This document shows, one piece after another, positions 1 to 48,497 of a DNA stretch of 48,497 bases. Made by a program: the position numbers and the translations under genes. The DNA comes from a virus. The notes beneath the pieces were generated by a model, which was not told the origin of the DNA, made no database searches, and saw nothing but the letters and a program-made list of their open reading frames with translations. The stretch lies in IMG/VR virus record IMGVR_UViG_3300041402_000598, positions 1-48,497 of that record; one strand, given 5' to 3'. How positions within the stretch are numbered: position 1 is the stretch's first letter; every line of letters starts with the position of its first letter.

Positions 1-16
1 CTGGATGAATCAAAAC
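1..16. repeat. Terminal direct repeat (circular join)
   Basis: The 16 bases CTGGATGAATCAAAAC occur at 1-16 and again at 48482-48497. An exact short overlap at both ends of a contig is what an assembler leaves when it closes a circle, so the two ends should be joined. The physical virion DNA may still have cos ends, a terminal redundancy or headful ends, and the sequence does not show which. The join falls between the small terminase gene and the last gene of the late block. Confidence 0.85.
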
Positions 17-31
17 GGCCTTATTTGGGCC
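17..31 (-). terminator. Short GGCC hairpin followed by GTTTT
   Basis: Read on the minus strand, GGCC, a 7-base loop and GGCC are followed by GTTTTG. It resembles a weak intrinsic terminator or attenuator between the promoter-like site at 195-224 and the small terminase gene. The stem is only four pairs, so this is a tentative call. Confidence 0.2.
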
Positions 32-121
32 TAATTCACAGTACCTTTCCGTCAAGACATTGGCACCCCCGTCCGATTCTGGGCCTCTGCGCCCATGTCG
101 CACCTGCCAATACATTGACGC

Positions 122-149
122 GCCATGGGTGTGACGCCATGGGTGTGAC
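122..149. repeat. Two perfect 14-base tandem copies
   Basis: GCCATGGGTGTGAC is present twice head to tail (122-135 and 136-149) in the gene-free stretch upstream of the small terminase gene. Tandem sites just ahead of a terminase gene can be terminase or regulator binding sites. Here that is only a positional guess. Confidence 0.5.
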
Positions 150-186
150 GCTCCCTCTCGATCAATCGTCTGCACTGCGAGCACCA

Positions 187-228
187 CGGGTTGAAGTATA
201 CATGTCGTCCTGCTTTGGATTCAACCCG
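187..228 (-). promoter_or_regulatory. Promoter-like site inside a 9-base inverted repeat, reading toward terS
   Basis: On the minus strand TTGAAT (224-219), an 18-base spacer and TATACT (200-195) match a sigma70 promoter well. The boxes lie on the arms of a perfect inverted repeat, CGGGTTGAA at 187-195 and TTCAACCCG at 220-228, so a dimeric regulator or a cruciform could control it. Transcription would cross the join at position 1 and reach the small terminase gene at 48410 after about 280 bases of leader. The site lies immediately downstream of the stop codon of the gene ending at 242. The inverted repeat could instead terminate that upstream unit. Confidence 0.5.
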
Positions 229-241
229 CGCACACAGCGTG

Positions 242-1537
242 TCATACGACGCGGGCCGCGCTGAGCTTAGCACTCTTGATGGTCGGGTTCGCTGTACTTG
301 TCGCATTGGCGATGCACGGCGAAAATGTCTGGCCTGGATTCAGCGTCACCGTCGTTTCCGCCCGCGCAAATGTCGCGGAGTTGGTGACTTCGGTCTCAGT
401 CGCGCTGTCTGCCACCGGAGACCCATCCACTCGGATACAGAGCTCGCAGATGATGGAACCACCACCGCCTTTGTCCAGCTCGCAGTCAACTGAGAGATTG
501 AATGCCCGAGGTACGAGTCCGTTATATGTGAACACTTGGTCCTGGGTTTCAGCGCCGCTTAGCGTGAACCTTTCAACAAGGCTCCCCCCGTTGAACAAAT
601 CGTGGGTGGGCTCGTCGTTGCCGAACGGGTACTGCGTGCCCTGCACACCGATTGATGTCTCAACAAGGTTCCCATTGAATCCGGCTGTGGCAGTCCACAG
701 AGAGTTCGGCGCCGCCGAGTGCGAGTTGATGGTAATGACACGCGGGTCGCCCTGTTCTAGGCTTCCGGCTTCGAATAGAGATCCTGGGCCCCGGAGCGCG
801 CATGTGTTGATCTGGACACTTGTCGAGTACGTCGCCGATGGATCAAAGAATAAGCAGCGGTCAGCCGCCTCTACTGTGGTGAACCGGCAATCCGAGATCA
901 TCAGGCTCTGCACCGTCGCACCCGACAACACAGTCAAGCCTGTGTATACCGTTGTGCCCACGTGCGTTTGAAAGTGCGTGCCATCAAAGCTGACTTCCGA
1001 GTGCGCTCCGTCAAGCTGGAGCCCATCCTCAAAATCAATCAAGAACGACCCGATTACAGAGATTCTATCCGAACTACGTACGATCCCCGCCACCTGCGAC
1101 GTCGCGCCAAGAAGGACACAGGTGTCCAGGAGGAACGCGGATGTGGCGGTCACCCCTGCAGTGATATCGAACATCGGCCCGCCTGAGCTCAAGCAATACA
1201 GCCCACGCAGGTTCCAGTATCCATCGCCGTCCGATTTGAACGTCGCCGCCGCAGCGTTCGTGATGATGATAGTCCCGACTGTTGTGTCCCCCAATATGGT
1301 GACGTTGTGACCCTTGAATGTCACGCCTGCTGGCATGGTCGACGACGCCCTGAGTCGGTATACATGGAAAGGGGCCAGCGTGATGATCCCCGCGACCGCG
1401 GCAGGCCAACTGTCGGCGCTGTCGATATATGTTGTACCCGGCGGGGCGGTTTCCAAGTCCGCCACGCGCTGGTCGAGCCTCTGAATCTTGCGGATTTGTC
1501 CTCCTCCGCCGCCCCCGTTGCCTGTTGTGCTTGCCAT
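242..1537 (-). CDS. Putative second tail spike / beta-helix virion protein
   Basis: This 431-residue protein starts with a glycine run (GGGGGG near residue 8) and a short charged helix (IRKIQRLDQRVADLE). A long stretch of short hydrophobic/polar strands follows, typical of a right-handed beta-helix (repeated patterns such as VTILGDTTVG and VISVIGSFLIDFEDG). The last 110 residues look like a beta-sandwich tip. A role as tail spike or receptor-binding accessory protein is inferred from this architecture and its late-strand position; no catalytic motif is visible. A TTG at 1546 is possible, but ATG at 1537 is preferred. It lies 46 bases downstream of the gene ending at 1584 and is the last gene before the late promoter-like site, far from the other spike at 26157. 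Confidence 0.6.
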   Translation of the reverse strand: MASTTGNGGGGGGQIRKIQRLDQRVADLETAPPGTTYIDSADSWPAAVAGIITLAPFHVYRLRASSTMPAGVTFKGHNVTILGDTTVGTIIITNAAAATFKSDGDGYWNLRGLYCLSSGGPMFDITAGVTATSAFLLDTCVLLGATSQVAGIVRSSDRISVIGSFLIDFEDGLQLDGAHSEVSFDGTHFQTHVGTTVYTGLTVLSGATVQSLMISDCRFTTVEAADRCLFFDPSATYSTSVQINTCALRGPGSLFEAGSLEQGDPRVITINSHSAAPNSLWTATAGFNGNLVETSIGVQGTQYPFGNDEPTHDLFNGGSLVERFTLSGAETQDQVFTYNGLVPRAFNLSVDCELDKGGGGSIICELCIRVDGSPVADSATETEVTNSATFARAETTVTLNPGQTFSPCIANATSTANPTIKSAKLSAARVV

Positions 1538-1583
1538 AGCGCCCAATACGCTACACCCCGCGCCCGGGGCGTCGCAAGCCCCC

Positions 1584-2291
1584 CTATCTCTTGAGTGCCG
1601 TCGACTTCTGCAGCCCCTTGAAGAACACGCCGGGGGCGATTCGCCGTCCTTGCTCGACAGCGGGCTCGAACCACTTGCGAGGCTTTATGTGCATCGGCCG
1701 CGTCATGATCCGATGGACCATCTTGATCTTGCGTTTCTGGACCAGATAGATCCCTTTGTTATCGCTACCCAGGTCCAGGTAGATGAACTTGCGGCGGGCC
1801 GCCCTAGCTGACTCGACAATTCTTTTTGCCTTTGACCCCGGCGACCTTGACGCCCCCCGCTTCCTGTTCGCGCGCCGGCCGCCTAGCAAAATGCGCCGCG
1901 GGTCCATCTTGCCCCGGGCCATCTTCTTCCGAGGCTTCGTCTGAGGCCCCTCACGGCTCCCCTCCGACGTTGTAAGCCTCCGCCCAACCTTGGACCTGCC
2001 AAGGGTTCCCCCGGACTCCTGAGCGGCCATGTACGGCGCCGCCGATCCGACGAGCACAAACTGGCGCGCCACGGGCCGCGACGGCGGGGTTCGCGTCGAC
2101 TTGATCGATCCGAGGGTCCATTTGTTTCGCGTAATCATCATGCGTTTGATGTTTCGCTTGGCCAGCAGCTCGACGCCCTTCGCCGTGCGATTCAGCGCAG
2201 CCGCCGACGCAGCACGTGCCGTGGTCCGGTCGTAGTCGTGGAGCGCAGCAGCGAATCGGTCCATGTTTCGGCGGTCCAGCTTGAAGCTCAC
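1584..2291 (-). CDS. Basic putative minor tail / neck protein
   Basis: A 235-residue, very Lys/Arg-rich protein. The N-terminal 100 residues (helix with TARAASAAALNRTAKGVE, then TRNKWTLGSIKSTRT and FVLVGSAAPYMAAQESGGT) resemble phage minor tail protein Z / HK97 gp10-like neck proteins, in which an alanine-rich helix precedes a small beta domain ending in an 'E.GGT' turn. The middle, about residues 105-160, is a strongly basic insert (KPRKKMARGKMDPRR). This is a family-level resemblance only. It is the first gene leftward of the AT-rich region, so it probably starts a late transcript continuing into the spike-like gene at 242. Confidence 0.5.
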   Translation of the reverse strand: MSFKLDRRNMDRFAAALHDYDRTTARAASAAALNRTAKGVELLAKRNIKRMMITRNKWTLGSIKSTRTPPSRPVARQFVLVGSAAPYMAAQESGGTLGRSKVGRRLTTSEGSREGPQTKPRKKMARGKMDPRRILLGGRRANRKRGASRSPGSKAKRIVESARAARRKFIYLDLGSDNKGIYLVQKRKIKMVHRIMTRPMHIKPRKWFEPAVEQGRRIAPGVFFKGLQKSTALKR

Positions 2292-2383
2292 GGGCTGACG
2301 CTAACACGGCTAATTGGCGCCGCTCACGCCGGTCCAGGCTGACTCGAGATCAACTTGGCCCACGAATTCGGCAAGCCACGCCC

Positions 2384-2403
2384 CGATACGACTCACTACA
2401 GAG
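2384..2403 (+). promoter_or_regulatory. T7-class RNA polymerase promoter core
   Basis: ATACGACTCACTA (2386-2398) is identical to positions -15 to -3 of the consensus bacteriophage T7 promoter. It includes the GACTC block that sets T7 rather than T3, K11 or SP6 specificity. The expected TA of the start region is CA here (one mismatch at -2), followed by G at the +1 position (2401). The upstream TA at -17/-16 is replaced by CG. It points right, toward the operon at 2798-3703. I find no gene for a single-subunit RNA polymerase in the window, so a user of the site is unknown. Confidence 0.45.
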
Positions 2404-2420
2404 CACTTTCTAAACCAGGA

Positions 2421-2437
2421 GCCAAGTTGGCCAAGTT
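2421..2437. repeat. Iteron-like GGCCAAGTT repeats
   Basis: GCCAAGTT occurs twice in tandem with a 9-base period at 2421-2437. Further copies lie at 2352-2360 (reverse, AACTTGGCC), 2557-2565 (reverse, within GGCCAACTTGGCC) and 2626-2634 (GGCCAAGTG). Two copies also share a right flank, ATTCC (2429-2443 and 2626-2638). Five related sites within 290 bases of a gene-free region suggest binding sites for one protein, an initiator or a repressor. Confidence 0.5.
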
Positions 2438-2539
2438 AATTCCTATGTGAAGGTTATAAACTACTTGTATACTAGAATATAGCTACTTATGGAAATAGCG
2501 TATAAACTCGTATACATCGTGTTCAGAACTGATGACAAT

Positions 2540-2584
2540 GGGGTTTTTACGTGGCCAACTTGGCCCGGATCGCAGTAAAACCCC
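2540..2584. repeat. Nested inverted repeat
   Basis: GGGGTTTTTAC (2540-2550) pairs with GTAAAACCCC (2575-2584) with one bulged T. The 24-base interior contains a second dyad, GGCCAA-C-TTGGCC (2553-2565). The result is a cruciform-capable element or a two-way terminator between the divergent blocks. The T run on one strand and the A run on the other mean it could stop transcription from either side. Confidence 0.45.
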
Positions 2585-2797
2585 GTGTGATTCATGCTAG
2601 GGGGGTGTATCTGCCATTATAAAATGGCCAAGTGATTCCGGTATATTGGCCACTTACTGCGGCGTCTGTGGCGCTAAAAGTAGACGGGTAAACAGCGCAC
2701 TACCCGCTAAATTATCGAAGAATAGCGCAACCGGCGTCGCGCCGTTTTCGAGCTCATTTCCGTTGCCAATAACGAACTCGTCACCCACACTCCCGAA

Positions 2798-3190
2798 GTG
2801 ACCCACTATCACCCACACCCCAACGGCGGCGGGCTCGTCGCCGATACAGCAACTGTGGACCTCACAGCGTACGTCGGACCCCGTGCTCTTGTGCTCGACC
2901 ACGCCAATGTAGTCGCGTCAGCGGTCATTGACGACCACGCTGTCGTGTCCCGATTCGCCAACGTCGGTGGCAGAGCGCGCATATCAGGGTATGCATGCGT
3001 CACGGACGCAGCGCTCGTGACTGGCGCAGCGCTCGTTGGCGGCCGTTGCTACATCGGCGGTAGCGCTGTTGTTGGCGGTCAAACCCGCGTCAACGGCAAC
3101 GCACGGATACTTGACTCCGTGATCATCGAGCACAAAGGCCGAGCCAAGGGCGATACCTTCCTTTATGGGAACGTGAGAGTGACTGGATGA
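2798..3190 (+). CDS. Hexapeptide-type left-handed beta-helix protein
   Basis: A 130-residue protein made almost wholly of six-residue strand repeats with small or hydrophobic residues at fixed positions (for example ADTATVDLTAYVGPRA, GGRCYIGGSAVVGGQTRV and GNARILDSVIIE). This is the pattern of LpxA-like left-handed beta-helix proteins, which usually trimerise. No acyl- or nucleotide-transferase catalytic histidine motif can be assigned, so it may be purely structural. It starts with GTG, the first gene of the rightward operon behind the AT-rich region, and its stop overlaps the next ATG (ATGA). The neighbouring gene is a shorter paralogue. Confidence 0.6.
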   Translation: MTHYHPHPNGGGLVADTATVDLTAYVGPRALVLDHANVVASAVIDDHAVVSRFANVGGRARISGYACVTDAALVTGAALVGGRCYIGGSAVVGGQTRVNGNARILDSVIIEHKGRAKGDTFLYGNVRVTG

Positions 3191-3540
3191 GGCACTGCTC
3201 GCGTTGGGGACACGGCGGTGGCCTAGTATCCTGGGTCGCGCAGATTGACGAAACCGTGTACATAGGCCCTGACGCCAGGGTAATTGGCCGTGCTGTTCTG
3301 ATGGGCAGCAGCCGTATCGAGGACCACGGCATCGTACGCGGCGGTATGGTCAAGGATAGTATCGTTTCTGGTCGCGCGGTCGTCGAGCCGCGTGGCATTC
3401 TCGTCGACGGTATGCGCATGTCCGGAACGATGGTCCTGCGTGGGAGCTCGAACCGCCTGCCCCTGTGTAGCACTTGCACCGGTTCGGGCGGCGAGTGCAC
3501 GCCGTGCAGTGGCACCGGCAGGCACTGGGGACGACGATGA
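3187..3540 (+). CDS. Beta-helix repeat protein with a DnaJ-type zinc-finger tail
   Basis: A 117-residue protein. Residues about 15-85 repeat the hexapeptide pattern of the preceding gene (AQIDETVYIGPDARVIGRAV, VKDSIVSGRAVVEP). Residues about 93-113 carry two CxxCxGxG-like units (CSTCTGSG and CTPCSGTG), the zinc-binding signature of the DnaJ central domain. This pairing of a beta-helix with a DnaJ-like zinc module is unusual. No J domain is present, so it is not a DnaJ co-chaperone. It starts by ATGA overlap with the upstream gene and overlaps the ATG at 3537. Confidence 0.55.
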   Translation: MRHCSRWGHGGGLVSWVAQIDETVYIGPDARVIGRAVLMGSSRIEDHGIVRGGMVKDSIVSGRAVVEPRGILVDGMRMSGTMVLRGSSNRLPLCSTCTGSGGECTPCSGTGRHWGRR

Positions 3541-3544
3541 CCCT

Positions 3545-3703
3545 GTGGCCTCGCACCGAGTGTCACCACTGCAGTGCACGTACAGCTGGCCATACGGTGA
3601 GCAGTGCCAGATAGGCTGCGACACGTGTTCTAGTACAGGCCGCGTCATGTGGTCCCTGCGCCGTTGGTGGCAGCGGCTACGAGACCGAGGGTCAGAGCTA
3701 TGA
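3545..3703 (+). CDS. Small zinc-binding protein, possibly split by a -1 frameshift
   Basis: From GTG at 3545 this frame gives 52 residues containing YGEQCQIGCDTCSSTGRV and a basic Trp-rich tail (SLRRWWQRLR). A better-placed ATG at 3537 overlaps the upstream stop (ATGA), but its frame ends at 3614 after 25 residues (start TLWPRTECHHCS). Joining the two by a -1 shift around 3560-3600 would give one protein with two CxxC pairs, matching the zinc modules of the preceding gene. The gene may therefore be broken, frameshifted by a base error, or subject to recoding. It converges on the endolysin gene, with 6 bases of overlap. Confidence 0.4.
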   Translation: MASHRVSPLQCTYSWPYGEQCQIGCDTCSSTGRVMWSLRRWWQRLRDRGSEL

Positions 3704-4129
3704 CACGACCCACGGCACGGGCCACCGGGTCGCAACGATACGTTCTGCCGGGTAGTGGCGGACGCAAACGCTGTTCCGCTGGTTCCCGCCGAGCAGCAGC
3801 GCACCACCGTCGGGCGTTACCACGTCGCAGAACGCCACGTGATGGCGCCCACGACCACGCGTCACGACGACGACACAGCCTGAATACAGCTTCAGCGTCG
3901 GTCTACCGTACTTGCGCCACGACGCGGCCCGTGCCGGATGTTCCGCGACTTGGTAGCCACAGCCCAACAGGCACCAGTTGACGAACGCACCACACCATGC
4001 TGTCTGGTCCGTGTCCTTCAAGCGTTTCGGCAGTGACGTGGACCCGAGGAACTCCAAGATCCGGGGTGTGGCGCCGGTCTCATGGACGCCAAGTTCGGCG
4101 CGAGCTATGTCCAGCCACGGTGTGATCAC
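3698..4129 (-). CDS. Endolysin, TIGR02594 / CHAP-NlpC-P60-like peptidase
   Basis: A 143-residue protein spanning one catalytic domain of the TIGR02594 cysteine-peptidase type. Visible are PWLDIARAELGVHE near the N-terminus, the nucleophile block TAWCGAFVNWC (Cys46) and the general-base block GRGRHHVAFCD (His96/97). The conserved LLLGGNQRNSVCVRHYPAERIVATRWP forms the C-terminus. Such enzymes cut the peptide part of peptidoglycan and release progeny. No signal peptide is visible, so a holin is probably needed. It is the last gene of the leftward early/middle block (ATGA overlap with the gene at 4126-4344) and is not adjacent to the likely holin at 25788. Confidence 0.85.
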   Translation of the reverse strand: MITPWLDIARAELGVHETGATPRILEFLGSTSLPKRLKDTDQTAWCGAFVNWCLLGCGYQVAEHPARAASWRKYGRPTLKLYSGCVVVVTRGRGRHHVAFCDVVTPDGGALLLGGNQRNSVCVRHYPAERIVATRWPVPWVVS

Positions 4130-4344
4130 CCGTCGAGGGTAACACCCCGGAGCCCGGTGAGTGCGCCGAACTTGGCGTCGAGTGACCGAGCGACGTGACG
4201 ACTCACCCGGTTGTCACGGCACCAGTCGCCCAGTTCGATCGGCGTCATGCTGTCGATGCGGGCGCAGTGCCTGACCCACACGTGGTCCCAGTACGGGCCC
4301 TCCGGTGTGTCGATGCGCCGTGTGACTCGTGAGTACCGGGTCAC
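4126..4344 (-). CDS. Hypothetical 72-residue protein
   Basis: The start is the GTG whose last two bases lie in the upstream stop (GTGA), the junction used many times in this genome. The sequence contains PYWDHVWVRHCARIDSMTPIELGDWCRDNRVS, suggesting a helical, possibly DNA-contacting fold, but I recognise no family. It ends by ATGA overlap with the endolysin and is likely co-translated with it. Confidence 0.6.
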   Translation of the reverse strand: MTRYSRVTRRIDTPEGPYWDHVWVRHCARIDSMTPIELGDWCRDNRVSRHVARSLDAKFGALTGLRGVTLDG

Positions 4345-4583
4345 GCCCACACCCGACCCCACAGCGACAGAGGTGCCCCCGTAGCCGGGTATCCGGCAGC
4401 GTCGAGCGACGCGATGATCTGGTGGACCCGCCGCCACCGCGCAGCGATCTGGCGACGCAGTTGCAGCGTCCACTCAGCGGGCAGCAAACCGTGTGTATCA
4501 ACGAGTCGCCGCAGCTCGACACCGTTCTCCCGCGTGAGCCGTGCCACGGAGGTGGCGAGCTGTCGTGATTCGTTCTTGTTCAT
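4341..4583 (-). CDS. Hypothetical 80-residue helical protein
   Basis: A basic, helix-rich protein (RLTRENGVELRRLVDTHGLL, RRQIAARWRRVHQIIASLDAAGY) of unknown function. The ATG at 4583 follows the conserved 62-base leader (4581-4642), whose minus-strand end GGTAAGGT is a plausible ribosome-binding site. It is followed by a GTGA-overlapping gene. Confidence 0.65.
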   Translation of the reverse strand: MNKNESRQLATSVARLTRENGVELRRLVDTHGLLPAEWTLQLRRQIAARWRRVHQIIASLDAAGYPATGAPLSLWGRVWA

Positions 4584-4642
4584 ACCTTACCCATCGGCAC
4601 GCGGCGCCACAGGTTGAGGCCCGTTACAGGCCCCAGCTGCGC
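4581..4642 (-). promoter_or_regulatory. Conserved 62-base leader, copy 1
   Basis: The leader aligns without gaps to 5822-5883 at roughly three quarters identity, with blocks TCAACCTGTG and CGTGCCGATGGGTA shared exactly and both copies ending in GTATGAAC at a gene start. The stretch 4584-4679 otherwise holds no convincing gene. A shared promoter, operator or 5' leader for two genes of the block is the simplest reading. Confidence 0.5.
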
Positions 4643-4679
4643 ATACCCCGTGAGTCGCCGGCAATCTTCCGCGCGTGCC

Positions 4680-4901
4680 TCATGGTACTTGAGTCACCAC
4701 ACCACACCACTCGCCGAGGATTCGCTCGTGCTCGCCCCTCGCAGTGTCAGAGTCGTCGAACGACACGAATGAGATATACCTGCCAGTTCCGACCGCCACG
4801 TAGTCCTTGGTACCCAGTTCCGGGTTGGCTTGGAACAGCTGCACACTCGTGATCGTGCTGGCGAGGATGGAGCAGGTGTCACTGATTTTGATGATAGTCA
4901 C
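4680..4901 (-). CDS. Hypothetical 73-residue protein in a repeat-linked gene set
   Basis: It starts with GTG inside the 3' end of linker copy 1 (GTGACTATC...). The sequence (ITSVQLFQANPELGTKDYVAVGTGRYISFVSFDDSD) alternates strand-forming residues and suggests a small beta domain. No family is recognised. It is the last of three genes whose starts are supplied by the same linker. Confidence 0.6.
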   Translation of the reverse strand: MTIIKISDTCSILASTITSVQLFQANPELGTKDYVAVGTGRYISFVSFDDSDTARGEHERILGEWCGVVTQVP

Positions 4902-4943
4902 ACCGCCGAAGCCCCGCTGCGGCGAGGCCGAACGGGGCTACTT
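4895..4943 (-). repeat. 49-base gene linker with hairpin, copy 1
   Basis: This 49-base element is identical to 5183-5231. On the minus strand it begins with the stop (TAG) of the gene at 4938 and ends with the GTG start of the gene at 4901. Its arms AGCCCCG (4939-4933) and CGGGGCT (4916-4910) form a 7-base-pair hairpin. The GGGG that could serve as ribosome-binding site is inside the stem. A loop sequence CGCCG can also pair with CGGCG just before the start codon. The design suggests translational control or coupling. Confidence 0.7.
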
Positions 4944-5189
4944 TCCGACGATCTGAGTGACCAGCCGAATGGGGTCGGCGAACTCATGGGTGAAAACGGG
5001 ACGGCCAATCGCCAGCTCGACCACCCTATGGAAATCGCCGAAACCCATACAGAGCTTACTCTGCCTGAGCTGGGCCAGAGCCACGTCTCTTGCAGGCGCG
5101 CCCTCCCACCATCCGGTTCCCGCCAGCTCAACAGCCTGCACGCGTGTCATTTCCGTGGCCATCCTATCCAATGCTTCTTGCGTAGTCAC
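4938..5189 (-). CDS. Hypothetical 83-residue protein in a repeat-linked gene set
   Basis: It begins with GTG at the end of linker copy 2. The helical N-terminal part (MTTQEALDRMATEMTRVQAVEL) is followed by GWWEGAPARDVALAQLRQ and a C-terminal segment with FGDFHRVVELAIGRPVFTHEF. No family is recognised. Its stop TAG is the first codon of linker copy 1. Confidence 0.65.
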   Translation of the reverse strand: MTTQEALDRMATEMTRVQAVELAGTGWWEGAPARDVALAQLRQSKLCMGFGDFHRVVELAIGRPVFTHEFADPIRLVTQIVGK

Positions 5190-5231
5190 ACCGCCGAAGC
5201 CCCGCTGCGGCGAGGCCGAACGGGGCTACTT
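5183..5231 (-). repeat. 49-base gene linker with hairpin, copy 2
   Basis: Identical over 49 bases to 4895-4943. It carries the stop TAG of the gene ending at 5226 and the GTG start of the gene beginning at 5189. The genes on each side are unrelated in sequence, so the linker has been duplicated or kept independently of them. Confidence 0.7.
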
Positions 5232-5522
5232 GAGGAACTTGGACGGCGTGAGCATCCTGAGGTCCAGGAGTTCGCCCTCGAACATCGCCACGATGATCTC
5301 TCGGGTACGGTCGTTCATCTGCCCCCCGATGTCCACCAGGCTCGTCGACCTCAAGATCTCTCCGGCGTTCCCGAACGGGACATGCGCAGCGTCCCGCGCG
5401 AGCATCACTGCCTCGTACAGCGCGTTTGGCTGGATTCGCTCGAGCTCGACACAGCACATTCGGGTCACCGCGACGAGGGCTTTGGAGTGTCTGACTCCGG
5501 TTCTGAGTGTTACGGTTTCCAC
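5226..5522 (-). CDS. Hypothetical 98-residue protein in a repeat-linked gene set
   Basis: The GTG start lies in linker copy 3 and the stop in copy 2. Helices are suggested by IQPNALYEAVMLARDAAHV and MNDRTREIIVAMFEGELLD. The CC pair at residues 23-24 is notable. I see no family assignment. Confidence 0.65.
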   Translation of the reverse strand: METVTLRTGVRHSKALVAVTRMCCVELERIQPNALYEAVMLARDAAHVPFGNAGEILRSTSLVDIGGQMNDRTREIIVAMFEGELLDLRMLTPSKFLK

Positions 5523-5562
5523 ACCACCGAAACCCCGCCGCGGCGAGGCCGAACGGGGTTAT
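5520..5562 (-). repeat. Gene linker with hairpin, copy 3 (diverged)
   Basis: This copy matches copies 1 and 2 except at a few positions. Two of the changes compensate each other: the left arm is AACCCCG and the right arm CGGGGTT, so a G-C pair became A-T and the stem is kept. CGGCGG before the start has become CGGTGG, which still pairs with the loop CGCCG through a G-U. The element supplies the GTG start of the gene at 5522 and follows the TGA of the gene at 5564. Confidence 0.7.
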
Positions 5563-5563
5563 G

Positions 5564-5824
5564 TCAGTCACATGCGGCTGACGCCACGTCGGACACTAGT
5601 TGGAGCGTCGCGGCTCGATCGCCCGACGCGTCTGCGGCGTTGAGTACTTCCTGGCCGGCCCACTGGTCGGGCGAGCCCCACGAGTTCCATCGACCCGTGT
5701 GGTCTCGTACCAGTGTGACTTCACCGCTGTACTGGGTGCCGTTGTCAAGCATAATGTCAACAACAGCGTCCATGCCCCCGGCGGTGCATGTGGATGGGGT
5801 TGCGAATGTCGCTTCGATGTTCAT
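5564..5824 (-). CDS. Hypothetical 86-residue protein
   Basis: It contains MDAVVDIMLDNGTQYSGEVTLVRDHTGRWNSWGSPDQW, a beta-hairpin-like pattern seen in small phage proteins of unknown role. A helical C-terminus follows. The ATG at 5824 lies directly behind leader copy 2. It is the first gene of the repeat-linked set. Confidence 0.65.
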   Translation of the reverse strand: MNIEATFATPSTCTAGGMDAVVDIMLDNGTQYSGEVTLVRDHTGRWNSWGSPDQWAGQEVLNAADASGDRAATLQLVSDVASAACD

Positions 5825-5883
5825 ACCCTACCCATCGGCACGGTCTGGCACAGGTTGAGACCCGTCGCGGTCCCGTGTTGCGC
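5822..5883 (-). promoter_or_regulatory. Conserved 62-base leader, copy 2
   Basis: Partner of 4581-4642, ending in the ATG of the gene at 5824. Since the other copy is largely non-coding, this one probably acts as a regulatory leader too, although the frame ending at 5828 runs through it. Confidence 0.5.
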
Positions 5884-6007
5884 GCCGGCCGGCCCGTCGC
5901 GCGGACACACGGTCTAGAGGGTACCAGCACCCTTCGTCCGTCGGTACCGGCAGCTCACCAACGGGGAGCTCCGCGCCATCGGGCAGGTGCACCTCGTGCT
6001 CATCCAC
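5828..6007 (-). CDS. Hypothetical 59-residue protein (alternative 29-residue frame)
   Basis: From GTG at 6007 the frame reads VDEHEVHLPDGAELPVGELP and continues to GCWYPL, a composition that looks genuinely coding. The C-terminal half (SARRAGRRATRDRDG) lies over the conserved leader and looks unselected. A competing ATG at 6003, in ATGA overlap with the lipoprotein stop, gives only 29 residues ending at 5914. I favour the GTG frame for at least its first 33 codons. No function is suggested. Confidence 0.4.
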   Translation of the reverse strand: MDEHEVHLPDGAELPVGELPVPTDEGCWYPLDRVSARRAGRRATRDRDGSQPVPDRADG

Positions 6008-6386
6008 GGTCGATAGCCTCCCCGAGCGACCGGGTCATCGCGCCACCGAGTACCAGCGCGCAATTGTCGCCATCGGGCACGGCCGGTACCGGTAGCCCAT
6101 GTCGGACCAGCAGGTGATGCGTCAGCGCTGTGCGCATCCCAGGCACCGGCGGCACGGCTGATGCGCACGCGGTCAGCATCGGGCCAGGCGTGCCGCCCAG
6201 GCCGACACAGAACGCAGCGTCGGTCTCTGGCGTGGCGGGCTGGTCCCAGATCGGGACGAACCTCGGCCACACGGTAGCGGCCTCGGCGAGCGCCATGTTG
6301 ACCACGGTCGAGCACACGACGGGCGGCACGGTGGGCGCAGCGTCGCACCCCGTGAGCGTCAGGAGCAGGATCAGCGTGGGTTTCAT
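6000..6386 (-). CDS. Putative lipoprotein, possible outer spanin
   Basis: A 128-residue protein with a short hydrophobic signal (MKPTLILLLTLTGC) ending in a lipobox LTGC with the lipid-accepting Cys at residue 14. The rest is Ala/Pro-rich with several cysteines. It follows a run of five small membrane proteins and overlaps the previous gene by ATGA. Outer spanins are small lipoproteins encoded near membrane partners, which makes that role possible, but it is longer than most and no coiled coil is evident. Superinfection exclusion is an alternative. Confidence 0.6.
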   Translation of the reverse strand: MKPTLILLLTLTGCDAAPTVPPVVCSTVVNMALAEAATVWPRFVPIWDQPATPETDAAFCVGLGGTPGPMLTACASAVPPVPGMRTALTHHLLVRHGLPVPAVPDGDNCALVLGGAMTRSLGEAIDRG

Positions 6387-6583
6387 AGTGGACCCCATGC
6401 CACGTCAGTGAAACACCAGCCAGCCAGCCCGCCGATCGTGGCAGCGATGACCCAGAACAGCCACACGGGGTCTGCGTACCATCGGTACCGAGCCCGGCAC
6501 ATAGCTACCGGTGTGACGTGCGCAGCGGAAAGGAGCCCCGAGACCGCGCCGACTAAAGTGAATAGAATGTGTAATTGTATCAT
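6383..6583 (-). CDS. Small membrane protein, 66 residues
   Basis: Two predicted transmembrane helices (LHILFTLVGAVSGLLSA and VWLFWVIAATIGGLAGW) are joined by a basic loop (CRARYRWYAD). The ATG at 6583 overlaps the upstream stop. Two short helices with a charged loop fit a class II holin or a membrane-excluding protein. No specific family is recognised. Confidence 0.65.
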   Translation of the reverse strand: MIQLHILFTLVGAVSGLLSAAHVTPVAMCRARYRWYADPVWLFWVIAATIGGLAGWCFTDVAWGPL

Positions 6584-6777
6584 ATCGGTCCCGCCACGAT
6601 CGTAGCGATGTCCCATCCAGCCCAACCGCCGAGCCCTGTGTACAGTGACCACACAGACCCAACCGCGGCCGAAATCGGCGGCCGTATCTGGTCGACGTCG
6701 ATTCCGCGGGTCATATGTGCTCCGATATAGAAGCACGCGACGGTGATGGTGATTGTGAATAGTAAATGAATAGCCAT
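6580..6777 (-). CDS. Small membrane protein, 65 residues
   Basis: An N-terminal hydrophobic helix (IHLLFTITITVACFYIGAHM) and a second, weaker one near the C-terminus (VWSLYTGLGGWAGWDIATIVAG). It has a TAATG overlap with the preceding gene and an ATGA overlap with the following one. Function unknown; a holin or antiholin is possible given the context. Confidence 0.65.
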   Translation of the reverse strand: MAIHLLFTITITVACFYIGAHMTRGIDVDQIRPPISAAVGSVWSLYTGLGGWAGWDIATIVAGPI

Positions 6778-7121
6778 TATCGTAGCCCAGCCTGCGCGAA
6801 TATGAGCGACTGCTCACACATGGCGCAGCCGCATTCTCTCGCGTTATTCGTGTCGCACGCAGCCAGCTGCCGGTCCAGCTCAGCCTCGCGTATCGCCAGG
6901 CGCGACGTACGGTCCACCCTGGTACCACAGACCACCATGCACGTAGCGAAAGAGGCGGCGAACACCCCGGCCCCGACGATGCTGTACCCACCTAGGAACA
7001 TTGCGGCCCCGATGGCCGTCATGGTCCCACCGATCGCAGTACCTGCAGACACCAGAGCGAACCGTGGCCAGTCCATCGTGTCATTGACACGGAGCCACAA
7101 AGCTACGGCGAGGCGGGTCAT
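6777..7121 (-). CDS. Membrane protein with cysteine-rich C-terminus, 114 residues
   Basis: Two glycine/alanine-rich transmembrane helices (about residues 21-45 and 46-66) are followed by a soluble tail with CDTNNARECGCAMCEQS, four cysteines that could bind metal or form disulfides. The ATG at 7121 is chosen because GGAGGG (7132-7127) sits at good ribosome-binding distance, one of the clearest such sites in the window. It lies in a run of small membrane genes. Confidence 0.65.
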   Translation of the reverse strand: MTRLAVALWLRVNDTMDWPRFALVSAGTAIGGTMTAIGAAMFLGGYSIVGAGVFAASFATCMVVCGTRVDRTSRLAIREAELDRQLAACDTNNARECGCAMCEQSLIFAQAGLR

Positions 7122-7152
7122 CGTAGCCCTCCATACCCAAGGTACGCGGTCA

Positions 7153-7296
7153 CTAGAGCTGCGACCCCACTGCGATGAGCCAGCCGAACGCCATGAGCGC
7201 CATGGACAAGACGAACACGGGGAGTGGGATCCCCGCACCCCGCGTCGTCGCACAGAATACCAGGGCACCGGCGAGGAACATCAGGATACCGACCAT
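7153..7296 (-). CDS. Small membrane protein, 47 residues
   Basis: The ATG at 7296 is shared with the upstream TGA (TGATG). The protein has two hydrophobic segments (MVGILMFLAGALVFCATT and LPVFVLSMALMAFGWLIAVG) separated by a short Gly/Pro turn, a holin-like hairpin. No family is recognised. Confidence 0.55.
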   Translation of the reverse strand: MVGILMFLAGALVFCATTRGAGIPLPVFVLSMALMAFGWLIAVGSQL

Positions 7297-7400
7297 CACC
7301 GGCTTCTCCCGTTGTTGCTAGTCATGATGCTGTAGACTATGCCTAGTTGTGCTGCGACAATGATGTGGACCATGAACGATGATGCGATGAAAAATGGCAT
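7296..7400 (-). CDS. Single-pass mini membrane protein, 34 residues
   Basis: The ATG at 7400 overlaps the stop of the pentapeptide-repeat gene (TAATG), and the stop overlaps the next ATG (TGATG). The peptide is one hydrophobic helix (FFIASSFMVHIIVAAQLGIV) with a polar basic tail (TSNNGRSR). The stop/start coupling on both sides supports it despite its size. Confidence 0.5.
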   Translation of the reverse strand: MPFFIASSFMVHIIVAAQLGIVYSIMTSNNGRSR

Positions 7401-7906
7401 TACTGTCTCCCTTGTTCGATGAGCTTAGCCTCATCTGGCGTCAATGTATATAGGATGGAACCCGGTCCGCCCGTTGCGTCGGGACCGAGGTTCGCTCCGT
7501 CGAGCGTGGCGCCGCATAGCATGGCGCCCCGCAGGTCCGCGCCCCGCAGGTCCGCGCCCGTCAGGTGCGCGCCCGTCAGGTGCGCGCCCGTCAGGTGCGC
7601 GCCCGTCAGGTCCGCGTCGCTCAGGTCCGCGTCGCTCAGGTCCGCGCCACGCAGGTTCGCGCCCGTCAGGTCCGCGTCGCGCAGGTCCGCGCCCCGCAGG
7701 TCCGCGCAGCGCAGGTCCGCGCCACGCAGGTTCGCGCCCGTCAGGTCCGCGCCCCGCAGGTCCGCGCCCGTCAGGTGCGCGCCCGTCAGGTCCGCGCCCC
7801 GCAAGTTCGCGCCACGCAAGTTCGCGTAGCTCAGGTCCGCGCGTGCCCCGGTACTTGGGTCCGCGAGCCAGTCTGCGTGCTGTTTCAGTATGTGATTCAG
7901 GTCCAT
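7400..7906 (-). CDS. Pentapeptide-repeat protein A
   Basis: A 168-residue protein. The N-terminal cap (MDLNHILKQHADWLADPSTG) is followed by about 22 A(D/N)Lxx units (ADLRGADLTGAHLTGADL...), the right-handed quadrilateral beta-helix fold. The C-terminal cap is shared with the gene at 17531 (LDGANLGPDATGGPGS, LTPDE). Qnr and MfpA proteins of this fold imitate DNA and bind gyrase, but most members have no known role. Related copies lie at 17531, 18881 and 20266; this is the only one outside the replication operon. Its start overlaps the small basic ORF at 7897-8043. Confidence 0.85.
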   Translation of the reverse strand: MDLNHILKQHADWLADPSTGARADLSYANLRGANLRGADLTGAHLTGADLRGADLTGANLRGADLRCADLRGADLRDADLTGANLRGADLSDADLSDADLTGAHLTGAHLTGAHLTGADLRGADLRGAMLCGATLDGANLGPDATGGPGSILYTLTPDEAKLIEQGRQ

Positions 7907-8043
7907 GATAGATATTCTTTTCTTTGCCGCCCGGTCATCGTCGGTAGAGTAACATTCCGGCCCCGAAGGACGCGGTCGGATGACCTCGCCGCTCTAGTGG
8001 TCCTTCGGATCTCGGCGATAATGGCACGGAGGTTTCGTCTCAT
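7897..8043 (-). CDS. Small basic protein, 48 residues
   Basis: The ATG at 8043 overlaps the stop of the HTH gene (ATGA), and the frame stays open to a TGA inside the first codons of pentapeptide protein A. It is arginine-rich (MRRNLRAIIAEIRRTTRAAR and GRQRKEYLSWT), which suggests nucleic acid or gyrase-like acidic-partner contact, but no family is recognised. Without it this stretch would be a 134-base gap in an otherwise gapless operon. Confidence 0.4.
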   Translation of the reverse strand: MRRNLRAIIAEIRRTTRAARSSDRVLRGRNVTLPTMTGRQRKEYLSWT

Positions 8044-8222
8044 GCATCACCATCGTTCCCGCCGGCCGCTTCTTTAGTCCTGTTTCGGACCCAGTCGTTC
8101 ACGGTCCCCCGCTTCACGCCGAGCCTCTCCGCGATGCACCCCCGGTCGACGCCCTCGTCGACGAGCTGCAGCGCCTTGGCCATGCGGGCCGCTCGCGCCT
8201 CCTTGGATAGTCTTGTTGCCAT
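8040..8222 (-). CDS. Small helix-turn-helix DNA-binding protein
   Basis: 60 residues, dominated by one HTH of the resolvase/transposase-N type (ALQLVDEGVDRGCIAERLGV then KRGTVNDWVRNRTKEA). The first helix ends at the 'IAERLGV' turn and the recognition helix is KRGTVNDWVRN. It is the best candidate in the window for a phage transcription regulator. Its targets cannot be deduced, but the iterons at 2352-2634 and the dyad at 187-228 are obvious candidates to test. Confidence 0.75.
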   Translation of the reverse strand: MATRLSKEARAARMAKALQLVDEGVDRGCIAERLGVKRGTVNDWVRNRTKEAAGGNDGDA

Positions 8223-8231
8223 GGTCCATAC

Positions 8232-8393
8232 CTAGCCCGGCCTCGCACCACCGCCAGTTTCGATGTGGGACATCATGGGGCAGTCGTCGGTGTGGGTCAG
8301 GTTGTACGGGTACCCGTGAGTGTGGCCTCCGCAACACCCGCAGACCCATGCAAGGCCGCATCTAAGGACACACCTGGCGCGTAGCTTGGTCAT
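8232..8393 (-). CDS. Small zinc-finger-like protein with H-x3-CPM motif, 53 residues
   Basis: It carries CGCC at residues 18-21 and HTDDCPM near residue 34, plus additional Cys and His residues. The CxxC/CGCC...H(x3)CPM arrangement recurs in the proteins at 8406 and 13223, so these three form a family of probable zinc-binding miniproteins. It starts with ATG 12 bases after the upstream stop and ends with TAG. Confidence 0.55.
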   Translation of the reverse strand: MTKLRARCVLRCGLAWVCGCCGGHTHGYPYNLTHTDDCPMMSHIETGGGARPG

Positions 8394-8405
8394 GACGCCC
8401 TAGAG

Positions 8406-8687
8406 CTAGTTCGCTCGTCTGTCTGGTTCATCTTCGAGTTCATACCCTTCCATCGGGCAGCCCTCGGCGTGCTGGACACAGTCGGACTTTCTGGCAAATT
8501 CTGTGCAGCATCCACAATGGAGCCAAATGTCCCCGTGTAGATGTACCACGCCGTCCCGTAGCTTCTCGTTCTCAGTTTCGAACTCGCCGACCGCGTTGAT
8601 GGCGTCGGACACGAGTTTCTTCATGTCGTCCACGGTCATCGGCGTCAGAAACCGTTCCACCAGTTCATCGTGCTTGCTTTGTTTCAT
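8406..8687 (-). CDS. Zinc-finger-like protein with H-x3-CPM motif, 93 residues
   Basis: The N-terminal half is helical and partly coiled (MTVDDMKKLVSDAINAVGEFETENEKLRDG). The C-terminal half has HCGCC, a further C and HAEGCPME, likely ligating zinc. The start ATG at 8687 overlaps the last codons of the primase-helicase gene; a GTG lies one codon earlier. It is related to the proteins at 8232 and 13223 in the Cys/His module only. Confidence 0.65.
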   Translation of the reverse strand: MKQSKHDELVERFLTPMTVDDMKKLVSDAINAVGEFETENEKLRDGVVHLHGDIWLHCGCCTEFARKSDCVQHAEGCPMEGYELEDEPDRRAN

Positions 8688-10917
8688 CACTCGTCTCTCC
8701 AGTCGTCATCTGTGCTTTCTCGTATGCCGCGGCGTTCCCGCTCGCGGCTAGTGACCCGTCCAGGGTCCACAGCTCCGCTCGTCGCTCATCGGGTCGCACC
8801 ACCGCTCGGGTCCGCCCCCACCGTGTGTATCCTAGATTCGCCAGGATTTCACGCTGCGTGGATATCGCCAGTTTGCGGTGGTCCGCGCGCAGCATCGACA
8901 CGAACATTGTGCGCGAGATCCACCCGCCACGGAACCCCGGGCGGCCCTCGTCGATCGCGTCGAGCACTTCCTGTTCCACGGGGCTACGGTTTGCCTCGCG
9001 GAACTCATCGTAGCTCGATGTCACGGGCGCGCGCATGCACGTCGTGGCGGGGTTCAGCTCGTCCGGTATGGCGTACGTCGCCAGGTAGTCGTGGACGATC
9101 GCGTACCCTTCGATTCGGAGCCACCGGTACAGTTCCGGGAAGTAGTCGCCACCCATGCCATCGCGGGCCAAGTGGACCTTCCTCTGCTGGGCGGTGAAAA
9201 ACACAGCGAACCGCCGGTCTCCCTCGGTGGTGCGGATCGCGTCACGGTGGTTCGAGTTGAGTATGAAATTCGCGCAGATCCGGGCCATCTCCTCGTCACT
9301 CTGCATCGCGCGGATCCCGATGACGTCCCCCGTGATCATCGGTTTCAGAGCTTCGAGGATCTCCGTTTTATCGGACGGTACATAGATGTCCTCGATACCG
9401 ATGAGGATCTTGCCCTGTAGCCACGCGTTGAACTTCGAGCCGAGGTCGTGGGCCTGTGGTGTGTGAGCGTACCTGGACCCGATTGCCTCCATTAGCACGC
9501 GGGTGAGTAGCGTTTTACCGTTACCCTCGACGCCCTGGAGCAGTGGCGCCCACTGAAACTTGACGCCCTTATACTGCACCACGGCGGCCATGTACGCCAG
9601 GATGATGCTTCGGTCGCGGTCGTCGGGGAGCAGCCGCGCCAGGTGGTCGAGGAACCGGGTCGGGTCGCCAGCGTGGCGGGGCGTTTCGACAGGCCGGTAC
9701 GAGTTCGCGTGAGTCAGTCCGCCGTAGCTGAGCGGCTTATCCCACTGCGCCGTCGGGTCGAAGCACACCTGGTCAGCCACAGGGCACTGGAACGACAGCG
9801 ACTCAGTGAATGCCTCCCACGGCTTGCGTGTGCTTCCGGTGCCCGTGTCGTCGCGGGCGAACTCGTACGACGGCAGGACGGCGTTGAACTGCTGCATCGA
9901 TAGCAGCTGCCCCGACGGCATCATCACGCGGTTGCGGCTGATCACGTAGATGCACCCGGCGAACAGTTTCAACTGTTCTTGTACCGCGAGGAACTGAAGT
10001 CCACTGCGCACCTCGCCGCCAGCAGCCGGCTCGGGCGCGACGTAGTCGTAGACCTTCGCCGTGCGTGCCACGACGAACCCGACCGTCAGCGGCAGGTACC
10101 GCGCCTCGTCCCATTTGTCGCGGACGAGCTCGCTGCGACGCATGAGGCGGACGATCCGCTCGCAGTCGTTGCCTGTCCAGAACGCCAGGTGTTTCGCCAG
10201 CGCTGCGTCCGCTGACGAGCAGTCGAAGTCCCGAGACGGGTCTGGGTATGCCTCGGCGAGTTTGTCGACGTCGCGCGTCCAGAGCGCCTCGAACATCGAG
10301 TCCGAGAATAGGCCACCCGATGCGCGCGCCTTGGTGATGAGCACGTCGTCGTCCGCGGGGCCGGTCCAGCCGTCACATGGACCGTCGGTCCAGTCTGCTG
10401 CGTCGGCCCGCTCGCCGGCCCGGGCCACCGGTGGGAAGTACTGCGCCGCGAGCACGTGCAGCGCGACGGTGTGGTCCGTGTCGCAGTCACCCTGCGCGCC
10501 GGAGCCGATCGCCGCGAACCGGCCCGCCGTGTACAGCTCGCCACCGATCGCGCCACACCGGACGCCGTGGTCCGGCCGGGGCCCCGAGTATCGCCCAAAC
10601 ACGTGGAGCCCGTCGCCGCTGTGGCTGAGCTCCACTTCCGCCCCGGCGAACCGCTGGACCAGCGCGGCGGCATGTGGCTGACAGCCCTCCGGACCGACAC
10701 AGTAGTCGAGATCCAGGAAGAAATACGGGTCGTCGACGGTGAACACGAACCCGATCATGTGCCCCGTGGCGACTGCGTCGGCGTGACTCATCCACTGCGC
10801 CGGGTCCTGCGAGTCCGCGCGGCGGCCGGTCCGCGGGTCGAACGGCACCTTGGCGGGCTTCGGGTCCCCGGCTCGGGGTTCCTCGCGCCACACGATCCAT
10901 TGGTTGAGGTGTTTCAT
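8665..10917 (-). CDS. Primase-helicase (AEP-like primase + D5/DUF5906-type helicase)
   Basis: A 750-residue replication protein. The N-terminal third (NQWIVWREEPRAGDPKPAKV, FDPRTGRRADS and the acidic FFLDLDYC near residue 70) matches the archaeo-eukaryotic primase (prim-pol) domain of phage primases. The C-terminal part is an SF3-like DUF5906 helicase: Walker A GVEGNGKTLL near residue 460, Walker B-like GIEDIYVP, and sensor FILNSNHRD. It would unwind the fork and make primers. The ATG at 10917 overlaps the upstream stop (ATGA). It is the central enzyme of the leftward early block and complements the family A polymerase at 20556. Confidence 0.85.
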   Translation of the reverse strand: MKHLNQWIVWREEPRAGDPKPAKVPFDPRTGRRADSQDPAQWMSHADAVATGHMIGFVFTVDDPYFFLDLDYCVGPEGCQPHAAALVQRFAGAEVELSHSGDGLHVFGRYSGPRPDHGVRCGAIGGELYTAGRFAAIGSGAQGDCDTDHTVALHVLAAQYFPPVARAGERADAADWTDGPCDGWTGPADDDVLITKARASGGLFSDSMFEALWTRDVDKLAEAYPDPSRDFDCSSADAALAKHLAFWTGNDCERIVRLMRRSELVRDKWDEARYLPLTVGFVVARTAKVYDYVAPEPAAGGEVRSGLQFLAVQEQLKLFAGCIYVISRNRVMMPSGQLLSMQQFNAVLPSYEFARDDTGTGSTRKPWEAFTESLSFQCPVADQVCFDPTAQWDKPLSYGGLTHANSYRPVETPRHAGDPTRFLDHLARLLPDDRDRSIILAYMAAVVQYKGVKFQWAPLLQGVEGNGKTLLTRVLMEAIGSRYAHTPQAHDLGSKFNAWLQGKILIGIEDIYVPSDKTEILEALKPMITGDVIGIRAMQSDEEMARICANFILNSNHRDAIRTTEGDRRFAVFFTAQQRKVHLARDGMGGDYFPELYRWLRIEGYAIVHDYLATYAIPDELNPATTCMRAPVTSSYDEFREANRSPVEQEVLDAIDEGRPGFRGGWISRTMFVSMLRADHRKLAISTQREILANLGYTRWGRTRAVVRPDERRAELWTLDGSLAASGNAAAYEKAQMTTGETSDETKQAR

Positions 10918-11099
10918 ATATTGCACCGAGCAAGCAGCACCAACGGGCCGACACCCCAGTAGGAGAGGCACAGGTCGTACGGCTCGACGGAGTGGCCCCA
11001 TTTCCAATGGGTCCGGCATACTCCGAAATGCACGGACCAGTCACCACAGTGTGCGCTCACGAGCCCCGCGTACTCCTTCCACCAGAAGTCGAAAGTCAC
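10914..11099 (-). CDS. Hypothetical 61-residue aromatic-rich protein
   Basis: The GTG at 11099 overlaps the upstream stop (GTGA), the usual junction here; an ATG at 11177 would add 26 residues but overlap the upstream gene by 82 bases. The protein is rich in Trp, His and Cys (FDFWWKEYAGLVSAHCGDW, CRTHWKWGHSVEPYDLCLSY). Metal binding is possible, but no family is recognised. Confidence 0.55.
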   Translation of the reverse strand: MTFDFWWKEYAGLVSAHCGDWSVHFGVCRTHWKWGHSVEPYDLCLSYWGVGPLVLLARCNI

Positions 11100-11410
11100 G
11101 AACGGTCCCCCGGCAGCCACCGCCGTAGTCGAATCAGTAGCCACTGTGTAATGAGCGCCAACCTGCCACGGACGCATATTCGTGGCGAGAATTGCACGTA
11201 GGCGCCCTCGTACTGGCCCTTGTGGCCGCAGCACGCGTTCATCACCATCGGCAGCCGCCCGAGGCATGCATCGTGTCCATCAGCACGCGTCGGCATGGAG
11301 CACTGTCCGCAGTCCCGGTCCGTCATCGCCGTCATCTTGTTCGTGTCCGAGTACCGCCAGCCGCGGCCGTCCCAGTATACCTCGTGTCCCCGTATGTGTG
11401 CTGTGGTCAT
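11096..11410 (-). CDS. Cysteine-rich hypothetical protein, 104 residues
   Basis: The start ATG at 11410 overlaps the previous stop. Residues about 34-63 hold CGQCSMP, DGHDACLG and ACCGHKGQYEGAYV, a compact Cys/His cluster resembling small phage zinc-binding proteins. The C-terminus (LALITQWLLIRLRRWLPG) is an amphipathic basic helix. Function unknown. Confidence 0.6.
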   Translation of the reverse strand: MTTAHIRGHEVYWDGRGWRYSDTNKMTAMTDRDCGQCSMPTRADGHDACLGRLPMVMNACCGHKGQYEGAYVQFSPRICVRGRLALITQWLLIRLRRWLPGDRS

Positions 11411-11547
11411 TCGTGTCCCTTTCGTATCCGCCAGCTCCCGGCGGCCTGTGTCGTCTGTGCCCGCATATACGCACGGCACTCCTTGAGGGTCCCACGGAAC
11501 GGGACCCGGTGGCCGCTCTGCATCGTGATGATCACGAACCAGTTCAC
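11407..11547 (-). CDS. Hypothetical 46-residue protein
   Basis: The GTG at 11547 overlaps the upstream TGA, and the stop overlaps the next ATG (ATGA). The sequence (NWFVIITMQSGHRVPFRGTL, KECRAYMRAQ) has a beta-strand plus helix layout. Precise coupling on both sides makes this a probable gene. Confidence 0.5.
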   Translation of the reverse strand: MNWFVIITMQSGHRVPFRGTLKECRAYMRAQTTQAAGSWRIRKGHE

Positions 11548-12236
11548 CGCGTGCCCTCGTCGGGTAGCGGGAGCCAGCCGAGCAGGCCGGCGACCGTGCC
11601 GACCACGTCGAGCCCATTGAGCGCATCCACAAGACGAACCGCCTTGTCCTCGCTCGGACGGTTCGCCGCAGATTTGACAGCCTCAGCCTCGGCGTATGCC
11701 CCGGCGGCAATCAGCTCCGTCGTGTACCCGGAGCTATTCGCACGCCACCACAGATCGGCGCCTGCGTTGCCGATGTGCTTTATCAGCCACACGTCGGGTG
11801 CGTCCTCCGTCCAACTCGGCACCCGCGCTGCCTTGAGCTCGGCGAGCTCGTCTATCAGACGGCCGAGCGCGTCTCCGATTGCGTCGTAGACATTGCCGTA
11901 CGGCTGCCCAAGATGCTCACTGTCATCGCCGAAGTGCTCGACCATCTGGTCGGATATCTTGATCACTTGGTCATAAGCATTGCTCGCCAGGACCATGCTT
12001 TCGACCCCGCACGGTGGCAGAGGTTCAGGCGACGCCTGCTCTGTCGTGAACAGCAGGACGTTCAACTTGCTCTGTTCGGCCTTCAGGTCGGCGAGGGTCT
12101 CAAGCGTGCCACTCATTGCAGCCCTCTCGCAGCTCAACCGCCTGTCCCTATCCGCCAGCTCCTCCCGCGTCTTGTCGTGTGCATCCCGCTCGGCTGCGAG
12201 GGCGCGTCGAAGTGCTTGGCTTGTTTCGCTGGTCAT
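11544..12236 (-). CDS. Coiled-coil hypothetical protein, 230 residues
   Basis: The N-terminal 60 residues are strongly charged with heptad character (RALAAERDAHDKTREELADR, LETLADLKAEQSKLNVL), consistent with a coiled coil. The middle contains DAPDVWLIKHIGNAGADLWWRANSSGYTTE and AYAEAEAVKSAANRPSEDKA. No family can be assigned. It is coupled to its neighbours by ATGA and GTGA junctions. Confidence 0.65.
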   Translation of the reverse strand: MTSETSQALRRALAAERDAHDKTREELADRDRRLSCERAAMSGTLETLADLKAEQSKLNVLLFTTEQASPEPLPPCGVESMVLASNAYDQVIKISDQMVEHFGDDSEHLGQPYGNVYDAIGDALGRLIDELAELKAARVPSWTEDAPDVWLIKHIGNAGADLWWRANSSGYTTELIAAGAYAEAEAVKSAANRPSEDKAVRLVDALNGLDVVGTVAGLLGWLPLPDEGTR

Positions 12237-12859
12237 GTGCCCTCGTCTCCGTCGGTGTAGAATGATGGCGCGTGCCCGTCGTGCGCCTCGTCATTCTCCG
12301 CCATGTCCCTCGCCGTCGCGTAGTCGGGTGGGAGCGCCTCGCTCGAACATGATTGAACGATGGCGTCCGCCAAGTCCTCGGCCCATCCATCCACAGCGCC
12401 CGGTCCCAAAGCCTCCTGAGACGCGACGGCGCGACGTGCAGCTGCCATGAGAGATGGGGACGGCGTTCCATCTGTGTGGATTTTACCCGCAGCCGTGCGA
12501 CTATCCTCCGCCCTGCGCACCATGGCGTCGACCACTGCCTCGTCGGCCTCGCTGGTCGGTATCGGGTTGCAACACGGGCACGCGCGGGTCTGGGCTTCGA
12601 GTTCGGCGATGCGGCCCTCTGCTGAAAACCGCCCATCGAACTCGATCTTGTACAGACCAATCAGCCCCTCGAACGCCGCTGCAACCGTGGTCGGGTCGGC
12701 GTCGAGCCGGTCTCGAATCATGTCGAGGCCCTTGAGCTTGTCGGTCTCAAGCTCCGCCACGCGGTCGCACGCATCACCGAGTAGCCCAATTGTCGAGCCC
12801 GGCCTGTCGTGGGCTTTATTGTCAAGGAACTCCCGCGCTGATTTCAAATCGAAGTTCAT
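12233..12859 (-). CDS. Hypothetical 208-residue protein with ACPCC motif
   Basis: It starts with ATG one base after the MazG-like stop. A helical N-terminal region (KSAREFLDNK, LGDACDRVAELETDKLKGL) precedes ACPCCNPIPTSEADEAV, a possible metal site, and a disordered, acidic C-terminus (ENDEAHDGHAP). The role is unknown; co-transcription with the MazG-like protein is likely. Confidence 0.6.
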   Translation of the reverse strand: MNFDLKSAREFLDNKAHDRPGSTIGLLGDACDRVAELETDKLKGLDMIRDRLDADPTTVAAAFEGLIGLYKIEFDGRFSAEGRIAELEAQTRACPCCNPIPTSEADEAVVDAMVRRAEDSRTAAGKIHTDGTPSPSLMAAARRAVASQEALGPGAVDGWAEDLADAIVQSCSSEALPPDYATARDMAENDEAHDGHAPSFYTDGDEGT

Positions 12860-12860
12860 C

Positions 12861-13226
12861 TTATTCTCCCTCCTTACACTCGTTCCACAAGCGCCGCGCG
12901 GCCAGGTGCCGTTCCCGCTCGGTCAGCCCCGTTTCGATGTGTCTGTCGATGTAGTTGAAACGCCGGTTGACCTTCGCCGCGGACGCCTCTGCGCCACGCA
13001 TGGCGTCGACACCGAGGTACCGTGCGAATCGCAGAACATTGAGCAGCAGGTCACCGACCTCCGCCTCGGCGTCGCTGTGTGTCTGAGCGTCGAGCACCTC
13101 TTGCAGTTCCTGACGGATACACAAGGTCCACGACTCGGCGGTCACGGAGGGCGCGTGCCCATACGCGGAACGGTTGCTACGTTCGTGCAACTCACGTACT
13201 GTTGATATGATGTCTGTTAGGTTCAT
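12861..13226 (-). CDS. MazG-like nucleotide pyrophosphohydrolase
   Basis: A 121-residue all-helical protein with the layout of short phage MazG-type NTP pyrophosphatases. The first helix has RQELQEVLDAQ (ExxE), the second DAEAEVGDLLLNVLRFARYLG (ExxD), and the third has AAKVNRRFNYIDRHIE. Such enzymes hydrolyse NTPs or (p)ppGpp-related nucleotides and can clean the pool or blunt the host stress response. The start ATG at 13226 is chosen for its ATGA overlap with the upstream gene. Confidence 0.75.
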   Translation of the reverse strand: MNLTDIISTVRELHERSNRSAYGHAPSVTAESWTLCIRQELQEVLDAQTHSDAEAEVGDLLLNVLRFARYLGVDAMRGAEASAAKVNRRFNYIDRHIETGLTERERHLAARRLWNECKEGE

Positions 13227-13498
13227 GACTTGATCCCTATCGCTTCGAACTCGGCCATCGGACAACCCTTACGGTGGGCGATCCTATCGTGCTCGGTATG
13301 CACAGCGCCACATGGGATACACGTGATGGTACCCCCGGGCGCCTGTGACTCCACGTCATATCCGGACGCGTAAAACTTCACGACTAGCGCTTCGAGTACT
13401 GCAATGTGGGTAATGGCCTGTCGCCCTAGTGGAACGACGTTCACTCCGTGGTGCATTTGGTGCCCAAACAGCCACGCGAAATCCTCCGCCGTCCTCAT
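13223..13498 (-). CDS. Zinc-finger-like protein with H-x3-CPM motif, 91 residues
   Basis: An N-terminal helical region (EDFAWLFGHQMHH) and a middle segment (ITHIAVLEALVVKFYASGYD) lead to a C-terminal CIPCGAVH...HRKGCPMAEFE. This is the same Cys/His module as the proteins at 8232 and 8406. ATG at 13498 is preferred because it overlaps the upstream stop (ATGA). Confidence 0.6.
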   Translation of the reverse strand: MRTAEDFAWLFGHQMHHGVNVVPLGRQAITHIAVLEALVVKFYASGYDVESQAPGGTITCIPCGAVHTEHDRIAHRKGCPMAEFEAIGIKS

Positions 13499-13770
13499 TG
13501 CGTCAGTAGCTCCAGCATGGCGTCGAGCGCCTCGTCCATGGTCCCGGCGTAGCATCCGAAGACCCCGACGGAGGTATGCGGGTACGCGTGGACGTTCCAG
13601 ATCGCGTCACCCACCACGCAGCTGTTGGCCTCGGCGTCCGTAAAGGCAGCGCCAGAGCCACGCAGATCGAGGAGCTCGTCCCTCACACTACGGTGCGACA
13701 TCGGGTGGTCGTTCACCGTGACCGTCACAGAGCCTTTGCACATGCTTACAATTCGTTCAGGTTTGTTCAT
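13495..13770 (-). CDS. Hypothetical 91-residue protein
   Basis: The start ATG at 13770 overlaps the stop of the upstream gene. The sequence (SVTVTVNDHPMSHRSVRDEL, GDAIWNVHAYPHTSVGVF, EALDAMLELLTQ) is alpha/beta, with no recognised family. Confidence 0.6.
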   Translation of the reverse strand: MNKPERIVSMCKGSVTVTVNDHPMSHRSVRDELLDLRGSGAAFTDAEANSCVVGDAIWNVHAYPHTSVGVFGCYAGTMDEALDAMLELLTQ

Positions 13771-14027
13771 TCTGTCACCCTCCACCATCCACGCTCCTCA
13801 CCGCCGATGTGCTCTATCGTTCCGGCGCGTTGCATACCGACCATAGCCGACCCAAGCACGGCATGTGTGTGCCGTATGCCATGCTGTCCGGGCCGCACCC
13901 ATTCGTACGCCGCAGCGGCCTCGCGGCAATCGACACGTATGTCCCGGATGTGGGTCCGGTCGCGGAAGCTCATGTATTCCAAGATGCGGTGCCGTAGCAC
14001 CGCGAGATTCGGGTCATGTGTTGCCAT
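13767..14027 (-). CDS. Hypothetical 86-residue protein, possibly winged helix
   Basis: Two helices (NLAVLRHRILEYMSF, HTHAVLGSAMVGMQRAGT) followed by IEHIGGEERGWWRVTE, which resembles the wing of a small winged-helix domain. DNA binding is therefore possible but unproven. It overlaps the preceding gene by 14 bases. Confidence 0.6.
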   Translation of the reverse strand: MATHDPNLAVLRHRILEYMSFRDRTHIRDIRVDCREAAAAYEWVRPGQHGIRHTHAVLGSAMVGMQRAGTIEHIGGEERGWWRVTE

Positions 14028-14208
14028 CGGTTATCTCCAGCAGGTACCGGGCTAGTGCGCGTGCCGAACATGGGGTGAGTAGCATAGCGTTTAGCCGTCC
14101 ACCGCACTCGACGTCGAGCAGCACTAGGCCCTCAGCCGGGTCGCCATCCTCTTGTAATCCGACACACAGGCTATCGTTCCGAGCAAGCGCGCATTCGAAC
14201 TGTTTCAT
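14014..14208 (-). CDS. Hypothetical 64-residue protein
   Basis: A small beta-rich protein (VGLQEDGDPAEGLVLLDVEC) ending in a helix (CSARALARYLLEITD). ATGA overlap with the nuclease gene upstream. No family is recognised. Confidence 0.6.
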   Translation of the reverse strand: MKQFECALARNDSLCVGLQEDGDPAEGLVLLDVECGGRLNAMLLTPCSARALARYLLEITDGNT

Positions 14209-14657
14209 TCTGGTAACTCCCCGTTGGTTACGCAGCCCCAGCCGCCGAGCTGCTCGACGACCGCGAGGAACGCTGCCTGTGCTCGCTCGCGTTTCGACTT
14301 CCCAGGTTTCCAGTTACCAGCCTTGCACTCGACAGCGGCGAACTGCCCGATCGTGGTGCCGACGTGGTCCGCCGTGATGAGCACGGGTCGGATGCCGATC
14401 AGGTCACTCGACTTCAGCATCTTGTTCATGCGGGCCGACTCGTTGCACAGCCCATACCGGACGTGGTCCGCTGTCACACCGACGTTGTTTCTCCACAGAC
14501 GCCAGCCGCGCTCGCTGGCTTCCATCCGGACCCGGGCTTGCACGCACGCCTCGCTGGCCCCGAGATATCGGTCCGTGACTGTCGACGACGCCTCGACGAG
14601 CTCGCGCATCGCCTGGTCCGGGATGCACCACCGCGTGGCCCACGCTTCGATGGTCAC
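14205..14657 (-). CDS. VRR-NUC-like nuclease
   Basis: A 150-residue protein with the VRR-NUC pattern: GWRLWRNNVGV, then an arginine/tyrosine strand (HVRYGLCNES), SSDLIGI with the metal-binding Asp, GQFAAVECKAG with the catalytic ExK, and a C-terminal helix ending AQAAFLAVVEQLGGWG. Enzymes of this family are structure-specific nucleases, often Holliday-junction or flap cutting, and accompany phage replication sets. The start GTG at 14657 is chosen because it shares bases with the upstream TGA. About 55 residues precede the nuclease core. Confidence 0.75.
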   Translation of the reverse strand: MTIEAWATRWCIPDQAMRELVEASSTVTDRYLGASEACVQARVRMEASERGWRLWRNNVGVTADHVRYGLCNESARMNKMLKSSDLIGIRPVLITADHVGTTIGQFAAVECKAGNWKPGKSKRERAQAAFLAVVEQLGGWGCVTNGELPE

Positions 14658-14836
14658 GCTGGTAGCTCCGTCACGTACTGCCACTGAGCGCCGCCTTCGC
14701 TGTGGTCCGCCACGTCGTACCAGGTACCTTTCGATTCGTCATACATCGCCACGTATGTCCCGTACTGACGCAGCCTGATCATGCGAGTCGTGTCCGGTTG
14801 CTCGTCGGTCCAGTAGGTCCACCCACCTGTGTTCAT
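14654..14836 (-). CDS. Hypothetical 60-residue protein
   Basis: A small, aromatic beta-rich protein (MNTGGWTYWTDEQPDTTRMI, GTYVAMYDESKGTWYDVADH) of unknown role, tightly coupled on both sides (ATGA upstream, GTGA downstream). Confidence 0.6.
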   Translation of the reverse strand: MNTGGWTYWTDEQPDTTRMIRLRQYGTYVAMYDESKGTWYDVADHSEGGAQWQYVTELPA

Positions 14837-15045
14837 GTCGTCACCACGCTCAGCAGCCCATCCTCGTCGACCGATATGCGGCCGCTATTCAACAGGTCCA
14901 AGACCACGGTCCCGAGCATACGTCGGGCTTCGTATGCTCCCCCGAGCGATAAAATCGCCTCAAGCGACCGCCTGTTGACAGGCTGGTACCGGCCGATAAG
15001 CGGCAGTACTGTACTACACAGCAAGTCCATCTCGTCTGTGCTCAT
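14833..15045 (-). CDS. Hypothetical 70-residue protein, tandem paralogue 2
   Basis: It resembles its upstream neighbour: both end with a helix, LL..G.I, an acidic D.GLL turn and VTT (here VVLDLLNSGRISVDEDGLLS). A helix-helix-wing layout is possible. Gene duplication is the likely origin; function unknown. Confidence 0.6.
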   Translation of the reverse strand: MSTDEMDLLCSTVLPLIGRYQPVNRRSLEAILSLGGAYEARRMLGTVVLDLLNSGRISVDEDGLLSVVTT

Positions 15046-15245
15046 GTCGTCACCTCGTGCAACAGACCGTCGTCGCGGAGCTCGATCTCACCCGCCGCGA
15101 GTAGCCGGTCGACGACACGGAAGAGCACGACGCCCGTGTCACCATCGCGGCCAAATCCCAAGGCTACCCCGCCGAGTTTCTCTTGTGACATCGGCAATAG
15201 CTTGTAGAACTCGACCCGGAATATCTTCATATCAATGTCATCCAT
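15042..15245 (-). CDS. Hypothetical 67-residue protein, tandem paralogue 1
   Basis: Directly behind the helicase gene (8-base overlap). The C-terminal part VVDRLLAAGEIELRDDGLLH matches the following gene in pattern. Possibly a small winged-helix protein; no family is recognised. Confidence 0.6.
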   Translation of the reverse strand: MDDIDMKIFRVEFYKLLPMSQEKLGGVALGFGRDGDTGVVLFRVVDRLLAAGEIELRDDGLLHEVTT

Positions 15246-16914
15246 CGTCGTTCATCCTTTCGGCCAGCGCGGTGGCTTCTTTAGCCTTGAGCCCACACGC
15301 GCTCAGCACGTCGATACCATACGTCAGGAAGAACCGTCGGTATATCTGCGCATCATCCGCCCCGCTGGCCCGCCACTGCCCCGATACATCTGCGATGCGG
15401 TCCCGCAGCACATCTTGCGCCTCGCGTGTCTCCCGTTGCCGCTTTACATTCGCGGCGACCCCGATCGCGGGGATCCGCTGCGCCGTGTAGTGCTCCCGTG
15501 CCGTTTCGTCGTCCCAGATCGCGCGCTCCGCCACGGCCCGCAGTTCCGCGAGCGCGGCTGGCTCCAGCTCGATCAGGTTCCCGTCGCAGCTCGCTGGTGA
15601 GCTCCGGTCGCCGGTGACGTGTACGTGGCCGCAGTATGGACACGTGGAGCGCTCACGGGGGTACACCCCAGTGCAGCCTTGGCACACCCGCACCAGCGGT
15701 ACGTCGTCGGCGCCACCGCTGCGACGCTTGCCACGCGGATCCAAGCTGAACACGCGCGGGAAGTCCGGCGGTCCGTTGTGGCACACGGTGTTGCCGACGT
15801 GATCGATGACGACCGCCACATGTCCCGGCCGGATCGCGCGGCCGAATTGCTGGGCGTACACGCCGAACGATTTCGTGGGCCGCGCCATGGACACGACCTC
15901 GATGCGCACGTCCACGCCCGAAGCGCTAGCCAAATCGAAGCCCTCGCCGAATAGGTCCACGTTTACCAGCTGGTGCAGTTCGTGGCGCGCGAACTTACGG
16001 ATCAGGTCGGCCCGTTCCGGGGCTGGCGTATTCGCGGACAGCGCCGCGGCCGGTACGCCCGCATCGCGGTACGCCTGCGCCATCTCCTCGGCAGCCTCGA
16101 CGTCGGTCACGAATGTCACGCCCAGCCGCCCAGCCGCGTGATCCATATAGTGTCGCACGACGTCCCCCGTGATCTTCGCGGCGCGCATGGTCGACCGCAG
16201 CTTCGGCGCGCTGTAGTCACCAGTCGCGGGGCTCGTCGGCACCGCGCTCAGGTCCAGCTGCGCCGACTCGGGCGCGAACAGCCGGTACTCGCTGAGGTAC
16301 CCGGCGTCGATCAGCTCGCGCATCGACGGCCCGAATATCATTTCCTCGTAGATGCCGTCGCTCGTGACGCCAAGGCCCTTGCCGTCCCCGCGGCACCCGG
16401 TGGCAGTGAGGCCCACGACCGTGGCGTCCGGAAACAAACGGACCGCCTTGCCCCACTTGTTCCCTTCGAGCGGATGGTGCCCCTCGTCCTGGATGTACAT
16501 CCGGACCGACTTGGCCCACTTCGGGCACGCTTGTTTCATTGAGTCAACGCCCGCGACACCAATACGGGCCACCGGGTCCACGAACGACCGACCAAACGCA
16601 CGCGCATTCGATGCGGCGATCTGCTTTATCGTTGCGCGCGGTGCGATGATTCGGTGCGGCACGCCCTCCGCCGCGAGGCTCCGTGATATTTGGGAGACGA
16701 GTTCCTTACGGTGCGCGACGGCCACTGCCGCGTATTGGTACTCTGATAGCAGCCTGCTGAAGATTACGGTCTTGCCCGCACCGGTCGGGAGAATCGCTAA
16801 CACCGCGCGCCGAGCGAGGACACGGACCCAAATGAGGTCTAGTAGGTCCTGCTGGTACGGTCGTAGCTGCACCGCGTGACCATAGCCGTTGACGCCCGAG
16901 CCGTCCAGTGACAT
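15238..16914 (-). CDS. SF2 DNA helicase (DEAD/ResIII-type)
   Basis: 558 residues from ATG 16914; a GTG at 16872, giving a start VQLRPYQQDLLDLI, is equally plausible and leaves room for a promoter. Motifs in order: Q-motif-like LRPYQQ, Walker A LPTGAGKTVIF, motif Ia AVAVAHRKELV, motif II DEGHH, motif III GLTATGCRGDGKG, motif V GFDLASASG and motif VI QQFGRAIRPG. A zinc ribbon follows (CQGCTGVYPRERSTCPYCGH). It probably acts in replication or recombination remodelling. It is the first gene of the leftward block, diverging from the replication operon at 16926. Confidence 0.85.
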   Translation of the reverse strand: MSLDGSGVNGYGHAVQLRPYQQDLLDLIWVRVLARRAVLAILPTGAGKTVIFSRLLSEYQYAAVAVAHRKELVSQISRSLAAEGVPHRIIAPRATIKQIAASNARAFGRSFVDPVARIGVAGVDSMKQACPKWAKSVRMYIQDEGHHPLEGNKWGKAVRLFPDATVVGLTATGCRGDGKGLGVTSDGIYEEMIFGPSMRELIDAGYLSEYRLFAPESAQLDLSAVPTSPATGDYSAPKLRSTMRAAKITGDVVRHYMDHAAGRLGVTFVTDVEAAEEMAQAYRDAGVPAAALSANTPAPERADLIRKFARHELHQLVNVDLFGEGFDLASASGVDVRIEVVSMARPTKSFGVYAQQFGRAIRPGHVAVVIDHVGNTVCHNGPPDFPRVFSLDPRGKRRSGGADDVPLVRVCQGCTGVYPRERSTCPYCGHVHVTGDRSSPASCDGNLIELEPAALAELRAVAERAIWDDETAREHYTAQRIPAIGVAANVKRQRETREAQDVLRDRIADVSGQWRASGADDAQIYRRFFLTYGIDVLSACGLKAKEATALAERMNDDG

Positions 16915-16917
16915 ACA
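16889..16917 (+). promoter_or_regulatory. Weak promoter-like site in the divergent gap
   Basis: TTGACG (16889-16894), 17 bases, then CATACA (16912-16917) reads rightward toward the gene at 16926. The -35 box is good, the -10 box only half matches. The operon must be started from about here because the opposing genes leave only 11 to 53 bases between them. Confidence 0.2.
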
Positions 16918-16925
16918 CACTGGGC

Positions 16926-17534
16926 ATGGATATCACTATTACGATTCCGTTGACTGTCGAGGGGCTGACCGAGGCTGTGGACCAGTTGAGTCAGCACCGT
17001 GACGCGCTGTCCGCAGCAGAGGCGCTCGCGTCCGCGGATGCATGGGACGAGGACGTCAACGGCCCCGCGGCCAACGGCGGCAGACCGATCCCGTTCCGGG
17101 TAGCCACTGAAGAGGAACGCAGCGCGGCGGCTGCGGGCATCCCGTTGCCCGGCGAGGCCGCTGACACGGACGCAGCGATGGCACGCACGCCACCACTGGC
17201 CCCGAGTAACCTGGACTCCGCGGGCGTGGCGTACGACCCGGAGATACACACAAAGTCGAGGGTGAAGAAGATGAACGGCGAATGGAAGGCGAAGCGTGGC
17301 ACCGGTGTCGCACCACCACCGCCACCCCCGGCTGGGCCCGAGGTCGCGGCGCTGCTCGGTAAGCTGATCGCGGCAGGTGTGGACCATGCGGTCCTCGACG
17401 CGTCTGTGTCGGAAGCGATCGGCGTCGACGAGGGCGGCCTGAAGACCGTGCTCACAGGTACAGACGCTGCTGTGACCGAGAAGGGTCGGCTGTGCCTCGA
17501 AGCACAGTGCCTCGAAGCCGGGGTGGCGCTGTGA
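16926..17534 (+). CDS. Phage protein with D.AGVAYDPEIH...W+.KRG motif, first gene of the replication operon
   Basis: 202 residues. An N-terminal region with a predicted helix (GLTEAVDQLSQHRDALSAAEAL), an acidic linker, then LDSAGVAYDPEIHTKSRVKK ending in WKAKRG, a short motif found in many phage proteins encoded with single-strand annealing or replication genes. A proline run (PPPPPP) and a helical tail follow. Its biochemical role is not known to me. It starts at ATG 16926, a few bases beyond the divergent helicase gene, and is coupled to the next gene by GTGA. Confidence 0.65.
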   Translation: MDITITIPLTVEGLTEAVDQLSQHRDALSAAEALASADAWDEDVNGPAANGGRPIPFRVATEEERSAAAAGIPLPGEAADTDAAMARTPPLAPSNLDSAGVAYDPEIHTKSRVKKMNGEWKAKRGTGVAPPPPPPAGPEVAALLGKLIAAGVDHAVLDASVSEAIGVDEGGLKTVLTGTDAAVTEKGRLCLEAQCLEAGVAL

Positions 17535-17854
17535 CCGGCGCCGAACTGGTTGCGGCGTACGCCGGGGGCCATCGAGATTTCAGCTCCGCGGACCTGAGCG
17601 GCGCGATCCTGACGGGCGCGATCCTGACGGGCGCGAACCTGCGTGGCGCGGACCTGCGCTGCGCGGACCTGCGTGGCGCGGACCTGCGCTGCGCGGACCT
17701 GCGCGACGCGGACCTGATGCGAATCACGCTATGCGGCGCCACGCTCGACGGGGCGAACCTCGGTCCCGACGCAACGGGCGGACCGGGTTCCGTTCTGTGC
17801 ACACTCACGCCAGATGAATGGGCCGTCGTCACGGCCGGGCGGGCTGCCACGTGA
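17531..17854 (+). CDS. Pentapeptide-repeat protein B
   Basis: 107 residues with about 10 A(D/N/I)Lxx repeats between a short unrelated N-terminus (TGAELVAAYAGGHRDF) and the same C-terminal cap as protein A (LDGANLGPDATGGPGS, LTPDE). It lacks the usual N-terminal cap 'xHILxxHAxWLAD' of the other three. GTG start overlapping the upstream stop; GTGA coupling to the DUF2800-like gene. Confidence 0.8.
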   Translation: MTGAELVAAYAGGHRDFSSADLSGAILTGAILTGANLRGADLRCADLRGADLRCADLRDADLMRITLCGATLDGANLGPDATGGPGSVLCTLTPDEWAVVTAGRAAT

Positions 17855-18888
17855 GATTTCGTCCGTCGAGCGCGCACCGCTGGTGGGGCGGCGGGTGCAC
17901 GGGCTCCGTCCAGGCCGAGGCCGCTGTGCCGAGGCCGCCGTCGGGTGACGCAGCGACCGAAGGCACACGGCTCCACGATGTCGCTGCGTCGCTCCTGACC
18001 AGCGGATGTAACGACTGCGACCCCGACGACTGGGAGCAGGTTGGCGCGTACGTCGATGAGGTGCGGCGGCAGGTCGGTGACAGCGGTGATCTGCTGGACG
18101 TGGAATGCGACGTACTGTCCAGCGACCTGGGAATCAGCGGGACAATAGACGCGCGCACTAGGAGCAGCACAGGGCGAACGATCACGGATTTGAAGACCGG
18201 ACACCGGCCCGTCGAGGTGTTCGAGAATCGCCAGCTCCTTGTGTACGCGATATGTGACGTCGACCGCGGCGCCACCAAACTCGTGATCGTCCAGCCAAAC
18301 GGGTGGCACCGCGACGGGCCGGTCCGGCGGTGGACCGTTCCGGACCTGGCTCCGTATCGTGCCGATCTGGTACGCGTCATGGACGAGGCGCGCAACAGCC
18401 CGCGGCTCGTGGCGACGCCGGAAAACTGCACCTACTGTGCCGCCGTGACGTCGTGCGAGGCGGCGCGGGCCGTCACGCTGGGAGGCGCGGACATGGCGCT
18501 GAAACACACGGGTTTGCTGCCACCCGAGGCGATCAAGTCGGAGCTCGTGACGCTCCGGACGACGTTGAAGCTGACGCAGATACGGCTCGATGCGCTCGAA
18601 GCCGAAGCGGAGCAACGGGTCCGAAGCGGCGAACGGATCCCCGGCTGCGGCATGCGTCCCGGGCGGGGCGGGTCGCTCGCGTGGTCCCGTGACGAGGCCC
18701 AAATCCGTGCCATTTGTGGGATGGTGGGCGTCGACCCGACCCGGACCAAATTGATCACGCCGACCCAAGCTGAAAAGGCTGGAGTTCCACCGGAGCTCGT
18801 GGCATCCATGTCGACACGTGGGCCCACCGGTATGGTTCTGTCCACAGACGTAGCGGCGGACGCCGCGGAATTGTTCGCAGATGATTGA
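17851..18888 (+). CDS. DUF2800-like RecB/Cas4-type protein
   Basis: 345 residues. The N-terminus has the family signature (RPSSAHRWWGGGCTGSV...EGTRLHDVAASLL). The middle carries a RecB-type core: SGTIDARTRS (metal-binding Asp), TITDLKTGHRPVEVFENRQL (D-x-K) and LLVYA. A C-terminal CTYC...C cluster could hold an iron-sulfur or zinc centre as in Cas4. DUF2800 genes commonly sit beside DUF2815 and polymerase genes in phages and may act as exonucleases in recombination. GTG start overlapping the previous stop. Confidence 0.75.
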   Translation: MRFRPSSAHRWWGGGCTGSVQAEAAVPRPPSGDAATEGTRLHDVAASLLTSGCNDCDPDDWEQVGAYVDEVRRQVGDSGDLLDVECDVLSSDLGISGTIDARTRSSTGRTITDLKTGHRPVEVFENRQLLVYAICDVDRGATKLVIVQPNGWHRDGPVRRWTVPDLAPYRADLVRVMDEARNSPRLVATPENCTYCAAVTSCEAARAVTLGGADMALKHTGLLPPEAIKSELVTLRTTLKLTQIRLDALEAEAEQRVRSGERIPGCGMRPGRGGSLAWSRDEAQIRAICGMVGVDPTRTKLITPTQAEKAGVPPELVASMSTRGPTGMVLSTDVAADAAELFADD

Positions 18889-19453
18889 CTTAAAACACAT
18901 ACTGGAGGAGCACGCAGCCTGGCTCGCGGACAGCAGTACCGGGGCCCGCGCGAACCTGAGCGACGCGAACCTGCGCGACGCGAACCTGAGTCGCGCGAAC
19001 CTGAGCGACGCGAACCTGAGTCGCGCGAACCTGAGCGACGCGAACCTGCGCGACGCGAACCTGAGCGACGCGAACCTGCGCGACGCGAACCTGCGCGACG
19101 CGAACCTGCGTCACGCGCACCTGAGTCACGCGGACCTGACGGGCGCGATCCTGACGTGCGCGTGCCTGCGTGGCGCGGGCCTGCGTGGCGCGCACCTGAG
19201 TCACGCGGACCTGACGGGCGCGATCCTGACGGGCGCGGGCCTGAGTGGCGCGGGCCTGAGTGGCGCGATCCTGACGGGCGCGTGCCTGCGTGGCGCGGAC
19301 CTGCGTCACGCGGACCTGCGTGGCGCGCACCTGCGTCACGCGAACCTCCGTGACGCGGACCTCCGTGACGCGGACCTGAGCTACGCGAACCTGACGGGCG
19401 CGGACCTGACGCGCGCGAACCTGAAGAATACAATCGGATACAATCATGACTGA
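18881..19453 (+). CDS. Pentapeptide-repeat protein C
   Basis: 190 residues. Cap MIDLKHILEEHAAWLADSST, then about 30 consecutive pentapeptides (ANLSDANLRDANLSRANLSD...), the longest array of the four, ending [11 protein letters not shown] without the C-terminal cap of proteins A and B. At DNA level it is a 15-base tandem array, so its length is probably unstable over time. It overlaps the DUF2800-like stop by 8 bases and the DUF2815-like start by 8. Confidence 0.85.
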   Translation: MIDLKHILEEHAAWLADSSTGARANLSDANLRDANLSRANLSDANLSRANLSDANLRDANLSDANLRDANLRDANLRHAHLSHADLTGAILTCACLRGAGLRGAHLSHADLTGAILTGAGLSGAGLSGAILTGACLRGADLRHADLRGAHLRHANLRDADLRDADLSYANLTGADLTRANLKNTIGYNHD

Positions 19454-20192
19454 CCCAAGCAATACATTCGTTACTCCTATCGGCCGCATCGTCGGGGGCT
19501 CACTGTCCCGCCAACAGACGAAAGGTTTCGGCGGCGTCGTGCTGGACCAACCGATCTGGACCGTTGACCTCGCGGTACCCAAGGCCGATGCACTGAATCT
19601 CATCGCACAGATCAAGGCCGTCGCGGCTGCCGATTTCGCGGCCAAGCCTCACTTGGCGGAGCGAAAGGACTTCGCGTTCAAATACGACGACGGTGACTCC
19701 GGAGAGGCGAACTTGAACGGCCTCGTGTACAACACTCGTGAGGGATACCGTGGTCACACCGTGTTCCATATCTCGAACCGTTTCGAGTTCGGCACCGTCG
19801 GACCAGGCCGTCAAGAGATCGATCCAGCCACGATCAAGACAGGAGACTACGTACGTTTGGCTGGGTCGATCAAGGGTAACGACCGCGACGACAAGCCCGG
19901 TGTGTACTTGAACCTCAGCGGTGCGCAGTTCATCCGTGTCGGCGAGGCGATCGACACGGGGGGCGGGGCAGCCAACGCTGCAGACCTGTTCGCGGACCAG
20001 CCTGTCGGTGAGCCCCCGGCGGGGCTACCGGCTCACGACATCGTTGCGAACGTCATCGCGCCGCCGCCACCGCCACCCGCTGCGGGGCCGACACTCACAG
20101 CCAAGGGTGTGTCCGAGGGCTGCGACGTCGACGCATGGGTCGCCAGCGGGTGGACGCTTGATTCCCTGAGGACTCAGGGATACATCGAGTGA
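19446..20192 (+). CDS. DUF2815-like probable ssDNA-binding protein
   Basis: 248 residues. Residues 1-175 match the DUF2815 pattern ([83 protein letters not shown]), an OB-fold relative of T7 gp2.5-type ssDNA-binding proteins. An acidic/proline linker (APPPPPP) leads to a C-terminal [15 protein letters not shown] tail. It probably coats single strands at the fork. It lies between pentapeptide gene C and the polymerase. Confidence 0.75.
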
Positions 20193-20287
20193 TACTCAAC
20201 CCGGCGCTAAGGTACATATGCGAGGCACTGTTGCTCTCGCTTCTGATACTAGCGGGGTACATCATATGGATATCATTAACATACTGA
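20189..20287 (+). CDS. Single-pass mini membrane protein, 32 residues
   Basis: The GTG at 20189 overlaps the DUF2815-like stop (GTGA). The frame runs to a TGA inside pentapeptide gene D and encodes [20 protein letters not shown] followed by [11 protein letters not shown], a clear transmembrane helix. The precise coupling and hydrophobicity argue for a real, very small gene. It overlaps the start of gene D by 22 bases. Confidence 0.5.
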
Positions 20288-20556
20288 AACAGCACGGGGA
20301 CTGGCTCGCGGACAGCAGTACCGGGGCCCGCGCGAACCTGCGCTGCGCGTACCTGAGTGGCGCGAACCTGCGTGGCGCGGACCTGACGGACGCGGACCTG
20401 AGTGGCGCGGACCTGAGCTGCGCGAACCTGCGGGGCGCGGACCTGAGTGGCGCGGACCTGAGCTGCGCGAACCTGCGGGGCGCGGACCTGCGCGACGCGG
20501 ACCTGCGCGACGCGTACATGAGCGGCGTCAAAGTATCATCCGAAACTAGGTTCTGA
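20266..20556 (+). CDS. Pentapeptide-repeat protein D
   Basis: 96 residues. ATG 20266 is chosen because it gives the cap [19 protein letters not shown], nearly the same as in proteins A and C. About 13 repeats follow ([20 protein letters not shown]...). It ends [11 protein letters not shown] and overlaps the polymerase ATG (TGATG), so translation of the two is probably coupled. Confidence 0.8.
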
Positions 20557-22742
20557 TGACACACATCGACTTCGAGACCTTTTCAACAGCGGGGTACCGC
20601 TGGGACCCAGAAGCACAGAAATGGGAACGTCTCGAAGGCGCGTCCGCGTCGGGGCTACCCGGCGTCGGCGCGGAAGTCTACGCTATGCACCCGTCTACCC
20701 GTGTCATTTGCATCGTGTACAACGGCACGCGGTGGCGGCCCGGTGCCCCGGACCCAGTGGAACTTCTGGACCATGTCCGTGCCGGCGGGATACTAACGGC
20801 GCACAATTCACAGTTCGAGTGGTGGATCTGGCGTGGCGTCTGCGTCCGCAAGCATGGCTGGCCTGAGTTGCCCCTGGCGAACATCCTTGACACCGCGCCA
20901 CGATGCCGCGCGTGGGGCATCCCGGGGTCACTCGCCGAGTCGAGCCGTGTGCTTGGACTCGCGGACCAAAAAGACAAGCGGGGGCCGGCACTGATACGTC
21001 GGTTCTCGATCCCGAGGAACCCGACGAAACTGGACAAGAGGCTCGTGACGCTGCCTCACGACGACCCCGAAGCCGCCGAGGAGTTCGAGCAGTACTGCGA
21101 GCAAGACGTCGCGGTTGAGACTGCGCTGGACGCTGCGCTGCCACAGCTCACACCAACCGAGCAACGGGTGTGGGAACTGGACCAGCGGATCAACGTGCGC
21201 GGCGTGCCTGTCGACGTAGCATCTGTCGACGCGGCCTGCGAGGTACTGCGGCAGGCGGACCGCGTCCTGAACAGCGAGATCAAGCGCATCACCGGTGGCG
21301 CCGTTGAAACGCACGCGCAGCGGACCCGGGTGATCGCGTTCTGCGCATCGCAGGGGGTCCACCTGACTGGGTACACCGCAGATCAGATTGCGGCGGCTCT
21401 CGAAGGTAACAGTATGTTCCAGCTTGGCACCAAGGTCGCAGTGGACGGGGCGCTGGACCGCGGCGACCTGCCACCGGTGGTCCGCCGGGTACTGGAGATC
21501 CGGCAGCAGCTCGGGTCGACGAGCACTGGTAAGGTGTGGGCGTTCGCCACGCACGTCACAGCCGAGGCGCGGATCCACGGGACGACGCTGTACTGTGGCG
21601 CGCACACTGGGCGCTGGGCGGGCCGTGTGATTCAACCGCAGAACATGCCGCGAGGCGACGCCGATTCGTGTCTGCCGCCGGGCGAGAAGTGGTCCCCCGA
21701 CGTGACTGACAGGTTTCTCGCGGACCTCCAGTGCCGGGACTTCGTTGCACTACAGTCGCGGTGGGGCGACGTGCTGCGGTGCATGGCAGCGTCGTTGCGC
21801 GGCCTGATCTGCGCGTCGCCGGGCCACGAGCTGATCGCGTCCGATTACACCGCGATCGAAGCGGTGGTGCTGGCGGTACTCGCTGGCGAGCAGTGGCGGA
21901 TCGACGTGTTCCGCACGCACGGGAAGATCTACGAATCGTCCGCTGCGAAGATCACGGGGAAGTCCCTGGAGTTCTACGCGGAGCACAAGGAGCGGACCGG
22001 ATCGCACCACCCGGACCGGGCGTTGGGGAAGACGGCGGAACTCGCGTCGGGGTACCAGGGTGGCGTGAACGCGTGGAAAAACCCGAGCTGGGACGCCACT
22101 AAGTTCTTTACGTCGGACCGATGCGAGGAGTACCGAGACCGGTGGGAACGCGACAAGCGACGGGACCAGTACACGCTCCAGGACTACGCGGTCCAGTGCC
22201 AGGTCTGGGCGTGGCGGCGGGCGAGCCCGATGGTCGTCAAGCTATGGGAGGGCCTCGAAACGGCGGCCCTCAACGCCATCCGTGACCCGGGCATGGCCCA
22301 GCGATACAGGCTACTGTCGTACGTCATGGAACCGGACGGCGTGTTGTACTGCCAGCTCCCGAGCGGCAGGCGCATCGCGTACCACCGCGCGTCGATCGGC
22401 GTCGGGCGGTTCGGCAAGCCCAACATTGTGTTCTGGGGGAACAACTCGGACCGGCTGAAGGGCCCGATCGGCTGGATAAAGATGGACACGTACGGCGGGA
22501 AGCTCACGGAGAATGCGACCCAGGCCGTGGCACGTGATATTCTGGCGCACGGGATGCTCGGCCTCGACGCGGCAGGGTACCCGATCGTGATGCACGTGCA
22601 CGACGAGGCGATCGCCGAAGTACCCGAGGGATTCGGTAGCGTCGAGGAGTACGAGCGAATCATGAGTGACATGCCCACATGGGCACGAGGGTGGCCCATC
22701 CGCGCCGCGGGTGGCTGGCGAGGAAAGCGATTCAGGAAATGA
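20556..22742 (+). CDS. Family A DNA polymerase with 3'-5' exonuclease
   Basis: 728 residues. Exonuclease motifs: IDFETFS at the N-terminus (Asp5, Glu7), AHNSQFEWW near residue 83 and YCEQDVAVE near residue 180. Polymerase motif A is ASDYTAIEA with Asp430, motif B contains GKTAELASGYQGG, and motif C is HVHDEAIAEVPE with Asp683 and Glu684. All catalytic acids expected for proofreading and synthesis are present. This is the replicative enzyme, working with the primase-helicase at 8665 and the DUF2815-like protein. ATG shares a base with the upstream TGA. Confidence 0.92.
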   Translation: MTHIDFETFSTAGYRWDPEAQKWERLEGASASGLPGVGAEVYAMHPSTRVICIVYNGTRWRPGAPDPVELLDHVRAGGILTAHNSQFEWWIWRGVCVRKHGWPELPLANILDTAPRCRAWGIPGSLAESSRVLGLADQKDKRGPALIRRFSIPRNPTKLDKRLVTLPHDDPEAAEEFEQYCEQDVAVETALDAALPQLTPTEQRVWELDQRINVRGVPVDVASVDAACEVLRQADRVLNSEIKRITGGAVETHAQRTRVIAFCASQGVHLTGYTADQIAAALEGNSMFQLGTKVAVDGALDRGDLPPVVRRVLEIRQQLGSTSTGKVWAFATHVTAEARIHGTTLYCGAHTGRWAGRVIQPQNMPRGDADSCLPPGEKWSPDVTDRFLADLQCRDFVALQSRWGDVLRCMAASLRGLICASPGHELIASDYTAIEAVVLAVLAGEQWRIDVFRTHGKIYESSAAKITGKSLEFYAEHKERTGSHHPDRALGKTAELASGYQGGVNAWKNPSWDATKFFTSDRCEEYRDRWERDKRRDQYTLQDYAVQCQVWAWRRASPMVVKLWEGLETAALNAIRDPGMAQRYRLLSYVMEPDGVLYCQLPSGRRIAYHRASIGVGRFGKPNIVFWGNNSDRLKGPIGWIKMDTYGGKLTENATQAVARDILAHGMLGLDAAGYPIVMHVHDEAIAEVPEGFGSVEEYERIMSDMPTWARGWPIRAAGGWRGKRFRK

Positions 22743-22939
22743 CTGACACATCAACAGCAACTAAAACAGCGCCCTGTTTCTTCGGCCTCATTTTTATTGC
22801 TCTGCTCACCCTGAAGCTCGCCGAGGCTGGCTCGGTTGCGACTCTGTCTTGGTGGTGGGTGATCGCGCCCTTGTTCGCACCGCTAGTCGTGACGTTTCTG
22901 GGAGTGTTCATCGCAGGTATCGTCGGGGTGTTCAAATGA
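22739..22939 (+). CDS. Two-helix membrane protein of the phage 'FFGLLF..LKL' type
   Basis: 66 residues from ATG 22739 (ATGA with the polymerase stop). Two transmembrane helices: CFFGLIFIALLTLKLAEAG and WWWVIAPLFAPLVVTFLGVF. The pattern FFGLxFxxLxxLKL ... WSWWWVxxPL is common in small phage proteins often labelled transmembrane fragile-X-F-associated. Its role is unknown. Confidence 0.7.
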   Translation: MTDTSTATKTAPCFFGLIFIALLTLKLAEAGSVATLSWWWVIAPLFAPLVVTFLGVFIAGIVGVFK

Positions 22940-23046
22940 TACTGCGCTACGTAAGGGTCTGGTGGGACGCCAGCTACGGGTTGTTCTGGGACTCGAACGG
23001 CAACCCGTGGAGCATCGCCGACGTGGCGCGGGAGACACGACGGTGA
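22936..23046 (+). CDS. Hypothetical 36-residue protein
   Basis: ATG 22936 overlaps the preceding stop and the TGA overlaps the next GTG. The sequence (ILRYVRVWWDASYGLFWDSN, then GNPWSIADVARETRR) is aromatic-rich. No family is recognised; the coupling supports it. Confidence 0.5.
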   Translation: MILRYVRVWWDASYGLFWDSNGNPWSIADVARETRR

Positions 23047-23258
23047 CAGACGAGTGTATGGACTGGTGGGCCAAGGATACATCGGGTGGCAATAGCGACA
23101 AGAGTATCCTAGCCCGTCTCAAGGAAGCGCACGCGTTGTTGTCTGCCGAGCCGGGAGGCCTTCAAGACATGCACGGACGTGGCTGCGTGTACGGGCGAAC
23201 CGTGATGCTGCGAATGGAACTACTAATCCAGCTCGCCGAACGGAGCGGCATACGATGA
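23043..23258 (+). CDS. Hypothetical 71-residue protein
   Basis: GTG start in GTGA overlap; the stop overlaps the methyltransferase ATG. Helical (DKSILARLKEAHALLSAEPG, YGRTVMLRMELLIQLAER). Unknown function. Confidence 0.6.
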   Translation: MTDECMDWWAKDTSGGNSDKSILARLKEAHALLSAEPGGLQDMHGRGCVYGRTVMLRMELLIQLAERSGIR

Positions 23259-23908
23259 CCTCCGGTCCGCGCACGCTGTTTGGGTCACGCGTCGGCATCG
23301 AGCAAACCGTGTTCACCCCCGAGTCTATTCTCCGTGTGGTGCGCGATTTGTGGGGTGGAACGATCGCGTACGACCCGTGCCACGGCCACCCCGGGCAAGT
23401 ACTGACGAAGGCGGGACGGGACGCTGTAGCCAACGAAACGAAGGACCGGGGCGTCGTGACGAGTCGGATACTGGTCGACGACGACCTCGCGCGGATCGCT
23501 CGCCGCTGGATACCCAGATGCCCGCGGACGTGTGTCGACATGGACCTCGCCGTCGACGTCAGGTCACTCGTCAACGCCACGGCATGGACCGACTGCGACG
23601 GGCTCACTGCGCCGTGGCCAGACGGCACGTTCGCCAACCCGCCGTACGACAAACTCAAGGACTGGCTCGCGTGGTCGCTGGAACAGAACACGGACCACGT
23701 GATGCTCGTGCCTGTCCGGCCGCATCGCAAGTGGTGGCGCGAATGGGCGCGCAAGTGCGGCGAACTGGTGTACCTCAACCCTGTGACATTCGAAGGGCAC
23801 AGCCAGAGCTTCCCGGCCCCGCTGTGCCTGGCGAGGCGGGTGACGTCGCAGTCGTACAACCCACTTGGGGACCTCTGCAAAGCGGCCGGAATCGGAGAAT
23901 CGATATGA
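23255..23908 (+). CDS. Dam-like DNA N6-adenine methyltransferase
   Basis: 217 residues resembling phage-type DNA N-6-adenine methyltransferases. The N-terminal segment FTPESILRVVRDLWGGTIAYDPCHG has the expected 'TP..l...l...yDPc' pattern. The catalytic motif is FANPPYDKLKDWLAW (NPPY) near residue 127, and HVMLVPVRPHRKWW is the following strand. It probably methylates adenine in a short site to protect phage DNA from host nucleases. No partner restriction gene is seen, so it is an orphan. Confidence 0.8.
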   Translation: MTSGPRTLFGSRVGIEQTVFTPESILRVVRDLWGGTIAYDPCHGHPGQVLTKAGRDAVANETKDRGVVTSRILVDDDLARIARRWIPRCPRTCVDMDLAVDVRSLVNATAWTDCDGLTAPWPDGTFANPPYDKLKDWLAWSLEQNTDHVMLVPVRPHRKWWREWARKCGELVYLNPVTFEGHSQSFPAPLCLARRVTSQSYNPLGDLCKAAGIGESI

Positions 23909-24234
23909 CAAACGAAGAACTAGCAACAATGTTGACCGCGGTATCGGACGAACTGGACGAACGAGACATGCACCCGAAGTACGGGAGACTCCGTGAGATC
24001 GCAGCGGCTCTCCGTCCGAAACGGGTGTACGTGTGGGTTGCCGCGGCGAAGTCGTCCGGGTTGTATCAGTACTGGCACTGGAACACAGCCGACAATATGT
24101 GGCGTTACGCAGCGGGCTACCTCGGGATCGGTGAGATCTTCGCCGACCACCAGCCTCGTGCGTCGCTGACGCTGGCGGAAATGAACGTGACTCGTGTCCG
24201 TGATGTACCCGCGAACTGGAACTGCAAACGATGA
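23905..24234 (+). CDS. Hypothetical 109-residue protein
   Basis: ATG 23905 overlaps the methyltransferase stop (ATGA). The first 35 residues are helical (EELATMLTAVSDELDERDMH), followed by a Trp/Tyr-rich beta region (YVWVAAAKSSGLYQYWHWNT, WRYAAGYLGIGEIF). No family is recognised. Confidence 0.65.
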   Translation: MTNEELATMLTAVSDELDERDMHPKYGRLREIAAALRPKRVYVWVAAAKSSGLYQYWHWNTADNMWRYAAGYLGIGEIFADHQPRASLTLAEMNVTRVRDVPANWNCKR

Positions 24235-24482
24235 AAGTGTTCGCGGCTGGCCCGTTGAAGCACACGGGGGAGATCCGGGCGAAGCTGCGCGACTCGGGCA
24301 ACGAGGTCCATACCGCGACTCGGCCCGCCGTCACTCCCGAGGAGATCGGTGGCCTGGTCCAGTGGGTCGTCGTCAACTGTGACGGCGTCTACATGCTGCC
24401 GCTGTGGCGCTCGTGCCTCGTGGCCCTTGCTATTCGAGCTGCCATGAGGGCCGCCGGCAAGAGTGTCGGCGGCCTGGAGTAG
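24231..24482 (+). CDS. Short DUF4406-like protein
   Basis: 83 residues. The beginning MKVFAAGPLKHTGEIRAKLR and the segment CDGVYMLPLWRSCLVALAIR recall DUF4406 / nucleoside 2-deoxyribosyltransferase-like proteins (KIYISGPM... and D.V..LP.W..S.GA..E). The central active-site part is not clearly present, so activity is doubtful. It is the last gene of the plus operon and ends exactly where the opposing gene ends. Confidence 0.5.
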   Translation: MKVFAAGPLKHTGEIRAKLRDSGNEVHTATRPAVTPEEIGGLVQWVVVNCDGVYMLPLWRSCLVALAIRAAMRAAGKSVGGLE

Positions 24483-24488
24483 CTACTC
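24477..24488. terminator. 12-base perfect palindrome at the convergent gene ends
   Basis: GAGTAGCTACTC contains the stop codon (TAG) of both converging genes, back to back at 24480-24482 and 24485-24483. It could be a very compact two-way stop, but there is no T run, so terminator function is uncertain. Confidence 0.3.
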
Positions 24489-25187
24489 GGCCCGGACGAC
24501 CCGGATGCGACGTACCGGGTCGTCAGGGGTCACGAGCAGGGACTGCCACCGCCCAGACTGCAGGCTCACGACCCAGTCGTCGGGTCTTAGCAGGTTCTCC
24601 GCGGCCGCTGGGCTGTCGGCTTCGCACGTCTCGACTTGTCCGGTCGGAACGAACGTGGCTCGCGTCCAGTCCCACTGCTCGTACGTCCCGACGTACCGGT
24701 GTTGGACCGGGGCGACGAGGCTGCCCGCCAGCTGCACGGTGAGGCTGACATCCAAGTCCCGCGGGTTCCCAGACGCCGCGGGGCGTACGGCGACGTCGAC
24801 TGGGTCGGCTTGGATCAGGCCACCGGCGGCCAACCCACGACACCACGAGTTGAAGTCTCGGACGGCTCCCTCGATGGCGTCTCCCTCCGGTTCCCCCGGT
24901 ATCATCCCAACATCTCCGAAGCACTCGGCGCCGAACGTCACGCCGCCGATTGTGATGGACTCGATCTGGTGTGTCTGGACCCGCGTCGCCTCGATGACCC
25001 GGAGCTTGTCCGGCGATGTCGCGTACGTGGTCGGCCCCCGCTCCACGATGCGCCACGTCGCGTCGACGCCATACGGGGCCATCGCGTCACCGGCGCTAAT
25101 CTCGGACCTGTGGCGAACCATGCCGCCCGGGATAGGCACGAGGTCGGCGGTGGCGCTGTCGCGGCGGAACTCTTGAACGCGGGTCAT
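24483..25187 (-). CDS. Hypothetical 234-residue protein, end of the late block
   Basis: A beta-rich protein (ESITIGGVTFGAECFGDVGM, DLDVSLTVQLAGSLVAPVQH, WVVSLQSGRWQSLLVTP) of unknown function. It is the last gene of the leftward late block, behind a small membrane gene and two hypotheticals, so a host-interaction or lysis-linked role is possible. ATGA overlap with the preceding gene. Confidence 0.65.
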   Translation of the reverse strand: MTRVQEFRRDSATADLVPIPGGMVRHRSEISAGDAMAPYGVDATWRIVERGPTTYATSPDKLRVIEATRVQTHQIESITIGGVTFGAECFGDVGMIPGEPEGDAIEGAVRDFNSWCRGLAAGGLIQADPVDVAVRPAASGNPRDLDVSLTVQLAGSLVAPVQHRYVGTYEQWDWTRATFVPTGQVETCEADSPAAAENLLRPDDWVVSLQSGRWQSLLVTPDDPVRRIRVVRAE

Positions 25188-25570
25188 GACGCACCCTCAT
25201 CGACGCGGACGATGAAGCCCTTTGCGAGGCAGTCCCGGGCGGTATTATCGTGGAGGCCGTCGTTAGGATCGCCCTGGAACCCATACGCGTGTCCCTTCGA
25301 GGTCCAGGCGTAGATGGGTTTCGGTTCGTCGACGGGGTCCGACCGTCGCGCCACGTACTGCTTGGTACCGTCGGGGGATTTCGCGGACGTTACGCCGTCG
25401 CCGGACTCTTCGATGTCCCAGTCAGGCGTAACGCCGAGCGTCGCCAACGCGTCGCCAACGTGTGTGGCGCACTGCATGGCGGGCTGAACCTGACAGCGTC
25501 CATGACCCGGACCTGCGACCGGTACTCCGGGGACGCGCTCATACTTGTCTATCAGATACAAATGACTCAT
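25184..25570 (-). CDS. Hypothetical 128-residue protein
   Basis: ATG 25570 is chosen for its ATGA overlap with the gene at 25567. It contains YLIDKYERVPGVPVAGPGHG, a repeated-looking strand region and a basic C-terminus. No family is recognised. Confidence 0.6.
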   Translation of the reverse strand: MSHLYLIDKYERVPGVPVAGPGHGRCQVQPAMQCATHVGDALATLGVTPDWDIEESGDGVTSAKSPDGTKQYVARRSDPVDEPKPIYAWTSKGHAYGFQGDPNDGLHDNTARDCLAKGFIVRVDEGAS

Positions 25571-25788
25571 CTGACCAGCACCATCGCACGGATCGTCGTG
25601 GGCTTGAGGGCCGCGAGCACCGCAAGCTGCAATCGGGACGCTTCGGGCATGTCGTGCGGCACGGCCTCGGCCATACCCGTGTGGTTCCAGGTGAGACGCC
25701 AAGCCATCGGGGATCCGGTGCGAAAATCGAGCAACATACCGGAAACATCGACACGCGCGCCGGCGGGTTGAGCCCCGTAACGGGACAT
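25567..25788 (-). CDS. Hypothetical 73-residue protein
   Basis: The start shares bases with the TAA of the holin-like gene (TAATG). Beta-rich N-terminal half (VDVSGMLLDFRTGSPMAWRL) and helical C-terminus (EASRLQLAVLAALKPTTIRA). Unknown function. Confidence 0.6.
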   Translation of the reverse strand: MSRYGAQPAGARVDVSGMLLDFRTGSPMAWRLTWNHTGMAEAVPHDMPEASRLQLAVLAALKPTTIRAMVLVR

Positions 25789-26072
25789 TACAGAGCGTTA
25801 CGCCGCGTGCGCCAGTAGTCCCGCTCGGCCTCGCGGTGCGCACCCTGTGCCTGCCACTCCTCAGCCTCGCGCTGGCGCTGAAGATCCATTGCGGTCATGT
25901 GCTTGACGATCGCCGCCGTCAATTTGTACAGAACGAGTGCCACGACCCCCAGCGCGGACGTTGTCGACCCGTGCATGAGCACGTCCTGGGACTGCGACGA
26001 TACCGCGGCGATTGGGGCGGCTGCGACGGCGACGGTTGCTGCGATCACTACTGGGTCAAAGGGCACGTTCAT
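25788..26072 (-). CDS. Putative holin or inner spanin
   Basis: 94 residues with two hydrophobic segments (about 8-26 and 38-56: VVIAATVAVAAAPIAAVSS and GVVALVLYKLTAAIVKH). A long, highly charged C-terminal helix follows (RQREAEEWQAQGAHREAERD). That is the arrangement of many class II holins and also resembles an inner spanin. It follows the tail-spike gene, a usual place for lysis genes, whereas the endolysin is at 3698. Confidence 0.55.
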   Translation of the reverse strand: MNVPFDPVVIAATVAVAAAPIAAVSSQSQDVLMHGSTTSALGVVALVLYKLTAAIVKHMTAMDLQRQREAEEWQAQGAHREAERDYWRTRRNAL

Positions 26073-26164
26073 AGAGTATCACGCCCCCATTTGTGACTCG
26101 ACGGCGGGCGATTCGTCGAAAAAGACATCGAACCCGAACCCCCGGAGCTGCCCGTGTCAATCAT
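26069..26164 (-). CDS. Possible 31-residue Gly/Ser-rich peptide
   Basis: An ATG at 26164 inside the last codons of the spike gene opens a frame that ends in ATGA overlap with the holin-like start. The product (MIDTGSSGGSGSMSFSTNRP) is low-complexity. Overlap on both sides supports it; composition argues against. It otherwise fills an 84-base gap. Confidence 0.3.
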   Translation of the reverse strand: MIDTGSSGGSGSMSFSTNRPPSSHKWGRDTL

Positions 26165-29100
26165 CGGCCCACACCAGGAGCAACGCGACACCATAGAGCG
26201 TCGCCGGGGTCGGGGTCCCCAGGAACCTCATGACGACGGTGGTAGATGTCACCACCGTGATGTCCCACGCAGCGATCGTGGTGCTCTGGTTCTGGACGAA
26301 GGCGTACGGGATTTCCGATCCGGTCGTCGCGCCGTCCTGAAATGTGTAGGTAATCGTCGGGTTCGCGCCCGGGGCTGCGCCACTGTTCGGCGTAAGTCGG
26401 AGGAGCGAGTCCCTCGACCCAAGTCCGACGCCGACCGATGCACCGGCGCCCCAATTTACGTTCAAGGCCAACGACCCGGGCAAAAGGAATGAGGTTCTAT
26501 CCAGAAACAGACGACCGCTGTGAACCTCGCCACCGTAGAACGCCCCCCACCGTAGTAGGTTACTACCGATCGACCTCGTGTCTGTGGTCTGTGGGTTGAT
26601 TCCGCCGGCACTGAATATGGCGGAGAATGACCCACCGACGGATACACCGAATATGTCATTGTTGTGGTCGAACAGCAGGATGAACTTGTCGTCGTCGCCA
26701 GTGTCTCCCGCGATGATCCTCGACTTGCCAGTCGTGCCGGATTTCATCCATATGCCTGTGTCACTGCCGTTACCTAGAGCCAAATCCTGAGCACCAGTCG
26801 GGGCCGCCGTCGGGTCGCCGCCACTGAACCCAGCGGCACCGGTGGACCGCTGGATCTCGGCGTCTTCGTCCCACACGTTGCACTGTGTGTCGAGGATCGA
26901 AGCAACGCGCGTCACTGGGAGCCCCCCTAGGATCGTGGTTCGTGAGTCGACCACATCATCGACGTTGTCGTAGTGGTACGCGAACGTTTGCGTAGCCACG
27001 GCCTGGTCGTCACCAAACACACAGCCAACGAGGGTCACAGCTGTGACACCTGCGCCACTGGATGGGTCGAACACGAAACTCGATCGGTCGCTCGCTTTCG
27101 AGGGGTTCACGTTGTTGTTTAGCGACGTGACCGATACGCACTGCACAACGCATGCCTGGTCCAAGATCCGTATGCCTGCGAGGTCCGCGCCGTACACGTT
27201 GCAGTTCGAAATCCGGATCGAACGCGACGCGTGGGGGCTCGACGCTGGGTTGACGATATTGATCCCGTTCTCAAACGACCCAGCTGAGATACATCCTTCG
27301 ATGTCGAGCGACAGCGCGCCGCCGACGGACAGGTCCACGCCGTCAAACCGGCACGACTTGAACGACACGCGGTCCCACCCAGCTGTCGATGCTGTCGGGA
27401 ACTCGCACGTAGACGACGTGTCCGATTGGATCCTCGTTCCGCTCACCGCGACAGACGTGAACACCGACGTGGCTCGGCTCTGAAAGTCCCAGACGTCGCC
27501 CGTGTACGCGCCCATGACGATCTCGCAATCGGACATTCTGAATGTACCCGGCCGACTGATGCGAGACGTCGTGTCGTCCCATTGGATCAGGGCGCGGCCC
27601 GCTGAGATGTTGATCTGTGGCGTGATCTTGCAGTTGGCGACAGAGACGTCCCCGCCGGTCATGTCCGCCAGCGTAAGGGCCCAGCCGCCGCCGAACGTGC
27701 CGAGTGCGTTGTACTGCTGGCCCTCAATGGTACTATCTGCGATCCTGTGGTGGTCGCCACCGAGCAGGACACCGGCGATGGTCGAGCCCGTGACCGACAG
27801 GTACTCGGTGTTCGAGCGACATCGGATCGCGCCTTGCGACGACCCGTGCTGCGTGCCGAAACACCCGGACACAAATATCTCGCGGTTTACGATCGTGTTG
27901 TCCGAGTCGACTCCCCCGTGCCCCGTGGCGAGCATACTGAACGAGCCACCCCCGGTCACCCGGGTCAGGTACACCCGTTGGCAGTGCCCGAGGTACACGC
28001 CGGCGTTGAACGTCCCGCTGATCGCCTCGTTCCGTAGTGTCACGTCGGTGACCCTGGCGTTGTACGCGTGGGCCATCGACAGCAACTCGGAATTGGAATC
28101 TGAAATCTGAAGGTCCGTGAAGTCGCAATCTCGACCGAAGTCCACGAGAATCACACGACGTGTGCTGATGGGCGACACACCTGTGATCTTCAAGTTCCGG
28201 ATCGACACCCGCACGGGAACTTGTTTTCGTACGGAGCAGTTCCCAAACGCGTAGTCCGTCGGACCACCAGTCACCGCCGTGTTCGTCGTAGCATACGCCG
28301 GTGACGTCACGTCCAACGTGGAGCTACTCACGACTTCCGCGACCTCGAAGTACTCGCCCGCGCGGTACGCCGATTCGTCTGACGAGTAGCTGGAACTCCG
28401 GATGTCAACGACGGAGAATACGTCACCTGCGACGAGGCCATGCGACGCGGAGAACGACAGCAGTCGCTGTCCGGGTACGACGTCCGACGACAGTGCCGGT
28501 ACCGCCGTGTCGCTGCCGGTCGCGTGGATGCACGAGGCCAACGGGAACGACCCGGTGGCGCCCGCGAACGTTATCTCGCCACCGATACCACGCAGTACGA
28601 TCTTGTCGCCGAGGTTCAAAGCCGAGTCGCAGAGGTACACGCCGGCGTCGATCTCGACCACGCCCCCGCCCCGTCCGATCTGTGTCGATATCGCAGCCTG
28701 GATCGCAGCCTGGTCGTTCGTGGCGCCGTCACCGAGCGCGCCGTACTGGCGAGGGTTCAGGGTGACGTCAGCTATCTGGAGCTGTCGGCCATCCGCGTCG
28801 TAGACGAACCCAAGATCGAACTCTGTGGTACCCGCCTTTCCGGGGGTAGTGACGCCCGTCGACACCCACGCGGACTGTCCGCCGTCACCAGCCGCCGCGT
28901 ACCCGAGCGTCGTGAGCCCCGGTGCGGATGCGAGGGACCGCGTCAGGATGTCCGTGGTGGCGTCGACCGACTGACCGAACAGTGTAGCGAGCGCGTCGAA
29001 GTACTGCGACACGTCCGCGGTCTCTGGTACGTCTGTCGGGGTGATACCGGCGTTGACCAGCAGCGCTTGCTGCAGGCCCCAGATGTCTTCGATGACCTCC

Positions 29101-29222
29101 TTGATCCATGGCGTACCCGTGTTGTCCCCGGGGGACACAATGTCCTTTGGGCCAGCGTACGGGAATGACGGCGACGGCAGCGTGGTTTGCGTGGGGTATC
29201 GGGCTCCGGGGTTGATGGCCAT
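26157..29222 (-). CDS. Tail spike / fibre with right-handed beta-helix
   Basis: 1021 residues. Residues about 1-130 form a virion-binding N-terminal region (TPWIKEVIEDIWGLQQALLV). At about 155-200 is the pectate-lyase-type entry signature (NPRQYGALGDGATNDQAAIQ, GGGVVEIDAGVYL). A long beta-helix to about residue 760 follows (many 'V.I..C...' coils), then a C-terminal domain of about 200 residues. The protein probably recognises and may cut host surface polysaccharide. ATG 29222, a few bases after the gp48-like stop, is preferred over an upstream in-frame start. Confidence 0.8.
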   Translation of the reverse strand: MAINPGARYPTQTTLPSPSFPYAGPKDIVSPGDNTGTPWIKEVIEDIWGLQQALLVNAGITPTDVPETADVSQYFDALATLFGQSVDATTDILTRSLASAPGLTTLGYAAAGDGGQSAWVSTGVTTPGKAGTTEFDLGFVYDADGRQLQIADVTLNPRQYGALGDGATNDQAAIQAAISTQIGRGGGVVEIDAGVYLCDSALNLGDKIVLRGIGGEITFAGATGSFPLASCIHATGSDTAVPALSSDVVPGQRLLSFSASHGLVAGDVFSVVDIRSSSYSSDESAYRAGEYFEVAEVVSSSTLDVTSPAYATTNTAVTGGPTDYAFGNCSVRKQVPVRVSIRNLKITGVSPISTRRVILVDFGRDCDFTDLQISDSNSELLSMAHAYNARVTDVTLRNEAISGTFNAGVYLGHCQRVYLTRVTGGGSFSMLATGHGGVDSDNTIVNREIFVSGCFGTQHGSSQGAIRCRSNTEYLSVTGSTIAGVLLGGDHHRIADSTIEGQQYNALGTFGGGWALTLADMTGGDVSVANCKITPQINISAGRALIQWDDTTSRISRPGTFRMSDCEIVMGAYTGDVWDFQSRATSVFTSVAVSGTRIQSDTSSTCEFPTASTAGWDRVSFKSCRFDGVDLSVGGALSLDIEGCISAGSFENGINIVNPASSPHASRSIRISNCNVYGADLAGIRILDQACVVQCVSVTSLNNNVNPSKASDRSSFVFDPSSGAGVTAVTLVGCVFGDDQAVATQTFAYHYDNVDDVVDSRTTILGGLPVTRVASILDTQCNVWDEDAEIQRSTGAAGFSGGDPTAAPTGAQDLALGNGSDTGIWMKSGTTGKSRIIAGDTGDDDKFILLFDHNNDIFGVSVGGSFSAIFSAGGINPQTTDTRSIGSNLLRWGAFYGGEVHSGRLFLDRTSFLLPGSLALNVNWGAGASVGVGLGSRDSLLRLTPNSGAAPGANPTITYTFQDGATTGSEIPYAFVQNQSTTIAAWDITVVTSTTVVMRFLGTPTPATLYGVALLLVWADD

Positions 29223-29227
29223 GGGGG

Positions 29228-29971
29228 TCACACGTATTCGACTCGCAGAACGAGCCACAGATGGGCGGGACAGATTTTACGGCAGAGCGCTTCGAATTCG
29301 TCCTTGCGCTCGACGGGGATAGACACGACATCGGGGAATGTCTCGCCGCCGATGTACAGATAGTACGGGTGCACCGACTCGGGACCGACGTAGCTGTACG
29401 CCACGAGCTCGGTCTCGTATGCCGCGAAGTACCCCGAGAGCGCACGGGGCTCGCCCGACTGCGCGAACGGTTCGCCCGCTCCGATTTGCCCGCCAGGGAA
29501 TGTCGTCCGGATGATGTTGGCGATCAGGATCCCGTCCGAGTCCGTGCCCCCGTACTCGGGCAACAGATAGTCACGGGGGTCGCGGGCTGCGGGGTATCCG
29601 GCAGCGTTCAGGACCCACCACTCGTGCGTGAACACAGGGAACCCTTGAGCGGTCAGCGTGTCCGTGATGTACCCTGGCGACTGTCCGCCGAGAGCCTGCC
29701 ACGTCGCGGCGAGTCGGTCGCGTCGCTCCTGTTCCGTCAGGTCACTCGAAGACGGTAGAGCCCACTGTCGTTCCCACGAAATCAGGCCGGTGCCGGTGCC
29801 GAAACTCGTCGTCGCGGGAATCAGCTCGGACCACACACCATCGGCGTTGTCCTGCGCGGCGTCCAGCGACGGGGTGATCCCTTCGATCAGCCAAGTGAAC
29901 GGCCGCTTGTAGACGAGGTTCCACTGCTTCGACTTCGGGAACAGGTGTCGCAGTGTGTCGAGAGCGGTCAT
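29228..29971 (-). CDS. Mu gp48-like (YmfQ/DUF2313) baseplate-to-fibre protein
   Basis: 247 residues. The N-terminal part shows the family pattern (TALDTLRHLFPKSKQWNLVY, LIEGITPSLDAAQDNADGVW, ATTSFGTGTGLISWERQWAL, LTEQERRDRLAATWQALGGQ). The middle, HEWWVLNAAGYPAARDPRDY, is also typical. Mu gp48 sits at the edge of the baseplate where fibres attach, and this gene lies between the J-like gene and the spike as in Mu. ATGA overlap with the upstream gene. Confidence 0.85.
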   Translation of the reverse strand: MTALDTLRHLFPKSKQWNLVYKRPFTWLIEGITPSLDAAQDNADGVWSELIPATTSFGTGTGLISWERQWALPSSSDLTEQERRDRLAATWQALGGQSPGYITDTLTAQGFPVFTHEWWVLNAAGYPAARDPRDYLLPEYGGTDSDGILIANIIRTTFPGGQIGAGEPFAQSGEPRALSGYFAAYETELVAYSYVGPESVHPYYLYIGGETFPDVVSIPVERKDEFEALCRKICPAHLWLVLRVEYV

Positions 29972-31695
29972 GTCAGAACAATCGTCGTTGTGACTTTGGC
30001 CTTTTGGCCCTCGACGAGCGACACCGTCTGAACCGACGCCGTGGCGACCGTCTCGGATTGATAGGTCACGTCGAGCTGCGCAGCCTTCAGCGGGTCATCG
30101 TCGTACGACCGGACCTCGCGGTCGCTACCTGTCGCGGCCGTGGCGATGAACGCCATCGAGTTCAGAGCCGCCCACCCGGGTACGAGCAGTATTTCCTCGA
30201 CCGAACTCTTGAGGTCGACGACTTCGACGCTATCGACGGACCACGCTCCGGGGATCCACACTGTGCTGTTCACCGTAGTCGCGCGGGCCGAGATATTGCT
30301 GGCGCCGGTCGTGAAAATCGGGGCGTCGTCGACCGATTCGCCGCGGATGGTGACCACGGAATACGGGTTCTTGGCACTCGGGCTCGTGAACGTCAGCGTT
30401 GCTGACAGGATCGTAGCTGCCGGCGGGATGTTCACGTTGACGAAACGGAAGCCCGTCGTGGTCGTGGCGTCGAAGTTTAGGACGGCGCCGGTGAGGTTCA
30501 CCGAGCCACCGACCTCTGACGCGTCGTTCGCTGACGCGGTAACAAGTGCATTGTACGACGTCTGGGACAAGACGTTGGTCTTCAATAGCACGGTTGAGAA
30601 CGTGGCATTGTTCGCCTGCGCGACGTCGAATACGACCCCGGATACCTCGGCGATCGTGATCCTATCCCGAGGTATCACCGTCAGGCCGCCGATGAACGGC
30701 TCGTACGTGGCGAATAGCGTGTCCATCGCGTCCTGTATCGCCGTGGTCGTGGTCGTCATATCCGGCGCGTCGAGCCCATGAACGTCGACCTCGAATTCCT
30801 TCCGAGTGATCGGTAGTGCAGTGAACAGCGAGTTCGCTGGGCGACGGGTCGCGCGACCCGATACGTCGAGGTTCACCGACGCTTCAACTGCGTCGAGTTG
30901 CGGCTGCGTAGGGATACCGTCGGGGCTGCCGGAACTCACCGGGTCGGCCTCACAGTACCCGTTCACTGTCCCTGGAATACCGACGTACGGGTACAAGTTG
31001 ATGATCCCGGCGGCCTCTTCGCCCCATATCTCGTAGTCCGCCAACGCGCCACCCTGCGGCGGCTTCTGGAACCGGTCGATAACCCGCTGCCTGTACTGCG
31101 GAGTCGGCTCGGCATCCTCGCCGGACGTGACGACCGATGCGACTGGGGCGTCCCGGAGCGCGTCGGCGATCGGGCTCGTGAATGACACGAGGTCGCCCAC
31201 TTCGAGGTTCCCGATCGCGCCGAGTCCGTCGCCATCCGTCTGGTCCGAGACAGCGACGATGTTGATCGTCTTCGTCGCGGCGTCACGCAGGACCGTCGCC
31301 GTCGTCAGGTAGATCACGCCGGTCGGGCTGTACACGAGCTGAGTCCCGGCGATAATCGGGTCACCCGTTTGATTCGTGACCGTCACCGTGGCTGTGAGCT
31401 CCGCTGGGACAGCAGGCACAGGGTCGCCCGCTCCAACGAGACGGCCCAACTCGATCAACGGGGTCACGGTCACGCCGTTGATCGTCGTAGGTTCGGCTGA
31501 CGCCGTCGACACGAACAGCTGCAGGTACATGAAACCGGTGTACTTATACTGGAGTACGAGTACGCCTGCGATAGCTTTGGCGAGGACTCGAACGAACGCG
31601 ACGGCGAGAATCGGAACGGGTGCACCGATCTTTGTCTCGACATCCGTGATGATCGTCGATGCGATCTGCGCGACTGATAGCGGGGTCTGTGCCAT
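29968..31695 (-). CDS. Baseplate J-like protein (Mu gp47-like) with extra beta-sandwich domain
   Basis: 575 residues. Residues about 1-350 are a standard Mu gp47/Baseplate_J wedge (MAQTPLSVAQIASTIITDVE, GVTVTPLIELG, TNQTGDPIIAGTQLVYSPTG, ITRKEFEVDVHGLDAPDMTT). An added segment, about 381-550, resembles CBM96/DNRLRE-type beta-sandwich domains of secreted proteins (FRFVNVNIPPAATILSATLT, ending GSDREVRSYDDDPLKAAQLD). After it, the sequence returns to a short C-terminus. The extra domain may display on the baseplate surface and bind glycans; that is inference. Confidence 0.8.
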   Translation of the reverse strand: MAQTPLSVAQIASTIITDVETKIGAPVPILAVAFVRVLAKAIAGVLVLQYKYTGFMYLQLFVSTASAEPTTINGVTVTPLIELGRLVGAGDPVPAVPAELTATVTVTNQTGDPIIAGTQLVYSPTGVIYLTTATVLRDAATKTINIVAVSDQTDGDGLGAIGNLEVGDLVSFTSPIADALRDAPVASVVTSGEDAEPTPQYRQRVIDRFQKPPQGGALADYEIWGEEAAGIINLYPYVGIPGTVNGYCEADPVSSGSPDGIPTQPQLDAVEASVNLDVSGRATRRPANSLFTALPITRKEFEVDVHGLDAPDMTTTTTAIQDAMDTLFATYEPFIGGLTVIPRDRITIAEVSGVVFDVAQANNATFSTVLLKTNVLSQTSYNALVTASANDASEVGGSVNLTGAVLNFDATTTTGFRFVNVNIPPAATILSATLTFTSPSAKNPYSVVTIRGESVDDAPIFTTGASNISARATTVNSTVWIPGAWSVDSVEVVDLKSSVEEILLVPGWAALNSMAFIATAATGSDREVRSYDDDPLKAAQLDVTYQSETVATASVQTVSLVEGQKAKVTTTIVLT

Positions 31696-31707
31696 GGGTG
31701 GTACTCG

Positions 31708-32190
31708 TTACGCGGCGCAAGACAATGGAGGTTCAGTCGGCCCGGCTAGCCAATTCTCCCGGTAAACAAACGTTTCGGTATCGTCGCGCGACTCGACAAT
31801 CACGGTGATGACGACACGTCGAGCTGCTTCGATAGTGGCTTCGACTAAGACACTCGTGGCGACTCCGGTGGAGATCATCCACGCGAGGTCTTGGTCCGCG
31901 GCTTTCGTGATTCGAACGAGGTTACCGCTCGACAGCGGGATACCTGCGATCAACGTGCCCGTGCGGCCGCGGATGTGGCGGTTCGTGTCTGCTTCGAGGT
32001 GATTGCCCCAGTACTGTTGCTTGCTTTCGAGTTCGCCAGTGTCGCGCTGGTTTCCGCCCATGAGCGAGATGTACACGGCGCCCGACAGCCCACCGGAGCG
32101 CTGCGGTTCGCCGCCGTTCCACATGATGTCGCCGCCGTCGGGACAGGGGCCCCACAGGGCGTCACCTTGGTATGGGTTAGTCGCGGTCAT
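31708..32190 (-). CDS. Mu gp46-like baseplate wedge protein
   Basis: 160 residues of the GP46 family, a relative of the gp25/GPW wedge proteins. Recognisable parts are NPYQGDALWGPCPDGGDIMW, the VYISLMGGN strand, and a C-terminal VEATIEAARRVVITVIVESR. It lies between gp45-like and gp47-like genes as in Mu. The start ATG is taken at 32190 by ATGA overlap with the upstream gene; the long upstream extension is rejected. Confidence 0.8.
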   Translation of the reverse strand: MTATNPYQGDALWGPCPDGGDIMWNGGEPQRSGGLSGAVYISLMGGNQRDTGELESKQQYWGNHLEADTNRHIRGRTGTLIAGIPLSSGNLVRITKAADQDLAWMISTGVATSVLVEATIEAARRVVITVIVESRDDTETFVYRENWLAGPTEPPLSCAA

Positions 32191-32723
32191 GGTCCGGGGG
32201 GTACCTGCCCGATGTACGACACGCCGAGAAGCGTTTTTAGCGCTGCACCACCGTCGTTTGGCGCAGGGCTCCAAGCTTTGATCGCGGTGTGCAACGCTGC
32301 GAAATGCGCTCCAAGGTCAATTCCCGTCTGGAATGCCACGGAAGCGCCGGAGATCGAGATCGATCCGTCTGCAGCGATCTCGACGGTGGACCCGGTCGCA
32401 CCCGTGACCGTGACTGTCCCGTCACCCTGCATGTAGACCTCGGCCACCTGCGCGCCGCTGGAGTCGCGGGCGTACAGTCGTCGCTCCCCAGGCTCGGCGG
32501 TGCGGGCCGTGGCGTCGGCGTATGCGACGGCGGCGAGCGTCTCGGTCTCCCCGTCGAGCTTGACGAGCAGCGCATCGTCGTCGGGCAACGGCGGAGAGTC
32601 TTCACCAGCGGGACCGAACACGTCAGCATCAGCGAGGTCGCCGCCTCCGAGGTCCACTTGGATCTCGGCGCCATCGTCACCGTCGGGGCGGTACTCGCTG
32701 ACTGGGCTTACGCTGCCTGGCAT
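32187..32723 (-). CDS. Mu gp45-like baseplate spike / puncturing protein
   Basis: 178 residues. The first part has an OB-like beta region (DGDDGAEIQVDLGGG). The middle shows the Mu gp45 pattern (RRLYARDSSGAQVAEVYMQG, DGTVTVTGATGSTVEIAADG), a triple-stranded spike repeat. It ends with a helical tail containing LLGVSYIGQVPPGP. It would form the membrane-piercing needle. ATG 32723 is two bases after the upstream stop. Confidence 0.8.
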   Translation of the reverse strand: MPGSVSPVSEYRPDGDDGAEIQVDLGGGDLADADVFGPAGEDSPPLPDDDALLVKLDGETETLAAVAYADATARTAEPGERRLYARDSSGAQVAEVYMQGDGTVTVTGATGSTVEIAADGSISISGASVAFQTGIDLGAHFAALHTAIKAWSPAPNDGGAALKTLLGVSYIGQVPPGP

Positions 32724-32724
32724 A

Positions 32725-33945
32725 TCACTCCCATGGTAACATGATGGGCGCGTCGCCGCCAAATGCCCCTGGCAGCATCAGGAGCAGGCTTGCGGTGTCT
32801 CCACCGTCGACCCGGCGTTCGAATCGGACCGCTCGAATCTGGAATTTGTAGGGCCGCGGGACGAACACGCTGGGTGCCGTGAGCTCGATCGTGTCGCCCG
32901 GGTTCCACGCCACGTCAGATGGGTCGTACCACGTCGGCACGTCGACCGTGTAAGTCACCGAGTTCGCCAGCAGCCGGCCCGCTGCGGCTTGCGTGGCCAC
33001 CGGCAGCTCGGATCGGGTGACATCGCGGATCGGGATGGTCACTGGTCGTACGACCCCGAGCTCTTGCGCGCGTGGATTCAAAACCGTGTACTGCCCCCCA
33101 CGTTGCCCGCGGCGGTTAGTCCTCAGACCCGTCACGTGGCTGTAGTATTTCTGCGGGTCGAACGTCGGTATTACCGACTTGATCGGCCACTGCCCCTGCT
33201 CCATGGTCGCCACCGGCGCCGCGACATCCGGTGGAGCCGCGAGCACCATGCGGCCGGTGGCGTCCGAACGGATCAAGACTTGCCGCTGTTTAGCCAGCGT
33301 CGCCAGGAACGACAGGACCTTGGTGTCACGCTCGGCCTTGACCCGCCGGAACGGGCCGCCCATGTCGCCGACTGTGACGACCTCGATCGAAAACGGTTTC
33401 GCCATCTCCTTGGCTATGTCGGCCAGCCCTACGTTACGGAACTGGATTGGGTACGAGCTCGCGGGGGCCGTACAGTCCCCGAGGGCCCCCGGCGTGCTGT
33501 ACCCCGAGATCCGGACCTGGGACTTATCGGGCGTCAGCGCTGGCACAACCGAGACCATGACCCCGCGGAACATCAGAACTCCGCGGTCTGCGACTTCGAG
33601 CGACCGGAACGTCAGTGGCTGCACGAGCTCCGTGAACGCCGCCGTCGCGGCCTGTGGCGCCACGATCTCGACGGTACTCACAGCATCGAGTTGCCGCGTG
33701 ATCGTGACCTTGGTGATGTGCCGGAACGTCACGCCGGCGATCCGCATCACGAGGTCTTCCGACTCGGTACCTGCCGCGCCCGTGTCCTCTGACGGGATGA
33801 TTACCGTCGTGCCAGGGACGAACACGAATGACGTGCCCGGGTTCGCAGACTTGATTCTCCCGGCCTGACTTGGTTCGCCGAAGTACTGCGTCGACAGCGA
33901 CTCGTAAGTGTCGCCCGCTGCAGATACGTGTGTTCTATTCGGCAT
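32725..33945 (-). CDS. Baseplate hub protein (Mu gp44-like) with N-terminal LysM-type domain
   Basis: 406 residues. Residues 1-50 look like a LysM module (THVSAAGDTYESLSTQYFGE, KSANPGTSFVFVPGTTVIIP). The remainder has the T4 gp27/Mu gp44 hub layout, including FRHITKVTITRQLDAVSTVE, DRGVLMFRGVMVSVVPALT and WYDPSDVAWNPGDTIELTAP. In Mu, the LysM part is often a separate small protein (gpX-like); here it appears fused. It overlaps the gpN-like gene by 11 bases. Confidence 0.8.
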   Translation of the reverse strand: MPNRTHVSAAGDTYESLSTQYFGEPSQAGRIKSANPGTSFVFVPGTTVIIPSEDTGAAGTESEDLVMRIAGVTFRHITKVTITRQLDAVSTVEIVAPQAATAAFTELVQPLTFRSLEVADRGVLMFRGVMVSVVPALTPDKSQVRISGYSTPGALGDCTAPASSYPIQFRNVGLADIAKEMAKPFSIEVVTVGDMGGPFRRVKAERDTKVLSFLATLAKQRQVLIRSDATGRMVLAAPPDVAAPVATMEQGQWPIKSVIPTFDPQKYYSHVTGLRTNRRGQRGGQYTVLNPRAQELGVVRPVTIPIRDVTRSELPVATQAAAGRLLANSVTYTVDVPTWYDPSDVAWNPGDTIELTAPSVFVPRPYKFQIRAVRFERRVDGGDTASLLLMLPGAFGGDAPIMLPWE

Positions 33946-35293
33946 AGTAGCGCACCGTCAGACCGATCGGGAGCTCCATAATTTGGTCACCGGTGAGGTT
34001 GTTGGTGTCGATGAATTCGTTTAGTCTGTCGATTCCCCCATAGAGCTCCGCCACGAGATCCACCGCGGTTCGCGGTGTCGTGATCTTGAAACTCTTTTCT
34101 ACGCCGAGCGTGAACGATGTAACGATAAGATACGCCATCGTCCCGGACACTGCGCTCAGCAGAACTTGTCTGGCCTCACCCGTGTCGATCGAACCTACGC
34201 CCGATGACGCTTGCCGCGTTGGATCCGGGCCGACGCTGGCTTCGAACAGCACAGCGTAGTTCAGCTCGGACCAGTCAACGACTGAATCGAAGACCGACCC
34301 GAGTTCCAGCGACGCTTCGAGGGCTTGCTGTCTGGTTCGGTAAGTCTCCCCGCTGACGGCGAGTGCGATCCCTAGGACCACAACTTCGGCGGTCATCCGG
34401 TTCGCGTGAAACGTGTTCGATGCGTCGACGATCGTACCCGGCGCGCCGGTTCCCGCGTCCACAACGCCGGTCCCGTTCACGCTGGATCCCGTACCCCCGC
34501 CCGACCCAGTGCCCGTACCCGAGATCAGAGACGTGGCGAGGTTGCCGTACGCGTCGAGTCGCGCGCGTAGCAACGCCGCGCTGCGGGCCGGGGCGTTGAT
34601 CAGCTGCCTGAATTGGAACGCCAGAGTCAACGGGCCGCCAACGAACGTTTCGAGCGTCGAGTCGATCGCCTGGCTGATCCGGCGCATCTTGCTCTGAAGT
34701 TTGCCCGTACCGTCCTGCGCCGCTCGGAGCCCAGAAGCGGCGCCATCCTTCAGCTGCTGCATGTTCTTGACGAACTGCGACTGCGCGCCGGCGTCGGCGA
34801 TATCGATCGATGCGTCAAACTGAGCTGCGCCGCCGACGTCATACGACGCGACGGCATCGTCCACGAGCTGCAACGTGTCAGCGTCGGCGTCCGGGTACAG
34901 CGCGGCGATCGTTTCCCAGAACGTGATCGTGAATGTGGTTTGGTTCGCGCCGCTCACCAGCGCATCGGACCGCGTGATATCGCCGAACGGGATGACCGTG
35001 CGTGTACCGTACATCGGGTGGTCGAGCACGCCCGGGCCGCGCTGGTCCAGCAGGCCCTCGAACTCGGTCGCTTCGAGGTCATGATTTTCCCCGCTGAAGT
35101 ACACGGTGAGCGGGTACAGTGCCCCCTTCAGACCGAGGTCCTCGACGTACGTCGAATCGACGTCGGGAGAGTCGTGCGCCGTAGTCTTCTTGCGGATCGT
35201 CTTAGAAACGTCCGCGAACTGGAACGTCTGCCGGGTCCCGTCCGGACCAGTGTACGCCGCTTCCTGTAGCCGCTCTGCCCACGCAAGCGCCAT
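33935..35293 (-). CDS. Mu gpN-like (DNA circularisation-type N-terminal domain) baseplate protein
   Basis: 452 residues. The N-terminal 130 residues match the domain named after DNA-circularisation protein N of Mu (MALAWAERLQEAAYTGPDGT, GLKGALYPLTVYFSGENHDL, GPGVLDHPMYGTRTVIPFGD). A long helical middle and a beta C-terminus follow. In Mu, gpN is a tail/hub component at the tape-measure end. The start overlaps the tape-measure stop by one base. Confidence 0.8.
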   Translation of the reverse strand: MALAWAERLQEAAYTGPDGTRQTFQFADVSKTIRKKTTAHDSPDVDSTYVEDLGLKGALYPLTVYFSGENHDLEATEFEGLLDQRGPGVLDHPMYGTRTVIPFGDITRSDALVSGANQTTFTITFWETIAALYPDADADTLQLVDDAVASYDVGGAAQFDASIDIADAGAQSQFVKNMQQLKDGAASGLRAAQDGTGKLQSKMRRISQAIDSTLETFVGGPLTLAFQFRQLINAPARSAALLRARLDAYGNLATSLISGTGTGSGGGTGSSVNGTGVVDAGTGAPGTIVDASNTFHANRMTAEVVVLGIALAVSGETYRTRQQALEASLELGSVFDSVVDWSELNYAVLFEASVGPDPTRQASSGVGSIDTGEARQVLLSAVSGTMAYLIVTSFTLGVEKSFKITTPRTAVDLVAELYGGIDRLNEFIDTNNLTGDQIMELPIGLTVRYYAE

Positions 35294-37380
35294 CAGACAC
35301 CCCCGGTTCGCGCAACAGTCACGTCGCTGGATGGAGTGGATTGATTGACGGCCTCGACGACTCCGCCGGGGTCACGGACTCGGATGTCCACCATCGTTCG
35401 CTGTAGCGTCTCGCGGATCGAGCGTTCGATCCGTTCGCTCGACGTGTCGATAGTCTGTGGCGGCGTTGAAGTGGCGACCGCCACGTCGGATTCGTTCGCG
35501 GCCTGCGCGGCTCCGAACGACGCTGGGAGTTCCAAGGACCGGACGCTCGGCGTGATCGACCCTGTGTCGGCGACCGACTGAGATACGTCGGCGCGTACAC
35601 TGAACGTCTTCTCTCCGGTGAACTCATTGACTAGGTTCTTGAATGTTTCAATAGGAGATACGATCGCGGCGACTCCGTCAGTGACAGCCTCGACGATTCC
35701 GGCCCACAGGTCTATGAAGAACGCGGACACTGGATCCCAGTTGTCCATGAGCGTCTTCGCCGCGATTCCTAGAACGACGAACGGCGCGGCGAGCAACGCA
35801 ACAGGCGCGAGCACCAGGGTAAGCGCGGCTGCGAGAGCGATGGCCCCGGCCTCGCCGTCCTCGACGCCCTGTACTAGGTCGTCGAATAGGCCAACGGAGA
35901 GGTCCTTGTAGTCCTCCATGACCTCGATCACTTCGTCCCACAGGAAAATCAGGATCCCGAGAGTGACAATCAAGAGCAGGGCTCCACCGACAACGAGTGC
36001 GAACGTCCCCGCTGTTACGGTTGCTACCGCCCCGACGATGGCCAGTGTCGTCTCCAGTACCGACAGTACTATCGACAGAGCCCACAGCGCGGCGACGAAC
36101 TTGAGCACCTTCGGCGTCAGGTCGACGATCAGGTGTAAGTTGTCTTTGATGAATCTGAGAGAGTCGACAACCGCTGCGCTGAACACTTCCTTGTTCGCGC
36201 GGGCCCAAGCGGTCATGCTCGTTACGATCTTCTCAACGTCGTCGCGGATAATGAAGAACACGCGGATGACAATCGACTCGACAGTCGACCAGAACTCTTT
36301 GATCTTGGCGGCGGCCGTGTCACGCTGGATCGCTGCAAGGCGCGCGGTAACGCCCTCTGACTTGCGCAACGTCTCTTGGAAGTCTCGGGTTTTCTTCAGG
36401 TTCTCAAGGATCGCTATTCCCGCGGCTTTCGAGTTGGCCCCGAACAAGTCGGAGAGGCGCTGAGACCGCTTGGTCTCACTGAGCTTCTTAGTCGCTTTAT
36501 CGACATCGGTCATGATGTCAAGAAAGTCACGAATGTTACCTTTACGGTCCTTGAAGGATACCCTGAGCTTCTTGAGCGCCGGTTGAGCCTTTGTGGCGCT
36601 ATCCGTGATGCGCGACATGATGCGCGCCAGGTCCTTGCCTGCTTTGGAACCTTTGAGACCCGTGCCTGCGAGTGTGGCGACGGACGCCAGAAACTGGTCG
36701 ATGTCTTGACCTGTTGACCGAAACGGGGCCGCACCGATCTTGATCGACTCGAACAACTCCTCCATGCCCACGTTGGCCATGTTAGTCGTCTGCGCCATCA
36801 GGTCCGCAGTCTTCGCGTAGTTGGCTGATTTCTTCGACAGGTCGTCGGTCATCAGGCCCAATGGACCGATCGCGTCACTGGCTAGGTCCGCGGCTGTTGC
36901 CAAGTCGACAGTGGCCACGGTTGCCAGGTCGGCGAACGTGCCGAGAGACCCCATACTGACATGTGCGCTTTCGCCGGCTTTCGCCATGAACTCAAGGGCA
37001 CCGGCAGCCTCGGTGCCACTGAACTCTGTCGCGCCAGACACGCGCAGCGCTGCGTCAGCGAGGTCGTCGAACGCCTTGGTCCCGCGCAGAATCGTGCCAC
37101 TGCTGAACTTCGAGCCTGCGTTTACGAGCGTCTGCTCGACGTCCGCTCCGGTCGATACGATTTTCGCTAGTCCCACCGCCGCGACGGTCGCTCCGACCGC
37201 GACCGCGCGACCCAGGCCCGCGGCGCCCGACTTGATCTTACCGATCCGGCCGTTGACCTTCCCGAGCGCGACTTCCATTTTCGCGGCAGCCTTACCGACG
37301 TTCGCGGACATGCGCTTCGTCGGGCTGGAGATCAGGTCGACCGCCCGGAAAATCGCATCGATGGAGAAACGTTGTGCCAC
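35293..37380 (-). CDS. Tail tape-measure protein
   Basis: 695 residues from GTG 37380, which is preferred over the earlier GTG at 37422 because it begins VAQRFSIDAIFRAVDLISSP, typical of Mu-like tape measures, directly after the chaperone stop. The N-terminal third is helical with the TP901-like core (AGESAHVSMGSLGTFADLAT, QTTNMANVGMEELFESIKIG). Long hydrophobic helices follow around 430-560 (VAALWALSIVLSVLETTLAI, VVGGALLLIVTLGILIFLW). This length would give a moderately short contractile tail. Confidence 0.85.
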   Translation of the reverse strand: MAQRFSIDAIFRAVDLISSPTKRMSANVGKAAAKMEVALGKVNGRIGKIKSGAAGLGRAVAVGATVAAVGLAKIVSTGADVEQTLVNAGSKFSSGTILRGTKAFDDLADAALRVSGATEFSGTEAAGALEFMAKAGESAHVSMGSLGTFADLATVATVDLATAADLASDAIGPLGLMTDDLSKKSANYAKTADLMAQTTNMANVGMEELFESIKIGAAPFRSTGQDIDQFLASVATLAGTGLKGSKAGKDLARIMSRITDSATKAQPALKKLRVSFKDRKGNIRDFLDIMTDVDKATKKLSETKRSQRLSDLFGANSKAAGIAILENLKKTRDFQETLRKSEGVTARLAAIQRDTAAAKIKEFWSTVESIVIRVFFIIRDDVEKIVTSMTAWARANKEVFSAAVVDSLRFIKDNLHLIVDLTPKVLKFVAALWALSIVLSVLETTLAIVGAVATVTAGTFALVVGGALLLIVTLGILIFLWDEVIEVMEDYKDLSVGLFDDLVQGVEDGEAGAIALAAALTLVLAPVALLAAPFVVLGIAAKTLMDNWDPVSAFFIDLWAGIVEAVTDGVAAIVSPIETFKNLVNEFTGEKTFSVRADVSQSVADTGSITPSVRSLELPASFGAAQAANESDVAVATSTPPQTIDTSSERIERSIRETLQRTMVDIRVRDPGGVVEAVNQSTPSSDVTVARTGGV

Positions 37381-37382
37381 GG

Positions 37383-38116
37383 TTAGCTCTGTTTCGTTGC
37401 GCGCTTCAATGAGGCGCGACACCCGTCGTAAAAGAACAGTATGTCGGCCAGCGTCATCGTATCAGGATCGGGGAGGCATCGATACTCACGGAGGACCTGT
37501 AGCCACATCTCCGTGTGCACCCCCAGCGCCGCGTGGCCGTGTGTGCGACCGTCGACAGGATGTATCCAGCGGATCGCTATCTCCGCAGTGTCTTGGGTCG
37601 CGCCGTTCGGTAGTTTCCACTGGTCGGCGCCGGCCCGAACAACCGGCGTGGCGGCTACTCCGACATGATGAAGTTGCCGAGCGTGATAGTGAACATGCTG
37701 TCGTCGCGGTTCGCCAAGTCGCCAAGGTCGCCGGCAGTACCTCCAGCGAGGCACTCCAAGAACCGGTGGAGCTTCGAAACGTTGTCGTCGTCCTGACGAG
37801 ACTTCGCGGCTTTGCTGACCGGGCTCCTGTTCGCCGCCTTGATCGCTTTGCCGTAGTGCCACGAGTCCGGGTCTAGGACCATCGTCTCGTGGTCAGTGGA
37901 CGCCGGGCGCTTCCATTTCACGGTGGCTACGCCATTGTCCCCGACGACCATCTTGCCCCGTCGAATAGCACGGAGAAGCTCATTGTAGTCTGACACCTCT
38001 GATTCGTCCTTGGACTCCAGGTCCGGTTTGAACCCCGGTTCCGCCCGCGAATCGAGCTCGATGTCACACGCTACGGCGAACCGTTGCAGTTCGCCCCACG
38101 CTGATTCAATGTCCAT
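37383..38116 (-). CDS. Tail assembly chaperone, -1 frameshift fusion product (G-T type)
   Basis: A second frame, -1 relative to the gene at 37655, is open from above 37862 to TAA at 37383. It encodes a conserved-looking tail (QWKLPNGATQDTAEIAIRWI, LRVLREYRCLPDPDTM-like region) with no usable start codon between 37862 and the stop, exactly what is expected of the downstream part of a lambda G/T or Mu 41-type chaperone. The slip must occur between 37862 and 37655. I do not see a canonical X-XXY-YYZ heptamer there, so the site is unknown. Confidence 0.6.
37655..38116 (-). CDS. Tail assembly chaperone, short form (G type)
   Basis: 153 residues between tube and tape-measure genes, the universal place for the tail chaperone pair. 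It starts with helices (MDIESAWGELQRFAVACDIE, SDYNELLRAIRRGKM), carries a small beta patch (GVATVKWKRPA) and ends with LANRDDSMFTITLGNFIMSE. The short form would outnumber the frameshifted long form and guide tube polymerisation on the tape measure. Confidence 0.7.
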   Translation of the reverse strand: MDIESAWGELQRFAVACDIELDSRAEPGFKPDLESKDESEVSDYNELLRAIRRGKMVVGDNGVATVKWKRPASTDHETMVLDPDSWHYGKAIKAANRSPVSKAAKSRQDDDNVSKLHRFLECLAGGTAGDLGDLANRDDSMFTITLGNFIMSE

Positions 38117-38488
38117 TCAACTCATGTCTCCCGGTCCGGCCAGTTCCAACGTGACGGTGGACGACGCGGTCGATCCTGTGAACTCGCCTTGTATGTTCCC
38201 CGTGGCTCGCAGAACAGTACCATCCGCGAGCGTCAGGCCAATCGGGAAGTCGGGGCCGTTGGCCTTGGATTTCAATAGCTGCATGTCGCCGGCGGACCAG
38301 TCGATAGTGACCTCGACACCCGTGACTTTCCACGGCATCCGGGTTTTTTTGACGCGACCGGTACCGTCTCCGTTGGACAGTGCTTCGTTTGAGAATCCGC
38401 CCAAGAAAATTGATAAGTCTGCGTCAGAGCTGGCCGAGAACGGCGTACCCCCGAGGTCGATTGCTTCAATTGATCCGCCTGTTGCCAT
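38117..38488 (-). CDS. Tail tube protein (Mu gpM-like)
   Basis: 123 residues, the right size for a contractile-tail tube subunit. Beta-rich with KKTRMPWKVTGVEVTIDWSA, LADGTVLRATGNIQGEFTGS and a C-terminal TVTLELAGPGDMS. It is next to the sheath as in Mu and P2. Confidence 0.8.
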   Translation of the reverse strand: MATGGSIEAIDLGGTPFSASSDADLSIFLGGFSNEALSNGDGTGRVKKTRMPWKVTGVEVTIDWSAGDMQLLKSKANGPDFPIGLTLADGTVLRATGNIQGEFTGSTASSTVTLELAGPGDMS

Positions 38489-38489
38489 A

Positions 38490-39968
38490 TTACGCTGCCT
38501 CTCCGAAGAAAAATCCGAAGTCGAGGTCGTTCGAGATGATGTTCGCGTTGCCCGACAGTTGGACCGTCAACGAGATGTTCAACCGCCGGTTGTTCCCACT
38601 GTCAATGCTCGCCAGCACACTCGCCTTCGCGGTCGCGGGGTCGGAAATCAGTGCCTTGTTCGCCCAGTCGTCGATTAGCGCTTGGACGGCCGTGACGGCC
38701 ATCTCGGGTTTCTTGGCGCTACGGTTCACCGTGGCTTGGCCATCCGGGATGAGCGGAGCGCCGATCCATTCCGGCGTGTCGAAAATCGCACGTAGGTCGG
38801 CTTGCAAGTTCTGCAGCTTTACGATGTCATTGACGTACCTGTACGCCGGCGTGGGATCGCCGCTCGGGTGGTACATCGTGACGGTGTCGCTGAGCGTGAC
38901 CAGGCCGTCGCGTACTTCGCTGGTCGACGTGCCCGATACGACGGCAGTCTGTCGCTCCGCGGCGGACCACTGGAGCGAGTCAAGGCCCGGCGTCAGCCCG
39001 GTAGCTTCCTGCCGGACGTAATCCGACGCGGCGCTCGCCGAATCGGCCACGACAACGGCGCGCGCGACCATCCGCGCGGCGATGGCCCACGGGAGGTCCT
39101 CGCAGCCCGGGGCCGTGAGTTGAACGTTGGTGCGGTCGGTGCCGCGCGCATCCGGGATCGTGATCGACGTGGCGAGCACGGGCTCGACCGATGCATAGAA
39201 AGACCCAGCGAGGAACTTGCCGATCGTCGGTAGCCATCGGCCCTCGTTGAACGCAGCCATCGCGTTGAGGCTGGCCGCCTCGTCGCCGTTGCTCTGAATG
39301 ACAAAGCTCTCCCAGACGTCGCCAAACTGGTCCAGTACGGTCGAGTCAATCACGGGGTTGCCCGCGCCGCTGGCCATCTGGACGATCCCGAACGTCATGC
39401 CAAGGGACGGGCCTTCGACGGAGATATTGGCGATCTGGTTGCCGGTTACGCCCTTCCACTTGCACGTGATGTTCACGACGGTCGTGCCATCTGCGCTGGT
39501 GACGGGCATCCTCGGGACCGCGTTGATCGCTGTGTCTATCGCTGCCGTAGCGTCGGCGACCGACGCAGACGCCGCGAGCGCGAACGATGAGGTGATGATG
39601 TTGTTGACCTTGACGAAGTACGTCCCCGCCGCGGTCGGTGATCCTGCTGGCGTGATCGTGGCGGTCGCTTCGGTGGTGCCGTCGACCATCGGATAGATGG
39701 TCACGGGGATCGAGCCGACACCGTCGCCGGACGATGGGAGCAGCTGCTCGACGATCGCGTGGATCTGGCTCCCGAATCCGTACGTCTCTCCCGCGGTCTG
39801 CGCGTCGGAGACTTGCATCTTCGTCTGTACGTACGTGACCGCGGTGTTGCCCTGCGCAATCACTGCGACCCGCTGGGGCTTGCCTGACCCGCCCTTGCGG
39901 AGGTTCCGGAACCGGGTCTGCGACCCGTAGATACTGGCACGCTGGGATGGTGGAATTGCGGTCGTCAT
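38490..39968 (-). CDS. Tail sheath protein (Mu gpL-like)
   Basis: 492 residues. It matches Mu-type sheaths in the N-terminal GGSGKPQRVAVIAQGNTAVT, the middle IPVTIYPMVDGTTEATATIT and TSITIPDARGTDRTNVQLTA, and the C-terminal block GLVTLSDTVTMYHPSGDPTP followed by AYRYVNDIVKLQNLQADLRA. This identifies a contractile tail and so a myovirus-type virion. Confidence 0.9.
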   Translation of the reverse strand: MTTAIPPSQRASIYGSQTRFRNLRKGGSGKPQRVAVIAQGNTAVTYVQTKMQVSDAQTAGETYGFGSQIHAIVEQLLPSSGDGVGSIPVTIYPMVDGTTEATATITPAGSPTAAGTYFVKVNNIITSSFALAASASVADATAAIDTAINAVPRMPVTSADGTTVVNITCKWKGVTGNQIANISVEGPSLGMTFGIVQMASGAGNPVIDSTVLDQFGDVWESFVIQSNGDEAASLNAMAAFNEGRWLPTIGKFLAGSFYASVEPVLATSITIPDARGTDRTNVQLTAPGCEDLPWAIAARMVARAVVVADSASAASDYVRQEATGLTPGLDSLQWSAAERQTAVVSGTSTSEVRDGLVTLSDTVTMYHPSGDPTPAYRYVNDIVKLQNLQADLRAIFDTPEWIGAPLIPDGQATVNRSAKKPEMAVTAVQALIDDWANKALISDPATAKASVLASIDSGNNRRLNISLTVQLSGNANIISNDLDFGFFFGEAA

Positions 39969-40639
39969 GAGAACTCAGATTCTAGTATCACTTGCCCGGC
40001 GTCACTGGTGTCAATATGGATCAGCTCAAGGTTAGCATAATCCGTAAATTCTGGCGACATCTCTGTCATCTTCACTTTGAAGCGGGCGCGGCACGACCAC
40101 GCCGATAGACTCGACTGATGCTCCTCGCTCGGGGCGGGGCCCATCTCGAAAGTTTCGAACTGCGGGAATCCCCACACGATCGTCCGTAGACCCAGGTACC
40201 TATTCTCGGTAGCCGACAAGATGTTGCGCACGAGCCTGACCGCCGCTTGGCAGTTCATGCGGGCCTCGCGGTCCGCGGGGTCGTACCCGCCGGCGACGTC
40301 GTTCGCCGACACTCCACGCGCCGTGATGTCGATATTGTACGTTACGTCGTACATCTGTTGCGCCGCTGTATTCGAGGACGACTTGGCGTCAAACGATGAC
40401 TGCTCCATCCACACAGTGACGACGGGAGCCGTCGCGGCCGTCAGCGTCGGCCCGGCGTTGAGCCATTGCTCAAGTGGCCAATCTCGCTCCTTGTACACGT
40501 TCAGCACCCACAGCAGCGGGTCCTTGGATGCCGCTGTGGCCAGTACCTGCTGGGCGGCCGACTCGGTTGCAAGTATCGCGGCGATCTGGTCGCGTACGAT
40601 CTCGAACGAATCCAGTTTGTCGATGAGCGGGAGCGCCAT
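39965..40639 (-). CDS. Putative tail terminator / neck protein
   Basis: 224 residues between a head-closure-like gene and the sheath. The N-terminal helix (DSFEIVRDQIAAILATESAA) is followed by beta strands (PVVTVWMEQSSFDAKSSSNT, YDVTYNIDITARGVS), and an 'FKVKMTEMSPE' strand near the C-terminus. Position and alpha/beta layout suit a tail terminator. The family is not certain. Confidence 0.6.
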   Translation of the reverse strand: MALPLIDKLDSFEIVRDQIAAILATESAAQQVLATAASKDPLLWVLNVYKERDWPLEQWLNAGPTLTAATAPVVTVWMEQSSFDAKSSSNTAAQQMYDVTYNIDITARGVSANDVAGGYDPADREARMNCQAAVRLVRNILSATENRYLGLRTIVWGFPQFETFEMGPAPSEEHQSSLSAWSCRARFKVKMTEMSPEFTDYANLELIHIDTSDAGQVILESEFS

Positions 40640-41016
40640 TACGGGTTCCAGTCTCCAAGGTCGAGCACGATCGTTCCCATCGAGTCGTCCGGGTGCGTGC
40701 CGTTCACTAAGTATTTCGTCACCACAGCACCTACGACCCGCGCGAATGACACGGTCCAGGGCTTGGCCGTGATGTCGTTCGCTACTTCGGGGCGGGGCCC
40801 GGCGGGTAGAGACTCCAAGTGCAGTGTAACGTGTAGCCGGCGGCCTTTGACGATCGCACCGGAGTCCGGGTCAATCACCGAAGTGATGTCGCCGGTGAAG
40901 CCCGTCAGGACTGTGTCGACGCCAGCCGGGTCGGTGAGCGTGATCGCCACACCGAAGTCATCGGTGTTCTCAAGGATGGCCTTGACGTCAGCGGCGGCCT
41001 GGCTCCGCAGGCCCAT
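40639..41016 (-). CDS. Putative head-tail connector / closure protein
   Basis: 125 residues. Helical start (MGLRSQAAADVKAILENTDD), then a beta-barrel-like body (VAITLTDPAGVDTVLTGFTG, RRLHVTLHLESLPAG) and C-terminus DDSMGTIVLDLGDWNP. This is the lambda gpFII-like closure layout and position. It follows the upstream stop directly (TGA-ATG). Confidence 0.6.
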   Translation of the reverse strand: MGLRSQAAADVKAILENTDDFGVAITLTDPAGVDTVLTGFTGDITSVIDPDSGAIVKGRRLHVTLHLESLPAGPRPEVANDITAKPWTVSFARVVGAVVTKYLVNGTHPDDSMGTIVLDLGDWNP

Positions 41017-41244
41017 TCACTTCGCCTCGACGATGACGCCCGACTCAATGTGAGAGTCGAACGCCGTGCGAGCGACGGCCGGATCGTTGTGCAAGTCGGC
41101 CGGGGATACGGCCGAGCCCGGGCCGCGGATTCGGCCCGAGCAGCTCATCGAGCAGCCGGGGGCGATCACGAACGACGGGGGGCGCGGGGCGAGGGCCGGC
41201 GGCGCCTCGGTCTCAGCCTCTGGTTCCTTGCGTTTCTTCGCCAT
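41017..41244 (-). CDS. Small head-tail region protein, 75 residues
   Basis: From ATG 41244 (ATGA with the capsid stop): a basic then proline/alanine-rich N-terminus (MAKKRKEPEAETEAPPALAP), GCSMSCSGRIRGPGS, and an acidic-helical end. It resembles small proteins that follow the major capsid gene in lambda-type heads (gpFI-like by position). Role unproven. Confidence 0.55.
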   Translation of the reverse strand: MAKKRKEPEAETEAPPALAPRPPSFVIAPGCSMSCSGRIRGPGSAVSPADLHNDPAVARTAFDSHIESGVIVEAK

Positions 41245-42329
41245 CAGGTCGCCAGTGTCCCAAATTCGTCTATCCCCTGCGGGAACAATAGGAGTGCGGT
41301 CCGTACCCCGGCGCTGAGGACGGTGCCTTGGTCGTTGCACCACACGTTGGGCATGATGTCGTAGCCCATTCTTGATTTGGTCGTCGGGGTGATCAGTGAC
41401 GCGACGCGAGGGTCCGGCGGGAGCACGCGGGGGATCACGAGAGACCCGAACACGAACGCGGGGTCCTCGGGAAGTACAATCACGTTACGGTCGTCGACGA
41501 ACGGGACGTTCGAGCCACCGGCGAACGGTTCGTACTCGGCGTCGTACGTGTACATGTTCAGCGTGAAATTCTCCGCTGTGATGGTCCCCATGAAGTTCTC
41601 GCCGTTCCCCCCAGAAATCTGGGGGGCGACCGCAATCACGTTGATCCGGAGCAAGTCACCGAGGGCTTGGACCTGATCAGTCGCCAGAAACTCACGCCAG
41701 GCGGTGGCGCCAAAGATCAGTTTCTTCGGGCGCTTGCGAGAATCAGAGTTGATCACGCGGCACAACGACGCGATGTCTCCGATCGGGTCCGCGGTAGCCG
41801 GGACGCTCCACAATACGCCCGCGGTCGGGAAGTGCGTGGCCTTCGGGAAGAAGTCCGCAGCGAACGGCTGGGCCCCCGACAAAGCGAGCACTCCAGTCTG
41901 CATGATCTGGGACGCCTGAACCTCGGCGCTACGGTCGACGAGCGCGGTCATCTGTTGCATCGCCCGGGTCATGTGCGCTTGGAATCTCGAAGTACCGGAT
42001 CGGTTGCCCGCTGAATAGGGGTCTTCTCCAGGCAGCCGGTTCACAAGGTCGCCGGCGTCGATCGTGGTGTGCTCCGCGTAATACGGAGGCTCGACGCCCT
42101 TCGTGCTGAATTTATCGACGGTATTCTCGTTACTCCCAGAGTTCCGCGAGACGGTCCCCGCGATCTGGTCGGTGTACCTGACGATATCCCATTCGAGGGT
42201 CAGACCGGTCGATCCGGTCGAGCCGGGTACCGGTTTGAAGTGCGAAGCGAGGTACCCCGGCACGCGCCAGTTCTCCTCGTACATCTGGATCATGCCCCTC
42301 GCTTCGAGGCCTGGTAGTGTGATAGCCAT
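41244..42329 (-). CDS. Major capsid protein (lambda gpE-like)
   Basis: 361 residues. The lambda-type coat pattern is visible: YLASHFKPVPGSTGSTGLTL, VEPPYYAEHTTIDAGDLVNR, SRFQAHMTRAMQQMTALVDR, a long helix with RSAEVQASQIMQTGVLALSG, KKLIFGATAWREFLATDQVQ and the C-terminal NVWCNDQGTVLSAGVRTALL. It would form the icosahedral shell with the decoration protein. Confidence 0.88.
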   Translation of the reverse strand: MAITLPGLEARGMIQMYEENWRVPGYLASHFKPVPGSTGSTGLTLEWDIVRYTDQIAGTVSRNSGSNENTVDKFSTKGVEPPYYAEHTTIDAGDLVNRLPGEDPYSAGNRSGTSRFQAHMTRAMQQMTALVDRSAEVQASQIMQTGVLALSGAQPFAADFFPKATHFPTAGVLWSVPATADPIGDIASLCRVINSDSRKRPKKLIFGATAWREFLATDQVQALGDLLRINVIAVAPQISGGNGENFMGTITAENFTLNMYTYDAEYEPFAGGSNVPFVDDRNVIVLPEDPAFVFGSLVIPRVLPPDPRVASLITPTTKSRMGYDIMPNVWCNDQGTVLSAGVRTALLLFPQGIDEFGTLAT

Positions 42330-42335
42330 GGGGGT

Positions 42336-42731
42336 TCAGGTGTTGTTGTCGAATCGTTGGAGCTCTCGGTCAGCCTGACCGATGATGCCGTAAGTGTGGA
42401 GCAACTGCAGCTCCGCGGACGTTGGTACGACGGGGGTACCCGCGGTCCAGACGAGCAACTGGTCTTCTCGGACCGTGCCAGACATGAGAATCCGGACGTT
42501 GGTGTCGCCGGCTCCTGTGGTCACGAGCTCGTTGACGAGCGCGCCCATCGGCACGGCGGTGCCGTCGCCGGCACCGGACGCGTAAAACGTGATCTTTCCG
42601 CTGGCGGTGATCCTGCCGACGACCATGCCTGCGGGGAACGTCAGCGCGCCGGCTGCGGAGAATACCTCTTCGCGGTAGATCGGCGCTCCGAGTACGAGGC
42701 CGGGGTCCTCATTGTCGACGAAATCAACCAT
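42336..42731 (-). CDS. Head decoration protein (lambda gpD-like)
   Basis: 131 residues with VFSAAGALTFPAGMVVGRIT, GDGTAVPMGALVNELVTTGA and a C-terminal VVPTSAELQLLHTYGIIGQA, all typical of gpD trimer proteins that lock the shell. It sits between protease and capsid as in lambda. The start ATG overlaps the protease stop by 8 bases. Confidence 0.85.
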   Translation of the reverse strand: MVDFVDNEDPGLVLGAPIYREEVFSAAGALTFPAGMVVGRITASGKITFYASGAGDGTAVPMGALVNELVTTGAGDTNVRILMSGTVREDQLLVWTAGTPVVPTSAELQLLHTYGIIGQADRELQRFDNNT

Positions 42732-43848
42732 CGAGAATCACCCCGTTCAGAGCGAACGTAGCCCTGATGTTCGCGTCGCGGTCCAGCTCAGCCCCGAGTG
42801 CCTCGGGTGTGTTCGCACCAAGCGTGGCCGGGTCGTCGGCGGCACGGTCGGATAGACCCAGTTTGGCGAGCTTAGCGGATGCATGGGCCGCAAAAACAGT
42901 GTCGTCGGAGGCTGCGAGACCCGCGGCAATATGTTCGATCGACGCAGCGATCTGCCCCGAAGCTTGGCCCATCTGCAGGTGCGCACTCACGCGTCCCCGC
43001 TCTTGTGATGCACCAACCGCGACCGCTTGCGCGTACACGTCCGGATGCGAAATTCGGAGGGTCTCCAGATCCATTTGGGCAAGTGTAACACGCGCACCAG
43101 CTGCGCTGCTAGCTCGAAGTGAACTATCTGCCATGCCGAGACGGATGGCCTCGTCCGTCAGGACTACCCCGCCACGGCCGAACTTTTCGTTCACTGTATC
43201 CACAGTCACCCCACGGCCCCGTGCGACGGCGGATACGAACAGACTGTGATGATCGTCGAGCCACTTACGGACATCGGCGCGCCCCGCGTCGGTAGACACG
43301 TCCGGTCGTTTCCTCGGCGCGTCTGTCGATGTGATGGCCACGGAGTCTGAATCCAGCCCCCTCACGACCACGACGCCGATGCTGCCGACGGTGCTCGCGG
43401 GGCCCGACATAACGATCGTGTTCGCTTGCGTGGCGAGCCAATACGCCGCGCTGGCGGCCATTTCGCCGACAACGGCGGTCGTAGGTTTCGTCGCGGCGAA
43501 CATCGCGTCACCCGCGTCGATCACGGCGTTGCCCGCTTCCCCGCCGGGACTGTCGACGCGAAACTCGATCGCGCGGACCGATGGGTCGGCCTCGGCTGCG
43601 AGCACAGCAGCCTTTATGTCGCCGTACGCCGTTTGGTCGATCCCAAAGAAATCGAGGAACGGGTCGCGTTCGGATAGCAGGTACCCAACGATCGGGATAC
43701 TGGCGACTCCGTCGACAACGTTGAGCGGGTCCGCGGGCCGCAGCGGGCCGAGCTTGGGGCCCTGGTCGGACTCTGCCGACTGGGCCATTAGCTTCTGAAG
43801 TTCAGTTTGCGCCGTCGGATGGATCATCCACAGTTTCGATTGCATCAT
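42724..43848 (-). CDS. Head maturation protease, S49 (SppA/lambda gpC-type)
   Basis: 374 residues from ATG 43848; a second ATG follows immediately, and GGAGAG lies just upstream. The S49 core is clear: PIVGYLLSERDPFLDFFGID, RAIEFRVDSPGGEAGNAVID, VGEMAASAAYWLATQANTIV (catalytic Ser region) and GPASTVGSIGVVVVR. The C-terminal part (LAQMDLETLR... and ASGQIAASIEHIAAGLAASD) is probably the scaffold-like tail, as in lambda C/Nu3. It would trim portal and scaffold during head assembly. Confidence 0.85.
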   Translation of the reverse strand: MMQSKLWMIHPTAQTELQKLMAQSAESDQGPKLGPLRPADPLNVVDGVASIPIVGYLLSERDPFLDFFGIDQTAYGDIKAAVLAAEADPSVRAIEFRVDSPGGEAGNAVIDAGDAMFAATKPTTAVVGEMAASAAYWLATQANTIVMSGPASTVGSIGVVVVRGLDSDSVAITSTDAPRKRPDVSTDAGRADVRKWLDDHHSLFVSAVARGRGVTVDTVNEKFGRGGVVLTDEAIRLGMADSSLRASSAAGARVTLAQMDLETLRISHPDVYAQAVAVGASQERGRVSAHLQMGQASGQIAASIEHIAAGLAASDDTVFAAHASAKLAKLGLSDRAADDPATLGANTPEALGAELDRDANIRATFALNGVILDG

Positions 43849-45361
43849 TGGTCTCTCCATCCTCGACTGGTGGTAGCTCCTCACGCTCACGGCGGAGGTG
43901 TCGCGCGTTCGTGGAAAACTTCGTCCCGTTCAGCTCGCGGGACACTAGATTGTTCGTGGTCCAGCCGTTGTCACGCATGATGACACGCGCCTTCACGAGC
44001 TTCAGGATGTCTGTTACCGGCTTCACAGCTCCGATCCAGATCGCGGAGGTCCACGCGGAGTACGTGGCGAACTCGCTCAAGCGACCAACAGACTCGGCGA
44101 ACCCCGGGGCCGAGATTGTGCCAGAACGAACCGACGCCACCAGCCAGTCCTCGTAGATCGGCTGCGTGAATCCGCGGGCGATCTGGGGCCGCACCACCTG
44201 CATGTACATCGTGAACTCGTTCAGCGCCGCTTGTGACGCCGAATAGTTGCTATTAAACGAAAGAACCAGGATCTCAGCAGGCATGTTGTTCGCCCACGCG
44301 ATCGACTGGAGAATCGCCGCCTCGAACTGCGGGAAGTTCACGGCCTCGCCGCCGTCCGACTTGAACGCGTGTGGCACCTCACCCTGTTGCAGGGTCTCCA
44401 GCACCATCCCAGGTATCTGGTCGGCCGCGTCCCACTGGCGAGTGCCTCCGTCGGTGTCTGTCGACGATACCGTACCCGATCGGACTGCGCCGCGAGTCAC
44501 CGGCCTCGTGCCCGGCTTGTCTTCTTTCTTCTCGATCCACATCGAGAGGATCGAATTGATCACCGCTTTGCGCTGCGCGCTGTCCCTGTACCTGTCGATC
44601 TCCTTGAGCGACTGCAGCACCAGCGCGAGCAACGGCGTGCCTCGTACCTGCCCCAGGCGTCGGTCCGTCCCGTACATCAGCCACGCGGTACGCTGGCCGC
44701 TCCGGGCACCGTACGCGGCGATCCGTTTCCATTCGCCGGCCGTCTCGTCCCAGACGTGGTACGCCACTTGCTTGCCCACCGCGTCGAGCTCGACGCCGTG
44801 GTCGATCCTCGCGTCCGTGTGCTCCCCGAACGGCGTCGTCACGAGGCGACCGCTGACCAGCTGGACGGTCGGTAGCCCCGTATCCTTGTGCGTCCGGAGC
44901 ACGACCAGAATATCGCCGGCGACGAGCGCCTCTCGTCGGGCCATCGACGTCATCTCGCCGAGTGTCATCTCCTGGCGTTGCTCAAAATCGCACACGTATG
45001 GGTTGCTGGCCCATAGGTTGAAATGCGCCTCTGTGTTGTCGCTCCAGTCTTCCTGCTGGTCGTCGGTCATCCCGAGGATGGGCGCGACCGGGTCCGCCTG
45101 CAGGGCGAGCCCCGTGTGCACCTCGTTCACGACGAGGCGACGGATCAGGCCGCGCGCGTACAAGTTCGTTTCGAACAGGTCGCTGGACCGCTGCCGGAGC
45201 GCGTAGTAGTCCATCGACAGTACGTCGTCGATGAACGCGTCGCCTCCGGGGTTGTATCCACCCGGGAACTTCTGGCCGTTCCAGCCGAACGCCGACGCGC
45301 GCGGCTGTGGTTGCGACGCGACAGCGAGCGCGTCGTCGTTCCATCGCCACCCACCGTCCAT
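43802..45361 (-). CDS. Portal protein (lambda gpB-type)
   Basis: 519 residues. Motifs include YYALRQRSSDLFETNLYARG, ADPVAPILGMTDDQQEDWSD, REALVAGDILVVLRTHKDTG and GTPLLALVLQSLKEIDRYRD. The C-terminal helix bundle is NNMPAEILVLSFNSNYSASQ. It forms the dodecameric DNA entry ring. It starts by TGATG overlap with the gpW-like gene and overlaps the protease start by 47 bases. Confidence 0.9.
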   Translation of the reverse strand: MDGGWRWNDDALAVASQPQPRASAFGWNGQKFPGGYNPGGDAFIDDVLSMDYYALRQRSSDLFETNLYARGLIRRLVVNEVHTGLALQADPVAPILGMTDDQQEDWSDNTEAHFNLWASNPYVCDFEQRQEMTLGEMTSMARREALVAGDILVVLRTHKDTGLPTVQLVSGRLVTTPFGEHTDARIDHGVELDAVGKQVAYHVWDETAGEWKRIAAYGARSGQRTAWLMYGTDRRLGQVRGTPLLALVLQSLKEIDRYRDSAQRKAVINSILSMWIEKKEDKPGTRPVTRGAVRSGTVSSTDTDGGTRQWDAADQIPGMVLETLQQGEVPHAFKSDGGEAVNFPQFEAAILQSIAWANNMPAEILVLSFNSNYSASQAALNEFTMYMQVVRPQIARGFTQPIYEDWLVASVRSGTISAPGFAESVGRLSEFATYSAWTSAIWIGAVKPVTDILKLVKARVIMRDNGWTTNNLVSRELNGTKFSTNARHLRREREELPPVEDGETNDAIETVDDPSDGAN

Positions 45362-45627
45362 CAGTACGCCCCCCGGACGAACACAGAGGAGCTCTGCAGA
45401 CCGGCGCGGATACAGGCGACGTCGAGTCTATTCAGGAGCGAGTCCATCACGGCATCCATGTCGGCCAGGTCCGCCCGATCCACCGTGACAACTTCCTGAC
45501 CGGTGTCGAGCTTGTACGACTGCTGGCCTCCATTGCTCAGGAACGACAGGTACATCGCGTCGTACGCAACGAGCTGAGCTTTGATCGTCGCAACACGCGA
45601 GACCCAGAACTCTGTATCAGAAGACAC
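45361..45627 (-). CDS. gpW-like head-tail joining protein
   Basis: 88 residues, the size of lambda gpW. Helix FWVSRVATIKAQLVAYDAMY, beta-hairpin QQSYKLDTGQEVVTVDRADL, helix MDAVMDSLLNRLDVACIRAG. Between TerL and portal exactly as in lambda. GTG start at 45627. Confidence 0.8.
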   Translation of the reverse strand: MSSDTEFWVSRVATIKAQLVAYDAMYLSFLSNGGQQSYKLDTGQEVVTVDRADLADMDAVMDSLLNRLDVACIRAGLQSSSVFVRGAY

Positions 45628-45651
45628 TGCGAGCGAGTATACCGTGTTGCG

Positions 45652-47610
45652 CTACTTGCTCGCAACTGGCGCTACCTCCGCCCAACCGAACCTGGTGTCT
45701 TCGACCCACGGCCAAAACTCGGACCAGATCACCTTATCTCCCTGGAACATCTCGCGGCATACCATGTACGCCGTAATGTCCCTCGCCGCCTGGCTGTACA
45801 CCGTCAGGTCCCAGAGCTCGTTCCGGGCCCGCATCCTACGCCACTCCCACTTGCCCTTCGTTTGGATCAGCTGCTCCGCCGTCATCTCCTTGAGCGCATC
45901 AACGTTGATGTCCGATGGGAATGACACGGAGTCGACGAGCGCCGGTTCGACGTCAGGCCGAGGCAGCGACCGTAGCACCTGAGCTAGTCGGGATTTGTAA
46001 TGATTGACGTTTACCCGCCAGCCGTCTCCGGCGATCTTCGAGACGTCCTTGAGCCGGGCGAACTCCCTGACCGTCCCGTTCTTCTGGATCAATTCGTCGC
46101 CCTTGATCGGATACACCCCGCTATCGTACTGACCGCAAAACGAATACACTGTCTGCGTAAACGCGCTGGAGTCGACTAGCGTCGTTTGTATATGGTACTC
46201 GCGGTCGATCCCGTCGTGGTACTTCTTGTCGATCAGCCCCGCGAGCTTCCCCCACGGCCCGCCCATGTCGAACGGGTCATCTGTAGGCCCTTCGAACACC
46301 ACGCGTTCTACCAGGAACGCGACGCGGCTCGGGCCATGGGCGTACACCGCGGCTGATATGTCGTTCTTTTGAACGTCCGCCGTGAGCGTGAGGAACCCGA
46401 TCTTGCCGCCGCACATCGTCTCGGCGAACGCTTGCGGTATCTCGCCGCTCTGATACGCACGCATGTGAGCCGCGACCTTGACTAGAGTGAGTCGGGCTCC
46501 GCTTGTTTTGAATGGTTCCCCTAGCACGTTGTTGTAAAACGTCTGGAGCTTCCCGACGTCCCTCGGTTTGTTTGTCTCGACGTTCCACGCGGCGAGCCAT
46601 TGCTTGACCGCGTCCTCCCACGAGAAGAAATCCGCCGGGGACAGGAGCCCCGTGATGTGGTAGCTGCGGATCGACGGGTGCTTCGGTATAGCTGTCGGTA
46701 CCCACTCGCCCATGGCCAGCCAGTCGCGCTTATGCTCATTCGTGTGGCAGAAGCCACAGTGGCGGCACGCGTATGCGACGGATCCGGGCTCGACGTTCCC
46801 CTCGTCGGTGAGCGCCCATACGACCCCACCGGTCTTCTTACTCTGTAGATCGTCCCAACGCCAACGCAGTTCGTCGGCTTCGCCACATCCGAGACACGGG
46901 AGTTTGTACACTCGCTGGTCTCCGTCTCGGAACTCCTTGGCGATCCGCGACTGCTCGTCCGTCGTCGGTGTCGAGATCAGTAGCTTCTTCTTCGACTTCG
47001 AGAACGAAATCATCCGGCCGTCGAGCAGCGCCACAGGGTCGCCATCGTTGCCAACGCGGAGCGGCCACGCGTCAACCTCGTCGCCGATAACCACACGGGC
47101 GGACACGGACCGGAACGCTTGGGGCTCACTCGCCGACGTGGGCACCAAGAACCCGCCGCCACGCCATGACATCTTGCGCGCGGTCTGTCCCGCCTTGCGT
47201 CTGTTCTCTGTGTTCGCCTGGATCAAGTGACCCAGCCCAGACTGTTCCATCATCGGCGTGATGAACTCGTCCATTCGCAGAGCCGCGAGTTCCTTCGTCG
47301 CCGTGAACAGCATCATCGGCGCGGTCATCACGTGCGAGACGTAGTACCCGATCGCGTTCTCCGCGACCCCGACCGTGCCTCCGGTCTGCGCACCCTTCAT
47401 GATCACGATTTCTCGTACCGGGGATCGCACGTCCATGCAGTCGATGATCTCCCGCAGGTACGGCGTCACGGCGTAGTCGTAGGGCCCTGGCAGAGCTTGC
47501 CCCGACGGGAGCCGGCGAAACTCCTCGGCCCACTCGGACGGGGACATCGCCACAATCGTGTGCGTCAGTTCGTCGATGGCCCCGGCGAACCAGTCAGTTG
47601 AGTTCAGCAC
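45652..47610 (-). CDS. terL: Terminase large subunit (GpA-type)
   Basis: 652 residues from GTG 47610. ATPase: Walker A MKGAQTGGTVG (about residues 71-80), Walker B VVIGDEVDAWP with Asp177/Glu178, and coupling motif LLISTPTTD. Two CxxC pairs form a zinc ribbon (PCLGCGEADELRW and ACRHCGFCH). The nuclease part begins at LTLTADVQKNDI. The GpA type implies packaging into a lambda-style prohead. The start is chosen to limit overlap with the gene at 47594. Confidence 0.92.
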   Translation of the reverse strand: MLNSTDWFAGAIDELTHTIVAMSPSEWAEEFRRLPSGQALPGPYDYAVTPYLREIIDCMDVRSPVREIVIMKGAQTGGTVGVAENAIGYYVSHVMTAPMMLFTATKELAALRMDEFITPMMEQSGLGHLIQANTENRRKAGQTARKMSWRGGGFLVPTSASEPQAFRSVSARVVIGDEVDAWPLRVGNDGDPVALLDGRMISFSKSKKKLLISTPTTDEQSRIAKEFRDGDQRVYKLPCLGCGEADELRWRWDDLQSKKTGGVVWALTDEGNVEPGSVAYACRHCGFCHTNEHKRDWLAMGEWVPTAIPKHPSIRSYHITGLLSPADFFSWEDAVKQWLAAWNVETNKPRDVGKLQTFYNNVLGEPFKTSGARLTLVKVAAHMRAYQSGEIPQAFAETMCGGKIGFLTLTADVQKNDISAAVYAHGPSRVAFLVERVVFEGPTDDPFDMGGPWGKLAGLIDKKYHDGIDREYHIQTTLVDSSAFTQTVYSFCGQYDSGVYPIKGDELIQKNGTVREFARLKDVSKIAGDGWRVNVNHYKSRLAQVLRSLPRPDVEPALVDSVSFPSDINVDALKEMTAEQLIQTKGKWEWRRMRARNELWDLTVYSQAARDITAYMVCREMFQGDKVIWSEFWPWVEDTRFGWAEVAPVASK

Positions 47611-47791
47611 GGTCGGTACCTTCGTTGATGTACTCCCGGATACTGTGCAGCTCTTGAACAGCACGGGTTAGGCCCGCGTACACTGTCATCTTGAAATATT
47701 CGAACGCCTCGTACATTTCTTTGGCTGCTTGCTCCGACTCTTGTATCTGGGCGAGGAGTAAGTAACACCGCGGGCAGTTAGCTCGATGCAT
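47594..47791 (-). CDS. Small helical protein between the terminase subunits, 65 residues
   Basis: It begins MHRANCPRCYLLLAQIQESE, with a CPRC pair, and is helical throughout (KEMYEAFEYFKMTVYAGLTR, AVQELHSIREYINEG). It overlaps TerS by 14 bases and TerL by 17. No family is recognised; a packaging accessory role is possible from position only. Confidence 0.6.
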   Translation of the reverse strand: MHRANCPRCYLLLAQIQESEQAAKEMYEAFEYFKMTVYAGLTRAVQELHSIREYINEGTDRAELN

Positions 47792-48410
47792 TGCGGATCG
47801 CTTTCCTCGTGTCGGCCTTCACGGACTTGAGCTCCCGCGTTACTGCCGTCCGGATTGACTCTTGGATAGCTTCGACCGTAGCGCCAGTCGCACATTTTCC
47901 ATGGACCTCATACGACAGCCCGACGGGGAGGTCCGTCAGTAGCCGTTGGAACATTCGTTCTATCAATCCGAGCACGTGTTTACTCACGTACTCGCGTGAA
48001 ATCAATTCGCCCGTCGATTTATCGGCCGCCAAACGTTTCGCGTGGATCGATTCTATCTTATCGATCGACTGGAGCAAAGATGAGAACGCCGGGAGCGAGC
48101 CGCACTTTGTAAACACATCCTCGATGGTCCATTTCCACACCGCGCGGATCTCTGCGCCGACAGTTGGGTCATCGGTCATCGGACCGGACGTTGGAATCAC
48201 ACGGCTGGGTGCATCCGGGTTCGTAACTCGGTGCTCCAACCGGTACGCGCGCGCGGCCGGGTGCTCCATATCGACGAGGCGTTTCCCGTTGTGCTCTACG
48301 ATCGCAGGCTGCAGTAGCTGCGGCTTGGATGCGGCGGCGCGGACCGAAACTCTCTCGCAGTTATATACCTTACCCGCCTCGGTGAAGTTTAGATATCGTT
48401 TATACTCCAT
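47778..48410 (-). CDS. terS: Terminase small subunit (Nu1-like)
   Basis: 210 residues preceding TerL. An N-terminal winged-helix-like segment (YLNFTEAGKVYNCERVSVRA, AIVEHNGKRLVDMEHPAARA) resembles the DNA-recognition domain of lambda Nu1-type subunits. It is followed by a helical oligomerisation part (HVLGLIERMFQRLLTDLPVG). Called on position plus this layout. It should bind the packaging start site, probably in the gap that spans the ends of the sequence. Confidence 0.7.
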   Translation of the reverse strand: MEYKRYLNFTEAGKVYNCERVSVRAAASKPQLLQPAIVEHNGKRLVDMEHPAARAYRLEHRVTNPDAPSRVIPTSGPMTDDPTVGAEIRAVWKWTIEDVFTKCGSLPAFSSLLQSIDKIESIHAKRLAADKSTGELISREYVSKHVLGLIERMFQRLLTDLPVGLSYEVHGKCATGATVEAIQESIRTAVTRELKSVKADTRKAIRNASS

Positions 48411-48497
48411 GCGCGGGGCCCGCCCATCTCAAGCTCGCCTGGTATCGGCGCCGGGAACGCACTTTCTCTTTGAGCGCGGCGCTGGATGAATCAAAAC
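48411..48497. other. Start of the gene-free gap carrying the packaging/late promoter region
   Basis: Together with 1-241 this forms about 330 bases with no convincing gene, upstream of the small terminase gene. It holds the circular join, a small hairpin (17-31), a tandem repeat (122-149) and a promoter-like dyad (187-228). The terminase recognition site is expected here by analogy with lambda; I cannot identify the cut site. Confidence 0.45.

What the first reader, a model, noticed from the sequence alone, without database searches (positions are those of the whole stretch)
4895..5562. Three-copy RNA-hairpin gene linker that carries the stop of one gene and the start of the next
A 49-base element is repeated exactly at 4895-4943 and 5183-5231 and in diverged form at 5520-5562. 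In each case it supplies the GTG start of the downstream gene, and in two cases also the stop codon of the upstream gene. The genes between copies are unrelated to each other. The hairpin arm change G to A is matched by C to T on the opposite arm in copy 3, which is evidence for selection on RNA pairing. A loop CGCCG can pair with the region before the start codon, giving a pseudoknot or a switch between open and closed ribosome access. This looks like a modular translational control element and could be a new phage riboregulator.
Basis: partly seen in the sequence, partly recalled or inferred. Interest (0 to 1): 0.82.

Follow-up and report, generated by a model that had tools for sequence, protein, structure and literature searches.

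The report
Phage RNA hairpins between adjacent genes
Many uncultured phages, including this one, place the same kind of RNA hairpin at a fixed distance between the stop of one gene and the start of the next; it looks like a reusable control element for starting protein synthesis, and no catalogue or paper I could search describes it.

Summary
On the minus strand, three gene junctions carry a GC-rich hairpin whose 3' base lies exactly 9 nt before a GTG start; two copies are identical over 49 nt. Pattern scans and a covariance model found about 45 further copies in about 21 other uncultured virus contigs, including a 618-kb one. Nearly all follow one plan: stop (mostly TAG), ~21 nt, bulged hairpin, 9-nt linker, ATG/GTG. 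The RNA fold is supported by loops that were not part of the search (z -13) and by strong covariation (0.424 versus 0.112 shuffled). Most relatives add a lower stem that pairs the linker before the start with upstream sequence (p 5e-5); two of the three window copies lack it. Downstream genes are mostly unrelated. There is no Rfam match, no match in isolate phages by BLAST, and none in about 490 sampled bacterial genomes. Mycobacteriophage start-associated sequences are analogous but do not match. Best reading: an undescribed family of mRNA elements that gate translation of the next gene. Whether a ribosome, a binding protein or an RNase reads it is open.

The parts
4895..4943 (-). Copy 1 of the linker: TAG stop 4938-4940, hairpin 4911-4938, 9-nt linker 4902-4910, GTG start 4899-4901
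   Evidence: model R1 E 6e-11
5183..5231 (-). Copy 2: TAG stop 5226-5228, hairpin 5199-5226, linker 5190-5198, GTG start 5187-5189; identical to copy 1 over 49 nt
   Evidence: R1 E 5e-10
5516..5566 (-). Copy 3: TGA stop 5564-5566, hairpin 5532-5559, linker 5523-5531, GTG start 5520-5522; G-C to A-U at the stem base
   Evidence: R1 E 1e-9
5564..5824 (-). Gene upstream of copy 3 (86 aa, no family)
5226..5522 (-). Gene between copies 3 and 2 (98 aa, no Pfam family)
4938..5189 (-). Gene between copies 2 and 1 (83 aa, DUF7736 domain, E 4e-9)
4680..4901 (-). Gene started by copy 1 (73 aa, no family)

Best explanation
The element is a cis-acting RNA hairpin in the junctions of a polycistronic phage mRNA that gates translation initiation of the next gene. 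Shown by sequence: a bulged hairpin conserved through compensatory changes, with fixed spacing to a start codon (9 nt) and to the upstream stop (about 21 nt in most copies; -1 to +4 nt in the window), in front of unrelated genes. Shown in silico: the linker, and in most relatives the start, are tied up in structure. Inferred: the fold keeps the start closed until something opens it. In the window the stop sits in or just before the hairpin, so a ribosome terminating on the upstream gene would occlude the 5' arm and free the linker and GTG (translational coupling by RNA unfolding). In the majority form the hairpin lies just beyond the terminating ribosome, so opening would need another factor (a phage RNA-binding protein, a helicase, or cleavage).
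For: Copies: R1 matches 23 of 28 contigs tested, up to 9 per contig. About 16 of these copies were not found by the seed patterns; most have another stem sequence but the same start position. Structure: the inner loop, not used in selection, extends the hairpin in 28 of 28 copies, sum z -13; 7 of 11 pairs show changes on both sides and the covariation score is 0.424 versus 0.112 +- 0.026 shuffled. Lower stem: own partners pair better than swapped ones, z -4.1, p 5e-5. Geometry: stop to hairpin is 18-24 nt in 33 of 42 copies; the stop is TAG in 29 of 42 versus 101 of 319 in these contigs, p 4e-6. Linker and start are less accessible than other starts in the same contigs (p 7e-4 and 6e-3). RNA unfolding is an accepted mode of coupling (PMC12548453).
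Against: No RNA or translation data exist. Window copies 2 and 3 have no lower stem, so closure there rests on the hairpin alone. No well-spaced Shine-Dalgarno sequence: the G-rich linker abuts the start. In the long form the terminating ribosome should not reach the hairpin, so simple coupling does not explain the majority. G-U pairs are scarce in A4, so a structure in single-stranded DNA is not ruled out. The model also scores ordinary terminators at up to 39 bits, so start adjacency is needed to tell members apart.
Confidence: 0.58

Rival explanations
1. It is an mRNA processing site: an RNase (III, E or Y type) cuts at the hairpin or the U-rich bulge 3' of it, leaving a protective 3' hairpin on the upstream mRNA and a nearly leaderless mRNA (about 5 nt before the start) for the downstream gene.
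For: Long bulged stem, conserved UUU/UUUC bulge directly 3' of the GC stem in most relatives, position exactly between genes, and a start without a normally spaced Shine-Dalgarno sequence.
Against: The stem in the window is only about 13 bp, short for RNase III. The linker before the start is itself conserved and paired, which pure processing does not require. R1 finds nothing in T7, which has known intergenic RNase III sites.
Confidence: 0.17
2. It is a transcription attenuator: a weak terminator hairpin between genes that sets polarity and is passed with antitermination.
For: The core GCCCCG..CGGGGCTT looks like common terminators, and real terminators match the model weakly.
Against: No U-tract and not scored as a terminator; the start codon sits 9 nt after the stem and is tied to it; linker and lower stem are conserved.
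Confidence: 0.1
3. It is a DNA-level linker: a short homology block or hairpin recombination site that lets phages swap small genes as cassettes, with expression signals carried along.
For: Copies 1 and 2 are identical including loop and flanks; copies within one contig resemble each other more than copies elsewhere; the genes between are unrelated; G-U pairs are rare.
Against: Compensatory pairs, the lower stem and fixed spacing to both stop and start argue for a function in the mRNA. Between phages the sequence diverges while the fold stays, which is poor for homologous recombination.
Confidence: 0.12

Closest known systems
Start-associated sequences (SAS) and extended SAS of cluster K mycobacteriophages (Pope et al. 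2011, PMC3203893)
   Same: Repeated many times per phage genome, directly upstream of start codons of unrelated small genes; ESAS adds inverted repeats; a role in translation initiation was proposed there too.
   Different: SAS is the fixed 13-mer GGGATAGGAGCCC, and its authors found little support for an mRNA hairpin. A cluster K phage with 18 SAS has no R1 match at any of them. Here the fold, not the sequence, is conserved.
Translational coupling by RNA unfolding (f1 VII-IX, MS2 coat-lysis; review PMC12548453)
   Same: Structure closes the downstream start and upstream translation opens it; a stop near the structure.
   Different: Known cases are single junctions; here one structural module recurs at many unrelated junctions, with a fixed gap between stop and hairpin in most copies.
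Coat-protein operator hairpins of RNA phages such as MS2 (from memory)
   Same: Bulged hairpin at a gene start that controls initiation.
   Different: Here many genes per DNA phage, start outside the hairpin, variable loop, no known binding protein.
T7 intergenic RNase III sites and T4 promoter/stem-loop cassettes (PeSLs) (from memory)
   Same: Hairpins between phage genes; PeSLs are linked to gene shuffling.
   Different: No promoter, no U-tract, start codon at a fixed 9 nt; no model match in T7.

Membership tests
Cluster K SAS/ESAS | 13-bp GGGATAGGAGCCC a few nt before the start | tested here: not met
   No exact copy in the window and none at these starts; the cluster K phage Nibb has 18 copies, none matched by R1
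Cluster K SAS/ESAS | Repeated at starts of unrelated genes in one phage | tested here: met
   3 copies in the window, up to 9 in other contigs, mostly unrelated downstream proteins
Any Rfam 15 family | Covariance model match | tested here: not met
   No match at gathering score; only chance-level hits at relaxed threshold
Intrinsic terminator | GC-rich hairpin followed by a U-tract | tested here: not met
   Not scored by the terminator scan; only 2-3 U follow the stem
Translational coupling by RNA unfolding | Structure that ties up the downstream start region | tested here: met
   Lower P(unpaired) of linker and start than at other starts; in silico only
Translational coupling by RNA unfolding | Downstream translation depends on upstream translation | not testable with these tools
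   Needs reporter fusions or ribosome profiling
RNase III processing site | Cleavage in the hairpin in vivo | not testable with these tools
   No RNA ends available
   Own versus swapped partners p 0.20

The most novel reading that the evidence does not exclude
A phage-wide RNA regulon: one structural operator placed before many unrelated genes, read by a phage-encoded factor that opens or cuts all of them together, so that a DNA phage switches a gene set at the level of translation rather than transcription.
Probability: 0.2. Interest if true: 0.85.

Novelty: new variant of a known kind. Interest (0 to 1): 0.62.

Why it matters
Structured RNA elements that recur at many gene starts of one DNA phage are rare, and this family appears absent from isolates in the searched collection. 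If it gates translation, it gives uncultured phages, including a very large one, a gene-by-gene control layer that can be tested with simple reporter fusions. It also gives annotators a marker for true starts and stops of small phage genes.

Tried and rejected
Exact 19-mer of the hairpin: one hit in IMG/VR, inside a coding sequence, chance. Protein searches with the terminase (search for related loci) and with the DUF7736 protein gave no close relatives. BLASTN of the element against isolate phages gave only partial matches, none of those inspected at a gene start with this arrangement. Genome-contig scan: 5 matches, terminator-like or without a convincing gene start. Loop-linker pseudoknot: not supported. 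Patterns based on the TCGACCC upstream motif added no clear new members. Literature searches found nothing that describes this family, and those for T7 RNase III sites and PeSLs found no held paper.

Full report
What is in the window. The window is a complete IMG/VR virus record of 48,497 bp with a tailed-phage gene set: terminase GpA, lambda-type portal, S49 peptidase, Mu-like Gp48, tape measure and others. Nothing in the isolate-phage collection is close at the DNA level (window 1-24000), and its terminase is at most about 41% identical to isolates. The repeat lies between four small minus-strand genes. Copies 1 and 2 are identical over 49 nt; copy 3 is 82% identical. Read on the minus strand the element is: AAG TAG-CCCCGUU-CGGC-CUC-GCCG-C-AGCGGGGCU-UCGGCGGU-GUG. 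ViennaRNA folds it as 9 outer pairs, a one-base bulge, 4 inner pairs and a 3-nt loop in the three longer contexts tested; one short excerpt of copy 3, cut to 45 nt, folded otherwise.

Relatives. A scan of IMG/VR with the 3' half and start (CGGGGYTTCGGYGGTGTG) hit 13 contigs; two of them, L004 and L007, had the same arrangement before a GTG start, and L007 had five copies. Relaxed patterns added L020 and L021 and then a larger set. These scans also return ordinary terminators, so members were kept only if an open reading frame starts at the RTG. A covariance model built from 28 copies matched 23 of 28 whole contigs, with up to 9 matches in a 618-kb contig. It recovered copies that the patterns could not see, with other stem sequences: CCCCCG..CGGGGG, GGCTCG..CGGGCC, GCCGG..CCGGC, GAGCCCG..CGGGCTT.

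RNA structure. The patterns fixed only the stem base. The unselected inner loop nevertheless extends the hairpin in 28 of 28 copies; the summed energy is -582 against -414 +- 13 kcal/mol for shuffled loops. In 17 copies of one length, 7 of 11 pairs have changes on both sides and 93% of cells pair; no shuffle of 500 reaches the covariation score. When the 3' base opposite the bulge changes from A to U, the bulge moves from A to U on the 5' side so that exactly one base stays bulged. In most relatives sequence upstream of the hairpin (often TCGACCCC) pairs with the linker (often GGGGU) just before the start; own partners beat swapped ones (z -4.1, p 5e-5; one copy per contig, median z -3.0). Window copy 1 can form such a pairing through the end of the upstream gene; copies 2 and 3 cannot.

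Geometry. The hairpin end lies 9 nt before the start in nearly all copies. The stop of the upstream gene lies 18-24 nt before the hairpin in 33 of 42 copies, median 21. The window (-1, -1, +4 nt) and L060 (+6 nt) form a short class. The stop is TAG in 29 of 42 cases against 101 of 319 genes in the same loci (p 4e-6). Downstream proteins are almost all unrelated; only two small groups share homology. The window shares genes with L059 (the contig of L007) and L121, so phages related to this one also carry the element, at other genes.

Specificity. No Rfam family matches. A scan of 84,980 bacterial and archaeal species genomes gave five matches, none a convincing gene start. Among about 490 randomly drawn Pseudomonadota and Actinomycetota genomes only the two genomes chosen because they had matched that scan matched again (strict filters and few candidates scored per genome, so weak copies could be missed). 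BLASTN with three representative copies found no isolate phage with the arrangement. The model gives no strong match in a cluster K mycobacteriophage with 18 SAS or in T7.

How it may work. Starts with the element have a more stable local fold and less accessible linker and start codon than other starts in the same contigs, while the bases after the start are more open. I therefore think it gates initiation. In the window a terminating ribosome would cover the 5' arm, which fits the RNA-unfolding form of translational coupling (PMC12548453). In the majority class the stop-to-hairpin gap of about 21 nt seems just large enough that a terminating ribosome leaves the structure intact, which points to a separate opener or to cleavage. 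The ribosome footprint argument rests on general knowledge, not on a computation here. The same review notes that structure right after a stop codon tends to reduce coupling, which also fits insulation of neighbouring genes.

Limits. Everything here is sequence and prediction. Copy numbers depend on pattern seeds that share the GC stem base, so the true diversity of the family is probably underestimated. The lowest-scoring matches overlap in score with terminators. Hosts are unknown.

Noticed in passing
4577-4642 and 5818-5883 (minus); weaker 25731-25796: A second repeated leader: the two copies share CUCAACCUGUG and CGUGCCGAUGGGUARGGUAUGAACA directly at the ATG starts of the genes at 4583 and 5824, so the four-gene block is flanked by it. 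Not found in two related contigs.
   Followed up: partly
L059:12700-16351: A related phage contig carries five copies in a row before genes, two of them related proteins made of long CxDC repeats.
   Followed up: partly
7400-7906, 18881-19453, 20264-20527: Pentapeptide-repeat proteins encoded several times in the window, giving the long 15-nt-period repeats.
   Followed up: no
8665-11019: Replication protein with NrS-1 polymerase-type HBD and DUF5906 domains.
   Followed up: no
L087:6938, L129:6825, L161:298: The element sits at the start of orthologous genes in three related contigs, with different inner stem sequences that all still fold.
   Followed up: partly
L222-L225 (618-kb contig IMGVR_UViG_3300022719_000283): Several copies share the stem CCCCCGTACAGG..GCTGTCGGGGG with a variable tetraloop, and others GCCCCCGGCTG..CAGCGGGGGC, as if sub-families spread within this contig.
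   Followed up: no
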